Source: Catellatospora coxensis (lineage in GTDB: Bacteria > Actinomycetota > Actinomycetes > Mycobacteriales > Micromonosporaceae). Taken from it: a stretch of DNA of 58,462 nt. Where the stretch lies: positions 1 through 58,462 of the forward strand of contig NZ_BONI01000062.1 in assembly GCF_016862635.1 (NCBI RefSeq), read 5' to 3'. The translations under genes were made by a program, and so were the position numbers. Shown here in pieces: positions 1 to 58,462 of the stretch. The notes under the pieces were generated by a model. That model was not told the origin of the DNA. It worked only from the letters and a program-made list of their open reading frames with translations, and ran no database searches. Position 1 is the first letter of the stretch. Each line of letters starts with the position of its first letter.

Positions 1-49
1 AAGAGTTGCGGCGCGGGGGCGGGGCGCTGCGGCGCGGCTGCCTGGTGGT

Positions 50-71
50 GTTCATGCGGGGTTCATCCATG
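50..71 (+). promoter_or_regulatory. Candidate PHO box (PhoP operator), two direct repeat units
   Basis: Two 11-nt units abut exactly: GTTCATGCGGG at 50-60 and GTTCATCCATG at 61-71. Both carry the GTTCA core and largely fit the direct-repeat consensus known for PhoP in Streptomyces (G, G/T, TCA, YYY, R, G/C, G). The site lies about 80 nt upstream of the phosphatase start, which is where activation by PhoP under phosphate limitation would be expected. The match is by eye and the link to PhoP is inferred. Confidence 0.6.
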
Positions 72-151
72 GGATGAGCGCGGCTCACCCGGGCTACCTA
101 CGTTCCGGACGACGGCACACCCTGTCGACCCGACGTATGGAGGCAACTCCC

Positions 152-2287
152 ATGAACGAATCCCGCCGCCGGCTCCCCCTGCTCGGCGGGGACGGCCACA
201 GCGGAGGCAGCCGGTCGTCCATGACCTGCCTGTACCGCTGCGGCAACGCCTGTGACCACCCGGCCCCGAACACGTCGTCGAACGAGTACTTCGGCGACGT
301 CGTGCAGGCCGAGGTGTCCCGGCGCGGCATGCTCAAGGCCGGCTCGGCCGGCGCGATCGCGCTCGGCTTCGCCGGTGCGGTAGCCGGCGCCACCGCAGCG
401 ACCCCGGCGTTCGCCGAGGCGGGCGGGGCCGGCGCGGCCGAGGAGTTCTCGCTGGAGGCGCTGACCCGCACGGGCAGGCCGACCGCGTTGACGTTCTCGC
501 CGATCCCCCCGAACACGCTGGACAACCTGGTGGTGCCCAACGGGTACGACCACAACGTGATCATCCGCTGGGGTGACGAGGTCGTGCCGGGCGCGGCGGA
601 CTTCGACCCGGCGAAGCAGAGCGCGGCCACCCAGTCGAAGCAGTTCGGCTACAACAACGACTTCGTCGCGGTGCTGCCGCTGGGCCGCGACGGCGACCGC
701 GCGCTGCTGGTCTGCAACCACGAGTACACCAACGAGGAGCTGATGTTCCCCGGGTTCGCCGGCCTGGACGGGCTCACCACCGACCAGATCCAGGCCACCA
801 TCGCCGCGCACGGCATGTCGGTCGTGGAGCTGGAGCGGGTCGGGCGCACCGGGCAGTGGGTCGTGGCCGGCAAGGGGCGGCGGCCGTACAACCGGCGCAT
901 CACCGGCCTGTCCACGGTCTTCGCGGTGACCGGCCCGGCCGCGGGCTCGGCGCTGCTGAAGACCGCCGCCGACCCGACCGGCAAGAAGGTCATCGGCACG
1001 TTCAACAACTGCGCCGGCGGCGTGACCCCGTGGGGCACGGTGCTGTCCGGCGAGGAGAACTGGAACCAGTACTTCGTCGGCGGCGACAGCGCGCCCGAGG
1101 AGGCCAAGGCCTCGCTGGCCCGGTACGGCGTCTCCACCACGGCCCGCTACCCGAGCGGCTCGCGCAAGTGGGACCGGGTCGACGCCCGGTTCGACCTGGC
1201 CGTGACCCCGAACGAGATCAACCGCCACGGCTGGATCGTCGAGGTGGACCCGTTCGACCCGGGCTCGACCCCACGCAAGCACACCGCGCTGGGCCGGTTC
1301 AAGCACGAGGGCGCGAACGTGATCGTCGCCGGCAGCGGGCACGTCGTGGCGTACATGGGCGACGACGAGCGGCACGACTACATGTACAAGTTCGTGTCGC
1401 ACAAGAAGTTCACCCGCGGCGACTCGTACTGGGCCCGCAAGCAGAACATGTCCCTGCTGGAGTCCGGCGACCTGTACGTGGCGCAGCTCGGCTACACCAG
1501 CGCCGCCGAGATCGACGGCACCGGCAAGCTGCCCAGCGACGGCGCGTTCAACGGCACCGGCGTCTGGATCCCGCTGGTCAAGGACAACAAGCCGATGGTG
1601 CCGGGCTGGACCGTCGAGCAGATCCTGGTGCACACCCGCCTCGCGGCCGACCTGGTCAACCCGACCAAGATGGACCGCCCGGAGGACGTCGAGCCGAACC
1701 CGGTCACCGGCAAGATCTACGCCGCGCTGACCAACAACACGGCCCGCGGCACCACCGGCGGCCGCAACGCGCCGGCCGACGAGGCCAACCCGCGCAACGC
1801 CAACAAGCACGGGCACATCTTCGAGATCACCGAGGACGGCGGCAACCACACCGGCACCACGTTCACCTGGGCGGTCCCGATCGTCTGCGGTGACCCGGCG
1901 GACCCGTCGACCTACTTCATGGGGTACGACAAGACCAAGGTCTCGCCGATCTCCTGCCCGGACAACCTGGCGTTCGACGGCGCGGGCAATCTGTGGATCT
2001 CCACGGACGGCAACGCGCTGCTGTCCAACGACGGACTGTTCGCGACCGCGCTGAGCGGCCCGGAGGCCGGCCACCTCAAGCAGTTCCTCACCGTGCCCCG
2101 CGGGGCCGAGGCCTGCGGCCCGTTCATCAGCGTGGACAACAGGACGGTGTTCGTCGCCCCGCAGCACCCGGGCGAGATCAGCGGCGCGTCCATGGACAAG
2201 CCGGCCAGCACCTGGCCCGACGGCGACTACGCCAAGCCGGGCATCGTCGGCGTGTGGCGGCTCGACGGCCGCCCCGTCGGCAGCTGA
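152..2287 (+). CDS. PhoX-family (DUF839) Tat-exported phosphatase
   Basis: A 711-aa protein of the PhoX alkaline phosphatase type, which releases phosphate from organic phosphoesters outside the cell using Ca/Fe cofactors. Residues 55-62 read EVSRRGML, a twin-arginine motif followed by a hydrophobic stretch ending near AFAEA at about 85-90; the Tat signal is preceded by the unusually long N-region common in this family. The block NNCAGGVTPWGTVLSGEENW in the middle is the typical PhoX signature with conserved Cys and Glu. The ATG at 152 was chosen because GGAGG sits 8 nt upstream; in-frame starts at 74 and 137 lack this. It has its own PHO box and a strong terminator, so it is probably monocistronic. 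Substrate specificity cannot be read from the sequence. Confidence 0.9.
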   Translation: MNESRRRLPLLGGDGHSGGSRSSMTCLYRCGNACDHPAPNTSSNEYFGDVVQAEVSRRGMLKAGSAGAIALGFAGAVAGATAATPAFAEAGGAGAAEEFSLEALTRTGRPTALTFSPIPPNTLDNLVVPNGYDHNVIIRWGDEVVPGAADFDPAKQSAATQSKQFGYNNDFVAVLPLGRDGDRALLVCNHEYTNEELMFPGFAGLDGLTTDQIQATIAAHGMSVVELERVGRTGQWVVAGKGRRPYNRRITGLSTVFAVTGPAAGSALLKTAADPTGKKVIGTFNNCAGGVTPWGTVLSGEENWNQYFVGGDSAPEEAKASLARYGVSTTARYPSGSRKWDRVDARFDLAVTPNEINRHGWIVEVDPFDPGSTPRKHTALGRFKHEGANVIVAGSGHVVAYMGDDERHDYMYKFVSHKKFTRGDSYWARKQNMSLLESGDLYVAQLGYTSAAEIDGTGKLPSDGAFNGTGVWIPLVKDNKPMVPGWTVEQILVHTRLAADLVNPTKMDRPEDVEPNPVTGKIYAALTNNTARGTTGGRNAPADEANPRNANKHGHIFEITEDGGNHTGTTFTWAVPIVCGDPADPSTYFMGYDKTKVSPISCPDNLAFDGAGNLWISTDGNALLSNDGLFATALSGPEAGHLKQFLTVPRGAEACGPFISVDNRTVFVAPQHPGEISGASMDKPASTWPDGDYAKPGIVGVWRLDGRPVGS

Positions 2288-2303
2288 CCCTGCTCCTACC
2301 AGC

Positions 2304-2333
2304 GGCGCTCGCGGCCTTCGGGCCGCGGGCGCC
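2304..2333 (+). terminator. Strong stem-loop terminator after the phosphatase
   Basis: A 13-bp stem (one G-T wobble) closed by a TTCG tetraloop, starting 16 nt after the phosphatase stop. It has no U-tract, as is usual in high-GC actinobacteria. It separates the phosphatase from the VOC gene. Confidence 0.75.
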
Positions 2334-2355
2334 GTTCGCGTCTAGGCTGACCGGC

Positions 2356-2739
2356 ATGACCGAGAGCATGCCCCGGCTGGAGCTGTCCGGCATCGTGCTG
2401 GACTCGCCCGACGCGCAGGCGCTGGCCGCCTTCTACGAACGGCTGCTCGGCTGGGCCCGGGAGCAGGACGAACCCGACTGGGTCAAACTGCGCGGCCCCG
2501 GCGGCGGGCCGGGCCTGTCGTTCCAGACCGAGTCGGCGTACGCACGCCCGGTGTGGCCGGCCGGCCCCGGCGAGCCGCAGATGATGGTGCACCTGGACAT
2601 CGCCGTCGACGACCTGGCGACCGCCGGGGCGCACGCCGTGGCCGCCGGCGCGACGCTCGCCGGATTTCAGCCGCAGGACGACGTCCGCGTCTTCCTCGAC
2701 CCGGCCGGCCACCCGTTCTGCCTCTTCCTGTCCGACTGA
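2356..2739 (+). CDS. VOC (glyoxalase/bleomycin-resistance) family protein
   Basis: A 127-aa single-domain protein of the vicinal oxygen chelate fold: a first beta-alpha-beta module (LELSGIVLDSPD, then ALAAFYERLLGW) and a second module from about residue 75 (MMVHLDIAVDDL) ending in VFLDPAGHPFCLFLSD, the usual C-terminal strand of these proteins. The family includes metal-dependent lyases, dioxygenases and antibiotic-binding proteins, so the exact reaction is open. The ATG at 2356 begins the first recognisable strand. Neighbours give no functional hint. Its stop codon lies inside the convergent terminator shared with the IclR gene. Confidence 0.85.
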   Translation: MTESMPRLELSGIVLDSPDAQALAAFYERLLGWAREQDEPDWVKLRGPGGGPGLSFQTESAYARPVWPAGPGEPQMMVHLDIAVDDLATAGAHAVAAGATLAGFQPQDDVRVFLDPAGHPFCLFLSD

Positions 2740-2811
2740 CCCACTACACGCGCCACCGTCGCGGTGCCTTCCCGGTCGACTGCCGGGCTGTGGACCGCCG
2801 AAGTGGGTCAG
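2736..2811. terminator. Convergent branched terminator between VOC and IclR genes
   Basis: CTGACCCACT at 2736-2745 pairs perfectly with AGTGGGTCAG at 2802-2811. The stop codons of both convergent genes lie in this 10-bp stem. The enclosed 56 nt can form two further hairpins (CACCG/CGGTG and CCCGG/CCGGG), giving a three-way junction. Bidirectional termination is inferred from position. Confidence 0.55.
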
Positions 2812-3629
2812 GCCGCGGCCGCACCGTGTGCGGCCGTCAGCGGGGCGTTGAGGGCCGCTTGAAGCGTGCGGGCAGTCGCGTGCAGCCGTTCCCGGATCAT
2901 CGGCGCCTGCTTCACCAGGTCGACCGCCGGCAGCGCGCAGGCGACCACGAAGCGCTGCGACAGGTCGCCGGCCGTCTGCACGGACACCGACGCGCAGGCC
3001 ACCCCCGGGCGGAACTGCCCGATCTCCACCTGCATGCCGCGGCGCATACCCGCCGCGATGTCAGCGTCGAGCGCCGTGTGCGAGCGCAGCGTGGCCTGGG
3101 TGAAGGCCCGCATGCCGTGCTCCTTGAGGTAGCGCTCGCGCTGCGCCTGGTCGAGCGTGGCCAGCAGGTTCTTGCCCAGCGCGGTCGCGTGCGCGCCCTC
3201 GTCGAAGCCGGGCACCAGGTCCTCGACGTGCGGCGAGCGGAAGCCCTCGGCCACGGCGGTGATCGCGATCCGGCCGTCGACGAAGCTGCCCAGGTAGTGG
3301 CTGTAGCCGATCTCGGCGCTGGCGCGGCGCAGCACCGTGCCGACCTCGGCGGGCCCGCGCATCGCGCTGACCAGCTCGCGGAAGCGATCGGCGACCGCGA
3401 GGCCCAGCGTGTACGCCCCGTCGGCGCGGCGCATCACGTAACCCTGATGGGCGAGCGTGCGCAGCATCCGGTACGCGGCGGCGATGGTGATGTCGCATCG
3501 GCGCGCGATCTGCTTGGGGGACAGCCCGGTGGGCGACTCGCCCACCACCTCCAGCACCCGCAGCGCTCGCGCCACGCTGCTGACCATGTCCGATGGCGGA
3601 ACCGCTGAGTCTCGCACCGTCACCTCCAT
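2808..3629 (-). CDS. IclR-family transcriptional regulator
   Basis: A 273-aa regulator with an N-terminal winged helix-turn-helix at about residues 15-75 (SSVARALRVLEVV, then GLSPKQIARRC and AYRMLRTLAHQGYV) followed by an IclR effector-binding domain containing GRIAITAVAEG and HATALGKNLLATL. Family members usually bind a small aromatic or organic acid and control adjacent catabolic genes. No such gene is divergent from it here, so its target is unknown. The ATG at 3629 has AGGTG 8 nt upstream; the frame stays open to 3740, but that extension is not conserved-looking and has no ribosome site. It ends tail to tail with the VOC gene. Confidence 0.88.
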   Translation of the reverse strand: MEVTVRDSAVPPSDMVSSVARALRVLEVVGESPTGLSPKQIARRCDITIAAAYRMLRTLAHQGYVMRRADGAYTLGLAVADRFRELVSAMRGPAEVGTVLRRASAEIGYSHYLGSFVDGRIAITAVAEGFRSPHVEDLVPGFDEGAHATALGKNLLATLDQAQRERYLKEHGMRAFTQATLRSHTALDADIAAGMRRGMQVEIGQFRPGVACASVSVQTAGDLSQRFVVACALPAVDLVKQAPMIRERLHATARTLQAALNAPLTAAHGAAAA

Positions 3630-3795
3630 GCAGTCGCACCTACGATATGCAAATGCACGCCTGACGTGAAGAGGCCCGACGTAACGAAATCCCTCGATCC
3701 AATCTGGACAGCGGAGACCGTCACCCACCGGCACCTTCACCCGTCCCGCGACCCCGGAAAGTTCCCCCGGCCGCGCATCGCCACCCCCGCTCTTG

Positions 3796-3860
3796 ATAGA
3801 CGATGGCCTATGACATCGAGTGGTCGTAGATCGAACTCGATGTCATAGGCCATCGTCTAT
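3796..3860. terminator. Perfect 25-bp inverted repeat downstream of polyprenyl synthase
   Basis: Arms 3796-3820 and 3836-3860 are perfectly complementary over 25 bp around a 15-nt loop. It begins about 20 nt past the polyprenyl synthase stop on the minus strand, so it probably ends the respiratory transcription unit. The right arm also contains a nested palindrome, GTCATAG, 8 nt, CTATGAC (3842-3863). A mobile or repeated element is an alternative reading. The rest of the 3630-3881 gap shows nothing else. Confidence 0.6.
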
Positions 3861-3881
3861 GACAAAACGGGGTGCGGCAGC

Positions 3882-4901
3882 TCAGCTGATGCGGTCGGCG
3901 ATGACGTCGCAGAGGGACTCCAGCGCGTCGCGGGCCGCGTTGCGGGGCAGCCCCTGCAGCTGGGCGCGGGCCTGCTCGGCGTAGCCGCGTACGGTCTCCC
4001 GGGCCCGCTTGAGCGCCACGCTGTCGCGCAGCAGCTCCAGGGCCTCGGCGTGCAGCGCGTCGTCGGTGACCGGGCCGTCGGCGAGGATCTGGCGCAGCCG
4101 CACCGCGGCCGGGTCGCTGTCGTCGGAGGCCAGCGCGTAGAGCACGGGCAGCGTGGGCACGCCCTCGCGCAGGTCGGTGCCGGGGGTCTTGCCCGACTCC
4201 GTGGACTCGCTGGAGATGTCGAGCAGGTCGTCGGAGAGCTGGAAGGCCAGCCCCAGCGTCTCGCAGTACGTGGTGAGGGCCGCGGTGACGGCCGGGGACG
4301 CGCCGGAGAACATGCCGCCGAAGGTGCCGCAGGTCGCCATCAGCGACGCGGTCTTGCCGTCGAGCACCTTGAGGTGGTGCTCGACCGGGTCGGCGTCGCG
4401 CGGGCCCACCGTCTCGGCGATCTGGCCGTGCACCAGCTGCGCGAACGTCTGCGCCTGGATGCGCACCGCGTCGGGGCCGAGGCCCGCGGCCAGCTCCGCG
4501 GCGCGGGAGAAGAGGAAGTCGCCGACGAGGATGGCCAGCGAGTTGCCCCAGCGAGCGTTGGCGCTGGGCGTGCCGCGGCGCACCAGCGCCTCGTCCATGA
4601 CGTCGTCGTGGTAGAGCGTGGCGACGTGGGTCAGCTCCAGCACCGTCGACGCGTCCACGAGTTCGGGCGCGGCGGGGTCGCCGAAGTGCGCGCAGACCGC
4701 GACCAGCATCGGCCGGAACCGCTTACCGCCGGCCTCCATCAGGTGCTTGGCGGCTTCGCTGACGAAGGGGTCCGCGGACTCGACGCACTCGCGCAGGCGG
4801 TCCTCCACCGACGCCAGGTGCGCCATCACCGAGGCTTCCAGGGCAGGGTCCTCGAACCGGACACCGGTGCTCCGGGCAGTACGACCGTTCACGCTGCTCA
4901 C
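3882..4901 (-). CDS. Polyprenyl diphosphate synthase (menaquinone side chain)
   Basis: A trans-isoprenyl diphosphate synthase that elongates allylic diphosphates with IPP. The two metal-binding Asp-rich motifs are intact, DDVMD in HVATLYHDDVMDEA and DDLLD in QLSDDLLDISSE, with GGKRFRP near the N-terminus. Its length (about 339 aa) and place behind nuoN suggest it makes the long menaquinone tail (hepta- to decaprenyl class); chain length is not readable by eye. GTG at 4901 has GAGGA just upstream. An in-frame GTG at 4931 is possible, but it would sit only 9 nt from a strong hairpin. It is the last gene of the block that starts with the menaquinone reductase and nuoA. Confidence 0.88.
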   Translation of the reverse strand: MSSVNGRTARSTGVRFEDPALEASVMAHLASVEDRLRECVESADPFVSEAAKHLMEAGGKRFRPMLVAVCAHFGDPAAPELVDASTVLELTHVATLYHDDVMDEALVRRGTPSANARWGNSLAILVGDFLFSRAAELAAGLGPDAVRIQAQTFAQLVHGQIAETVGPRDADPVEHHLKVLDGKTASLMATCGTFGGMFSGASPAVTAALTTYCETLGLAFQLSDDLLDISSESTESGKTPGTDLREGVPTLPVLYALASDDSDPAAVRLRQILADGPVTDDALHAEALELLRDSVALKRARETVRGYAEQARAQLQGLPRNAARDALESLCDVIADRIS

Positions 4902-4940
4902 CACGTCCTCACGATGCCACATGGCTCTCACATGATCGAA

Positions 4941-4978
4941 GCTCCCCCCATACCCAGTGGACGGGTCGTGGGGGGAGC
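4941..4978 (-). terminator. Stem-loop between nuoN and polyprenyl synthase
   Basis: GCTCCCCCCA (4941-4950) pairs with TGGGGGGAGC (4969-4978), with an inner ACCC/GGGT stem. It lies 17 nt after the nuoN stop and just before the polyprenyl synthase start, so it can act as the nuo terminator or as an attenuator that lowers read-through into the synthase gene. Confidence 0.65.
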
Positions 4979-4995
4979 CTCGGATTTACGCCTAC

Positions 4996-6549
4996 CTACC
5001 GGATGAAGTTGGACACGTCGGTCGTCAGGTCGAGCAGCGGACTCGGCCAGACGCCCAGCACCAGCGTGACCAGCACGCCGATCATCAGCGCGGTCGAGGT
5101 CAGCATGCCCGGGATGGAGACGCTCGGGGTCGTCTCACCGGGCTCGCTCAGCCACATCATGACGACGACCCGCAGGTACGGGAAGGCGAGGATGATGCTG
5201 CTCAGCACGCCGAAGAGCACCAGCCAGGTCTGGTCGCCGTTGATGCCCGCGCCGAACACCGCGAACTTCGCCACGAAACCGCTGGTCAGCGGGATACCCG
5301 CGAAGCCCAGCAGCAGGAAGGTGAAGACTCCGGCGAACAGCGGGGACCGCCTGCCCAGGCCCGCCCAGCGGGCCAGGTGCGTGGCCTCCCCGTCGGCGTC
5401 GCGGACCAGCGTGAGCATCGCGAAGGCCGCGATCACGAGGAAGCCGTACGCCACGAGGTAGAACAGCATGCTGCTCAGGCCCTGCTTGCCGCCGCCCAGC
5501 ACACCGACCAGCAGGTAGCCGGCGTTGGCGATGGACGAGTAGGCCAGCAGGCGCTTGAGGTCCGTCTGGGTGACCGCGAGGATCGCGCCGATCAGCATGG
5601 TCAGCACCGCGATGACGCCGAGCACCGGCGTGAACTCCCAGCCGAGCCCGTCGAAGCCGACGTAGAGCACCCGGGCCAGCGCGCCGAACGCGGCGACCTT
5701 GGTGCAGGCGGCCATGAACGCGGTGACCGCGGTCGGCGCGCCCTGGTAGACGTCGGGCGTCCAGACGTGGAACGGTGCCGCGGCGGCCTTGAACAGCAGG
5801 CCGATGGACAGCATCGCGAGGCCGATGAACAGCAGGATCGGGCTGTTCGTCGAGCCGGTCACTGAGGCGTGGATCGTCCGGAAGTCGACCGCGCCGGCGA
5901 AGCCGTAGATCATCGCGAGGCCGAACAGGAAGAACGCCGAGGCGTACGCGCCGAGCAGGAAGTACTTGAGCGCGGCCTCCTGCGACAGCAGCCGCTTGCG
6001 CCGGGCGAGCGCGCAGAGCAGGTACAGCGGGAGCGAGAAGACCTCCAGCGCCACGAACATGACCAGCAGGTTGTTCGAGGTCACGAAGAGCATCATGCCG
6101 CCGACAGCGAAGATGGCCAGCGGGTAGACCTCGGTCGCGCCCGACTCCTTGGCCGCCTGCCGGCGGTCGAGTTCCGAACCGACGGTGATCGCGGCCTGGG
6201 CCACGAACGGGCCGCCGTTCTCCAGCGTGCGCTCACCGAACAGCAGCAGCGAGACGATCGCCAGCACCAGGATCGCGCCCTGCAGGAACAGGCCGGCCTG
6301 GTCGATCGAGAGCGACAGCGCCCCGGTCAGCGCGTTGGAGTCGGTCACGTCCGGCGCGTGCAGCAGCACGGCGACCAGCGCGGCGACCAGGGCCAGCAGG
6401 CCCAGCACCAGCTGCACGGCGTTGCGCGCCCGGCGCGGCACGAACGCCTCGACGAGCACCCCGAGGCACGCCGCGCCGAACAGGATCAGCATCGGCGCCA
6501 GGGCGGCGTAGTTCAGGTCCGGCAGGTTGACGGAAAAATCTTCGCCCAT
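4996..6549 (-). CDS. nuoN: NADH-quinone oxidoreductase subunit N
   Basis: A 517-aa antiporter-like membrane subunit of respiratory complex I that takes part in proton translocation. About 14 hydrophobic segments are visible, with the family block KAAAAPFHVWTPDVYQGAPT and the discontinuous-helix region LLAYSSIANAGY. The ATG at 6549 is preferred because AGGA lies 7 nt upstream; a GTG at 6555 that overlaps the nuoM stop is too close to that site. It is the last gene of the 14-gene nuo operon. Confidence 0.96.
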   Translation of the reverse strand: MGEDFSVNLPDLNYAALAPMLILFGAACLGVLVEAFVPRRARNAVQLVLGLLALVAALVAVLLHAPDVTDSNALTGALSLSIDQAGLFLQGAILVLAIVSLLLFGERTLENGGPFVAQAAITVGSELDRRQAAKESGATEVYPLAIFAVGGMMLFVTSNNLLVMFVALEVFSLPLYLLCALARRKRLLSQEAALKYFLLGAYASAFFLFGLAMIYGFAGAVDFRTIHASVTGSTNSPILLFIGLAMLSIGLLFKAAAAPFHVWTPDVYQGAPTAVTAFMAACTKVAAFGALARVLYVGFDGLGWEFTPVLGVIAVLTMLIGAILAVTQTDLKRLLAYSSIANAGYLLVGVLGGGKQGLSSMLFYLVAYGFLVIAAFAMLTLVRDADGEATHLARWAGLGRRSPLFAGVFTFLLLGFAGIPLTSGFVAKFAVFGAGINGDQTWLVLFGVLSSIILAFPYLRVVVMMWLSEPGETTPSVSIPGMLTSTALMIGVLVTLVLGVWPSPLLDLTTDVSNFIR

Positions 6550-6551
6550 GG

Positions 6552-8093
6552 TCACTTTCCTGCTTCCACAGTGGAGGTGGCGGGCGCCGGGTCGGCCCGC
6601 TCCGGGGTGACCACGTCGGTCAGCGTGGCCTGCACCGCCGGATTGATCACATCGAGCACCGGCTTCGGGTAGAAGCCCAGCACGATCAGCAGCACGATCA
6701 GCGGGGCCACCACGATGCCCTCACGCAGCGACAGGTCGCGCTTCATCGGCGCGAGGTCGAGCAGTGCGGGGTTGGTGTTGCCCTGCGTGGTGCGCTGGAT
6801 CATCCACAGCACGTACGCCGCGGCGAGGATGATGCCGATCGTCGCGATGACCGCCACCGGCTTGTTCACCGTGAACGTCCCGATGAGCACCAGGAACTCG
6901 CTGACGAACGGGGCCAGGCCCGGCAGCGCCAGCGAGGCCATGCCCGCGATGAAGAAGATGCCCGCCAGCAGCGGCAGCAGCTTGCCCGCGCCGCCGAAGT
7001 CGGTCACCAGCGTGCTGCCGCGGCGCGCCACGAACATGCCCACGACCAGGAACAGCAGGCCGGTGGCGAGACCGTGGTTGACCATGTACAGCACCGCGCC
7101 GGAGCCGGCCTGGTAGGTGAAGGCGAAGATGCCGACGCCGATGAAGCCGAAGTGCGCGATCGAGGTGTAGCTGACCAGGCGCTTGAGGTCCTTCTGGCCG
7201 ATCGCCACCAGCGCCGCGTAGATGATGCCGATCACCGACAGGCCGATCGCCCACGGCGCGAACCAGCGCGACGCCTCCGGGAACAGCGGGAGGCAGTAGC
7301 GCAGGATGCCGAACGTGCCGACCTTGTCCATCACGCCGACCAGCAGCGCCGCGGCGCCGGCCGGAGCCGCCCCGCCGGCGTCGGGCAGCCAGGTGTGGAA
7401 CGGGAAGAACGGCGCCTTGATGGCGAACGCGATGAAGAAGCCGAGGAACAGCCACCGCTGCACGGTGGTGGTGAACTCGACGTTGGTCAGCGTCTGCCAG
7501 TCGAAGGTGTGGCCGCCGTACACCCACATGCCGATGACCGCGGCCAGCATGAGCAGGCCGCCGACCAGCGAGTAGAGGAAGAACTTCACCGCGGCGTACT
7601 GGCGCTGCTTGGCCGGCACGTCGGTGCCGAACGAGCCGATGATGAAGTACATCGGCACCAGCATGACCTCGAAGAAGAGGTAGAACAGCAGCACGTCGGC
7701 GGAGGTGAAGGTGCCGATCATGGTGCCTTCGAGCGCCAGCAGCAGGGCGAAGTACGCCGGGACGCTGCGCTTGCTCTTCTCCGCGTCGTGCCAGCTGGCC
7801 AGGATCACCAGCGGCACCAGCAGCGCGATCAGCGCGATCATCACCAGGGCGATGCCGTCGACGGCGAAGCTGAACTTCGCGCCCCACGCCGGGATCCAGG
7901 TGTAGGACTCCTGCAGCTGCAGGCGCGGGCCGCCGGGCTTGTAGGCGACCCAGGTCGCCACGCCCACCGCCAGCACCACGATCGACCAGATCAGCGCCAG
8001 CCGCTTGGCCAGCTCCGGCTTGGCCCGCGGGACGAACGCGACCGTCAGCGCGCCGATCAGCGGCGCGAGGGTCAGGATTGACAGGTATTTCAT
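6552..8093 (-). CDS. nuoM: NADH-quinone oxidoreductase subunit M
   Basis: A 513-aa proton-pumping membrane subunit of complex I. It shows many transmembrane helices, the conserved LEGTMIGTF/FEVMLVPMYFIIG region carrying the key glutamate, and KAPFFPFHTWLPDA with the conserved lysine. ATG at 8093 (MKYLSILTLAPLIGAL) is the natural start, 2 nt after the nuoL stop. The reading frame happens to stay open far upstream through nuoL, which is not coding in that frame. Confidence 0.96.
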   Translation of the reverse strand: MKYLSILTLAPLIGALTVAFVPRAKPELAKRLALIWSIVVLAVGVATWVAYKPGGPRLQLQESYTWIPAWGAKFSFAVDGIALVMIALIALLVPLVILASWHDAEKSKRSVPAYFALLLALEGTMIGTFTSADVLLFYLFFEVMLVPMYFIIGSFGTDVPAKQRQYAAVKFFLYSLVGGLLMLAAVIGMWVYGGHTFDWQTLTNVEFTTTVQRWLFLGFFIAFAIKAPFFPFHTWLPDAGGAAPAGAAALLVGVMDKVGTFGILRYCLPLFPEASRWFAPWAIGLSVIGIIYAALVAIGQKDLKRLVSYTSIAHFGFIGVGIFAFTYQAGSGAVLYMVNHGLATGLLFLVVGMFVARRGSTLVTDFGGAGKLLPLLAGIFFIAGMASLALPGLAPFVSEFLVLIGTFTVNKPVAVIATIGIILAAAYVLWMIQRTTQGNTNPALLDLAPMKRDLSLREGIVVAPLIVLLIVLGFYPKPVLDVINPAVQATLTDVVTPERADPAPATSTVEAGK

Positions 8094-8095
8094 CG

Positions 8096-10093
8096 TTATC
8101 CCATCCAGCCGAGCTGCACCGCGGCGAAGGCGCCGAGCACCAGCACCCCGCCGAGAAGCATCGAGAGCGCGTACGACCGCACGAAACCGGTCTGGAGCCG
8201 CCGCAGCCTGCCCGAGCCCCCGCCGACCAGCGCCGCGAGCCCGTTGACGAGCCCGTCCACGCCCTTGTTGTCGACGAAGACCAGTGCCCGGGTGAACCAC
8301 TTGCCCGGCTTCTCGAACACGGCCTCGTTGAAGGCGTCGGTGTAGAGGTTGTTGCGGGCGGCGGTGACCAGCGCGCCGGCCGGCTGCGGCTCCAGCGCCG
8401 TGCCCTTGTTGAACAGCGCGTACGCCAGACCCGCACCCGCCACCGTCAGCGCCAGGCTGAGGACGGTGATGGTGGTGTGGGACAGCGTCGTCGGGTGCTC
8501 CTCGACCGGCGGGCCCAGCACGGGGGTGAGCCACTCCGCGACCGGGGAGGCCATCAGCCAGCCGGCGAAGATCGAGCCGAGCGCCAGCAGGATCAGCGGG
8601 ATCGTCATCACCCACGGGGACTCGTGCGGGTGCTGGTCGACCGAGCCTTCCTTGGCGGTGGTCCACCGCTTCGGCCCGTGGAAGGTCAGGATGAACAGGC
8701 GGGTCATGTAGAACGCGGTCAGGCCCGCGCCGATCAGCGCCGCGAAGCCGTAGAGCCAGCCGGTCCAGCCGGGCCGCGCGAAGGCGGCCACGATGATCGG
8801 CTCCTTGGTGAAGAAGCCGCTCAGCGGCGGGATGCCGATGATCGCCAGCCAGCCCATCATGAAGGTGAGCCAGGTGATCTTCATGTACTTCCACAGCCCG
8901 CCGAAGCGGCGGATGTCCACCTGGTCGTTCATGCCGTGCATGACCGAACCGGCGCCGAGGAACATGTTGGCCTTGAAGAAGCCGTGCGCCAGCAGGTGGA
9001 TGATGGCCAGCGCGTACGCGCCGCCGCCCAGCCCGACGCCGAGGAACATGTAGCCGATCTGCGACACGGTCGACCAGGCGAGCACGCGCTTGATGTCGTC
9101 CTTGGCCGAGCCGATGATGCAGCCCAGCAGCAGGGTGAGCGCGCCGACGCTGACCACGACCGTCTGCAGCGTCAGGTTCGCCGAGAAGATCGGGTTGGAG
9201 CGGGCGATCAGGTAGACACCGGCGGTCACCATCGTCGCGGCGTGGATCAGGGCCGAGACCGGGGTCGGGCCCTCCATCGCGTCGGGCAACCACGCCTGCA
9301 GCGGGAACTGGCCGGACTTGCCGCACGCGCCGAGCAGCAGCAGCAGGCCGAGCACCAGGATCGTCGTGCTGGGCAGCAGGCCGGCGTTGCTGAACACCAC
9401 GTCGTAGTTGACCGAGCCGAGCTGGGCGAACATGACGAAGATGCCGAGCACCAGACCCGCGTCACCGACGCGGTTCATGATGAACGCCTTCTTGCCGGCG
9501 GTGGCCGCGGACGGCCGGCCGTACCAGAAGGAGATCAGCAGGTAGGACGCGAGACCCACGCCTTCCCAGCCGAAGTAGAGCATCACGTAGTTGTTGCCGA
9601 GCACCAGCAGCAGCATCGCCGCGATGAACAGGTTGAAGTACCCGAAGAAGCGGCGACGGCCCTCGTCGTGGGCCATGTAGCCGGTCGCGTACAGGTGGAT
9701 CAGGAAACCCACACCCGTGATCAGCAGCACGAAGCAGGCGGTCAGCGGGTCGAACAGGAAACCGAAGTCCACCTGCAGCGAGCCGACCGGGATGAAGCTG
9801 TACAGGTCGAGCTGCACCGCCCGGTTGGGCAGGTCGCGCAGCTCGAAGAACATCGCCGCGCCGAGCACGAACGAGAACAGCACCGCGGCGCAGCCGAGCC
9901 AGTGGCCCCACTTGTCGGCCCAGCGGCCGGTCGTCAGCAGGATCAGGGCGCTGACCGCCGGAACGGCGATCAGCAGCCACATGTACGAAAGGATTCCGGT
10001 CGCGGGCGCGTAAGCGACCGCTGCCTGCAGTGCAGCGGAGGCGTCGCCAGCGCTAGCCTGTGCCGCCTCGGCGAGCATCAGAGTTGGTTGCAT
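8096..10093 (-). CDS. nuoL: NADH-quinone oxidoreductase subunit L
   Basis: The largest antiporter-like subunit of complex I (665 aa), expected to carry about 16 transmembrane helices including the long lateral amphipathic helix near the C-terminus. Family blocks include YFGWEGVGLASYLLI, FPLQAWLPDAMEGPTPVSAL and HAATMVTAGVYL. The ATG at 10093 follows GAGGCGGAG and lies 7 nt after the nuoK stop. The gene order L, M, N at the operon end is standard. Confidence 0.97.
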   Translation of the reverse strand: MQPTLMLAEAAQASAGDASAALQAAVAYAPATGILSYMWLLIAVPAVSALILLTTGRWADKWGHWLGCAAVLFSFVLGAAMFFELRDLPNRAVQLDLYSFIPVGSLQVDFGFLFDPLTACFVLLITGVGFLIHLYATGYMAHDEGRRRFFGYFNLFIAAMLLLVLGNNYVMLYFGWEGVGLASYLLISFWYGRPSAATAGKKAFIMNRVGDAGLVLGIFVMFAQLGSVNYDVVFSNAGLLPSTTILVLGLLLLLGACGKSGQFPLQAWLPDAMEGPTPVSALIHAATMVTAGVYLIARSNPIFSANLTLQTVVVSVGALTLLLGCIIGSAKDDIKRVLAWSTVSQIGYMFLGVGLGGGAYALAIIHLLAHGFFKANMFLGAGSVMHGMNDQVDIRRFGGLWKYMKITWLTFMMGWLAIIGIPPLSGFFTKEPIIVAAFARPGWTGWLYGFAALIGAGLTAFYMTRLFILTFHGPKRWTTAKEGSVDQHPHESPWVMTIPLILLALGSIFAGWLMASPVAEWLTPVLGPPVEEHPTTLSHTTITVLSLALTVAGAGLAYALFNKGTALEPQPAGALVTAARNNLYTDAFNEAVFEKPGKWFTRALVFVDNKGVDGLVNGLAALVGGGSGRLRRLQTGFVRSYALSMLLGGVLVLGAFAAVQLGWMG

Positions 10094-10100
10094 CTCCGCC

Positions 10101-10400
10101 TCAGTACTTCAGCAGGTTCGCGTCGTCGACGCTCGCCGAGCGTCGCGTGCGGAAGATCGACATGATGATGGCCAGACCGACGACGACCTCCGCTGCCGCG
10201 ACCACCATCGAGAAGAAGGCCATGATCTGGCCGTCCAGGGTCCCGTTCATCCGGGCGAAGGTGACCAGTGCCAGGTTCGAGGCGTTGAGCATCAGCTCGA
10301 TGCACATGAACAGCACGATGGCGTTGCGCCGGATCAGCACGCCGACGGCGCCGATGCTGAACAGCACGGCCGACAGCACGATGTAGTACATGGGGGTCAT
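10101..10400 (-). CDS. nuoK: NADH-quinone oxidoreductase subunit K
   Basis: A 99-aa membrane subunit of complex I with three transmembrane helices and the two buried glutamates of the proton path, visible in [17 protein letters not shown] and [13 protein letters not shown]. The length equals the usual one. The ATG at 10400 starts just after the nuoJ stop, with AGGGGAA about 11 nt upstream. Confidence 0.97.
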
Positions 10401-10404
10401 CGGG

Positions 10405-11181
10405 TCACTTCCCCTCGGTGTGCTTGTTGGCGATCTCGGCCGAGGTCAGCTCGCGCGTCGGCAGGATCGGCGAGATGCTCCGCTCGGCGGGGGTGCCGTC
10501 CGGCAGCTTCGCCGGGGTGGCCACCGAGGTGGAGTTCGCGAAGACACCAGGGCCCGGCTTGGGGCCGGGGTAGTTGCCCGGCTCGAAGCGCGCCTTCATC
10601 TGCGCGACCTGGCCGACCCGCTCGCCCTTTTCGCGCTCGCGGTGGGCCAGCAGCATCGCGCCGACCGCCGCGGTGATGAGCAGCGCCGAGGTGACCTCGA
10701 AGACCCAGACGTACGGGCCGAACAGCAGCCCGGCGATGCCCTGCACGTTGCCGTGCACGTTGGCCTTGTCCAGGCCGGCCACCGGCATGTCCCGGGTGGC
10801 CTGGAACACGCCGAGGCCGAGCAGGCCCGCCAGGCCCAGGCCGAGCAGGATCGCGACGACCTTCTGGCCGCGCAGCGTCTCGATCACCGAGTCGGACGCG
10901 TCGCGGCCGACCAGCATCAGCACGAACAGGAAGAGCATCATGATCGCGCCGGTGTAGACGATGATCTGCACCATGCCGATGAACGGACCGGCCTGCACGA
11001 TGTAGAAGACGCCCAGGCTGAGCATGGTCAGCACCAGCCACAGCGCGGAGTGCACCGCGTTGCGCGCGATCACCATCCCCAGCGCGCCGATGACCGCGAG
11101 CGGGGCCAGCAGGAAGAAGGTCCACTTCTCCCCGCCGGACACCTCGGCCGCCGCGGCGAGCACCTGAGTCGAAAGCATCAT
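10405..11181 (-). CDS. nuoJ: NADH-quinone oxidoreductase subunit J
   Basis: A membrane subunit of complex I (258 aa) with five helices in the first 170 residues, including the family signature [20 protein letters not shown]. As in other actinobacteria it carries a polar C-terminal extension of about 80 residues (Pro/Gly rich, [16 protein letters not shown]) not found in proteobacterial NuoJ. ATG at 11181 overlaps the nuoI stop by 4 bp (ATGA), which implies translational coupling. Confidence 0.95.
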
Positions 11182-11714
11182 CGGGTCTCAGCTCCCGCCG
11201 ACGTACCCGGGTTCGCCGGGGCGCCCAGGTAGTAGTCCTTCTCGGTGTCGCCCAGCCGCATCGGGTGCGGTGGCTGCTCCATGCCGGGCAGCAGCGGCGC
11301 GAGCAGCTGCTCCTTCGTGAAGATCAGGTCCTGCCGGTTGTCGCGGGCCAGCTCGTACTCGTTGCTCATGGTGAGCGAGCGGGTCGGGCAGGCCTCGATG
11401 CACAGACCGCAGAAGATGCACCGGGCGTAGTTGATCTGGTAGTTGGCCGCGTACCGCTCACCGGGCGAGAAACGCTCCTCGTCGGTGTTGTCGCCGCCCT
11501 CGACGAAGATCGCGTCCGCCGGGCAGGCCCACGCGCACAGCTCGCAGCCGATGCACTTCTCCAGGCCGTCCGGGTAGCGGTTGAGGATGTGCCGGCCGTG
11601 GTAACGCGGGGCCGTCGGGTCCGGCTTCTCCGGGTACTGCGTGGTGACGGTCTTCTTGAACATGTGAGAGAACGTCACGCCGAAGCCCTTGACGGCATCC
11701 GTCATCGAACCCAC
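11178..11714 (-). CDS. nuoI: NADH-quinone oxidoreductase subunit I
   Basis: A peripheral-arm ferredoxin-like subunit (178 aa) carrying two 4Fe-4S clusters (N6a, N6b) that pass electrons toward NuoB. Both ligand sets are intact, [12 protein letters not shown] and [15 protein letters not shown] at 11714 is chosen because AGGAGG lies 6 nt upstream inside the end of nuoH; an ATG three codons later would be 15 nt away. Confidence 0.96.
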
Positions 11715-11715
11715 G

Positions 11716-13095
11716 TCACACCTCCTCTTCGGTAGTCGCGGGCACGGTCTCGCGCTCGGCGGTCAGCCGCTTGGCGCGCGGGCTCACCGGCACCTGCAGG
11801 TCCATCGGCGGCAGCGGGAAGCTGCCCTCGGGGCGCCGGGCCACCTGCTCCTCGACGGGCAGGACCGGCTCCTCCTTCTTCTGCGGCCACAGCAGCGCCA
11901 GCAGCAGGATCACGCCGACCACGATGCCGGCGGCGAAGAGCTTGTCGAACTGGCTCATCGAGGACGACTTCTGCAGCGTCTTGATGCCGGCCAGGGTGAG
12001 GATCCACACCAGGTTGACCGGGATGAGGACCTTCCAGCCGAAGCGCATGAACTGGTCGTAGCGCAGCCGGGGCAGCGTGCCCCGCAGCCAGATGAAGACG
12101 AACAGCAGCAGCAGCACCTTGATGGTGAACCACAGCAGCGGCCACCAGCCGGAGTTGATGCCCGGCCAGAAGCCCTCGAACGACGTCGGCGCGCGCCAGC
12201 CGCCCAGGAAGAGGGTGGCGCACAGGCCGGAGACGGTCACCATGTTGATGTACTCGGCCAGGAAGAACAGCGCGAACTTCAGCGACGAGTACTCGGTGTG
12301 GAAGCCGCCGACCAGCTCCGACTCGGCCTCGGGAAGGTCGAACGGGGCCCGGTTGGTCTCGCCGACCGCCGAGATCGAGTAGATGATGAAGCTCGGCAGC
12401 AGCAGCAGGAAGAACCAGCTCGGCGCGGTGAACTCGAAGCCGAACAGGTTCACCGGGGAGCCCTGGGCCTGCGCGTTGACGATCTCCGAGGTGCTCATCG
12501 TGCCCGCGGTCATGAAGACGGCCACGAACGACAGGCCCATCGCGACCTCGTACGAGATCAGCTGGGCGCTGGAGCGCAGGCCGCCGAGCAGCGGGTACGT
12601 CGAGCCCGACGCCCAGCCGCCCAGCACGATGCCGTAGATGCCCATGCCCGAGCAGGCCAGCACCAGCAGCACCGCCACCGGGATGTCGGTCAGCTGCAGC
12701 GGCGTGCGCGTGCCGAACATCGACACGAACGGGCCGAACGGCATGATCGAGAACGCGGTGAACGCGCAGACCGTGGAGATCACCGGCGCGATGAAGAAGA
12801 CCACCTTGTCCGCCTTCAGCGGCATGATGTCTTCCTTGAACGCCAGCTTCAGACCGTCGGCCAGCGACTGCAGCAGACCGAAGGGACCGTGCCGGTTGGG
12901 GCCGGGACGCACCTGCATCCGGGCCACCACGCGGCGCTCGTACCAGATGGTGAACAGGGTCATCACCACGAGGAAGACGAAGACGCCGACCACCTTGATG
13001 AGGACGATCCACCACGGGTCATGCCCGAAGTCGACCAGCGTCGGATCGCCGGTCGCGGGGTCCTCGGCGAGGAACCCGACGGGGGCGAGGATCAT
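11716..13095 (-). CDS. nuoH: NADH-quinone oxidoreductase subunit H
   Basis: A 459-aa membrane subunit that forms the quinone chamber with NuoB and NuoD. Signatures include [19 protein letters not shown] and the acidic loop [20 protein letters not shown], both typical of NuoH. A hydrophilic C-terminal tail of about 60 residues is the actinobacterial form. ATG at 13095 overlaps the nuoG stop by 4 bp. Confidence 0.96.
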
Positions 13096-15560
13096 TTGCT
13101 TCCTCCGCTCACGGTCACGACCGCGCCCGGGTTCGCGCCGAGCGTGCGGCGCAGCGTGGAACCCGGGGAGTTGGTCGGCACCCAGACGACGTCATCGGCG
13201 ATCTCGGTGATCGCGGCCGGCAGGGTGATCGCACCCCGCGCGGTCCCGACGGTCACCGGGTCGCCGTCGGCGACACCCAGCGCGGTGGCGCGGGCCTTCG
13301 ACAGGCGCACCACCGGCGGGCGGGCGGTGCCGGCCAGCACCTCGTCGCCGTCGGTGAGGCTGCCCAGGTCGATCAGCTGCGCCCAGCTGGCCAGGATCGC
13401 CTCGTTCTGCTTCAGCGCGGGCGCGGCCGCGCCCACCTCGGCCGGCGCGGCCGGGCGCTGCTGGCCCGTCGCGGGCAGGCTGCCCAGCTCGCGGCGCACC
13501 GCCAGCACGTCGCCGGTGCCCAGCGTGACGCCCAGGCGGGCGGCCAGGGCGTCGAGCACCCGGGCGTCGGTCAGCTTCGCACCGGTGTTCGGGGTCTCCA
13601 GCGCCTGCTCGTAGGTGCGCAGGCGGCCTTCCCAGTTCACGTACGAGCCGGCCTTCTCGGCCGGCGCGGCCACCGGGAACACCACGTTCGCGCGCCGCGA
13701 CACGGCGCTCATCCGCAGCTCCAGCGAGACCAGGAAGCCGACCTTGTCCAGCGCCTCCTCGGCGGCCTTCGGGTCGCTCAGGTCGGCCGGGTCGACACCC
13801 GCCACGACCAGCGCGCCCAGCTTGCCGGAGGCGGCCGCGGCCAGGATCGCGTCGGTGTCCCGGCCGGTCTGGCTCGGGATCACGCCCGCCGCGACGCCCC
13901 AGGCCGCCGACAGCTCGGCCCGCGCGGCCGCGTCGGCGACCGAGCGGCCACCGGGCAGCAGCGTGGGCAGGCAGCCCGCGTCGACCGCGCCGCGGTCACC
14001 CGCGCGCCGCGGCACCCAGGCCAGCTTCGCGCCGGTACGCGCGGCCAGGCTCGCCGCCGCGGAGAAGCCGCCGCGGACCACGGCCAGGCGCTCGCCGACC
14101 AGCACGATCGTGCCCGGCTCCAGCTCCAGGCCGGACAGCACCGCCGGCTCCTGGCCGGGCACGCACTCGGCCAGCGTCGCGCCGGCCTTCTCCGCGCCGC
14201 GGGTCAGGAACGGGGCCACCGAGGTGACCTTGAGCTTGCCCTTGGCCGCCGCCTTGCGCAGGCGGAGCAGGACGATCGGGCTCTCCTCCTCCGGCTCGAA
14301 GCCGACCAGCACCACGTGCTTGGCCTGCTCCAGGTCGGTGTAGGTGACCGACTGCTCGCCGACGACCGACGAGGCCAGGAACTCGGCCTCCTCGGCGGAC
14401 AGCGGGCGGGCCCGGAAGTCGATGTCGTTGCTGCCCAGCGCGATGCGGCTGAACTTCGCGTACGCGTACGCGTCCTCGACGGTCAGCCGGCCGCCGGTCA
14501 GCACGCCGACGCCGTACGCGCCGTCCCGGGCGGCCCGCAGGCCCTCGGCCGCGACGGACAGCGCCTCGGTCCAGGAGGCCTCGCGCAGCTCGCCGCTCTC
14601 GGCGTCGCGCACCAGCGGGGTGGTGAGCCGGTCGAAGGCGGTGGCGTAGCGGAAGCCCCACCGGCCCTTGTCGCAGTTCCACTCCTCGTTGACCTGCGGG
14701 TCGTCACCGGCCATCCGGCGCAGCACCTTGCCGCGGCGGTGGTCGGTGCGCATGTCGCAGCCCGAGGCGCAGTGCTCGCACTTGCTCGGCGAGGACACCA
14801 GGTCGAACGGCCGGGCGCGGAAGCGGTACTGCTCGCTGGTGAGCGCGCCGACCGGGCAGATCTGGATCGTGTTGCCGGAGAAGTAGGAGTTGAACGGGAC
14901 GTCGCCCGGCTCCGGGTCCTCCTGGTCGTACGCCAGCTCGTCGATCGTGCCGTGGTCGCGCGGGTGGCCGAAGCTCGCGTCGCGGTAGATGCCGATCTGC
15001 TCGGCCGACGAGCGGTCCATCAGGTCGATGAACTTGTCGCCCGCGATCTCCTCGGAGAACCGGGTGCAGCGCTGGCAGAGCACGCAGCGCTCGCGGTCCA
15101 GCAGCACCTGCGCGGAGATGTTGATCGGCTTCTCGTACTCGCGCTTCTCCTCGCGGAAGCGCGACTCCGGCCGGCCGACCTGCATCGCCTGGTTCTGCAG
15201 CGGGCACTCGCCGCCCTTGTCGCACATGGGGCAGTCCAGCGGGTGGTTGATGAGCAGCAGCTCCATCACACCCTCCTGCGCCTTGCGGGCGACCTCGGAG
15301 GTCAGCTGCGTGCGCACCACCATGCCGTCGGCCACCGTCTGGGTGCACGAGGCGACCGGCTTGCGCTGGCCCTCCACGTCCACCAGGCACTGGCGGCAGG
15401 CACCGGCCGGGGCCAGCAGCGGGTGGTCGCAGAACCGCGGGATGTCGATGCCCAGCCGCTCGGCGGTACGGATGACCAGCTCGCCCTTGGGCGCGGTCAC
15501 CTCGATGCCGTCGATGGTGAGCGTGACGGTGTCGGTGTGCTTCTGTACTTCCTGGCTCAT
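13092..15560 (-). CDS. nuoG: NADH-quinone oxidoreductase subunit G, with N7-type cluster ligands
   Basis: An 822-aa peripheral subunit. The N-terminal 2Fe-2S ligands ([18 protein letters not shown]), the [17 protein letters not shown]is/Cys set and [11 protein letters not shown] are present. A further Cx2Cx3Cx27C set begins at CEHCASGC, which is the N7 cluster pattern found only in some bacterial NuoG proteins. The C-terminal two thirds is a molybdopterin-oxidoreductase-like domain without a catalytic role in complex I. ATG at 15560 precedes [12 protein letters not shown]; the frame is open upstream into nuoF but that part is noncoding. Confidence 0.96.
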
Positions 15561-15562
15561 TG

Positions 15563-16879
15563 TCAGTGCGCTCCTGCCAGGGCGTGGGCGCTGAGCTTCG
15601 GCGCCTTGCGACCCTCGATGTAGTCCAGGTAGTCCTGCTTGAAGTACTGCAGGGAGGAGGTCACCGGGCTGGTCGCGCCGTCGCCGAGACCGCAGAAGGA
15701 GCGGCCCAGGATGTTGGCAGCGGTGTCCAGCAGGGTGTCCAGGTCCTCGAGCGTGCCCTCGCCGGAGAGGATGCGCCGGTAGACCCGCACCATCCAGTAG
15801 TTGCCCTCGCGGCACGGGGTGCACTTGCCGCACGACTCGTGGTGGTAGAACTCCAGCCACCGGTAGGTCGCGTAGACCGGGCAGTCCTGGTCGCTGAAGA
15901 GCTGGACGGCCGTGGTGCCCAGGATCGAGCCCGCCGCGGCGACCGACTCGAAGTCCATCGCGGTGTCGATGTGGTCACCGGTGAGCAGCGGCGTCGACGA
16001 ACCACCGGGGGTCCAGAACCGCAGCTGGTGGCCGTCCTGCATGCCGCCGGCCAGCTCGATCAGCTCGCGCAGCGTGATGCCCATCGAGCACTCGTACTGG
16101 CCCGGGTTCTTCACCCGGCCGGACAGCGAGTAGATCATCGGACCGGACGACTTCTCCGTGCCCATCGTCTTCCACCAGGCGGCCCCGCCCAGCACGATGT
16201 ACGGCACGCTGGCAATGGTGCCCACGTTGTTGACGACGGTGGGGCTGGCGTAGAGGCCGTGCGTCGCCGGGAACGGCGGGCGCAGGCGCGGCTGGCCGCG
16301 GAAGCCCTCCAGCGAGTCCAGCAGCGCCGTCTCCTCGCCGCAGATGTAGGCGCCCGCGCCGGAGTGCACCACCAGGTCGAGGTCGTACCCGCTGCCCAGG
16401 ATGTTCTTGCCGAGGTAGCCGGCCTTGTAGGCCTCCTGCACCGCGTGGCGCAGCCGCCGCGCGGCCTGCACCGCCTCGCCGCGGATGTAGATGTAGGCGC
16501 GGTTGGCGCGGATCGCGTACGACGCGATGATGACGCCCTCGACCAGCGAGTGCGGGTCGTGCGACATCAGCGGCAGGTCCTTGCAGGTGCCCGGCTCGCC
16601 CTCGTCGGCGTTGACGACCAGGTAGTGCGGCTTGCCGTCGTTCTGCGGGATGAAGCCCCACTTGAGCCCGGTCGGGAAGCCCGCGCCGCCGCGGCCGCGC
16701 AGGCCGGAGTCCTTGATCAGGGCGATCAGGTCGTCCGGGTGCACGGCCAGGGCCTTGCGCAGGGCGGCGTAGCCGTCCAGGCGCTCGTACACGTCGAGGC
16801 GCCAGGCGTCGGGGGACAGCCAGCGCTTGGTGAGGACCGGGGTGAGCTTGGCCAGGGTGGCGGCACTTGGAGTGCTCAC
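15563..16879 (-). CDS. nuoF: NADH-quinone oxidoreductase subunit F (NADH/FMN site)
   Basis: A 438-aa subunit that oxidises NADH through [19 protein letters not shown] is the NADH/FMN glycine-rich region, [12 protein letters not shown] belongs to the FMN site, and [12 protein letters not shown] with a later Cys binds the 4Fe-4S cluster N3. GTG at 16879 overlaps the nuoE stop (GTGA), so the two are translationally coupled. Confidence 0.97.
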
Positions 16880-17598
16880 TTCGCCGCCTCCTTCGAGGGA
16901 GTCGGGATGGGCGTGTTGATGTCGAAACCGGCCGGGCTGATCCCGTGCTGCTGCGCCAGGCGCACGCCGCGCAGCGTCGAGTCGCCCGCCGGGCCGTCGG
17001 CGACCGCGCCCTCGCGCTCGTCGGCGAAGCCCGCCAGCTGCAACGCCGTCTCCTTCAACGAGCACAGGCGCGCGCCGCGGGTCGGCATCGGCCGCTGCCC
17101 GGCCTTGAGCTTGCCGACGACGTCGAGCGCGCTCTCCGGGGTCACGTTGTCGAAGAAGTCGTAGTTGACGGTGAGCACCGGGCCGTAGTCGCACGCGGCG
17201 AGGCACTCGGCGTGCTCCAGCGTGATCTTGCCGTCCTCGGTGGTCTCGTCGTGGCCGACGCCCAGGGTCTCCGACAGGGTGTCGTAGACCTCCTGCCCGC
17301 CGAGCACGTTGCACAGGGTGTTGGTGCAGACGCTGACCAGGTACTCGCCGGTCGGGCGGCGCTTGTACATGGTGTAGAAGGTGGCGACCGCGCCGACCTG
17401 GGCCTTGGTCAGGTTGAGCTGCTCGGCGCAGAACGACACACCGGCCGGGGAGACGTACCCCTCGACCGACTGGACCAGGTGCAGCATCGGCAGCAGTGCC
17501 GAGCGCTCCTTGCCCTCCGGGAAGCGCGCGATGATCTCGCGCGCCAGCTCCCGGGTCTTCTCGTCGAACACGTCCACCGACTGCTGCGGCGCTGTCAT
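16876..17598 (-). CDS. nuoE: NADH-quinone oxidoreductase subunit E
   Basis: A 240-aa thioredoxin-fold subunit holding the 2Fe-2S cluster N1a through CTNTLC and CLAAC. The C-terminal 70 residues after VGKLKAG are an extension rich in polar residues that is longer than in enteric NuoE but common in actinobacteria. ATG at 17598 overlaps the nuoD stop by 4 bp. Confidence 0.96.
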
Positions 17599-18914
17599 CG
17601 GTCACACCCACCCATCACCGGGTCGAGGCTGGCTCCACCCGCGATCACGTCCGCCAGCAGGCCGCCCTCGGCCATGGCCGGAATTGCCTGCAGGTTCACG
17701 AAGCTCGGCTCCCGCATGTGCACCCGGAACGGCCGGGTGCCCCCATCCGAGATCACGTGCGCGCCCAGCTCGCCGCGGGGGCCCTCGATCGGCACGTACA
17801 CCTGGCCGGCCGGGACCCGGAAGCCCTCGGTGACCAGCTTGAAGTGGTGGATCAGGGACTCCATGGACTGGCCCATGATGTGCGCCACGTGCTCCAGCGA
17901 GTTGCCCAGGCCGTCGTTGCCGAGCGCGAGCTGCGCGGGCCACGCGATCTTCCGGTCCTCGACCATGATCGGGCCGGGCTTGAGCCGGTCCAGCGCCTGC
18001 TCGATGATCTTCAGAGATTCGCGCATCTCGGCGATCCGGACCAGGTAACGCGCGAACACGTCACCCTCGGGCTGGGTCGGCACGTCGAAGTCGTACGTCT
18101 CGTAACCGCAGTACGGCATGGTCTTGCGCAGGTCCCAGCCCAGGCCGGAGCTGCGCAGCACCGGGCCGGTGACGCCGAGCGCCACGCAGCCGGTGACGTC
18201 CAGCACCGCGACGCCCTTGGTGCGCGCGGTCCAGATCGGCTGGCCGGACAGCAGGTCCTCGTACTCCTTGATGCGCTTGGGCATGAAGTCGAGGAACTCG
18301 CGGATCTTCGTGATCGCGGTGTCCGGCACGTCCTGCGCGACGCCGCCCGGGCGCACGTAGGCCATGTTCATCCGCAGACCGGTGATCATCTCGAAGATGT
18401 CGAGGATGAACTCACGCTCGCGGAAGCCGTAGATCATCATCGACAGCGCGCCGAGCTCCATACCGGTGGTCGCCAGCCACACCAGGTGGGAGGAGATCCG
18501 GTTGAGCTCCATCATCAGCACGCGGATGGTGTTGGCGCGCTCGGTGACCTCGATGCCCAGCAACTTCTCCACCGCGAGGCTGTACGCCGTCTCGTTGAAG
18601 ATCGGGGCGAGGTAGTCCATGCGGGTCACGAACGTGGAGCCCTGCGTCCAGGTGCGGTACTCCATGTTCTTCTCGATGCCCGTGTGCAGGTAGCCGACGA
18701 CGAGGCGGGCCTCGGTGACGGTCTCGCCCTCCATCTCCAGCACCAGGCGCAGCACGCCGTGCGTGGACGGGTGCTGGGGACCCATGTTGACGACGATGCG
18801 CTCGTCGTGCAGCGGGTCGACGCCCGAGACGATCGAGTCCCAGTCGCCGCCGGTGACCGTGAAGACCTTGCCCTCGGTCGTCTCGCGCTCCTGCGCGTAA
18901 CCAGCGTTGCTCAT
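17595..18914 (-). CDS. nuoD: NADH-quinone oxidoreductase subunit D
   Basis: The 49-kDa-type subunit (439 aa) that lines the quinone site. It shows [21 protein letters not shown] with the quinone-site His and the typical end [22 protein letters not shown] at 18914 has an excellent AGGAGG 5 nt upstream. The frame remains open through the preceding 55-nt spacer, which is the only sizeable gap inside the nuo operon. Confidence 0.97.
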
Positions 18915-18969
18915 CGGTGCCTCCTGAAGGTGGCGCTTGCGGGACTCCGCTTCGCTTCGTTCCTCGCGC

Positions 18970-20261
<1,292 letters not shown>

Positions 20262-20262
20262 G

Positions 20263-20631
20263 TCAGTCCCAATCCAGGCCGCCGCGACGCCACACGTAGG
20301 CGTACGCGACGAACACCGTGCCGATGAACAGAAGCATCTCGACGAAGACGAACCACCCCTGGAACGCGTCGAAGCTGACGGCCCAGGGGTAGAGGAAGAT
20401 GATCTCGATGTCGAAGACGATGAAGAGCATCGCGGTCAAGTAGAACTTGATCGGGAAGCGTCCGCCGCCGACCGGCTGAGGGGTCGGCTCGATGCCGCAC
20501 TCGTAGGCGTCGAGCTTCGCCTTGTTGAAGCGGCGGGGTCCGATGAAGGGCGCGGCCGTGACCGAGAAAAGCCCGAAGGCCGCGGCCAGCGCGAAGAGCC
20601 CAACGATGGGCACGTACGCGGAGAGCGACAC
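20263..20631 (-). CDS. nuoA: NADH-quinone oxidoreductase subunit A
   Basis: A 122-aa membrane subunit with three helices; [11 protein letters not shown] is the conserved loop with the quinone-site Cys and [20 protein letters not shown] marks the second helix. The GTG at 20631 ([10 protein letters not shown]) has AGGA about 9 nt upstream. The gap of 78 nt to the upstream reductase shows no palindrome or promoter of its own, so nuoA probably shares the promoter in front of that gene. Confidence 0.96.
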
Positions 20632-20709
20632 CTGCCTACGTCCTTTCTTCCCGGTTGATGAGTGTTTCGCCTGCTTGCAGCTCGGATATGATCCTCGCCC
20701 CGCGGCCCG

Positions 20710-21978
20710 CTACACCGCGGGTGCCACGCGGGACATGGCATTGATGATCCGGTCCATGGAGTCGCCACCCCGCGGATCGGTGAGGTTCGCCAACAGCTTG
20801 AGCACGAACCGCATCAGCGTCGGGTGCGGCATCCCGTGCTTCGTAGCCACCTTCATGATCTGCGGATTGCCGATCAGCTTCACGAAGATCCCGCCGATTC
20901 GGTAATAACCACCGAACCGGCGCTTCAACTCGCTCGGGTACGCCTGCAGCGCCAGCTCCCGCGCCGGGCCCGCCGGGCGCGCCAGGGCCTGGATCAGGAC
21001 CTCCGCGGCCAGCTGGCCGGACTCCATCGCGTACGCGATGCCCTCGCCGTTGAAGGGGTTGACCATGCCGCCCGAGTCGCCCACCAGCATCATGCCCCGC
21101 GTGTAGTGGGGCGTGCGGTTGAACCCCATCGGCAGGGCCGCGCCGAGGATCTTGCCGTCGGCGTTCTCCTCCGTCAGGCCCCACTCCTCGGGCGTGCTGC
21201 CGATCCAGTCGGTGAGCATGGTGCGGTAGTTCGTCGCCTGGTAGGCCTTCGACGAGTTCAGCACGCCCAGGCCCACGTTCACCCGGCCGTCGCCGAGCCC
21301 GAAGATCCAGCCGTAACCCGGCAGCTGCGCCGCGCCCGCCTCCCGGCTGCGCAGTTCGAGCCAGGACTCCAGGTAGTCGTCGTTCGCCTTGACCGGGCTG
21401 TGGTAGTAGCGGCGCACCGCGACGCCCATCGGGCGGTCCTCGCGCTTGGCCATGCCCAGCGCGAGCGCGAACCGGCCGGACACGCCGTCGGCGGCCACCA
21501 CCAGGTGGGAGCGCAGCGTCCGGTCACCGTCTGGGGTGCGCACCTCGACGCCGACCACGCGGCCGTCGGTGTCCAGCACCGGGCCGGTGACGTTGTGGCC
21601 GGTGCGCAGGTCGGCGCCCGCGGCGACGGCGCGCTTGGCGAGCATGTCGTCGAAGTCCATGCGGGTGCGCACGAGGCCGAAGTCGGGGAAGCTGGCCAGG
21701 TCGGGCCAGTCCAGCTCCAGCCGCACGCCGCCGCCGATGACCCGCAGGCCCTTGTTGTGCAGCCAGCCGGCTTCGGGGCTCACGTCGACGCCCATGTCGA
21801 TCAGCTGCTTGACCGCGCGCGGGGTCAGTCCGTCACCGCAGACCTTCTCCCGGGGGAACTCGGTCTTCTCCAGCAGCAGCACCTTCGCACCGTGCTTGGC
21901 AAGGTGATAGGCAGCAGCGGAGCCACCCGGACCGGCTCCAACGACGATCACATCCGCATCGACATCGGTCGGTGTCAT
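20710..21978 (-). CDS. Geranylgeranyl reductase family FAD protein (MenJ-like menaquinone reductase)
   Basis: A 422-aa flavoprotein with an N-terminal Rossmann site GAGPGGSAAAYHLAKHGA, a GDGLTPRAV block and GMMLVGDSGGMVNPFNGEGI as the second FAD contact. Family members saturate isoprenoid double bonds; the mycobacterial MenJ reduces one bond of the menaquinone side chain. The position directly upstream of nuoA and close to menG, mqnC and a polyprenyl synthase supports that role over archaeal-type lipid or chlorophyll phytyl reduction. ATG at 21978 has GGAGG 5 nt upstream; the longer GTG at 21990 lies over that site. A Rex-type operator sits about 40 nt upstream. Confidence 0.85.
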   Translation of the reverse strand: MTPTDVDADVIVVGAGPGGSAAAYHLAKHGAKVLLLEKTEFPREKVCGDGLTPRAVKQLIDMGVDVSPEAGWLHNKGLRVIGGGVRLELDWPDLASFPDFGLVRTRMDFDDMLAKRAVAAGADLRTGHNVTGPVLDTDGRVVGVEVRTPDGDRTLRSHLVVAADGVSGRFALALGMAKREDRPMGVAVRRYYHSPVKANDDYLESWLELRSREAGAAQLPGYGWIFGLGDGRVNVGLGVLNSSKAYQATNYRTMLTDWIGSTPEEWGLTEENADGKILGAALPMGFNRTPHYTRGMMLVGDSGGMVNPFNGEGIAYAMESGQLAAEVLIQALARPAGPARELALQAYPSELKRRFGGYYRIGGIFVKLIGNPQIMKVATKHGMPHPTLMRFVLKLLANLTDPRGGDSMDRIINAMSRVAPAV

Positions 21979-22015
21979 GCTCACCTCCACCTCGGCCTTA
22001 ACGCTCGTTCGGGGC

Positions 22016-22033
22016 TCGTGAAAGTCTTCACAA
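22016..22033 (-). promoter_or_regulatory. Candidate Rex operator upstream of the reductase-nuo block
   Basis: TCGTGAAAGTCTTCACAA matches the Rex consensus TTGTGAAnnnnTTCACAA at 13 of 14 fixed positions and is palindromic (GTGAA, 4 nt, TTCAC). Rex is an NADH-sensing repressor known in Streptomyces to control respiratory genes including nuo. The site is 38-55 nt upstream of the reductase start. No rex gene is in the window. Confidence 0.75.
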
Positions 22034-22079
22034 GCAAGTCCGGCGAGCAGTCTAGAACTGCACCCGCGACCCGTAGTGG

Positions 22080-22098
22080 TTAGGTGAACCTAAGTAAA
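22080..22098. promoter_or_regulatory. Palindrome resembling an iron box (DtxR/IdeR)
   Basis: TTAGGTGAACCTAA at 22080-22093 is a perfect palindrome with two central bases. Laid on the 19-bp DtxR/IdeR consensus TTAGGTTAGCCTAACCTAA it agrees at about 14 positions, but the classic spacing of the outer half sites is not kept. It lies in the divergent region between the reductase and the LPxTG gene. Confidence 0.3.
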
Positions 22099-22193
22099 GA
22101 TCTGTGGCACGCGGAGCGTCGTTTCCGATTTGTCCGCCCGAGGTCGTCGAGACATTCACCGATACCCCTGTTTGATGGCCTCTCACGACGGCC

Positions 22194-22352
22194 ATGGGCA
22201 CCGCGACGACCTCGGCGTCCCCCATGAGCAGCACGCCCGCCGCAGGTGAGCTGCCGCTGACCGGCACCAAGATCTACACGGTGGCCGGCACCGGCGCCGC
22301 GATCATGCTGGCCGGCGCGATCCTGGTGCCGATCGGCCGCCGCCGTGCCTGA
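22194..22352 (+). CDS. LPxTG-type cell-wall-anchor microprotein
   Basis: A 52-aa ORF that is almost only a sorting signal: LPLTG at residues 20-24, a hydrophobic segment IYTVAGTGAAIMLAGAILV and a terminal GRRRRA-like basic tail (IGRRRA). Sortases cut such motifs between T and G and link the protein to the wall. There is no N-terminal signal peptide; the first 19 residues are Ser/Thr/Ala rich, so the single hydrophobic segment would have to direct insertion. An in-frame stop lies 21 nt before the ATG, so the ORF cannot extend. No clear ribosome site is visible and no sortase is in the window. It could also be the remnant of a longer wall protein. Confidence 0.55.
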   Translation: MGTATTSASPMSSTPAAGELPLTGTKIYTVAGTGAAIMLAGAILVPIGRRRA

Positions 22353-22357
22353 CGGTC

Positions 22358-22425
22358 CAAGATCTGTTTCTGTGGACGCTGGACGTCGCTATGACAACCA
22401 CAGGCGTCCACAAAAACAGATCTTG
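22358..22425. terminator. Long hairpin after the LPxTG gene (22-bp arms)
   Basis: Arms 22358-22379 and 22404-22425 pair at 21 of 22 positions around a 24-nt loop, starting 5 nt after the stop of the microprotein. No U-tract. One of a set of long-stem 3' hairpins in this window. Confidence 0.6.
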
Positions 22426-22510
22426 ATGGCCGGTCGCCGCTCGCGGACAGTCCCCGGTCACCGCGATCCGGCAAGCTGACGGCGAAGTTCCAGCGCACTG
22501 GCGGGACACC

Positions 22511-22765
22511 TCAGGCAGGTGGAAGGGTGCGGGTGGCATCGCCGCACGGCTGCGCCTCGGGAAGCACGTTTCCCCCGGGCCGCGTGGTCAATTCGGGCCG
22601 CGTGGTCAATTCGGGCCGCGTGGCCTCGGCGGGCACCTCGGCACGCGCTGCCGCGCGGCGGGCCGCGGCGAGCCGGGCCGCTTCCTCCAGGTCGGCGACG
22701 CGCACCGGTGGTTCGCCGTAGCCGCCGCCGAGGACGCCGATCACCGCGCTCTCGTCATACCGCAT
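22511..22765 (-). CDS. Small hypothetical protein with hexapeptide repeat
   Basis: An 84-aa ORF starting MRYDESAVIGVLGGGYGEPP, then an Ala/Arg/Glu-rich helix-like stretch, then TRPELT repeated in tandem (from the 18-bp DNA repeat at 22577-22612) and a short tail. Third codon positions are mostly G or C in the first half, as in real genes here, but no ribosome site is clear. It follows menG by 49 nt on the same strand and could be its cistronic partner. I do not recognise a family. The part from 22426 to 22510 shows nothing. Confidence 0.4.
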   Translation of the reverse strand: MRYDESAVIGVLGGGYGEPPVRVADLEEAARLAAARRAAARAEVPAEATRPELTTRPELTTRPGGNVLPEAQPCGDATRTLPPA

Positions 22766-22814
22766 GACTCGATCGTGCGGCGGCGCGGCGGGCCGTGTCC
22801 GGCGAACGCCCGGA

Positions 22815-23510
22815 TCAGGCGGGCTTGACGGCCCGGTGCAGGGCCACGATGCCGCCGGTGAGGTTGCGGTACTTCACCTGCGACCAGGCGTTCTCGCCAA
22901 TGATCTTGGCGAACTCGTTCTGGTTGGGCCAGGCCCGGATCGACTCGGCGAGGTAGACGTACGCCTCGGGGTTGCTGGACACCTTGCGGGCCACCGCGGG
23001 CAGCGAGCGCATCAGGTACTGCAGGTACACCGTGCGGAACGCGCCGTTGACGGGGTGCGAGAACTCGCAGATCACCAGGCGGCCGCCCGGCTTGGTGACC
23101 CGGGCCAGCTCGCGCAGCGCCGCCGGGGTGTTGGCCACGTTCCGGATGACGAACGACGTGGTCACCGCGTCGAAGGTGGCGTCGGGGAACGGCAGCGCGA
23201 GCGCGTCCCCGGCGACCAGCGGCACGTGCGGCCGGTCGCGGCGGCCCACCGCGAGCATGCCCAGGGACAGGTCGACGCCGACCACGTACGCCCCCGAGCG
23301 GGCCAGTTCCTCGGTGGAGACACCGGTGCCCGCGCCCAGGTCGAGCACCTTCTCGCCGCGCTTGAGGTTCAGCGCGGCCCGGGTGGCGCGACGCCAGCCC
23401 TTGTCCTGGCCGAACGACAGCACGGAGTTGGTCTTGTCGTACTTCTCCGCGACGCCGTCGAACATGGCGGCGATCTCGTACGGCTCTTTATCCAGGTCTG
23501 CGCGGCTCAC
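22815..23510 (-). CDS. menG: Demethylmenaquinone methyltransferase
   Basis: A 231-aa SAM-dependent methyltransferase of the UbiE/MenG family that adds the ring methyl group in the last step of menaquinone synthesis. Motif I is [15 protein letters not shown], followed by [16 protein letters not shown] and the family signatures [17 protein letters not shown] and [11 protein letters not shown] at 23510 ([13 protein letters not shown]) fits homologues; the frame is open to 23558 but that part looks noncoding. It lies between mqnC and the menaquinone reductase, consistent with its role. Confidence 0.92.
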
Positions 23511-23564
23511 ATCGCCACTCTGCCAAACGCCGTCCGGGCGCGCTGCGGCGGCCGCCACACTGCG

Positions 23565-24383
23565 CTACCTGATCACCTGTGTCGCGTCCATGTCGACGCC
23601 GCCGTCACCGTCGCCGTCACCGTCGCGACCGGAACGCGCCCGCCACAGGTAGGCGGCTCCACCCAGCCCGACCAGGCCGAGCAGCACGACCCCGAAGCCG
23701 ATCAGCATCATCCCGCTCAGCGTGGCGCTGCCGGACGTCCCCGGCCCGGACGGCTCGGCCACGACCGGGTCCGCCGACTCCTCGGCCACCGGCTCGTCCG
23801 TGATCTCGGGCGTCTCGCTCGGGGTCGCCGACGGGCTGGGCGACGGGGTAGCGGAGCGCGACGGCTTCGCCGACGGGGTGGGCGAGGCGCTCGGCAGCGG
23901 TTTGGTGACGCCGTTGAGCACGACGTTCGTGGCGTTGTTGCCCTTCTTCGGGTCGCACTCGCAGTTCACGGTGAACGAACCCGGAGCGGTGATCTTGCTT
24001 TCGATCCGCAGGTCGAGGTTGCGGTTGACGAACTCGCCGGGCTTCTTGAGGGCGATGTCCGCGCGCCAGCCGGCCCCGAGCTGGCAGCGTGCCGTGGTGC
24101 GGGAGGCGTTGAACTGGCAGTTCGTCCCGCCGTTGGCCCGGACGATCACCGCACCCGCCGGAGCCCGGTAGGTCAGCGTCACCGGGCTGGCTCCGATCGG
24201 GTCGGGGCCGTTGTCGGCCATGCCCAGCGGCACGCTCACGGTCTGCCCGATCGCGCCGTTCTGGCCGTCCCCCGACTGCACCTTGAGATCGGAGTCGGCC
24301 GCCCAGGCGGGTGACGCGACGACGCCCAGCCCGGCGAGCAGTGCCGTCAGCACCGTCGCGAACCTGATCACGTGCCGTTCCAT
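23565..24383 (-). CDS. Secreted, C-terminally membrane-anchored protein
   Basis: A 272-aa protein with a Sec signal peptide (MERHVIRFATVLTALLAG, cleavage likely after SPAWA-A), a beta-rich extracellular domain of about 140 residues with two Cys regions (GTNCQF, TARCQLG, NCECDP) resembling DUF11/Ig-like surface modules, a Ser/Pro/Thr stalk (SPTPSAKPSRSATPSPSPS) and a C-terminal transmembrane helix (MMLIGFGVVLLGLVGLGGAAYL) before a short charged tail. ATG at 24383 has GGAGG 6 nt upstream. It is co-directional with menG (54 nt apart). Function unknown; a wall-spanning stalk protein is the most the sequence supports. Confidence 0.8.
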   Translation of the reverse strand: MERHVIRFATVLTALLAGLGVVASPAWAADSDLKVQSGDGQNGAIGQTVSVPLGMADNGPDPIGASPVTLTYRAPAGAVIVRANGGTNCQFNASRTTARCQLGAGWRADIALKKPGEFVNRNLDLRIESKITAPGSFTVNCECDPKKGNNATNVVLNGVTKPLPSASPTPSAKPSRSATPSPSPSATPSETPEITDEPVAEESADPVVAEPSGPGTSGSATLSGMMLIGFGVVLLGLVGLGGAAYLWRARSGRDGDGDGDGGVDMDATQVIR

Positions 24384-24482
24384 CGCCGTCCTCCCACGGG
24401 TCGCCAACCCTGGACGGTAACCCCGCGCCCGGGACCGGCCCATAGGCCGATCAGTCACGCACCGGGTGGGGATGATCACGAG

Positions 24483-24525
24483 TTCGGGTCAGGAAGTGCG
24501 GTCCCACCCGACTTCCTGACCCGAA
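24483..24525. terminator. Long hairpin downstream of mqnC (15-bp arms)
   Basis: TTCGGGTCAGGAAGT at 24483-24497 is perfectly complementary to 24511-24525, with a 13-nt loop. It lies 30 nt past the mqnC stop on the minus strand and about 100 nt upstream of the secreted-protein gene, so it probably separates the two. Confidence 0.65.
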
Positions 24526-24554
24526 ACACCGATCTTGCCGGCGAAGCGCCGGGC

Positions 24555-25745
24555 TCAGCGCGCCTCCACCAGCGGGAGCTGCTTGCCGACGCCGCCGCCC
24601 TCGATCGCGATCGAGGAGAAGTGCGAGGTCACGCGCTCGTCGGTGGGGTCGTCGGCCGGGGTCCAGTGCACGTTCAGGTGCCGGTACAGCGTGTCGCGCT
24701 GGGCCGGAATGCGCCCGGCGGTGCGGATGAGCTGGACCAGGTCGTGCAGGTTGGACCGGTGCTTGGCACCCGCCGAGGAGATGACGTTCTCCTCCAGCAT
24801 GATCGAGCCCAGGTCGTCCACGCCCATGTGCAGCGCGAGCTGGCCGACGTCCTTGCCGGTGGTCAGCCAGGACGCCTGCAGGTGCGCGACGTTGTCGAAG
24901 AAGAGCCGGGCCACCGCGATGAGGCGCAGGTACTCCAGCGAGGTCGCCTGCGTACGCCCCTTGAGGTGGTTGTTCTCGGGCTGGTAGGTCCACGGGATGA
25001 AGGCGCGGAAGCCTCCGGTGCGGTCCTGCACGTCGCGGATCATGGTGAGGTGCTCGATGCGCTCGGCGTTGGTCTCGCCGGTGCCCATCATCATGGTCGC
25101 GGTGGACTCGACCCCGTGCCGGTGCGCCACCTCCATGACCTCCAGCCAGCGCGCGCCGGACTCCTTGAGCGGCGCGATCGCCTTGCGCGGCCGGTCGGGC
25201 AGCATCTCCGCGCCCGCGCCCGCGATGGAGTCGAGCCCGGCCGCCTTGATGCGCACGACGGCGTCCTCGATGGAGACGCCGGAGACCTTGGCCATGTGCA
25301 GGATCTCGCTGGGCCCGATCGAGTGGATCATGAGCTGCGGGAACGCCTGCTTCACCGAGGAGAACAGGTTCTCGTAGTAGTCCACGCCGTAGTCGGGGTG
25401 GTGCCCGCCCTGCAGCATCACCTGCGTCGCGCCGAGCTCGACCGCCTCGCCGCAGCGGCGCAGGATCTCGGCGGTGTCGTGGGTCCAGCCCTCGCTGTGC
25501 TTGGGGGCCCGGTAGAAGGCGCAGAACTTGCACGCCGTCACGCACACGTTGGTGTAGTTGATGTTGCGATCGATCAGGTACGTGACCACGCCGTCCGGGT
25601 AGCGGCGGCGGCGCACCGCGTCTGCGGCCTCACCGAGCGCGTGGAACGGCGCGTCGGTGTACAGCAGCAGCGCCTCCTCGGAGCTGATCCGGCCGCCGTC
25701 CGCGGCCCGCTGCACGATGCTGTCGATCTCCCGGTTCGCAGTCAC
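24555..25745 (-). CDS. mqnC: Cyclic dehypoxanthinyl futalosine synthase
   Basis: A radical SAM enzyme (396 aa) of the futalosine route that cyclises dehypoxanthine futalosine. The CxxxCxxC cluster is C68, C72, C75 (NVCVTACKFCAF), and VMLQGGHHPDYG, TATMMMGTGET and FIPWTYQPENNHL are family blocks. GTG at 25745 (MTANREIDSIVQRAADGG) fits homologues, but an in-frame GTG at 25796 has a much better AAGGAAGG site and may be the true start. It differs from mqnE by sequence and by the end GGGVGKQLPL. Confidence 0.93.
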   Translation of the reverse strand: MTANREIDSIVQRAADGGRISSEEALLLYTDAPFHALGEAADAVRRRRYPDGVVTYLIDRNINYTNVCVTACKFCAFYRAPKHSEGWTHDTAEILRRCGEAVELGATQVMLQGGHHPDYGVDYYENLFSSVKQAFPQLMIHSIGPSEILHMAKVSGVSIEDAVVRIKAAGLDSIAGAGAEMLPDRPRKAIAPLKESGARWLEVMEVAHRHGVESTATMMMGTGETNAERIEHLTMIRDVQDRTGGFRAFIPWTYQPENNHLKGRTQATSLEYLRLIAVARLFFDNVAHLQASWLTTGKDVGQLALHMGVDDLGSIMLEENVISSAGAKHRSNLHDLVQLIRTAGRIPAQRDTLYRHLNVHWTPADDPTDERVTSHFSSIAIEGGGVGKQLPLVEAR

Positions 25746-25848
25746 GCCACCGAGACTATCGGGTCGCCGCCGTGCCTGATCTGGCTGGTCCGTCACAGCG
25801 CCTTCCTTCCACGGCGGACGCGCTGGTCACGGCCGGTCCATGATCGTT

Positions 25849-25909
25849 CGACTTGCCAGGCACATGGCCGAAAGCGGCTTCAAGATACGCACATGTGCCT
25901 GGCGAGTCG
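25849..25909. terminator. Long nested hairpin after the three-gene operon
   Basis: Arms 25849-25866 and 25892-25909 pair over 18 bp with one G-T, and the loop holds a second hairpin GCCG-AAAG-CGGC (25867-25878). It lies about 60 nt past the stop of the 1114-aa gene and just upstream of mqnC, ending the operon before mqnC. Confidence 0.65.
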
Positions 25910-25967
25910 GTGGGCCAGGGCGGCCGGGGCGGGTCTCGCTGGATCGCAGCCCGGACGGGCGCGTGGG

Positions 25968-28900
25968 TCACAGGCGGATGACGTCGCTGTAGACCAGGCG
26001 GCCGCCGCCGGCGTGCTGCTCCTGCTCCACGATGACCAGCCGGTACGCCCGCAGCAGGCGCGACGTGGGCAGCCGCAGCGTGCCCGTCCACAGCGTCGTC
26101 CCGCCGGGCTGCGCGGCGGCGGTGAGGCGCTGCCCGTCGGCCGGGCCGACCACGGTCCAGTCCAGGTCGCCCGGGTTGAGCCCGGACGCCGACTGCACCA
26201 GCACCGACACCGCGTTCGGCTGGCCCGGCACCGCGGCGGTGCCCGACGGCGAGCGCCCTGCCACGGTCACCGTCACCTTGGTCAGGTCCAGCAGTTCCGT
26301 CACCGCGGTCGCGGTGCGGTCCGGGGCGAGCTGCACCCACTCCACCTGGGCCACCGGCGACAGGTGCAGCCCGTCCAGCGAGTTCGGCTGGTAGCGGGCC
26401 AGCACCAGGCTGACGAACGGCTGGTGCTGACTGCCCGGCGGCAGCACGATGTCGCAGGCCCAGCGCTTGCGTTCGGTGTCGAAGACGACGTCGTGCGCGG
26501 CGACGGAGACCGTCCGCTCGGGCAGCTCGACCGGCACGATCCCCGCCACCCGAGCCTTGGCCAGCGTGAACTCGGCCGCGGCGGGGAACTCGGTGGGCGT
26601 CGCGGTGCGTGCGGTCACCGGGTCGGCGGCCCGCCGGGTCACGATCGTGCGCAGCTGCTCGTCGTCGCCGGACATGCTGCCGTCGGCCAGCACGACGGCG
26701 AGCTGCTCGCCCACGCCGGAGGAGTACCACCCGCGCTCCAGGAAGACGCGCAGGCCGCCGCCGGAGCGCGCCCTGGTCCGGGTGCGGCCGAGGTTGGCCG
26801 ACGACTCGGTCCAGCCGAAGGTCGGCACGATCCAGGCCGGCTTCGGCGGCAGCGGCCGGGCGGTGCTCGGCAGGTCCACCACCAGCGGCTGCCCGGCACT
26901 CGGCCGGCTCACCGGCAGCGCCACCAGCGCGACCTCGACGGTGGCGTCGTTCGGGATGGCGCCGCTCGGGATGCGCGCGATGGTGCCCTGGGCCTCGTTC
27001 ACCGTGTAGTCGATGGTCCGGCGGTAGGTGAGCGTGCCGTCCAGCGAGCGCACCACATCCGTGCCGGGGGCGATGCCGGCGCGCGCGACCTGCGTCGCCG
27101 TGCTGCCGCGCAGCACGACCCGGCCGCGCTGGGCGAAGTACTCCATGTACCGGGTGGTGCCGGTCAGCGCGTAGCTGACCACGCGGCGGCGGGTGTCGCC
27201 GAAACCCTGCGTCGCGGTGAAGCGCACCTGCGCACCGGTCGCCGGGTCGGGCGCGTAACCGACGGTCAACTCCGGCAACGGCCTACCTTCGGCGGCCAGC
27301 ACCTGCGGGATCGCCCGCCGGACCCGGTTCTCCGGCCCGGCCGGCTGCTCGATCGGGTCGTCGAGCAGGTCGGTCCAGGTCGCGGTCATGGTCAGCGTGC
27401 CGGTGCTGGGCCGGTGCACGGTCGCGGCGACCGCGAGATCCTGCCGGTGCGAACCCGGCTCGCGCGGCTCGTCGGCGTCGACGAAGGCGACCGTGTCGAG
27501 CACCGGCGCGGTCACCGGCACCCGCACCGCGTTGACCAGGGTCAGCATCCGGTACGGGGTGATCTGCCAGCACTGCCCCGCGGCCGTGTCGGCGCGTACC
27601 GCCGCGATCGTCGACGCGGACGCGCCGCTGTCGGCCAGCCAGCCCAAGTGGCCCAGCAGGGCCAGGTCGGCGTTGTTGAGGTAGCTGCTCAACCGCACCT
27701 CGCGCCGCTCGCCGCGGGGCACCGGCACGGTCAGCACCCGCAGCAGCGCGTTCCACTGCGGCGTGCCCGTGCCGTCGATCAGCTGGAGCCGGGCCGCGCG
27801 CACGTTGGGCCAGGACTGCCCCGCCACCGGGTCGAAGGCCACCTTGACCAGGCCACCGGGCAGCCCGGCCAGCGCGAACCCGCGCGAGATCGGGTCGGCG
27901 AGCCAGCTCACCGGCAGCGTGGTGCCCGAGTAGTAGCGCTGACCCGCCCGGTTCGGGTCGGCGGTGCCGACGGTGGCCAGGTCCGCGGCGTCGCGCTGGG
28001 CGATCAGCGAGTACCGGCCGGGGTCCGGCACGCCCTGCGCGTTGTCGAACCCGCCGTGCTCCTCGCACAGCTGCTGGTTGACCTTCGGCGGCGCGAGGTG
28101 CCGGGTCGAGCCGGTGCCCAGGATCGGCGCAAGGATGCTGCCGATGATGCCGCCGGGCCACGGGTCGGGCCGGATCACCAGCGTCTCCAGCGACTCGCCC
28201 TCGGTCATCGGGGCCTGCGCGACGACCACGGGCGACGAGATCGGCTCGAAGCGCAGGTACTTCGCGGGCGGCGCGGACCCGGCGGGCACCGCCCGGCTGA
28301 AGTCGGCCGAGGCCGGCTGCAGCGGCTCGACGTGGCCGGCGGCGTTGACGATGCGCAGCTGGAAGCGGTACCCGACGCCGAACCGCAGCCGCGGCAGCGA
28401 ACCCGGCTTGGCGGTGAAGCCGACGGAGAACCCGGGCAGCCCCGGGCCCTCGGGCGCGGACGGCACCCGGCCCTCGTCCTCGGTGACCACCGGCTGGCCC
28501 GGCCGCGGGGCGACCAGGCTCCACCCGGTCCAGCGCACCAGCGACTGGTGCAGGTACAGCGTGTCGTCCGGCTCGGCCTGGTCGCGGGCGGTCACCGCCA
28601 TCGAGATCGGACCCTCGTCGTCGTGCGTGAAGGTCGTCCCGCCCGGCAGCCGGTACGTGCCCCGGCGGGCGCACAGCGAGTGCCAGCGCCCGGTGCGGTC
28701 GTCCCACACGTCGAGCACGTGGCCGAGCACCGCGTGCCGGGCGTCGGTGACCGTCTTGTCGTCCGACGCCGACACCAGGTCCTTGCCCGACTCCAGCCGG
28801 TTCCGCAGGTCCACGGCGCGGCTCTGCTGGGCGACGCAGATACCCGCGTTGCGCAGCGACGGCAGCGACAGCCGGTTCGGCAGCGACACCGGCGGCAGCT

Positions 28901-29312
28901 CGGGCGGGTTCTTGGCCGCCGCTGCGGCGTTCTCGCGCTCGGCGTTGACGACCTGGCGGGCCAGGTCGAGCAGGCGCACGCCGGCGCTGTCGGTGTCCAG
29001 TTCGGTCACCGACAGTTTGGTGGCGGTGGCGTCGACGCGGCCGTCGGCGAACAGCGAGAACCGGGTCGGCGACAGGTACGCGGGCACCGTCACCGCGGGC
29101 CGGTCGACCTGGGCGTCCGGGAGCCTGGTGGACCAGGTCGGCTTGGCTTTGACGGTCACCGGGCCGGCGTCGGCCGGGTCGATGCCCGACCCGGCGAGGT
29201 CGACCTCGATGACGCGGATGACGCCGAGGCGGCGCAGCATGACCGGGTAGTCGGCCATCGCCGCGAGGGCGCCCTGCACGTCGAAGGTGGGCTGCTGCGG
29301 CACTGATCTCAC
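25968..29312 (-). CDS. Very large uncharacterised protein (1114 aa), third gene of unknown operon
   Basis: I do not recognise this protein. It starts MRSVPQQPTFDVQGALAAMA at a GTG that overlaps the TIG-domain gene by 4 bp, so the two are translationally coupled. It has no signal peptide and no transmembrane helix. The composition is Pro/Val/Arg rich with many short beta-like runs, suggesting serial beta domains. Recognisable spots are DDRTGRWHSLCARRGTY near residue 220, an Fn3-like strand pair LPRLRFGVGYRFQLRIVNAAGH near 325, two long regions with aromatic residues, and a Trp/Tyr-containing C-terminus LRAYRLVIVEQEQ. No catalytic motif is evident. Codon use equals the neighbours. A structural or assembly role with the other two proteins is inference only. 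Confidence 0.85.
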   Translation of the reverse strand: MRSVPQQPTFDVQGALAAMADYPVMLRRLGVIRVIEVDLAGSGIDPADAGPVTVKAKPTWSTRLPDAQVDRPAVTVPAYLSPTRFSLFADGRVDATATKLSVTELDTDSAGVRLLDLARQVVNAERENAAAAAKNPPELPPVSLPNRLSLPSLRNAGICVAQQSRAVDLRNRLESGKDLVSASDDKTVTDARHAVLGHVLDVWDDRTGRWHSLCARRGTYRLPGGTTFTHDDEGPISMAVTARDQAEPDDTLYLHQSLVRWTGWSLVAPRPGQPVVTEDEGRVPSAPEGPGLPGFSVGFTAKPGSLPRLRFGVGYRFQLRIVNAAGHVEPLQPASADFSRAVPAGSAPPAKYLRFEPISSPVVVAQAPMTEGESLETLVIRPDPWPGGIIGSILAPILGTGSTRHLAPPKVNQQLCEEHGGFDNAQGVPDPGRYSLIAQRDAADLATVGTADPNRAGQRYYSGTTLPVSWLADPISRGFALAGLPGGLVKVAFDPVAGQSWPNVRAARLQLIDGTGTPQWNALLRVLTVPVPRGERREVRLSSYLNNADLALLGHLGWLADSGASASTIAAVRADTAAGQCWQITPYRMLTLVNAVRVPVTAPVLDTVAFVDADEPREPGSHRQDLAVAATVHRPSTGTLTMTATWTDLLDDPIEQPAGPENRVRRAIPQVLAAEGRPLPELTVGYAPDPATGAQVRFTATQGFGDTRRRVVSYALTGTTRYMEYFAQRGRVVLRGSTATQVARAGIAPGTDVVRSLDGTLTYRRTIDYTVNEAQGTIARIPSGAIPNDATVEVALVALPVSRPSAGQPLVVDLPSTARPLPPKPAWIVPTFGWTESSANLGRTRTRARSGGGLRVFLERGWYSSGVGEQLAVVLADGSMSGDDEQLRTIVTRRAADPVTARTATPTEFPAAAEFTLAKARVAGIVPVELPERTVSVAAHDVVFDTERKRWACDIVLPPGSQHQPFVSLVLARYQPNSLDGLHLSPVAQVEWVQLAPDRTATAVTELLDLTKVTVTVAGRSPSGTAAVPGQPNAVSVLVQSASGLNPGDLDWTVVGPADGQRLTAAAQPGGTTLWTGTLRLPTSRLLRAYRLVIVEQEQHAGGGRLVYSDVIRL

Positions 29313-30190
29313 CTGGGTCCGGGTACGTAGTAGGTGAACTTGGCGTCGGGCGAGACCGGGCTGGCGCCCCTGTTGGTCTCGACCCGCACGTCGACCTCGA
29401 CGTCGAGGAAGCCCGCGCGTGGCGAGCGGCACTTGAGGGTCTCCTCGTCGAGCACCTCGACCTCGGTGGCCAGGTTGCTGCCGAAGAAGACCCGGATCGG
29501 CTCGAAGAAGTTCTCGCCGGTGATCGTCACCACGGTGCGCCCGCCGACGACCCCGGTGTCCGGATCCACGTTCGTGACCACGGGCGGCTCCGTCGGCAGG
29601 GGCGGGGGCGCGGAACCGGGGCGCGACCCGTAGATGAACTCCAGCGGCGCGAAAGCCGAGAACGGGTCGTCGGCGTCCTCCTCGGGACCCTCCGACCACC
29701 GATCCTGCAGCTCGCCCAGGTTGACCGGGTCGAGCGCCTGCTTGAGCGCCTTGAACACGTCGTCGTCCTGCAGCTCGGTGAGCGTCGGGAACTGCGTACG
29801 CGAACCCGTCAGCACCTTGGTGTGCAGCTCCTTGACGAACTCCACAACCTTGGCCACCGGGTACGAGTAGATCCGCGCTTCCGACCGGTCCACCGGCACG
29901 TACGGCGTGACCTGCATGGTGTGCGGGAACAGCTGCTCCCAGGTGGCGTCGTCGTAGCCGGCCGCGGGCACGACCTCGGTGCCGGTGAGCACCGCCTCGG
30001 TGTCGCCCTGCTTGATGGTCACCTGCCAGGTGGGCCGGATGTCCGGCCAGTCCCGCACGTCGGGCCAGTTGTCCAGGTCGTCGGCCGCGTCACCGCCCAG
30101 CCGCGGGCTCACCAGCACGGCGATGCGCACCTTGCTGCCCGTGATGCCATCCGGCAGCGGCGTGCACAGGAACGTCTCGGTGAAGGGCAT
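29309..30190 (-). CDS. TIG/IPT-domain protein, second gene of unknown operon
   Basis: A 293-aa protein whose last 95 residues form an immunoglobulin-like TIG/IPT domain: PPVVTNVDPDTGVVGGRTVV, then TITGENFFEPIRVFFGSN and a final beta strand AKFTYYVPGPR. The first 190 residues (FLCTPLPDGITGSKVRIAVLV, then a Trp- and Asp-rich stretch NWPDVRDWPDIRPTW) match nothing I know. No signal peptide is seen. ATG at 30190 has GAGGAG 8 nt upstream. It lies 16 nt after the 1094-aa gene and overlaps the 1114-aa gene by 4 bp. TIG domains usually serve in binding or in spacing surface structures; here the partner proteins are unknown. Confidence 0.88.
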   Translation of the reverse strand: MPFTETFLCTPLPDGITGSKVRIAVLVSPRLGGDAADDLDNWPDVRDWPDIRPTWQVTIKQGDTEAVLTGTEVVPAAGYDDATWEQLFPHTMQVTPYVPVDRSEARIYSYPVAKVVEFVKELHTKVLTGSRTQFPTLTELQDDDVFKALKQALDPVNLGELQDRWSEGPEEDADDPFSAFAPLEFIYGSRPGSAPPPLPTEPPVVTNVDPDTGVVGGRTVVTITGENFFEPIRVFFGSNLATEVEVLDEETLKCRSPRAGFLDVEVDVRVETNRGASPVSPDAKFTYYVPGPR

Positions 30191-30206
30191 GTCCCACTCT
30201 CCTCGC

Positions 30207-33200
30207 TCAGGCGGTGGCGAACGCCGCGCAGTACGCGGCCCAGTCGCCGGCGGTGATCTGCTGGCCGAACGTCGGGTCGGGCCCGCCCGCGAACTCCTTG
30301 CGCATGGACACGCTCACGTCCGCGCTGAACAGCAGCACCTCGACCCGGATGGTCAGCGTCGCCTCGCCCTGCACCCGGCCCGGCGGGGCGGGCAGCGGCT
30401 CCGGCACGGTCTCCTTGAAATACGTCAGGCCCAGGTAGAACTCGACCGTCACGTGGATCAGCCCGAGCACGTCCAGCTTGCCCACCGCGCGTACGTAGCC
30501 GGTGATGATGAACGTCTCCCCGGCCGGCGCGGCGTTGCTGCCGTCGGCCGACTGGCGCTGGGCGTACTTGAAGTAGATGCCGGCCATGATGGACACCGAG
30601 CCGCTGGCCACCCCGAAGTCCAGCGCGACCGCCGCGCCGAACTCCAGCGCGCCCTCGATCTGCTGCACCCCTCGGGTGCCCATGCCCAGCGCCAGGAAAC
30701 CGCCGCCGCCGAACGCGCTCACGGTGACCTGGAACGGGTTCTCCCGGGTCGCGAAGCTGAACGTCAGGATCGCCTGGTCGCCGTTGAACGGCAGGTCGAA
30801 CAGGATGCCGAGGGACATGTTGCGGATCAGCACCACGCCGATCGCCACGGCCGGCAGCGCGATGGTGAGGCCCGCGGTGACGCCGCGCGGGCTGATGTCC
30901 AGCTTCACCCCGCCGGGCAGCGACGGCAGCAGGCTGCGCAGGTCGTTCAGGAAGCGCAGGTCGCCCTGGAACTCCACCGCGCCGAGCTGGATGTCGATGC
31001 TGGGCTTCGCGCCGTCGCGGCTCTCGAAGCGCAGCTTGGCGACCCGCTGGCTGATGAAGCCGCGCGCTCCGGTGCCGACGAAGTTGAGCGTGAAGTCGCG
31101 CAGCTCGCCGGTGACCTTGCTGCTGGTCGCGCCGCTGGACAGGTCGGTGTGGAACTCGGCCTTCAGCTCCAGGCGCTTGTCCGCCTCGGCCGTGGACGGC
31201 ACGAACAGGTTGTCCAGTGCCGTACGCAGCAACGGTTTCCAGGTGATGACGGTGTCGACGGCCTGCGCGGTGCGCACCGTGACCACCTTGGGCACGTGGT
31301 CGCCCTCCAGCGCCCGCGGCTGCGAGATCACCGGGGCGTTGCCGTCCACCACCTCACGCAGCGGGATGCCGCCGAGCAGGGTGATGTCGGGCAGCTTGAA
31401 GTACTCGTCGGGCCGGAAGTCGCCCTTGGCGATCGCGACCGGGTCGGCGATCGGGCCGAACGCCCGGGACAGGCCCTGCACCGACAGCTGCGGCGCGGCC
31501 AGCCCGCCACCGGTCTGCTGGGGCACGGCGAGCTTCGGCGGGGCGGCGATGGTCGCCCACACCTCACCGGCGTTCGCGGTGCCGCCGAAGGCGCCGGCCA
31601 GGTACTCGGCGGCGTACTCGATCGCGGCGGTGCCGCCCGCCTCGCCGCCGACGGAGTCCAGCGCCTCCAGGCGTACCTGCGACTTCGCGGCCTTGGTCGC
31701 GGCGGCCCGGCGCCCGGCGGCGACCGGCGCGGCCACCGGAAGCGCCGCGAGGTAGGGCACATCGACGGTGCCCATCGTCGGGAACGCCCCGAGCAGCCGC
31801 TTCGTGTACAGGTCCATCGAGGTCAGCGTGCCGTCGGTCGGCTCGGCGAGGATCTCCACGTCGAACGTGGGCAGCGCCGGGTCCTCGGGGCGGGCGTTCG
31901 GGGGCAGGTCGGCGGCCTTCACCGGCGCGACGAACGCCAGCCGCTGCCCGGCCAGGTGCAGGGTGCGGTCTCCCGCGCCGGTCCCGTTGTAGGCGTTGAC
32001 GATCTCCACCATCTTCGCGCGGTCGTACGCCGTGCCCGTCTGCTGCGGTGTGGCCGGATCGTCGGGGATGTTCGGGTCGTCCAGGTCGCCCGCCGGCACC
32101 CAGATCATCGGCAGGTCGGCGGTGACCACCCGGTCGGTCCGGTCCATGAGCTGCAGCTGGTAGCGCAGGCGGGTGCGGTCGCCGTTGTCGTCGCGCACCT
32201 CGATCCAGGTCGCGCCGCCGGCGCCGATCGGCGTCTGGTCGGCCAGCAGCGGCGGGGAGACCAGGGTGGTCGTCACCGCCTTCACGAAGGCCAGGTTGCG
32301 GCCGTCGTTGCGCTGGTCGGGACGGTTGAACACGATCTCGGGCTCGCGCACCACGATGAAGATGCGCTTGCGCAGGATGGCGATGCCGTCGTCGATGACC
32401 CGCTCGGTGATCTTCACGCGGGTGGCCCGGAATCCGAACGGGAACAGGAAACCCGGCTCCTCGACCTTCACGTAGTTGTCGCGGCCGAGGTAGGAACGGT
32501 GCCGCCAGGCCACCACGTCGTCGCGGGTCGGCCAGGCCCCGGTGATGTCCAGGCTCGCGCCCATCGCCGACACCAGCAGCAGCGAGGCCTGCGCCGGGAT
32601 GTTCACGCCGTCGGTGGGCGTGGTGGTGGCGTCGACGAGCCTGGCCCGGTCGGCCGGGGTGAGCGCGACGGTGTTCTCCGCCAGCGCCCACGGCGCACCG
32701 GTGACCGGCCCGTCCCGGTCGCTGTTCCAGATGGCGCGTACGGGCACCGGCACCGGCCGCTCGTCGGCGGAGCCGTTGGGCAGGCGCTGCGCGATCGCGC
32801 GGGCGTGCCACAGCTCGCTGCGCCCGTTGCGGGTCACCGGGATCCGCGACGCGGTGAACGCGGCGCTCGCGGGCGGGGACAGCAGCAGCCGGTAGGGCGC
32901 CTCGATGGCGGTGACCCCGGGGGCGGGCTGCGCGGACGGGGTGGCCGTGCCGTTGGCCGCGGCGCTGACGGCCAGCGGGAACGCGACCAGGTTCAGCAGC
33001 GTGCTCAGGTTGTACAGCACCGGCGCGGAGCCGGGCGGCACGGTGAAGACCAGCCGGCTCGGCCCGGACACCAGCGCGGGCACCGGGTCGTCCGGCGCGT
33101 CCACGCCGCCGCCGTCGTCGTAGAACGCCTGCTCCAGCAGGCTCTGCGGGCCCAGGCCGAGCACGATCTGCCCGGCGGTGGACGAGTCGGTCAGCACCAG

Positions 33201-33491
33201 GCGGGCGGGCTGGCCGAAGCTCGGCGCGCGCACCTCCAGGTTGACGAACGAGAAGCCGAGCAGCAGCCCGTCGTCGCCGCGCGCCACCAGCAGGCTGCCC
33301 GGTGGCGGCACCGACTCCAGCAGCGGGCCGAGCAGGTTCTCCAGCAGCGCCAGCGGCTGCCGGGGGATGCCGTCCAGGCCCAGCTTCGCGGCGAGTGCCA
33401 CACCGCCGCCCGCGGCGACCAGGCCGAGCAGCTTGCGTCGCGCGAACGTGGTCGGCGCCGCGGCTTCGTCGCGAACTTCTTCCTCGGGCAT
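30207..33491 (-). CDS. Very large Tat-type protein (1094 aa), first gene of unknown operon
   Basis: I do not recognise this protein. Residues 16-36 (FARRKLLGLVAAGGGVALAA) look like a twin-arginine signal with RR at 18-19, although the spacing and missing AxA site leave anchoring possible. The middle (about 60-650) has many Val/Asp/Arg-rich beta-like runs. Around 575-600 lies an Ala/Lys/Arg linker. The last 330 residues alternate hydrophobic and small residues (LEFGAAVALDFGVASGSVSI, VTVEFYLGLTYFKETVP), as in beta-barrel or beta-solenoid proteins. No enzymatic motif is visible. ATG at 33491 has only a weak ribosome site. It heads a three-gene operon with the TIG-domain and 1114-aa genes, and a palindrome-rich region precedes it. 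Confidence 0.87.
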   Translation of the reverse strand: MPEEEVRDEAAAPTTFARRKLLGLVAAGGGVALAAKLGLDGIPRQPLALLENLLGPLLESVPPPGSLLVARGDDGLLLGFSFVNLEVRAPSFGQPARLVLTDSSTAGQIVLGLGPQSLLEQAFYDDGGGVDAPDDPVPALVSGPSRLVFTVPPGSAPVLYNLSTLLNLVAFPLAVSAAANGTATPSAQPAPGVTAIEAPYRLLLSPPASAAFTASRIPVTRNGRSELWHARAIAQRLPNGSADERPVPVPVRAIWNSDRDGPVTGAPWALAENTVALTPADRARLVDATTTPTDGVNIPAQASLLLVSAMGASLDITGAWPTRDDVVAWRHRSYLGRDNYVKVEEPGFLFPFGFRATRVKITERVIDDGIAILRKRIFIVVREPEIVFNRPDQRNDGRNLAFVKAVTTTLVSPPLLADQTPIGAGGATWIEVRDDNGDRTRLRYQLQLMDRTDRVVTADLPMIWVPAGDLDDPNIPDDPATPQQTGTAYDRAKMVEIVNAYNGTGAGDRTLHLAGQRLAFVAPVKAADLPPNARPEDPALPTFDVEILAEPTDGTLTSMDLYTKRLLGAFPTMGTVDVPYLAALPVAAPVAAGRRAAATKAAKSQVRLEALDSVGGEAGGTAAIEYAAEYLAGAFGGTANAGEVWATIAAPPKLAVPQQTGGGLAAPQLSVQGLSRAFGPIADPVAIAKGDFRPDEYFKLPDITLLGGIPLREVVDGNAPVISQPRALEGDHVPKVVTVRTAQAVDTVITWKPLLRTALDNLFVPSTAEADKRLELKAEFHTDLSSGATSSKVTGELRDFTLNFVGTGARGFISQRVAKLRFESRDGAKPSIDIQLGAVEFQGDLRFLNDLRSLLPSLPGGVKLDISPRGVTAGLTIALPAVAIGVVLIRNMSLGILFDLPFNGDQAILTFSFATRENPFQVTVSAFGGGGFLALGMGTRGVQQIEGALEFGAAVALDFGVASGSVSIMAGIYFKYAQRQSADGSNAAPAGETFIITGYVRAVGKLDVLGLIHVTVEFYLGLTYFKETVPEPLPAPPGRVQGEATLTIRVEVLLFSADVSVSMRKEFAGGPDPTFGQQITAGDWAAYCAAFATA

Positions 33492-33539
33492 GGCTGTCCC
33501 ATTCGGCCGCGCAGGATCACCGGTGATCTCCGGTCATCT

Positions 33540-33597
33540 GTGTTGTACGCGGCATTTGCCCGATTTGGAACACAACACGCCCGATGCACTGATCGGG
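33540..33597 (-). promoter_or_regulatory. Palindrome-rich region upstream of the unknown operon
   Basis: Two inverted repeats lie in the 124-nt gap between paaE and the 1094-aa gene: GTGTTGT at 33540-33546 with ACAACAC at 33572-33578, and CCCGAT-GCACTG-ATCGGG at 33580-33597. Either could be the operator of the downstream operon or a paa terminator. No protein can be assigned. Confidence 0.35.
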
Positions 33598-33615
33598 AAA
33601 CGACGGGTTTGCCCG

Positions 33616-34665
33616 TCAGGCGTCGAAGTCGAGCACCAGCTCCTCGCTCGTCGGGCTCGACTGGCAGGTCAGCACGTATCCTGCGGCCACCTCGTCGGGC
33701 TCCAGCGCCCAGTTCGCGGCCATCTGCACCGCGCCCGAGACCACCTTCGCGCGGCAGGTCGAGCAGACCCCGCCCTTGCACGCGTACGGCAGCTCGCCGC
33801 GGTGCCGCAGCGCCGCGTCCAGCACCCGCTCGGACCGGTCCATGGTGAAGTCCGTGGACCGTCCGTCCAGGACGATGGAGACCTCCACGTCGCCGCCCGC
33901 CACGTCGGCGACCGGCGGTGGCGGCTCCTCCGCGTGGAACAGCTCGACGTGCACCTTGCCGGACGCGGCCACCGCCGCCAGCGCCTCCCGCGCCGAACGC
34001 ACCACGCCCAGCGGCCCGCACAGGAACCACTCCTGCACCCCGCCCAGGTCGAACTCCTTGAGCAGCGTCGTCACCCGGTCGGCGTCCAACCGGCCCGACA
34101 GCAGGTCGCTCGGCTGCGTCTCCCGGGACAGCACGTGCACCAGCTGCAAGCGGCCCGGGAAGCGGTCCTTCAGGTCGGCCAGCGCGTCGGCGAACATCAC
34201 CTCGGCGGCGCTGCGGTTGCCGCAGACCACCGCGAACGTGCTGCCCGGCTCCGTCTCCAGCGCCGTGGACACCAGCGACAGCACCGGCGTGATCCCGGAC
34301 CCCGCCACGATCGCGCCGTACCGGCGGGAGCGGGCCGGGTCCAGCTCGGTGGTGAACCGGCCCAGCGGCGGCAGCACCGGCAGCGTCTCGCCCGCCGCGA
34401 GCGCCTGCGCCCGGGTGGAGAAGACCCCGCCGGGCACCCGCTTCACGCCGATCGTCAGCGTGCCCCGCTCGCGCAGCTGCGCGGGCGTGGAGCAGATCGA
34501 GTACGAGCGGCGCAGCTCGTCGTCCAGGCGTACGGTCACATGCTGCCCCGGCCGGAACGTGAAGGCCGGCCGCAGCTCGGCGGGCACCGCGAAGGTCAGC
34601 GCCACCGCGGACGGGGTCAGCTGCTCGACCGCGGTGACGGTCAGCTCGTGGAAGGTCGTGCTCAC
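33616..34665 (-). CDS. paaE: Phenylacetyl-CoA epoxidase reductase subunit
   Basis: A 349-aa NAD(P)H-dependent flavin/iron-sulfur reductase that feeds electrons to the PaaABC oxygenase. It shows an FAD domain with RSYSICSTPAQL, an NAD domain with AGSGITPVLSLV and CGPLGVV, and a C-terminal plant-type 2Fe-2S ferredoxin domain (CKGGVCSTCRAK plus a later Cys in YVLTCQSSP). GTG at 34665 begins MSTTFHELTV, 10 nt after the paaD stop. It is the last gene of the paa operon. Confidence 0.94.
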   Translation of the reverse strand: MSTTFHELTVTAVEQLTPSAVALTFAVPAELRPAFTFRPGQHVTVRLDDELRRSYSICSTPAQLRERGTLTIGVKRVPGGVFSTRAQALAAGETLPVLPPLGRFTTELDPARSRRYGAIVAGSGITPVLSLVSTALETEPGSTFAVVCGNRSAAEVMFADALADLKDRFPGRLQLVHVLSRETQPSDLLSGRLDADRVTTLLKEFDLGGVQEWFLCGPLGVVRSAREALAAVAASGKVHVELFHAEEPPPPVADVAGGDVEVSIVLDGRSTDFTMDRSERVLDAALRHRGELPYACKGGVCSTCRAKVVSGAVQMAANWALEPDEVAAGYVLTCQSSPTSEELVLDFDA

Positions 34666-34675
34666 AGCGGCGTGC

Positions 34676-35146
34676 TCACAGTTTCTTGATGGCGTTGAAG
34701 GGTTCCAGGCAGGAGCGGCAGCTCCACAGGCTCTGACACGGCGTCGAGGCGTACCGGCTGATCTGCAGCACCGGCGTCGGCCGGCCCTGGTGCCCGCAAC
34801 GCGGGCACGTCGGCGTGCCGGACGGGCCCGGCGCAGCGATGCCGGTGCGCTCCAGCGCCGCCCAGCCGGACTCGGTGATCATGTCAGTGGACCAGGCCGG
34901 GCTGAGCACGGTCTTGACCTCGACGTCGGCGTACCCGGCCGCGGCCAGCGCGGACCGGATGTCGTCGCGGATCGCGTCCATCGCCGGGCAGCCGGAATAC
35001 GTCGGCGTGATCGTCACGACGACGTGGCCGTCCTCGGCCTGCTCCGCGCCGCGCACGATGCCCAGCTCGCCGATCGTCACGACGCGCAGCTCCGGGTCGG
35101 GCACCGCGCCCGCGATCGCTGCGGCATCGGCCCGCGTCGCCGTCAT
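34676..35146 (-). CDS. paaD: Phenylacetyl-CoA epoxidase maturation subunit (MIP18-like)
   Basis: A 156-aa protein with an N-terminal DUF59/MIP18 domain (VPDPELRVVTIGELGIVRG, then PTYSGCPAMDAIRDDI), thought to help iron-sulfur or diiron centre assembly in the complex. The C-terminus has a zinc-ribbon-like set, CPRCGHQG and CRSCLEPF. ATG at 35146 follows GGAGGGAGACC; the GTG immediately before it is an equal alternative. An unusual stem-loop separates it from paaC. Confidence 0.92.
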   Translation of the reverse strand: MTATRADAAAIAGAVPDPELRVVTIGELGIVRGAEQAEDGHVVVTITPTYSGCPAMDAIRDDIRSALAAAGYADVEVKTVLSPAWSTDMITESGWAALERTGIAAPGPSGTPTCPRCGHQGRPTPVLQISRYASTPCQSLWSCRSCLEPFNAIKKL

Positions 35147-35174
35147 CACGGTCTCCCTCCGTCGGCTGCGTCCA

Positions 35175-35217
35175 CTCGCCGACCCGCCCTGCCCGCCGGG
35201 CGGACCGGGTCGGCGAG
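35175..35217 (-). other. Intercistronic stem-loop between paaC and paaD
   Basis: CTCGCCGACCC (35175-35185) pairs perfectly with GGGTCGGCGAG (35207-35217), with an inner GCCC/GGGC stem. The paa genes are otherwise 10 nt apart or overlapping, so this structured 80-nt gap stands out. It could end part of the transcripts or protect the paaABC message. Confidence 0.6.
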
Positions 35218-35228
35218 CCGCGTCATGC

Positions 35229-35927
35229 TCACCACTGCGCCCCGGGGTGCGCCCGGTGCAGCGACTGCATCTCGGCCAGCAGGTAGCTCAGGTGCTCGGT
35301 GTGCCGTCCGTCCCGGCCGCCGCCCGGCCGCCAGCGGTCGTCGGGGCGCTTCAGGCCCGCCTCGGCGAGCACCGGCTCGACGATCGCCAGCCAGCGGTCC
35401 CGGATGCCCTCGGTCAGCTCGTGGCCGTACGGCCACAGCCCGTCCAGCCCCTGCTGCACCCGGCGCTGCGACTCCTCGGTCCCGCCGCCCAGCCGCAGCA
35501 TCCACTGCCTGGCGTGGTCGAGGTGGTAGGTCGACTCCTTGACCGCCTTCGCCCCGATCGCCGCGGCCTGCTCGTCGGAGCCGCCCGCGAGGTCGGTGTA
35601 GCGCAGCAGCTGCGCCGCCGACAGCATCAGCAGCCAGCTCATCGTCCAGCCGAAGTCCAGGTCGCCGCGGCCCGGTCCGAGCGGCAGCTCGGCCAGCAGG
35701 CAGTTGCGGAACTGGTGGTCGTCGCGCCGGTAGGCCAGCTCGTCCTCGTCGCCGACGGCGGCCAGCAGCATCCGGGCCGCGCCGAGCTGGTCGAGGGCGA
35801 TGTTGGCCAGCGCCACGTCCTCCTCCAGCGTGGGGGCGCGCGACACCCACTCGGCCAGCCGCTGCGCCGCGATCAGCGCATCGTCCCCGAGCCCCAGCAG
35901 CTCCACTTCAGTGGCAACCTCACTCAC
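35229..35927 (-). CDS. paaC: Phenylacetyl-CoA epoxidase structural subunit
   Basis: A 232-aa ferritin-like helical protein that supports the catalytic PaaA subunit. Family blocks are LGDDALIAAQRLAEWVSRAP, LEEDVALANIALDQLGAAR and KAVKESTYHLDHARQW. It keeps the fold but not the full diiron ligand set, as usual for PaaC. GTG at 35927 overlaps the paaB stop (GTGA). Confidence 0.94.
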   Translation of the reverse strand: MSEVATEVELLGLGDDALIAAQRLAEWVSRAPTLEEDVALANIALDQLGAARMLLAAVGDEDELAYRRDDHQFRNCLLAELPLGPGRGDLDFGWTMSWLLMLSAAQLLRYTDLAGGSDEQAAAIGAKAVKESTYHLDHARQWMLRLGGGTEESQRRVQQGLDGLWPYGHELTEGIRDRWLAIVEPVLAEAGLKRPDDRWRPGGGRDGRHTEHLSYLLAEMQSLHRAHPGAQW

Positions 35928-36204
35928 AGGTGGGCCACCCCCTCCGGCAGCTCGTAGAACGTCGGGTGCCGGTAGATCTTGTCGGCCGCCGGGTCGAAGA
36001 AGGAGTCCTTCTCGTCGGGGCTCGACGCGGTGATCTCCGCGGCGGGCACCACCCAGATGGAGACACCCTCCTGGCGGCGGGTGTAGAGGTCGCGCGCGTG
36101 GCGCAGGGCCATGCCCGCGTCCGGCGCGTGCAGGCTGCCGGCGTGGGTGTGCGCCAGCCCGCGCCGAGGCCGGATGAACACCTCCCACAGAGGTTCGTCG
36201 CTCG

Positions 36205-36208
<4 letters not shown>
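35924..36208 (-). CDS. paaB: Phenylacetyl-CoA epoxidase bridging subunit
   Basis: A 94-aa small subunit required for epoxidase assembly, with [36 protein letters not shown] and the end [19 protein letters not shown], all typical. GTG at 36208 overlaps the paaA stop (GTGA), so expression is coupled. Confidence 0.95.
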
Positions 36209-37218
<1,010 letters not shown>

Positions 37219-37238
37219 ACCCGTCTCCATGCGGCCAG

Positions 37239-37277
37239 TGTTACAGCTTTGCGCGTATCGGCGCAACAACTGTCACA
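37239..37277 (-). promoter_or_regulatory. Nested palindrome upstream of paaA, candidate operator
   Basis: TTGCGC (37249-37254), 6 nt, GCGCAA (37261-37266) is a perfect palindrome. It is flanked by TGTTACAG (37239-37246) and CTGTCACA (37270-37277), which are inverted with one mismatch. It lies 20-60 nt upstream of the chosen paaA start, the place of a repressor site. The remaining gap to 37456 holds no other signal I can support. Confidence 0.5.
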
Positions 37278-37456
37278 ACCAGCGCTCCCGTGCCCGCACG
37301 GACGTGACCTGCGTCACCACTGGCATGGGGAATGAGCGCGAGCAAGACTCGGATATGGCAGCTCACTGCGGTGCGACCTACCGTTGCTGCCAATCCGGGA
37401 CCACCCCATACCCGGGCGACCCACGACAATGCCGTCGAACGGGAGCACCCCTCAAC

Positions 37457-38464
37457 ATGCGCCGCCGTACCCCTCTCACCGCCGCGACGATCGCGCTGGG
37501 CGTTCTGGTCTTCGCGCTGGTGGCCCCTAGTGCCGCCGCTGCTCTCACCGGCTCGCAGAATGTCCGGGTGAGCGCAGAAGCAGGCGAGACTCCGCCCCCG
37601 GCCGCCACCGCCGTGCCCGCCGCGGCCCCGTCGGCCACCACGGCCCCCGTCCCGGCCGCGAGCGCCGCGAAGCCCGCCGCCGCGAAGCAGGGCGGTTCCG
37701 CCCGCGCCGCCGAGCGGCCGAGCCGGTCGCTGACCGCAGGCCGGGTCAACCTCGCCTTCACCGGCGACTTCATCGGCTACGCCATGCTCGACCGGCACAC
37801 CGGCGAGATCATCGCGTCCCGCAACGCCACGCAGACCAGCAGCACCGAGTCGATGATCAAGGTGTGGCTGGTCGCCGACCACCTGCGCCGCGCCGCCGAG
37901 TCCGGGCAGGCCGTGACCCCGCAGGAGCTGGCCCAGGCGGGCGCCGCGATCCGGCACTCCGACGACCGCGCCGCGCAGGCCCTCTACCTGTCCGGCGGCG
38001 GCAACGAGGTCGTCCAGCGGATGATCGACATCTGCGGCCTGACCGACACCACCCTGTTCGACCAGTGGTGGAGCCGCACCCAGATGTCCCCGCGCGACGC
38101 GGTCCGGCTGGCCCAGTGCGTGGCCGACGGCACGGCGGCGGGCCCGACCTGGACCGGCTGGGTGCTCTCCGAGATGCGCCAGGTGACCGGTTCGACGGCC
38201 CCCGAGGAGCAGTTCGCGACCACGGGCGGCGGCCGGTGGGGCATCATCGACGGCGTGCCGGACACCCTCGCCCGCACCCTCGCCATCAAGAACGGCTGGA
38301 CGGCCATCGGCGCCGACAGCAACTGGCACCTGAACTGCCTCGCCATCAGCGATGACTGGATCATGAACGTGATGACCCGATACCCCGTCGAGAACGGCCT
38401 GCAGTACGGGGCCGACGTCTGCGCCGACGTGGCGCGGCAGCTGGTGACCCCACCGCTGACCTGA
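37457..38464 (+). CDS. Exported beta-lactamase-fold serine hydrolase-like protein, copy 1
   Basis: A 335-aa protein with a Sec signal peptide (MRRRTPLTAATIALGVLVFA, cut near APSAAA), an Ala/Pro-rich linker of about 70 residues and a class A beta-lactamase/PBP-like domain. SMIK in STESMIKVWL is the SxxK nucleophile motif, HSDDRA replaces SDN, and IKNGWT stands for KTG. These changes make true beta-lactamase activity doubtful; a D,D-peptidase or a noncatalytic role is possible. It is followed 53 nt later by a paralogue with the same layout. ATG at 37457 has GGGAG upstream. Confidence 0.85.
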   Translation: MRRRTPLTAATIALGVLVFALVAPSAAAALTGSQNVRVSAEAGETPPPAATAVPAAAPSATTAPVPAASAAKPAAAKQGGSARAAERPSRSLTAGRVNLAFTGDFIGYAMLDRHTGEIIASRNATQTSSTESMIKVWLVADHLRRAAESGQAVTPQELAQAGAAIRHSDDRAAQALYLSGGGNEVVQRMIDICGLTDTTLFDQWWSRTQMSPRDAVRLAQCVADGTAAGPTWTGWVLSEMRQVTGSTAPEEQFATTGGGRWGIIDGVPDTLARTLAIKNGWTAIGADSNWHLNCLAISDDWIMNVMTRYPVENGLQYGADVCADVARQLVTPPLT

Positions 38465-38517
38465 CCCCCGGCGGAGCACCCCTCCGCGCCGCCCTCCCCT
38501 CCCCGGAGTTCCCCCTC

Positions 38518-39462
38518 ATGACAGAGCTGTTCTCCCGTCGGCGCGCGCTGCTGGCCGGCACCGCCGGACTGGCCGCCCTGGCCGGCGGTGGTTTCTGGCT
38601 GGCCGGCCGTGGCAGCGGCGCACCCGCCGTCGCCGCGAACTGGCAGGACCCTGCCGTGGCGCCGAGCGCCTCGGCGAGCCCGGAGTCCGCGACCGCCCTC
38701 AGCGCGCCGGTGCAGCCCGGACGACCGGGGGTGGCACACGCGGAAGTGGACGTGCTGACCGCCCCGGAGGCGGGCTCGCTGGTCACCGTGAAGACCAGCG
38801 CCTGGTGGAGCTGGGCCCTGATGGACCGGAAGACCGGCAAGATCGTCGGCTCCAAGAACCTCAACCAGACCAACATGACCGCCTCGATGATCAAGGCCTG
38901 GCTGGCCGCCGACTACCTGCGCCGCGCCGCCGAGGCGGGCCAGACGCCCAGCTCGACCCGGATGAACGAGATCCGCACGATGATCCGGGACAGCGCCAAC
39001 GGCCCCGCCTCCACGCTGTACGCGGAGCTGGGCCGCTCGGCGACGATCGCGCGCCTGATCGACGTCTGCGGGCTGACCGACTCCAAGGCGGGCGACGGCT
39101 GGAGCACCACCCGGCTGTCCGCGCGCGACACCTGCCGCATCGCGCACGCCATCGGCACCGGCCGGGCGGCCGGCCCCACCTGGACCAGCTACCTCGTCGG
39201 CGAGATGCGCGCGGTACGCGGCACCGGCGACTTCGGCATCCGCAAGGCGTTCCCGGCGGGCGAGCAGTCGCGTATCGCCATCAAGAACGGCTGGGTCGAC
39301 CGGCAGGCCACCAAGGAATGGAACGTCAACTGCCTGGCCCTGGGCGACGACTGGACCATGGCCGTGCTGACCCGCTTCCCGCTGAGCACGTCCTGGACGC
39401 ACGGCGGCGAGATCGCCAAGTCCGTCGCCGCCCAGCTGCGCACCAAGACCGAGCTGGTCTGA
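38518..39462 (+). CDS. Exported beta-lactamase-fold serine hydrolase-like protein, copy 2
   Basis: A 314-aa paralogue of the upstream gene. It uses a Tat-type signal instead (FSRRRALLAGTAGLAALAGG), then a Ser/Ala/Pro linker. SMIK in TASMIKAWLAADYL, RDSANG (S-x-N kept) and IKNGWV mirror the first copy. Block identity (WLAADYLRRAAE vs WLVADHLRRAAE, AGPTWT, ICGLTD vs VCGLTD) shows duplication, but the export routes differ. It ends 6 nt from the convergent mqnA stop. Substrate unknown; peptidoglycan is a guess from the fold. Confidence 0.85.
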   Translation: MTELFSRRRALLAGTAGLAALAGGGFWLAGRGSGAPAVAANWQDPAVAPSASASPESATALSAPVQPGRPGVAHAEVDVLTAPEAGSLVTVKTSAWWSWALMDRKTGKIVGSKNLNQTNMTASMIKAWLAADYLRRAAEAGQTPSSTRMNEIRTMIRDSANGPASTLYAELGRSATIARLIDVCGLTDSKAGDGWSTTRLSARDTCRIAHAIGTGRAAGPTWTSYLVGEMRAVRGTGDFGIRKAFPAGEQSRIAIKNGWVDRQATKEWNVNCLALGDDWTMAVLTRFPLSTSWTHGGEIAKSVAAQLRTKTELV

Positions 39463-39468
39463 CCGGGG

Positions 39469-40963
<1,495 letters not shown>

Positions 40964-41097
40964 CGGTAAAGAAAATCACGTGACTGCCCGTCGATGACAG
41001 CTACCATGGTCGGTCGATTGTGAAGGGCACTGCCGACAGCGCTTATCCACCGAGCGCAGCGCCGGGCGGCCGATCTTTCTCACCCGAGAGGACGGCC

Positions 41098-43131
41098 ATG
41101 ACCGCCGTAACTCCGACCGCCCACGAGACCCCCACCACATCGCCCACCGACGAGCTGTCCGCCGAACGAGCCCACCTGGTCACCTCCCGCGCCGCGCTGA
41201 AGGCCATGCGCGAGCGCGCCGAGCAGCTGTTCTCTGTCGGCGACCAGGTCGCCGGCGACGCGTACACCGCCGAGCAGCTCGGCCGCCAGATGGCCCAGCG
41301 CATCAAGGAACTCTCCGACGACCCCGCCGTGCCGCTGTTCTTCGGCAAGCTGACCATGGGAGCCGAACGCTGGCACATCGGCCGGCGGCACGTCTCCGAC
41401 GCGGTCGGCGAGCCGCTGGTACTCGACTGGCGTGCGCCCATGTCGCGCCGGTTCTACCAGGCCAGCGTGCGCGATCCCCAGGACGTCGCGGTGCGCCGCC
41501 GGTTCGGCTGGGCGCCCGCCGCACCCGGCGGCGCCACGGCGCTGACCAGCTTCGAGGACGAGCACCTCGACCACGGCGAGGAGCTGGGCACCGACAGCGC
41601 CATCCTCACCGCCGAGATCGAGCGGCCCCGCGTCGGCCCGATGCGCGACATCGTCGCGACCATCCAGCCCGAGCAGGACGAGCTGGTCCGCGCCGATCTG
41701 GAGGACACCATCTGCGTACAGGGCGCGCCCGGCACCGGTAAGACCGCGGTCGGCCTGCACCGCGCCGCGTACCTGGTCTACCTGCACCGGGAGCGGCTGC
41801 GCCGGTCCGGCGTGATGATCATCGGCCCCAACCGCGCGTTCCTGCACTACATCTCCGCAGTCCTGCCCGCCCTCGGCGAGCTGGAGGTCTCCCAGTCCAC
41901 CGTCGCCGAGCTGCTCGACCACCTGCCGGTGCGCGCCGAGGACGGTGTCGCGGCCGCCACCCTCAAGCACGACGCGCGGATGGCGCAGGTGCTGCACCGC
42001 GCCCTGTGGGCCCGGATCGCCCGCCCCACCGGGCCGATCACCGTCTCGGACGGCTCGTACCGCTGGCGCGTCGACGAGGGCGTGCTGCGCCGCGTCGTCG
42101 ACGAGGTCCGCCGCGAGCAGCCGCCGTACGCGCTGGGCCGGGAGCGGGTACGCGCCCGGGTGGTGGGGCTGCTGCAACGGCAGTCCGAGGCCCGCCGCGG
42201 CGACTCCCCGCCGGACTCCTGGCTGCGCAAGATGGGCAAGGTCAAGCCCGTGGCCGAACTGCTGGACCACTGCTGGCCCGCGGTCACCCCGCAGCAGCTG
42301 CTCGCCGACCTCTACACCGACGCCGAAGCGCTGAGCCGGGCCGCCGACGGGCTGCTCGCCCCCGAGGAGCAGGAACTGCTGCACTGGGCCAAGCCGCCGC
42401 GCAGCCTGCGTAGCGCCCCGTGGACCGCGGCCGACGCGGTGCTGGCCGACGAGATCGCCGGGCTGCTCGACCGCCCGGCCGGGTTCGGGCACATCGTCGT
42501 CGACGAGGCGCAGGACCTGTCCCCGATGCAGGCACGGGCGCTGGCCCGGCGCAGCGGCCACGGCTCGCTGACCATCCTCGGCGACCTCGCCCAGGGCACC
42601 ACGCCGTGGGCCGCCCGCGACTGGCGCGACATGCTCGGCCACCTGGGCCGCCCCGACGGCCGCATCGTGCCGCTGAGCACCGGCTTCCGGGTCCCGTCCG
42701 CGGTGGTGGCGTTGGCCAACCGGCTGCTGCCCGCCCTCGACGTGGCGGTGCCGCCGGCCCGCTCGCTGCGCCGGGACGGCTCGCTGGAGGTCACCGAGTC
42801 CGCCGACGTGGTCGCCGCGGCCCGGACCGCGCTGACCCGCGAGGGCTCGGTCGGCGTCATCGCCGCCGACGCGGCCGTGCCGGACGTGCTCGACGCCCTG
42901 CACGCGGCCGGTCTCGAACCGTCCGACCTGGACGGCGACGGCCGCCTCACCGTCGTGCCGGCCACCATGGTCAAGGGTCTGGAGTACGACCACGTGATCG
43001 TGCTGGAACCCGCCGCCATCGTCGCCGCCGAACCGCGCGGCCTGCACCGCCTCTACGTCGCCCTCACCCGCGCCGTCACCAGCCTCATCGTCCTGCACAC
43101 CGAACCCCTCCCGGAACCCTTGCGCGCTTGA
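41098..43131 (+). CDS. HelD/HelR-like UvrD-superfamily ATPase (RNA polymerase recycling)
   Basis: A 677-aa SF1 helicase-type protein with the HelD N-terminal coiled region (AHLVTSRAALKAMRERAEQL), the short conserved block GEPLVLDWRAPMSRRFYQA, Walker A GAPGTGKT near residue 210, Walker B VVDEAQDLSPMQ and the C-terminal VKGLEYDHVIVLEP and LYVALTRAV motifs. HelD proteins remove stalled RNA polymerase; an actinobacterial branch (HelR) gives rifamycin tolerance. I find no rifamycin-associated inverted repeat upstream. ATG at 41098 has AGAGGA 5 nt upstream. It is divergent from the ArsR-type gene. Confidence 0.9.
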   Translation: MTAVTPTAHETPTTSPTDELSAERAHLVTSRAALKAMRERAEQLFSVGDQVAGDAYTAEQLGRQMAQRIKELSDDPAVPLFFGKLTMGAERWHIGRRHVSDAVGEPLVLDWRAPMSRRFYQASVRDPQDVAVRRRFGWAPAAPGGATALTSFEDEHLDHGEELGTDSAILTAEIERPRVGPMRDIVATIQPEQDELVRADLEDTICVQGAPGTGKTAVGLHRAAYLVYLHRERLRRSGVMIIGPNRAFLHYISAVLPALGELEVSQSTVAELLDHLPVRAEDGVAAATLKHDARMAQVLHRALWARIARPTGPITVSDGSYRWRVDEGVLRRVVDEVRREQPPYALGRERVRARVVGLLQRQSEARRGDSPPDSWLRKMGKVKPVAELLDHCWPAVTPQQLLADLYTDAEALSRAADGLLAPEEQELLHWAKPPRSLRSAPWTAADAVLADEIAGLLDRPAGFGHIVVDEAQDLSPMQARALARRSGHGSLTILGDLAQGTTPWAARDWRDMLGHLGRPDGRIVPLSTGFRVPSAVVALANRLLPALDVAVPPARSLRRDGSLEVTESADVVAAARTALTREGSVGVIAADAAVPDVLDALHAAGLEPSDLDGDGRLTVVPATMVKGLEYDHVIVLEPAAIVAAEPRGLHRLYVALTRAVTSLIVLHTEPLPEPLRA

Positions 43132-43138
43132 CGACAGG

Positions 43139-43175
43139 CCAGAGCCCCGCACGGCAGGTCCGGGCGGGGCTCTGG
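43139..43175 (+). terminator. Terminator after the HelD-like gene
   Basis: CCAGAGCCCCGC (43139-43150) pairs perfectly with GCGGGGCTCTGG (43164-43175) around a 13-nt loop, 8 nt after the stop. Bidirectional use with the convergent small gene at 43196 is likely. Confidence 0.8.
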
Positions 43176-43195
43176 TGGAAGGTCGCGGGATGATG

Positions 43196-43393
43196 TCAGG
43201 CAGCGCGTGGCTTGGTCTCCCACGGCTTGTCCATGGCCTCCAGCGTACGGACGTGGCCCCAGTGCTGCCGAGCGGCCGCGACACGGCCCTCCGCATCGGC
43301 GCTCTCCGCCCAGCCGCGTACCTGGGCGATGTATTCCTCATGATCCGCACGCATGAACGCATGAAGTGCGGCGATGTGCTCATCCACTGTCAC
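43196..43393 (-). CDS. Small hypothetical protein, second of an overlapping pair
   Basis: A 65-aa protein (MTVDEHIAALHAFMRADHEE and so on), helical, rich in Ala, Glu and His, ending with a basic KPWETKPRAA tail. GTG at 43393 has a full GGAGG 6 nt upstream. It overlaps the end of the upstream small gene by 14 nt, so the two are probably co-translated. I do not recognise a family. Third-position GC is a little lower than around it. Confidence 0.6.
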   Translation of the reverse strand: MTVDEHIAALHAFMRADHEEYIAQVRGWAESADAEGRVAAARQHWGHVRTLEAMDKPWETKPRAA

Positions 43394-43565
43394 GACCGAC
43401 CTCCAACCTCTCGTCGAGCCTGCCCAACTGGTATCGATCAGCTTCCACCCGACGACGATGAAATGTCAGGCCGTACTCATACTGGCTGATCATCTCGCCG
43501 TCGCGCTGCATGCGAGTGACGAGTTCGATCCGGGCGAACTCGTCTTTGACGCGGTCCTCGTGCAA
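43380..43565 (-). CDS. Small hypothetical protein, first of an overlapping pair
   Basis: A 61-aa charged, helical protein (MHEDRVKDEFARIELVTRMQ ... DRYQLGRLDERLEV). It starts at a TTG with GGGGAGG 6 nt upstream, a strong site that argues the start is real. The pair is divergent from the Tat-lipoprotein PLP gene. The layout (two tiny overlapping genes) is like toxin-antitoxin or regulator pairs, but no known toxin motif is visible. The base composition is slightly AT-richer than its neighbours. Confidence 0.55.
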   Translation of the reverse strand: MHEDRVKDEFARIELVTRMQRDGEMISQYEYGLTFHRRRVEADRYQLGRLDERLEVGRDSG

Positions 43566-43681
43566 CCGTCACCTCCCCAGGAACGCCACAAGTCTATTGA
43601 CTACGTCGGTGATGTGCGCGGCGCTGCGGTGAGGAACCCGCCCTGTTTCCGATGGCGGACAGGCGGCGGTCGTGGTCCGAT

Positions 43682-45007
43682 ATGGCGATGGGTGAGCTTT
43701 CTGTCAGCCGTCGGGGGCTGCTGGGCGGATTGACCGCCACCGCTGCGCTGGGCGCACTGTCGGCATGCGACGGGGACACGGTCGTCGAGAATCCGCCGCC
43801 CGTGTACGCGCCACTGGACCCGAACAGCTGGGACAGCGTTCGGCGGCAGTTCCTGCTGGACACGGCCAAGGCGCAGTTCGCAGCATTCGTGTTCGCCAGC
43901 CCGCCGACCGACGTACGGACCGCGATCTCGCGGCATCGCGAGGGCCTGGACCGGGACACGGTCGGCTACCTGCACTCCCAGGAGGAGAACGCGCGGCAGC
44001 GGCTGCACCTCGCGGCGGGCAAGTATCTCGGCGGGTCCGGCGACCACGTGTACTTCACCGACTCGACCACGATGGGCCTCGGCCTGCTCTACGGCGGGAT
44101 CGCGCTGCGGCCCGGCGACGAGGTGCTCACCACCGAGCACGACTTCTACTCCACGCACGAGTCGCTGCGGCTGCGCGCGGCCCGCGACGGGGTGACGGTG
44201 CGCAGGGTGCGGCTGTTCGCCGAGCCCGCCACGGCGAGCGCCGACCAGATCGCGCAGGCCGTCGCCAAGTCGCTCACCCCGGCGACCAGGATCGTCGCGG
44301 TGACCTGGGTCCATTCCAGCACCGGGTTGCGCATGCCAATCCGGGCGATCGCCGACGTGCTGGCCGCGCACAACCGCGACCTGCCCCCGGAGAAGCGGGC
44401 GCTGCTGTGCGTGGACGGGGTGCACGGCTTCGGCGCGGTCGACGCCGGACCCGCCGAGCTGGGCTGCGACTTCCTCGTCTCCGGGTGCCACAAGTGGCTG
44501 TTCGGCCCGCGCGGCACCGGGATGGTCTGGGGCCGGCCCGAGGCCTGGGCCCGGTTCCGGCCCGCCATCCCCACGTTCGAGCAGGCGGGCTTCGCGCACT
44601 GGCTGGGCTTCGACCCGGCCCTGCCCGCGCCGTCGGCGTCCCCGGGCGGCTACCACAACTTCGAGCACCTGTGGGCGCTGGAGCAGGCCTTCGACTTCCA
44701 CGCCGCACTGACCCGCGCCCGCGTCGCGGCGCGTACGACCGAGCTGGCGACCCGGCTCAAGGAAGGCCTGGCCGCGATCGACGGCGTCGAGCTGATCACG
44801 CCGAAGGCGGCAGAGCTGTCCGCCGGGCTGGTCTGCTGCGAGCTGAAGTCGATGAGCCCGGCCGCGGCGGTCTCCGTGCTGGCGGCCAAGGACATCATCA
44901 CCAGCACGACGCCGTACAACCCGTCCTACCTGCGGTTCGGGACGAGCATCGTGACGAACGAGGCTGACGTGGACCGGGCGCTCGCGGCGGTACGCGAGAT
45001 CAGCTGA
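43682..45007 (+). CDS. Tat-exported lipoprotein, class V aminotransferase fold
   Basis: A 441-aa PLP-dependent enzyme of the class V (NifS/isopenicillin-N-epimerase-like) group. The N-terminus combines a twin-arginine motif (SVSRRGLLGG, RR at 10-11) with a lipobox LSAC (Cys29), which predicts Tat export and lipidation. The enzyme core has TTEHDFYSTHESLRLRA, VTWVHSSTGLRMPI, VDGVHGFGAVD and the PLP lysine in SGCHKWLFGPRGTGM. Known relatives act as desulfurases, epimerases or lyases; the reaction here is open. The start is uncertain (43652, 43682, 43688). It overlaps the convergent btuD-like gene by 8 bp. Confidence 0.85.
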   Translation: MAMGELSVSRRGLLGGLTATAALGALSACDGDTVVENPPPVYAPLDPNSWDSVRRQFLLDTAKAQFAAFVFASPPTDVRTAISRHREGLDRDTVGYLHSQEENARQRLHLAAGKYLGGSGDHVYFTDSTTMGLGLLYGGIALRPGDEVLTTEHDFYSTHESLRLRAARDGVTVRRVRLFAEPATASADQIAQAVAKSLTPATRIVAVTWVHSSTGLRMPIRAIADVLAAHNRDLPPEKRALLCVDGVHGFGAVDAGPAELGCDFLVSGCHKWLFGPRGTGMVWGRPEAWARFRPAIPTFEQAGFAHWLGFDPALPAPSASPGGYHNFEHLWALEQAFDFHAALTRARVAARTTELATRLKEGLAAIDGVELITPKAAELSAGLVCCELKSMSPAAAVSVLAAKDIITSTTPYNPSYLRFGTSIVTNEADVDRALAAVREIS

Positions 45008-45767
45008 CGCGCACCGGGACCACGATCGGGCCGAACTCGCCCGCGATCACCCGGACCCGGGCGCGGTAGTGCAGCGCGAGCAGCTCCTCGGTCAGCACCT
45101 GCGCGGGCGGCCCGTCGGCGGCGACCCGGCCATCGGCGAGCAGCACCAGGCGGTCGGCGTACTCGCCGGCGATGGACAGGTCGTGCATGGTGGCCAGCAC
45201 GGTCAGCGAGCGTTCCCGGCGCAGCCGGTCGACCAGCTCCAGCACCTCCTGCTGGTGGCCGATGTCCAGGGCCGAGGTGGGCTCGTCGAGCAGCAGCAGT
45301 GGCGCGCCCTGGGCCAGCGCGCGGGCCAGGAACACCCGCTGGCGCTCGCCGCCGGACAGCGTCTCCAGCTCGCGGCCGGTGAACCGGCGCAGTTCGAGGG
45401 AGTCGAGCACCTGCTCCACGATGGACAGATCCTGCGCCGACTCCCGGCCCAGCGGGGCGATGTAGGGGGTGCGCCCGAGCAGCACGTAGTCGAGCACCCG
45501 CATGCCGGGCGGCACCACGGGCTGCTGGGCGACGGTCGCCACGAGCTGGGCGCGGCGGCGGCGCGGCAGCGCGCTGGTCGGCGTACCGTCAATGATGATC
45601 TTTCCGTGAAACGGCACCGCACCACCGACGGCCCGCAGCAGGGTCGACTTGCCCGCGCCGTTGGGGCCGATCACGGTCACCCACTCGCCGGAGGCCACGG
45701 TCAGGTCCACGCCGTGCAGGATCTCGGCGTCGCCCAGGGTCACCCGGACGTCCTCGACGGCCAGCAT
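45000..45767 (-). CDS. btuD: ABC transporter ATPase, cobalamin import
   Basis: A 255-aa ATPase with Walker A GPNGAGKST, the signature LSGGERQRVFLARAL, Walker B LLLLDEPTSALD and the switch His in ATMHDL. It is of the FecE/BtuD siderophore-cobalamin class. The start ATG overlaps the permease stop by 1 nt (TGATG). Substrate is assigned from the cobalamin riboswitch upstream of the operon. Its last 8 bp overlap the convergent PLP-enzyme gene. Confidence 0.88.
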   Translation of the reverse strand: MLAVEDVRVTLGDAEILHGVDLTVASGEWVTVIGPNGAGKSTLLRAVGGAVPFHGKIIIDGTPTSALPRRRRAQLVATVAQQPVVPPGMRVLDYVLLGRTPYIAPLGRESAQDLSIVEQVLDSLELRRFTGRELETLSGGERQRVFLARALAQGAPLLLLDEPTSALDIGHQQEVLELVDRLRRERSLTVLATMHDLSIAGEYADRLVLLADGRVAADGPPAQVLTEELLALHYRARVRVIAGEFGPIVVPVRVS

Positions 45768-46795
45768 CAGACGCTCACCCGCCGGGTCGAGCGCAGCACC
45801 AGGATGAAGAACGGCGCGCCGAAGAACGCGGTGACCACGCCGATCGGCAGCTCGCCCGGGGCGATCAGGGTGCGCGCGGCCAGGTCCGCCAGGGCCAGGA
45901 AGGCCGCGCCGAACAGCAGCGACAGCGGCAGGATCGACCGGTACGAGCCACCGGCCAGCAGGCGCACCACGTGCGGCACGATGATGCCGACGAAGCCGAT
46001 CAGCCCTGACACGGCGACCGCCGCGGCGGTGCCCAGCGAGGCCGCGGCCAGCAGGATGAGCCGGGAGCGCTGCGGGTGCAGGCCCAGGCTCGCCGCCTCG
46101 GTGTCGCCGACGCTGAGCACGTCCAGCTCCCGGCGCAGGGCCAGCACCACGACCGTGGTGACCAGCGCGTACGGCAGCAGCAGCGTCACCTCGTGCCAGC
46201 CGTTGGTGGCCAGCCGCCCGAGCAGCCAGGAGTACACCTCGCGGATGGTGTCCACGTTGCGCTGCAGCAGGTAGGTCTGGATCGCGGCGAGGAAGCTGGA
46301 CACGGCCACCCCGGCCAGGATCAGCGTCGCCGACGAGCGGTCCCGCCCACCGGCCACCCCGAGCAGGTAGGTGACCACGACCGCGATGCCCGCCCCGGCG
46401 AACGCGGCCGGTGGCAGCACCGCCCCGGCCCGGAACGCGATCGCCATGGTCGCGCCCAGCCCGGCTCCGGCGGCGACACCGAGCAGGTACGGGTCGGCCA
46501 GCGGGTTGCGGAAGACGCCCTGGTAGCAGCCGCCCGCCAGGGACAGCATCGCGCCGACCAGCAGGCCCAGCACCACCCGCGGCAGCCGCAGCTCGGTGAT
46601 GATGGCGATCTCGCGCTCGTCCAGCCCCGACGGCAGGTCCACGCCGGGGATCAGGTTGAGCAGCTCCGCCGCGACCGAGCCGGGCGGTAGCGTCACCGGG
46701 CCCAGGGCGACCCCGGCGACGAGCGCGACCAGCACGGCTCCGATCCCGGCGGCGAGCCACCCGGGGCGCAGCCGTGCCGGTCGCAGGGTCGTCAC
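45767..46795 (-). CDS. btuC: ABC transporter permease, FecCD/BtuC type
   Basis: A 342-aa permease with about ten transmembrane helices and the FecCD blocks RLPRVVLGLLVGAMLSLAGG, YQGVFRNPLADPYLLGV, LLGRLA and GLIGFVGIIVPHVVRLLAG. GTG at 46795 sits 1 nt after the binding-protein stop. With the ATPase and the binding lipoprotein it makes a complete importer. Confidence 0.9.
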   Translation of the reverse strand: MTTLRPARLRPGWLAAGIGAVLVALVAGVALGPVTLPPGSVAAELLNLIPGVDLPSGLDEREIAIITELRLPRVVLGLLVGAMLSLAGGCYQGVFRNPLADPYLLGVAAGAGLGATMAIAFRAGAVLPPAAFAGAGIAVVVTYLLGVAGGRDRSSATLILAGVAVSSFLAAIQTYLLQRNVDTIREVYSWLLGRLATNGWHEVTLLLPYALVTTVVVLALRRELDVLSVGDTEAASLGLHPQRSRLILLAAASLGTAAAVAVSGLIGFVGIIVPHVVRLLAGGSYRSILPLSLLFGAAFLALADLAARTLIAPGELPIGVVTAFFGAPFFILVLRSTRRVSV

Positions 46796-46796
46796 G

Positions 46797-47729
46797 TCAG
46801 GCCGGGACCTTGTTCGCGGCCTCGACGATCGCGCGGATCAGGTCGACGACGCGGGGGCCCCAGCGCGAGGCGATGTCGTCGTCCAGCGCGATGACCTGGC
46901 CCTTGCTGACGGCGGTCATGCCCGCCCAGCCGGCGCGTGCCTTCACGCTGTCCAGGCTCTGCTGGCAGCACTTGGTGTCGGCCAGGAAGATCAGGTCGGG
47001 GTTCGACTTGACCAGCGACTCGGCGGTGAGCTGCGGGTATCCGCTGCCCTTGGTGTCGGCGGCGTCGGCCACGTTCTTCAGCCCGGCCAGCTCGAACAGC
47101 GAGCCGATGAACGTCTTCGAGGTCACCGAGTACAGCGTCGGGTCCAGCTCGTAGTAGTAGGACAGCGGGGTCGCACGCTTCGGCAGGTCCTTGACCAGCT
47201 TGGCGATGTCGTCCTTCATCTTCTGGGTGAGCGCGGCCGCCTCGGCCTTGTGCCCGGTCAGCTCGCCCAGCTCGGCGAGCTGCTGGTACGTGTCCTCCAG
47301 CGTGACCGCGGCGGGGGCCACGTACACCGGGATCTTGAGGGTGGTCAGCTGGGCGACGACGTTGTTGGCGTCGGTGCTGAGCACCACCAGGTCGGGGCTC
47401 TTGGCCGCGACGGCCTCGGCGTTGGGCTGGAAGCCGGACAGCTCCGTCTTCGGCGCGTCCGCCGGGAAGTTCGAGTTGTCGTCGACGGCGACGACCTGGC
47501 CGCCGGCGCCGAGCGCGAAGAGCATCTCGGTCGTGGTCGGCGACAGCGAAACGATCTTCACGGGCTGCGCGGGCAGGGTCACCGAGCCGACGGTCACCGG
47601 GTACGCGGCAGCGGCGCCGGACGCGGCAGGGGTCGCCGGGTCGTTCGTGGCGCAGGCCGCGAGCGCGGCCACCAGGCCGGCGGCGGCCAGCGCGCCGAGC
47701 GCACGGCGGGACAGGAAACGGGTACGCAC
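46797..47729 (-). CDS. btuF: ABC transporter substrate-binding lipoprotein, BtuF-like
   Basis: A 310-aa class III binding protein with a lipoprotein signal (FLSRRALGALAAAGLVAALA, lipobox Cys26 in LAAC), VKIVSLSPTTTEMLFALGAG near the N-terminus and a long helix-linked second lobe. GTG at 47729 has GGAGG 4 nt upstream. The family also takes haem and ferri-siderophores, but the cobalamin riboswitch in the leader argues for corrinoids. Confidence 0.9.
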   Translation of the reverse strand: MRTRFLSRRALGALAAAGLVAALAACATNDPATPAASGAAAAYPVTVGSVTLPAQPVKIVSLSPTTTEMLFALGAGGQVVAVDDNSNFPADAPKTELSGFQPNAEAVAAKSPDLVVLSTDANNVVAQLTTLKIPVYVAPAAVTLEDTYQQLAELGELTGHKAEAAALTQKMKDDIAKLVKDLPKRATPLSYYYELDPTLYSVTSKTFIGSLFELAGLKNVADAADTKGSGYPQLTAESLVKSNPDLIFLADTKCCQQSLDSVKARAGWAGMTAVSKGQVIALDDDIASRWGPRVVDLIRAIVEAANKVPA

Positions 47730-47819
47730 TGATCCTCCTATCGGTCGAGGCAGGTCCTTCGCCGACAGGGCCCGATCAGGTGGGGCAGCCCGGTCCGCGA
47801 GACGCCCTTCCTCGAGAGC

Positions 47820-47955
47820 GTGGTTCGCGACTGCCGCAGGCGACCTGGCTCGCCCACCCGAGAAGATCGAGTGGGATCACAGTTGCGGGACAGCGCCGGG
47901 TTCGCACCGGCTTCGCTGCGGGACAGTCAGGCGACACGCTAATACACACCCGTGC
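47820..47955 (-). ncRNA. Cobalamin (B12) riboswitch
   Basis: Read on the minus strand, the leader contains GAAGCCGGTGCGAACCCGGC, then GCTGTCCCGCAACTGTGA, and later GAGCCAGGTCGCCTGC, which follow the conserved core of cobalamin riboswitches in order. It lies about 90 nt upstream of the binding-protein start. When adenosylcobalamin or a related corrinoid binds, importer expression should fall. Exact ends are approximate. Confidence 0.88.
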
Positions 47956-47995
47956 CGATGCTCACGACGCGGAGTGGAGGATGTGCGCAGGCTCA

Positions 47996-48286
47996 TCACG
48001 CCTGGGTCTTGTGGACCTCTTCGACGGGCGCGGCGGCCTCGTCCTCGCCGGCCAGGGCGGCGCGCAGCCGGTCCTTCTCGGCCTTGCGGCGGTCCACCAC
48101 GCCCTCGACCTGGGCCGCCACGTCGTCGCGCAGGTTGCGCAGCAGGAAGTAGCTGGCCGCCGCCGACACCAGGATGGCGATCATCAACTTGAGCAGCATG
48201 CTCAGGTTCGGCACGAACCACAGCGCGGCGAAGACGGCCAGGAAGAGCATCAGCCTGGCGAGCGTGTACTTGACAGCAGGACTCAC
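47996..48286 (-). CDS. DUF4229 membrane protein
   Basis: A 96-aa protein with two transmembrane helices (LARLMLFLAVFAALWFV and LMIAILVSAAASYFLL) followed by a charged amphipathic helix (RDDVAAQVEGVVDRRKAEKD) and an acidic tail, as in DUF4229 proteins found next to the mqnE region in actinobacteria. GTG at 48286. Function unknown. The C-terminus lies 40 nt from the riboswitch of the neighbouring operon. Confidence 0.8.
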   Translation of the reverse strand: MSPAVKYTLARLMLFLAVFAALWFVPNLSMLLKLMIAILVSAAASYFLLRNLRDDVAAQVEGVVDRRKAEKDRLRAALAGEDEAAAPVEEVHKTQA

Positions 48287-48344
48287 CGGTCCAGGGTAGC
48301 CGCCGAACCTGTCCGGCCTCGGTCAGCCCCGCGTGGAGGGTCGG

Positions 48345-48779
48345 TCAGCCCCGTTCGGCGACCGCCAGGCCGAGGTGCCAGAGCACCGCGTACACCACCG
48401 TGGTGACCAGCGCGCCCAGCCCGCCGGAGACCAGCGGCGGCAAGCCCGACGCCACGCCCACCGCGAGCACGCCGAGCACCACGGCCGCCAGCCCGGCGGC
48501 CGGGGCCACGGCGAGCCGCCCGCGGTGGCCCGCCGCCGCCTTGAACTGCTCCACGAAGATGATCGCCGGGAAGATCACCGCGAGCCAGCCGGTGAGGTCA
48601 CCGAACTCGCCCATGCCGAGCAGCGCGAACAGGCCGTCGAAGGCGACCATGCCGAGCACGCTGATCGCGTACCCGGCCAGCGCGTACCCCACCAGGTCGG
48701 TGAGCGAGACGATGCGCCCGGAGGCGTCCCGCCGCGGGCCCTTGCGCTGCTCGTCGGCCGGGCTCTGCGGATCGGCCAC
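48345..48779 (-). CDS. Small integral membrane protein
   Basis: A 144-aa protein with a charged N-terminal 25 residues and four predicted helices (LVGYALAGYAISVLGMVAF, WLAVIFPAIIFVEQF, AGLAAVVLGVLAVGVA and GALVTTVVYAVLWHLGLAV). It starts at a GTG 3 nt after the mqnE stop and is probably co-transcribed with it. I know no function; the link to menaquinone synthesis is positional only. Confidence 0.75.
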   Translation of the reverse strand: MADPQSPADEQRKGPRRDASGRIVSLTDLVGYALAGYAISVLGMVAFDGLFALLGMGEFGDLTGWLAVIFPAIIFVEQFKAAAGHRGRLAVAPAAGLAAVVLGVLAVGVASGLPPLVSGGLGALVTTVVYAVLWHLGLAVAERG

Positions 48780-48782
48780 CCG

Positions 48783-49952
48783 TCAGGCCCAGACCTGCTG
48801 CGGCTCGCTGCGCCGCTCGGCCATGCTGACCGGCGCGCCGTACTCCTTGACGACCTGGTAGCGGGTGTCCCGCTCGACCGGGGTGAAGCCCGCGTCCCAG
48901 ATCAGGTGGAGCAGGTCGTCGCGGTGCATGGTGTTCGGGGTGCCGTACGAGTCCGCGTCGTGCGTGATCTTGTACTCGACGACCGAGCCGTCCAGGTCGT
49001 CGACGCCGAAGTTCAGCGACAGCTGGGCCAGCGACAGGCCGTGCATGACCCAGAAGCACTTGACGTGGTCGAAGTTGTCCAGCATCAGCCGGGACACCGC
49101 GAACGTCTTCAGCGACTCGGCCGGGCTCGCCATCGTGGTGCGCGCCTGGATCCGGTTGCGGATCTTGCCGTCCGCGCTGTCGTGGAAGTCGTGCTGGTAG
49201 CGCAGCGGGATGAAGACGGTGAAGCCGCCGGTCTCGTCCTGCAGCTCGCGCAGGCGCAGCACGTGGTCCACGCGGTGCCGCGGCTCCTCGATGTGGCCGT
49301 ACAGCATGGTCGAGGGGGTGCGCAGGCCCTTGCTGTGCGCCAGCCGGTGGATGCGCGACCAGTCCTCCCAGTGGCAGGCGTGGTCGACGATGTGCTGGCG
49401 GACCTCCCAGTCGAAGATCTCGGCGCCACCGCCGGTCAGCGACTCCAGGCCCGCCTCCATCAGCTCGTCGAGGATCGCGTCGGCGGTCAGGCCGGAGATC
49501 TTCTCGAACCACTGCACCTCGGTCGCGGTGAACGCCTTCAGCTTGACGTTCGGCAGCGCCTGCTTGAGCTCCTTGAGCACGCGCGGGTAGTAGCGCCACG
49601 GCAGCGTCGGGTGCAGACCGTTGACGATGTGCAGCTCGGTGAGCTGCTCGTCCTTCATCTCCAGCGCCTTGGCGACGGCCTGCTCCACCCGCATGGTGTA
49701 GGCGTCCTTCTCGCCCGGCTTGCGCTGGAACGAGCAGTACGCACAACTTGCCGAGCAGACGTTCGTCAGGTTCAGGTGCCGGTTGACGTTGAACATCACC
49801 CGGTCGCCGTTCTTCTCCGTCCGGACGTGGTGCGCGAGCCGCCCCAGCCAGGCCAGATCGTCACTCGCGTAGAGCGCCTCGCCGTCTTCGCGGCTGAGCC
49901 GCTCTCCGGCGTAGACCTTCTGCTCCAGCTCCCGCTTCAAACCCACGTCCAT
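48783..49952 (-). CDS. mqnE: Aminofutalosine synthase
   Basis: A 389-aa radical SAM enzyme that joins 3-enolpyruvyl-benzoate-derived substrate to SAM to give aminofutalosine, the second step of the futalosine route. The cluster Cys residues are 66, 70 and 73 (NVCSASCAYCSF). LHIVNGLHPTLPWRYYPRVL, ESLTGGGAEIF and TPSTMLYGHIEEPRHRV separate it from mqnC. ATG at 49952 (MDVGLKRELEQKV) matches homologue starts; the open frame to 50099 is the divergent leader of the NlpC gene. Confidence 0.95.
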   Translation of the reverse strand: MDVGLKRELEQKVYAGERLSREDGEALYASDDLAWLGRLAHHVRTEKNGDRVMFNVNRHLNLTNVCSASCAYCSFQRKPGEKDAYTMRVEQAVAKALEMKDEQLTELHIVNGLHPTLPWRYYPRVLKELKQALPNVKLKAFTATEVQWFEKISGLTADAILDELMEAGLESLTGGGAEIFDWEVRQHIVDHACHWEDWSRIHRLAHSKGLRTPSTMLYGHIEEPRHRVDHVLRLRELQDETGGFTVFIPLRYQHDFHDSADGKIRNRIQARTTMASPAESLKTFAVSRLMLDNFDHVKCFWVMHGLSLAQLSLNFGVDDLDGSVVEYKITHDADSYGTPNTMHRDDLLHLIWDAGFTPVERDTRYQVVKEYGAPVSMAERRSEPQQVWA

Positions 49953-50101
49953 GGCAGTGAGCCTACGACGTGGCCCCGACGTGCCTGCTGCTGCCCTTGA
50001 CAGCTGGTGTTCACCTAGACGCCACCGGGACAGAAGGGTCGACAGCGATCGTGATTTCCGGTAGGAACTTTGTGGGACCAACGGGGAGGACGGGGCCAAC
50101 G

Positions 50102-51496
50102 ATGTCCAAGCGTCGTAGCGGGCAGGCTCGACGGCAGAGTCAGGTCGCGGTGGGTTCGGCTGTTCTCAGCGCGCTCATCGCCGGTGGCATCGCCGTGCCC
50201 GCGTCCGCGGACCCGCCGATCGGCTCGAAGATCACGTCGATTCCGGACGCCGGCCTGCGCCCCCAGCCCGACGGGCTGCCGACGCTGCCGTTCGGCTCGC
50301 TGAGCATGCCCCGCACCCAGCCGCTGACCGCCCAGGCCGCGCTGCTGGCGCAGTACAGCGCCGCCGAGCTGGAGCTGTCCGTGCTCGGCGCCCGCCGCAG
50401 CGAGCTGTACCAGGCCTACACCAACTCGGTCGTGGCCAAGGCGATGGCCGACTACGCCTGGCGGGCCACCGCCGACACGCTGCGCGTGGCCAAGGAGGCC
50501 GCCGAGGCCGCGGCCGTCGCCGAATACCAGGCCGCCGTGAAGGCGCCGCCGCGGCTGGGCGACTCGCTCGGCGAGCTGGGACAGCTGATCCCGCGCACCG
50601 AGTCCACGCCGGAGACCGAGGCCGTGCTCAACGACCTCGCCACCGCGCAGCAGGCCGAGCGCCAGGCCTACACGGTGCTCACCGCCGCCATCACCGCCGA
50701 GCAGCAGGCCTCCACGGCGTATTCGGCCGTGGAGAAGGAGTTCAAGCGCAAAGAGGTCGCGTTCCTGGAGCTGAAGCGGCGCCTCGCCGAGCTTCAGTCC
50801 GAAGCGGACCGGCTGCGCGAGATCCAGGAGCAGAACCTCGGCAACTACAGCCCCGGCAAGAGCAACGCCGGGCTGGTCGCCGCGGCCAAGGCGCAGAAGG
50901 CCGTCCTGTTCGCGCTCAGCCAGCGCGGCAAGCCCTACCGCTGGGGCGACGAGGGCCCGAACACCTACGACTGCTCCGGCCTCATGCTGGCGTCGTACAA
51001 GGCCGCCGGGATCACCCTCAACCGCGTCGCCAAGGACCAGTACTACGGCACCCGTCACAAGACCGTGAGCAAGTACGCGCTGCTCCCCGGTGACCTGGTC
51101 TTCTTCGCCACCGACCCGAACGACTGGCGCACCATCCACCACGTCGGCATGTACCTCGGCGACGGCTGGATGGTCCACTCACCGCGCACCGGCGACGTGG
51201 TGCGGCGCGCGTCGGTCAGCCTGGGCAGCATCGACTTCGCGACCCGGGTGGTCGACGCGGTGCCGGCGCCGAACCAGCCGAACCCGACGCACGGCACCAC
51301 GCCGTCGCCGACCAAGACCACCTCGCCGAGCCCGACGACCGGCACCTCGCCGTCCAGCTCGCCGAGCGCCCCGGCCAGCACCTCGCCGTCGCCCTCGCCG
51401 AAGCCGGCCGAGTCGCCGTCCCCGAAGCCGCCGGCCGAGAGCCCGAAGCCGGCCGAGTCGTCGTCGCCGGACCCCGACCCGGTTCCCGCCGCGTGA
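50102..51496 (+). CDS. NlpC/P60 cell-wall endopeptidase with coiled coil and S/P/T tail
   Basis: A 464-aa secreted hydrolase. It has a signal peptide (VAVGSAVLSALIAGGIAVPA, cut near ASADPP), a long helical coiled-coil region (about 80-270, Ala/Glu/Lys rich), then an NlpC/P60 domain with YDCSGLMLASY (Cys nucleophile) and HHVGMYLG (His), which cuts D-Glu to diamino acid bonds in peptidoglycan. The last 70 residues are a Ser/Pro/Thr/Lys repeat tail (PSPKPAESPSPKPPAES) likely to lie in the wall. ATG at 50102 has GGGGAGG about 11 nt upstream. A TTGACA lies at 49997. I see no c-di-AMP riboswitch in the 149-nt leader. Confidence 0.92.
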   Translation: MSKRRSGQARRQSQVAVGSAVLSALIAGGIAVPASADPPIGSKITSIPDAGLRPQPDGLPTLPFGSLSMPRTQPLTAQAALLAQYSAAELELSVLGARRSELYQAYTNSVVAKAMADYAWRATADTLRVAKEAAEAAAVAEYQAAVKAPPRLGDSLGELGQLIPRTESTPETEAVLNDLATAQQAERQAYTVLTAAITAEQQASTAYSAVEKEFKRKEVAFLELKRRLAELQSEADRLREIQEQNLGNYSPGKSNAGLVAAAKAQKAVLFALSQRGKPYRWGDEGPNTYDCSGLMLASYKAAGITLNRVAKDQYYGTRHKTVSKYALLPGDLVFFATDPNDWRTIHHVGMYLGDGWMVHSPRTGDVVRRASVSLGSIDFATRVVDAVPAPNQPNPTHGTTPSPTKTTSPSPTTGTSPSSSPSAPASTSPSPSPKPAESPSPKPPAESPKPAESSSPDPDPVPAA

Positions 51497-51499
51497 CGC

Positions 51500-51535
51500 G
51501 CGTCACCCCGCGACGACGGTCCTGCGGGGTGACGC
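51500..51535 (+). terminator. Terminator after the NlpC/P60 gene
   Basis: GCGTCACCCCGC (51500-51511) pairs perfectly with GCGGGGTGACGC (51524-51535), 3 nt after the stop. Confidence 0.82.
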
Positions 51536-51603
51536 CCGATACACCGACGTGTTATTCGGGCGGCGGTGACCGCAACGCCCGGTACACTCAACGGGTTGTT
51601 CTG

Positions 51604-51624
51604 GGCGCGCTCGGCGCGCCTTTT
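51604..51624 (+). promoter_or_regulatory. Leader hairpin with U-run upstream of DEAD-box gene
   Basis: GGCGCGC-TCG-GCGCGCC followed by TTTT is a compact terminator-like hairpin 75 nt before the helicase start. A TACACT -10-like element lies at 51583-51588, so the hairpin would be near the 5' end of the mRNA and could attenuate transcription or be the helicase's own target. Confidence 0.5.
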
Positions 51625-51698
51625 GAGCGTTCCTGCGGGTGACTTGCAGCGGCACGAGGCCGCGCGGCGCGGGGATGCGCCACCCGAGAGGTTTCGCT

Positions 51699-53444
51699 TT
51701 GACTATGCACGACCCTGCCCTGTTCCCGTCCGTCTTCGAGATCAACATCGACAACGAGGGCAAGGCCGCGGCCGAGAAGGCCCCCGCCGAGACGGACGCC
51801 GCAGCGGCGGCCACCACCGTGACGGACGTCGTCGAGGCCGCGGACACCGCCGCCGACGAGGCCGCCGTGGAGCACGTCCCGACCTTCGCCGAGCTCGGCC
51901 TCCCGCGCGCCATGGTGCGCGAGCTGACCCGCCTCGGCATCACCCGGCCCTTCGAGATCCAGGCCGCCACGCTGCCGGACGCGCTGGCCGGACGCGACGT
52001 GCTCGGCCGTGGCCAGACCGGCTCCGGCAAGACCCTCGCTTTCGGACTGCCGCTGCTGGCGCGCATCGCCGAGGGCAAGCCGGCCCGCCCGCACCACCCC
52101 AAGGCCCTGGTCCTGGTGCCCACGCGCGAGCTGGCCATGCAGGTCGCGGACGCGCTGCGCCCGCTGGCCAAGGCGATGGAGCTGTACACCGGCACCGCGG
52201 TCGGCGGCGTGCCGTACGACCGGCAGATCCTGGGCCTGCAGCGCGGCCTCGACGTGATGATCGCCACCCCGGGCCGCCTCGGCGACCTGATCCAGCGCGG
52301 CGCCTGCGCGCTGGACGACATCGAGGTCACCGTCCTGGACGAGGCCGACCAGATGGCCGACATGGGCTTCCTGCCCGACGTCACCGAGCTGATGGCCAAG
52401 ACCCCGGCCGGCGGGCAGCGCCTGCTGTTCTCGGCCACCCTCGACGGTGACGTGGACACGCTGGTCAAGCGGTTCCTGAACAACCCGGTGACGCACTCGA
52501 CCGCCCCGCCGGCGGCTGCGGTGTCCACCATGGACCACATGATGCTGCTGATCCCGCCGCAGGAGAAGTTCAAGGTCACCGCGGCGATCGCGAACCGTCC
52601 GGGTCGGACGATCATGTTCGCGCGCACCCAGATGGGCGTGGACCGCCTGGTGGAGCAGCTGCGCGAGGTCGGCGTGCGGGCCGGCGGCCTGCACGGCGGC
52701 AAGACCCAGAGTGTGCGTACGCGCACCCTGGCGCAGTTCAAGGAGGGCCGGATGAGCGTCCTCGTCGCCACCGACGTGGCCGCCCGCGGCATCCACGTCG
52801 ACGGCGTCTCGCTCGTCGTGCACATCGACCCGCCGAAGGACCCCAAGGACTACCTGCACCGGGCGGGCCGCACCGCGCGGGCCGGCGAGTCCGGCGCGGT
52901 GGCCACCCTGGTGCTGCCCAAGCAGCGCCGCTCCACCATCTCGATGATGGAGAAGGCCGGCGTGGCCAAGCCCGCCGAGCACCGGCTGCGCGTCGACGAC
53001 CCGAAGCTGGTCGAGCTGACCGGCGCCCAGGAGCCGTCCGGCCGCCCCGTGGTCGACGAGCCGGAGCCGCGCTTCCAGCGTGGCGGCCAGCGCCGCGACG
53101 GCGGACGCGGCTACGGCGACCGCGGCCCGCGCCAGTACGGCGACCGTCCGTTCCGGGAGCGTTCGTACGGCGACCGCCCGCAGGGCGACCGTCCCTTCCG
53201 CGAGCGCTCGTACGGCGACCGCCCCCAGGGCGACCGCCCGTTCCGCGAGCGTTCCTACGGCGACCGCCCCCAGGGCGACCGGCCGTTCCGCAGCGGTGAC
53301 CGACCGCAGGGTGACCGGCCGTTCCGCGGTGACCGCGCGCAGGGCGACCGCCCGTTCCGCGAGCGCTCGTACGGCGACCGTCCCCAGGGCGACCGGCCGT
53401 TCCGCGGTGACCGCCCGTCGGGCGACCGCCGCTCCGCGAACTGA
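51699..53444 (+). CDS. DEAD-box RNA helicase with repetitive C-terminal tail
   Basis: A 581-aa ATP-dependent RNA helicase. All core motifs are present: Q motif (TFAELGLPRAMVRELTRLGI), GQTGSGKT near 105-112, PTRELAMQV, LDEADQMADMGF, SATLDG and HRAGRTARAG. The first 55 residues are an acidic Ala-rich extension and the last 120 a basic, low-complexity tail with repeats of RERSYGDRPQGDRPF, which probably binds RNA. TTG at 51699 fits AGAGG 7 nt upstream; the ATG two codons later is 13 nt away. Cold-shock or ribosome-assembly roles are typical. It ends at a terminator shared with Cds1. Confidence 0.93.
   Translation: MTMHDPALFPSVFEINIDNEGKAAAEKAPAETDAAAAATTVTDVVEAADTAADEAAVEHVPTFAELGLPRAMVRELTRLGITRPFEIQAATLPDALAGRDVLGRGQTGSGKTLAFGLPLLARIAEGKPARPHHPKALVLVPTRELAMQVADALRPLAKAMELYTGTAVGGVPYDRQILGLQRGLDVMIATPGRLGDLIQRGACALDDIEVTVLDEADQMADMGFLPDVTELMAKTPAGGQRLLFSATLDGDVDTLVKRFLNNPVTHSTAPPAAAVSTMDHMMLLIPPQEKFKVTAAIANRPGRTIMFARTQMGVDRLVEQLREVGVRAGGLHGGKTQSVRTRTLAQFKEGRMSVLVATDVAARGIHVDGVSLVVHIDPPKDPKDYLHRAGRTARAGESGAVATLVLPKQRRSTISMMEKAGVAKPAEHRLRVDDPKLVELTGAQEPSGRPVVDEPEPRFQRGGQRRDGGRGYGDRGPRQYGDRPFRERSYGDRPQGDRPFRERSYGDRPQGDRPFRERSYGDRPQGDRPFRSGDRPQGDRPFRGDRAQGDRPFRERSYGDRPQGDRPFRGDRPSGDRRSAN
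53143..53427 (+). repeat. In-frame tandem repeats, 45-bp unit
   Basis: The 3' end of the helicase gene repeats a roughly 45-bp unit encoding RERSYGDRPQGDRPF four times plus shorter GDRPQ/GDRPF variants. The units differ by synonymous changes, so the repeat is protein-driven and liable to copy-number change. Confidence 0.85.
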
Positions 53445-53507
53445 CACCGGGTCGACGGGCCGCGGCTGCTGAGGCGGCCACGGCTCACCGGACCCCGTGA
53501 ACGACGA

Positions 53508-53550
53508 AAGGGCTCCGTGCCCCGCCACACCGGCGGCGCACGGAGCCCTT
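53508..53550. terminator. Convergent terminator between DEAD-box and Cds1 genes
   Basis: AAGGGCTCCGTGC (53508-53520) pairs perfectly with GCACGGAGCCCTT (53538-53550) around 17 nt. It lies between two converging stops, with short A and T flanks that help both directions. Confidence 0.82.
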
Positions 53551-53558
53551 CGCCGTGG

Positions 53559-54650
53559 TCACTCCTGCCAGGTGCCGGTGGCCAGGAAGGTGCGGACCGT
53601 GGCCAGCGCCTCGGTGAGGTCGAGGTTCTGGTCCTTGAGCCACGTGTTGTCGTAGTAGGTGTGCGCGTACCGCTCCCCGCCGTCGCACAGCAGGGTGACC
53701 ACGGATCCCCGCTCGCTGCGGGCCAGCATCCCGGCGATCAACCCGAACGCCCCCCACAGGTTGGTGCCGGTCGAGCCGCCCACCCGGCGGCCCAGCACCT
53801 CGGAGGCGACCCGCATGGCGGCGAGCGAGCCCGCGTCGGGCACCCGGACCATGCGGTCCACCACGTGGGGCTGGAAGGACGCCTCGACCCGGGGGCGGCC
53901 AATGCCTTCGATCCGCGAGCCCTTGCCGGTCGTCACCGTCACGTCGCCGGACTCGTACGACGGGTAGAACGCGGAGTTCTCCGGGTCGACGACCAGGATC
54001 TTCGTGCAGTGGCGCTGGTAGCGGACGTACCGGCCGATGGTGGCCGAGGTGCCGCCGGTGCCCGCGCCGATCACGATCCAGGACGGCACGGGGTGCCGCT
54101 CCAGCTCCATCTGCTGGAAGATCGACTCCGCGATGTTGTTGTTGCCCCGCCAGTCGGTGGCCCGCTCGGCGTAGGTGAACTGGTCCATGAAGTGCCCGCC
54201 GCGGTCCTCGGCCAGCCACCGCGCCTCGACCACGACCTGGGCCGGATCGCTGACCAGGTGGCACTCGCCGCCCTGGAACTCGATCAGCTCGATCTTCTCC
54301 TTGCTGGTGGAGGCCGGCATCACCGCGATGAACGGCAGCCCCAGCATGCGCGCGAAGTACGCCTCGGAGACCGCGGTCGAACCCGACGACGCCTCCACCA
54401 CCGTCGTGTCGGGCCGGATCCAGCCGTTGCACAGCGCGTAGAGGAACAGCGAGCGGGCGAGCCGGTGCTTGAGCGAGCCGGTGGGGTGCACCGACTCGTC
54501 CTTGAGGTAGAGGTCGATGCCCCAGTACGGCGGCAGCGGGAACGGCAGCAGGTGCGTGTCGGCGCTGCGGTTGGCGTCCGCGACGACCTTGCCGATCGCT
54601 TCCGTCACCCAGACGCGGTCGTTGTCCGAACACCGATCAAGCTGCTCCAT
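53559..54650 (-). CDS. cds1: PLP-dependent cysteine desulfhydrase Cds1
   Basis: A 363-aa fold-type II PLP enzyme close to actinobacterial Cds1, which breaks L-cysteine to H2S, pyruvate and ammonia. [16 protein letters not shown] carries the PLP lysine, [16 protein letters not shown] and [14 protein letters not shown] bind the phosphate, and [14 protein letters not shown] is a family-specific end. ATG at 54650. In mycobacteria Cds1 supports redox balance and respiration; nearness to quinone genes is suggestive but not proof. Confidence 0.87.
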
Positions 54651-54704
54651 GCCCCGGACCGTAGCACTACGCGAGCCGTGCTCAGCAGGGCTGCGGGAGC
54701 CCGC

Positions 54705-55154
54705 TCAGCTCATCAGCGGCCGCGGGCGGCCCTCGAAGGTGGTGGACAGCGCGATGGCGGTGCGGGTGCGGGCCACCCCGCGGGTGCGCGACAGCTGCAC
54801 GATCAGCTGCTCCAGCTCCGCGATAGTGCCGACCCGGGCCTTGACGAGGTAGGACTCCTCGCCGGCCATGAAGTAGCAGGACTCGATCTGCTCCAGTCCT
54901 TGCAGGGCCGCGGAGACGTCCTCCATGTCGACGGCCGGGTCGGCGACGATGCCGATCAGCGCGGTGACGCCGAGGTCGATGGAGCTGGGCTCGACGTCGG
55001 CGTGGTAGCCGCGGATCACCCCGGAGGCCTCCAGCTTGCCGACCCGGTCGTGCACCGCCGGCGCGGAGAGGCCGACCTGGCGCGCCAGCTCCGCGTACGA
55101 GAGGCGGGCGTTGTTGCGCAGCAGGTCAAGCAGGTTGCGGTCGATCGCGTCCAC
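54705..55154 (-). CDS. Lrp/AsnC-family regulator
   Basis: A 149-aa feast/famine regulator: N-terminal helix-turn-helix (IDRNLLDLLRNNARLSYAEL, ARQVGLSAPAVHDRVGKL) and a C-terminal RAM domain (LGVTALIGIVADPAVDMEDV, VKARVGTIAELEQLI). GTG at 55154 with AAGG 8 nt upstream gives the usual length of about 150 aa; the frame is open further but that part is AT-rich promoter DNA. It is divergent from the BldC-like gene and 54 nt from cds1. Confidence 0.9.
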   Translation of the reverse strand: MDAIDRNLLDLLRNNARLSYAELARQVGLSAPAVHDRVGKLEASGVIRGYHADVEPSSIDLGVTALIGIVADPAVDMEDVSAALQGLEQIESCYFMAGEESYLVKARVGTIAELEQLIVQLSRTRGVARTRTAIALSTTFEGRPRPLMS

Positions 55155-55226
55155 ACAGAGCACCTTAGAGGCAGTTTCTTCCAGAGTGGGCACGGAGGGG
55201 CGCATCTTCGGGCAATATACGAATGA

Positions 55227-55251
55227 GGTTCGCAACATATGGATGCGAACC
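55227..55251. promoter_or_regulatory. Palindrome in the lrp-bldC divergent region
   Basis: GGTTCGCA (55227-55234), 9 nt, TGCGAACC (55244-55251) is a perfect inverted repeat in the most AT-rich stretch of the window. It is 73 nt upstream of the Lrp-type start, as expected for an autoregulatory operator. No binder can be named with certainty. Confidence 0.5.
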
Positions 55252-55378
55252 CCCCAAAAGGTGCATACGACCATTTTAGGGACATCAGCTAGTGATGGTG
55301 CTCTAATTGGGCGTACGTCCCAGCGGAGGCGGCAACCGGGTGCGCCCGAACCAACTCCGTCGACGCAAGGAGGTGGGC

Positions 55379-55648
55379 GTGGACACAGGAGATCGCCTGT
55401 TGACACCTGGCGAGGTGGCCGCGCTGTTCCGGGTCGACCCAAAGACGGTGACCAGGTGGGCAGCGGCCGGACGCATCGGCAGCATTCGCACGCCGGGCGG
55501 CCACCGCCGGTTCCGCGAGTCGGAGGTGCGGGCACTGCTCGAGGGCGAGGGCGAGTTCGACGAGGACAACCCCCCGGGCAGCCCGGCACCGCAACCCGGC
55601 GCCGGCGCCGCACCGCGGGCGGCGGGCAGCAGGCCGGGCGGATACTGA
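55379..55648 (+). CDS. BldC-like MerR-type DNA-binding protein
   Basis: An 89-aa protein. Residues 1-62 are almost a textbook BldC: LLTPGEVAALFRVDPKTVTR, WAAAGRIGSIRTPGGHRRF and RESEVRALL, a single winged-helix domain that binds tandem direct repeats and times development in Streptomyces. Unlike BldC (about 68 aa) it carries a Gly/Pro/Ala-rich disordered tail. GTG at 55379 has AAGGAGG 5 nt upstream. It is divergent from the Lrp-type gene and followed by an unknown gene on the same strand. Confidence 0.9.
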   Translation: MDTGDRLLTPGEVAALFRVDPKTVTRWAAAGRIGSIRTPGGHRRFRESEVRALLEGEGEFDEDNPPGSPAPQPGAGAAPRAAGSRPGGY

Positions 55649-55803
55649 CCCGGCCACGGTCCAACCAGGACAACTACCGAGCGGTACGCCACGACGGTCC
55701 GGATGGTCGTACCCTCATCAGCGGCGCTGACCCGGCGCCAGGAACACGGCACGTCCCGGCGCTCGCCTCCCGCCCGCGGGAAGGGACTCACCACGTTCCT
55801 TGA

Positions 55804-55829
55804 ACGGGCCACCGAACCGTGTGGCCCGT
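55804..55829 (+). other. Leader hairpin before the unknown helical protein
   Basis: ACGGGCCAC-CGAACCGT-GTGGCCCGT is a perfect 9-bp hairpin ending 26 nt before the ATG at 55856. It may end bldC read-through or control translation. The rest of 55649-55803 shows only a weak GGTACG/CGTACC pair. Confidence 0.5.
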
Positions 55830-55855
55830 GCCGGACCCGAGGATCGAGTCGCCGC

Positions 55856-57172
55856 ATGCCAACCAACCGGCGCGCCGCCCAGCTGCTGGCCGCGACGTGC
55901 TCGGCGTTGACCGAGACCGTGCGGCGGCACATGCCCGCCGGGCCCTACCGGGACTTCACCGCCTGGGCGTACTCGGCGGAGAATCCCCGGCGGCACGAGT
56001 ACCTCCAGAGCACCGGCGTCATCCAGCTCGTCACGATGAACACCCGGATGCTCACCGGGCTGGTCGAGGAGGACGACTGGCCCGCCATGCTGCACCACGC
56101 CGGCCGCATGAACGCCTACCAGGTGTTCGAGGTGGTCTCCGACGACCTCGCCATCGGCCTGGGCCACCCGGTGCTCGACGCCGCCCAGACCCGCCGCCTC
56201 GACCTGATCGGCGCGCTCAACCGGGCCATGCTGCAGGCGCTGGCCCCGGGCCGGAACACCCCCGCCATGCTGCTGCTGTCCGGCCCGGCCCGCGACGCCG
56301 CCCGGCACGCCTCCGGCTTCGAGCAGAGCCTGGTCAAGAGCAAACGCGCGGGTATGGCCGAGGACTACGCCCGCCACGTCGGCGCCGACGCGCCCCTGCT
56401 GCAGGACGTCGAGTACGGCCTGTGGGCCGCGCTCGTGGCCAACGTCGAGAGCTGCCGCGACCTGATGGACGGCATCGACGGCACACCCACCGCCTCCCTG
56501 GTGCGCCAGGGCCTCGCCGACCGCTACCGGGCCGTCGAGCGCACCCTGCGCGCCGAGCACCTGTCCCGGCTCGACCTGGCATCGCTCGGCGGCCAGAGCA
56601 TCCTCGTCCTGCCGACCCTGGCCTACTTCGTCTGCGTCCTCAACGACCTGCTCGCCCCCGCACCCGAGAACCGCGCGGTGCTCGCCGACGGCACCCTCAG
56701 CGACCTGCTGTCCGACGCCGCCCTCCTGGTACGCCTGCAGAACGACCTGGGCACCCGCCTGCTGCGCATGCCCGCCGTACAGCAGCACGCCCTGATCAAC
56801 CGCATCTCCCGAGCCTGCGACGCGGACGGCCGCGACACCGCCGAAGCCGCCCTCGACCAGCTCGCCACCGACCCCGACCCCGCCTTCAACCGCCTGCAGA
56901 AGGACATCCTCAACGGCGAGGCCAACATCGCCCTCTGGCACGCCCGCCGCGCCCCCGACGCCACCAGCACCCTCACTGCCCTGTCCGACAGCCTCACCTA
57001 CCACGCCGCCCTCTACGCCCTGCACAGCGCCCGCCTAGCCGCCAGCCTCGCCGCCCTAGACGCCCGCCTCCCCAACCGCCGCGCCACCACCCTCATCGAC
57101 CGCTTCGTCCGCTTCCACGAACGCATGTACTCCCACCCCCACACCAACCCCCTGGGCGAATACGCCATCTAA
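55856..57172 (+). CDS. Uncharacterised all-helical protein
   Basis: I do not recognise this 438-aa protein. It is predicted to be almost wholly alpha-helical, Ala/Leu/Arg/Asp rich, without signal peptide or membrane segments. Acidic and Asn-rich spots such as EVVSDDLAIGLGHPVLDAAQ and ALLVRLQNDLGTRLLR recall metal-binding helices of isoprenoid-synthase-like folds, but a full DDxxD or NSE motif is not present, so that idea is weak. The C-terminus reads LIDRFVRFHERMYSHPHTNP. ATG at 55856 is the first Met of the conserved-looking part; an open frame to 55703 seems noncoding. It lies 207 nt after the BldC-like gene, with hairpins on both sides. Confidence 0.75.
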   Translation: MPTNRRAAQLLAATCSALTETVRRHMPAGPYRDFTAWAYSAENPRRHEYLQSTGVIQLVTMNTRMLTGLVEEDDWPAMLHHAGRMNAYQVFEVVSDDLAIGLGHPVLDAAQTRRLDLIGALNRAMLQALAPGRNTPAMLLLSGPARDAARHASGFEQSLVKSKRAGMAEDYARHVGADAPLLQDVEYGLWAALVANVESCRDLMDGIDGTPTASLVRQGLADRYRAVERTLRAEHLSRLDLASLGGQSILVLPTLAYFVCVLNDLLAPAPENRAVLADGTLSDLLSDAALLVRLQNDLGTRLLRMPAVQQHALINRISRACDADGRDTAEAALDQLATDPDPAFNRLQKDILNGEANIALWHARRAPDATSTLTALSDSLTYHAALYALHSARLAASLAALDARLPNRRATTLIDRFVRFHERMYSHPHTNPLGEYAI

Positions 57173-57193
57173 CCCGCCCCCACCCCCTTCAAG

Positions 57194-57270
57194 GCGGCGA
57201 TCTTGCGTGAACTGTGGGGACGACACGCTTGAATCGGGCGAAGGGGCAACAGTTCGCGCAAGATCGTCGC
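57194..57270. terminator. Long convergent hairpin (22-bp arms)
   Basis: Arms 57194-57215 and 57249-57270 pair over 22 bp with two G-T pairs and a 33-nt loop. It fills nearly the whole gap between two converging genes: it starts 21 nt after one stop and ends 2 nt from the other. Confidence 0.7.
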
Positions 57271-57272
57271 GA

Positions 57273-57749
57273 TCATGTGGCCGGCGTGTGGGGTGGGGGG
57301 TAGGCGGCTTCGATGAGGGCGGGGACGCGGCGGAAGTAGTGGCGGGCGAGGAGGGAGAGCAGAGGGTTGAGCAGGGGGCCGAACCAGGACCAGGGGCGGG
57401 CTGCGACGACCTCGGCGACGAGGGCGAAGCGGGTGCGGTGGGGGGTGACCGCGGACCACTCGTAGTACGCGACATAGGGCAGCGGGCCGCTGCGGACCGT
57501 GACCGTCTGGCGGTGGGGCGGATCCTGGGCGGTGACCTCAAGGCGGGTCTGGTGGCGCACGCGCAGCAGGGTGGCGTCCAGCTCGTACAGCGTGCCGACG
57601 CCACCGTCGCCGATCCGACGCGACGCGTGGATGCCACCCCACCACTGCTGATCGTTGCGCACGTCGGACAGGTACGCGAAGACCTGGGCGACGGGCCGGT
57701 CCACCATGATCTGGACCGAGAACCGGACACTGGCTGGCTGGGCTGGCAT
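57273..57749 (-). CDS. SRPBCC (START-like) family protein
   Basis: A 158-aa protein with the helix-grip fold of polyketide cyclase/START-like proteins: VQIMVDRPVAQVFAYLSDVR, NDQQWWGGIHASRRI, and a long C-terminal helix RHYFRRVPALIEAAY. Such proteins bind hydrophobic ligands; this one lacks catalytic signatures that I know. ATG at 57749. It is divergent from the UbiX-type gene, only 19-58 nt away, so the promoters overlap. Confidence 0.82.
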   Translation of the reverse strand: MPAQPASVRFSVQIMVDRPVAQVFAYLSDVRNDQQWWGGIHASRRIGDGGVGTLYELDATLLRVRHQTRLEVTAQDPPHRQTVTVRSGPLPYVAYYEWSAVTPHRTRFALVAEVVAARPWSWFGPLLNPLLSLLARHYFRRVPALIEAAYPPPHTPAT

Positions 57750-57807
57750 GCGCTGAGGCTAGGCAGCCGTGTCCAGCCGGTCAACGGACCCGGCTAGTGT
57801 CAACGGT

Positions 57808-58449
57808 GTGTCTGCCGATGTCGCGCCGCGTACGCCCTGGGTGCTGGGGGTGTCGGGGGCTTCCGGGACGCCGTACGCCGCAGCCGTGCTGCGGGGGCTG
57901 TGCGCGGCAGGTGAGGCTGTCGATCTCGTGGTGTCCCGGGCGGCGCGGCTGACCATCCTCGACGAGACCGGGCACGCGTTCCGGGACGCGCACTGGCGCG
58001 AGGACCTGGCCACCTGGCTGGAGACCCCGCTCGGCGACGCCGACCTGCGCTACTGGCCCGCCGGCGACCTCGCGGCGGGACCGAGCAGCGGCTCGTACCG
58101 CGCCAAGGGCATGATCGTCGTGCCGGCCTCGACGGCGGCGTGCGCGGGCATCGCGCTGGGCCTGTCCAAGGACCTGCTGCAGCGGGCCGCCGAGGTCAAC
58201 CTCAAGGAGCGCCGCCCGGTCGTGATCGTGCCGCGGGAGACCCCGGTGACCCGCAGCCACCTGCTGCACCTGGTCGAGCTGATCGACTCCGGCGCGGTGG
58301 TCCTGCCGGCCAGCCCCGGCTTCTACGGCAGCGGCGCGAACGCGCAGGCCCAGCAGCTCATCGACTTCGTAGCCGGCAAGGTCCTCGACGCCGCCGCCGT
58401 CCCCCACACCCTCCTCACCCGCTGGACCGGCCACCTCGGCCACCGCTGA
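57808..58449 (+). CDS. ubiX: UbiX-type flavin prenyltransferase (menaquinone context)
   Basis: A 213-aa flavin prenyltransferase that makes prenyl-FMN for UbiD-like decarboxylases. GVSGASGTPYAAAVLRGL is the FMN-binding start, followed by VVPASTAACAGIALGLSKDL and RRPVVIVPRETPVTRSHL. In futalosine organisms a UbiX/UbiD pair works late in ring decarboxylation, and the mqn genes in this window support that use. GTG at 57808 fits homologues; a GTG at 57769 with a modest AGG site is an alternative. The UbiD-like partner probably lies beyond the right edge. Confidence 0.9.
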   Translation: MSADVAPRTPWVLGVSGASGTPYAAAVLRGLCAAGEAVDLVVSRAARLTILDETGHAFRDAHWREDLATWLETPLGDADLRYWPAGDLAAGPSSGSYRAKGMIVVPASTAACAGIALGLSKDLLQRAAEVNLKERRPVVIVPRETPVTRSHLLHLVELIDSGAVVLPASPGFYGSGANAQAQQLIDFVAGKVLDAAAVPHTLLTRWTGHLGHR

Positions 58450-58462
58450 CCCGCGACTCTTT

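Follow-up and report, generated by a model that had tools for sequence, protein, structure and literature searches.

The closest described systems to the locus reported here are protein complexes exported by the twin-arginine (Tat) pathway, such as HybOC and the three-subunit PaoABC of E. coli, in which, as a passage of PMC4273604 describes, a signal-bearing subunit takes signal-less partners through Tat. The ceiling for Tat cargo is given as "up to 150 kDa" in one part of a review (PMC6708511), and additional TatA paralogues, TatA1 and TatA2, are described for Campylobacter jejuni in a section of PMC4148689. The gene pair presented here, A and B, resembles PaoABC and HybOC in that a Tat signal, where there is one, is visible on A alone and the gene of the partner B is adjacent, but differs from these cofactor enzymes in being giant, predicted to be mostly beta and assigned to no enzyme family. 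It likewise shares with C. jejuni the presence of more than one TatA per genome, while differing from that case (PMC4148689) in where the additional gene lies, namely next to a giant putative cargo pair. What is new is the family; the hitchhiker route proposed for A-B is a known kind of mechanism.

The window, meaning the whole stretch of DNA that was analysed, comprises 58,462 nucleotides of Catellatospora coxensis (NZ_BONI01000062.1), and contains three consecutive minus-strand genes termed A, T and B (Table 1). The sizes and tight spacing attributed to them in a first-pass annotation, made from the sequence alone, hold for the open reading frames (ORFs), with 16 nt between A and T and a 4-nt GTGA overlap shared by T and B, and the summed mass of the three products is 266 kDa. 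Amino acid identity to Catellatospora citrea is 88% for A, 85% for T and 92% for B, with dN/dS values of 0.36, 0.38 and 0.22, respectively, which together indicate functional genes under purifying selection. At E<=1e-3, homologues number 68 for A and 633 for B.

Table 1. Positions of the genes, protein regions and stem-loop of the A-T-B locus in the window
Feature	Position	Strand	Description
Gene A	30207..33491	-	ORF, 1094 aa, 115 kDa; Tat-type start, giant and beta-rich
Twin-arginine signal region of A	33378..33452	-	Residues 14-38, RR at 18-19
C-terminal strand array of A	30276..30914	-	Residues 860-1072; amphipathic, barrel or trough-like (prediction)
Conserved C-terminal tail of A	30210..30245	-	Pattern W..[YH][CALIV].[AVS][FY]
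Gene T	29309..30190	-	ORF, 293 aa, 32 kDa; N-terminal part of B plus TIG domain
T residues 1-168	29687..30190	-	Match the N-terminus of undivided B elsewhere
IPT/TIG domain of T	29330..29584	-	Residues 203-287, at the split point; PF01833
Gene B	25968..29312	-	ORF, GTG start, 1114 aa, 119 kDa; Ig/FN3-like beta domains in a chain
Small beta domain in B	26907..27095	-	Residues 740-802; sub-threshold phage tail-tube similarity, 18.4 bits vs cut-off 60
Stem-loop between B and mqnC	25849..25909	-	Possible terminator, no T-run

The proposal that these proteins match no known family is borne out across Pfam, NCBIfam, PHROGs and PADLOC, apart from the TIG/IPT domain correctly placed at the end of the second gene, which is the sole recognised domain of the trio (E 1.2e-11, above the cut-off). 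Protein A has no family in any of the four libraries. For the window proteins nothing exceeded the NCBIfam cut-offs, the best PHROGs match (a library without cut-offs) was to a protein of unknown function at E 0.004, and no PADLOC anti-phage defence family was found at E<=0.1 with five proteins. Diverse relatives give a similar picture: among 24 B proteins, Pfam recognised Big_3_5 in two, no other family and TIG in none, with weak matches at E 0.001-0.006 to tail tube (6/24) and SprA (2/24), while 24 A proteins yielded CBM_4_9 in one and isolated weak NCBIfam matches, a single member resembling an anti-phage family (1e-4), for example. None of these library matches (TIG, Big_3_5, CBM_4_9, tail tube, SprA) assigns a function. 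Sequence searches of the PDB with single proteins and with profiles matched T to TIG-containing chains and, TIG aside, returned no match below E 0.7. A full-length match was absent from the fold searches (Foldseek against the PDB for A and B, Foldseek against viral structures for A, and the VIA list for both, absence from which excludes nothing). Judged by sequence comparison, the A-B family is new to all four libraries searched, and among the matches listed from the titles and the beginnings of abstracts in the open-access literature there was no paper on the A-B pair.

Comparison with distant loci alters the count of components. Plasmids of Streptomyces, Diaphorobacter and Rhizobium carry an A homologue followed by a single annotated protein of 1075-1650 aa, and the window B matches the later part of this undivided protein in all three. 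The first 140-170 residues of the Rhizobium and Diaphorobacter proteins match T (E 1e-12 and 3e-7, respectively; the Streptomyces value of 0.025 is not significant). Profile searches place T at positions 4-160 of the B model, and a profile reading of the window assigns positions 22-171 to T and 228-1255 to B, while at most other loci the model runs on in a single frame; undivided B outside the split clade measures about 1300 aa or more. The split forms of the window, C. citrea, Catelliglobosispora and Herbihabitans make up one clade of the B tree (support 1.0). T of Catelliglobosispora carries one TIG domain and that of Herbihabitans four, and since the 24 diverse B proteins carry none, TIG domains accompany the fission of B. 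The locus resembles other Ig-like proteins with IPT/TIG or Big_3_5 domains, though unlike in those, the domains are add-ons here. The three-gene form derives from a system with two components, A plus B, so that of the "one machine" of three proteins first proposed the unity is retained and the number is not: T and B are the halves of what elsewhere is one protein.

The pairing of A and B is strict. A scan for B relatives over one genome per species (84,980 species) gave 478 stretches, from which the best 80, corresponding to 79 loci, were kept; these are the best-scoring relatives and a non-random sample. Of the 79 loci, 72 have A immediately upstream of B. Both genes were called in 64 of them, always on the same strand with A first (64/64), and in a further eight A lies just upstream of B on the same strand. 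Six of the seven loci without A (L030, L032, L034, L040, L045, L076) have a B that starts within about 450 bases of a contig end, and the seventh (L084) holds a 300-aa piece of B alone. Among 296 Actinomycetota genomes, B was found in eight and A, adjacent, in the same eight, one of which (G150) is a weak and partial match. Distance matrices of A and B correlate at r=0.93 over 78 loci, a value reached in none of 1000 permutations. The fixed order and coupling read from the window alone therefore extend to other genomes, where the homologues do occur together. Relatives of the pair span, as judged from their classification, at least ten phyla, including Actinomycetota, Chloroflexota, Bacillota, Pseudomonadota, Acidobacteriota/Aminicenantes and Armatimonadota-like groups as well as Chlorobi, Balneolota, Verrucomicrobia, Myxococcota and Desulfobacterota-type lineages. 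From this pattern we infer that A and B (B standing for T plus B in the window) are obligate partners in one giant protein complex.

The pair appears to move as a unit, and in Catellatospora it is present as one insert between conserved genes. A survey of the genus found mqnC and paaE in 11/11 genomes and B in four, two of which (G002 and G008) hold distant copies at other sites. The A-T-B cassette lies between paaE and mqnC in the window (7.8 kb) and in C. citrea (7.7 kb). Six of the nine congeners without the cassette there have the two genes close together, either with the paaE stop 11 bases away from the GTG that was read as the start of mqnC (G004, G006, G010) or at most about 145 bases apart (G001, G002, G007); in G005, G008 and G009 they are separated by 1.6-2.4 kb of other sequence. 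No integrase or transposase was found among the cassette ORFs. The hairpin said to terminate the operon exists, with 18-nt arms (94% complementary), a 25-nt loop and a core pattern that occurs once in the genome, but it lacks a T-run and is hence a possible terminator; by eye, C. citrea has a different hairpin in the same place. The case for the suggested palindromic promoter region is weak: no sigma-70-like site was found, terminator-like hairpins number four in 8 kb against 1.5 expected, and two inverted repeats of 9 nt each lie upstream of A.

Structure predictions reached a pTM of 0.72 for A and 0.71 for B, with the placement of domains uncertain. They agree with the barrel-like, beta-rich C-terminus anticipated for A, which is predicted as successive long amphipathic strands resembling an outer-membrane barrel, and the tail pattern that follows is present in 76 of 91 A C-termini, two of these 91 being second copies from genomes already represented. 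The strand array aligns to the outer-membrane beta-barrels CymA and OmpG, also to SlpA and LptD rows, and more weakly to microsomal triglyceride transfer protein. Unlike these barrels, the array is part of a much larger protein (Foldseek TM 0.05-0.11 of the query), and the family, some members of which carry a Tat signal, occurs in Gram-positives. An outer-membrane barrel would also call for Sec-type export and a host with an outer membrane, whereas the window signal is of Tat type and the family is present in Catellatospora, Paenibacillus, Neobacillus and Streptomyces, which have no outer membrane. The anticipated chain of beta domains without an export signal in the third gene is likewise upheld, B being predicted to consist of Ig/FN3-like domains, with generic Ig/FN3 folds as its Foldseek matches and, by eye, no visible export signal at the window N-terminus. 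Alpha-2-macroglobulin ranked first in Foldseek for B, yet with a TM of 0.08 and no family match among the 24 diverse B proteins this candidate was discarded.

Export signals are distributed unequally between the two partners. The window A begins with FARRKLLGLVAAGGGVALAAK, in which a twin-arginine motif, as the first reading had recognised, precedes a stretch of moderate hydrophobicity, and the consensus of 68 aligned A rows retains RR near the start. After curation by hand, a Tat signal is present on A in 45 of 84 assessable loci and absent in 39. The script had flagged 52/93 with a signal, 35 without and 6 cut; flags were removed by eye at L053, L091, L096, L097, L100, L106 and L109, where RR lies outside a signal context, L051 was added, and L098 and L105 (second genome copies) and the fragment L103 were excluded, leaving 45 with, 39 without and 6 cut (n=90). 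Curated models are sparing on the 24 diverse A proteins (Pfam TAT_signal 1/24, NCBIfam TIGR01409 2/24, weak). Carriers and non-carriers are scattered over the tree, although 10 of the 45 carriers belong to one Aminicenantes clade, and the signal-less A include whole clades of Pseudomonadota and Bacillota and some Streptomyces-type loci. Among 73 B proteins (from L012-L096, without nine truncated or over-extended ORFs at L020, L022, L030, L032, L034, L040, L045, L076 and L084), 72 have no strongly hydrophobic stretch at the N-terminus, the lone B above the threshold being L059, whose N-terminus was probably over-extended by the ORF caller.

Genes beside the pair are mostly unconserved across loci. 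The families that recur are TatA, a loose grouping of large BTAD/LuxR/STAND-type regulators at 9 loci, to which little weight is given because they are common, a protein of about 400 aa at 4 loci in actinobacteria and, in Aminicenantes, neighbours that were inherited vertically. TatA adjoins the pair in five of 99 loci, above the PF02416 cut-off in 5/5, and all five pairs have an A of Tat type. It lies 3' of B on plasmid pC of Sinorhizobium meliloti (L017, annotated tatA), 12 bases past B in a Symbiobacteriaceae member (L037), at the end of B in Lentzea (L043), and upstream of A in CSMAG_1221 (L060, 227 bases) and Zipacnadia (L067, 359 bases); the last two are closely related, giving about four events or lineages. 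With a model derived from four of these genes, no further TatA was found in the 99 loci (1.85 Mb) and the window, and an independent model from eight TatA-family genes not beside a pair, taken from three of these genomes and the window genome, recovered those five alone at E<=1. The density in five genomes predicts about 0.04 TatA within 500 bp of the 99 pairs, and this density is if anything too high because four of the five were chosen for an adjacent TatA. The Lentzea gene is additional to another TatA next to TatC, and the window genome holds both TatA and TatC. Of 11 genomes searched for TatC, 10 gave a match, which exceeded the cut-off in nine; the genome without one is metagenome-assembled, and the weak match is located where a contig ends. 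Genetically, the A-B system is strongly linked to Tat export. The "surface or exported assembly" of the first-pass annotation is still something that we infer, now supported by the adjacent TatA genes.

The main reading, with a probability of roughly 0.6, is that the partners assemble in the cytoplasm and exit via Tat. A and B would fold and bind one another inside the cytoplasm, and the pre-assembled complex would cross the cytoplasmic membrane with A giving the signal and B/T hitchhiking on it, sometimes assisted by a private TatA. By eye, a clear cleavage site is missing from many A signals, and A may therefore remain anchored at the outer surface of the membrane. Once outside, the amphipathic strand array of A might conceivably serve as a contact surface or as a barrel or trough that accommodates an amphiphilic ligand, and the Ig/FN3 and TIG domains of B might conceivably act as an arm or scaffold. 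Where the signal is missing, the complex probably stays inside or takes another route out. Against this model stand the 39 signal-less A proteins, the rarity of adjacent TatA and the size of the cargo: across the 36 Tat-signal loci with a single called A and a called B, it amounts to 252-523 kDa (masses from ORF calls, signal included), far beyond the 150 kDa quoted in that part of the review (PMC6708511), and A alone exceeds 150 kDa in 11 of the 36. There are three possibilities: Tat takes far larger cargo than the quoted limit, perhaps aided by additional TatA; A crosses by itself; or the signal serves another purpose. A stronger version, a dedicated Tat route by which the giant folded complex of a widespread pair that moves horizontally is exported whole and some lineages keep their own TatA adapted to the outsize cargo, is possible at somewhat less than even odds.

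The same signal-less clades, together with the absence of a signal from nearly all B proteins, would be expected if the complex acted in the cytoplasm or were freed by lysis, with the RR motif dispensable or serving as an inner-side membrane tether. This explanation is unlikely, though it retains some weight, as it has to contend with Tat-type A at 45 loci throughout the tree and with TatA adjoining five pairs whose A is invariably of that type. Export of A alone, with B as a cytoplasmic folding or Tat-proofreading partner, would also account for a B without a visible signal, and Tat substrates are often served by dedicated chaperones. Known Tat chaperones are small and helical, however, whereas B is roughly the size of A and is predicted to contain Ig/FN3 domains, with TIG (in the split clade) or Big_3_5 (2/24), of kinds typical of extracellular proteins, which makes such a role distinctly improbable.

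A secreted two-part toxin, adhesin or lectin-like weapon, as opposed to a structural or ligand-binding complex, is suggested by the patchy distribution and by neighbours at single loci, namely patatin-like proteins (L016 and, going by its annotation, L015), hemopexin repeats (L041) and, by eye, a subtilase-like ORF at L035 and repeat ORFs. Because the neighbour families include no recurrent immunity-gene-like partner and the C-terminal end of A, instead of varying, is preserved from phylum to phylum, we regard a weapon as doubtful at best. That the pair is left over from a phage tail or contractile injection system is very improbable: the tail-tube similarity of the window B (Table 1) and of the six diverse B proteins, with E down to 0.001, is offset by the lack of any match to A in 50,697 phage records, a single B relative in a viral contig collection and the absence of tail gene families among the recurrent neighbours, and membership of a tail protein family was rejected with no match above the cut-off.

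A pair of such size and strict order, present in at least ten phyla and in none of the four family libraries searched, represents a substantial blank in bacterial biology. Should the pair be Tat cargo, as the main reading holds, it would lie well past the 150 kDa given in the cited part of the review (PMC6708511), and the adjacent TatA genes would offer a genetic handle on how TatA adapts to differing cargo sizes, a question of long standing. Lineages with and without the Tat signal, and with B whole or split, provide natural experiments.

The partner proteins A and B, encoded side by side as a pair, are accompanied by further genes in several loci. Close behind B, an extra gene for a product of 620–700 amino acids is present in three Streptomyces-type loci (L038, L039 and L080), overlapping B in two of the three, and an Ig-like Big_3_5 domain was found at the end of the product from L038, the one scanned. 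No twin-arginine (Tat) export signal was found on A in any of these three loci. Related proteins of about 400 amino acids directly follow B in four actinobacterial loci (L020, L022, L023 and L033), of which that of L023 gave a sub-threshold Ig-like match in Pfam and that of L033 had no Pfam family match. Large regulators of the BTAD/LuxR/STAND type, a loose cluster and a common gene type, adjoin the pair in nine loci.

Coordinates of features in the window and in loci with relatives of the pair
Feature	Location	Positions	Strand	Remark
Cobalamin riboswitch	window	47818-47966	-	Rfam RF00174, 39.2 bits
BtuF-like substrate-binding protein gene	window	46797-47729		Cobalamin riboswitch immediately upstream
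Third gene after B	L038	13924-16023		
Third gene after B	L039	13912-15786		
Third gene after B	L080	13893-15761		
A-B pair with tatA	L017	8212-22903		Sinorhizobium meliloti plasmid pC
A copy, in two pieces	L015	14149-18472		Rhizobium plasmid
BTAD/LuxR/STAND-type regulator next to pair	L019, L028, L034, L050, L051, L061, L073, L079, L086			

Copies also reside on plasmids. On pC the two proteins reach 3052 and 1766 amino acids, and the pair with tatA is flanked by type IV secretion genes and traA.

Within the window, the riboswitch together with the BtuF-like gene is ordinary control of B12 uptake. At the site between paaE and mqnC, a palindrome was noted by eye in two congeners lacking the A-T-B cassette there (L114, genome G002, and L115, genome G007), its arms lying around a GTGCAGTTTCCCCGAAACTGCA-like sequence. 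Hairpins at the cassette end occupy the same position in the window (25849-25909) and in C. citrea (L104, in the gap between B and mqnC) but differ from each other, which looks like the outcome of a terminator replacement.
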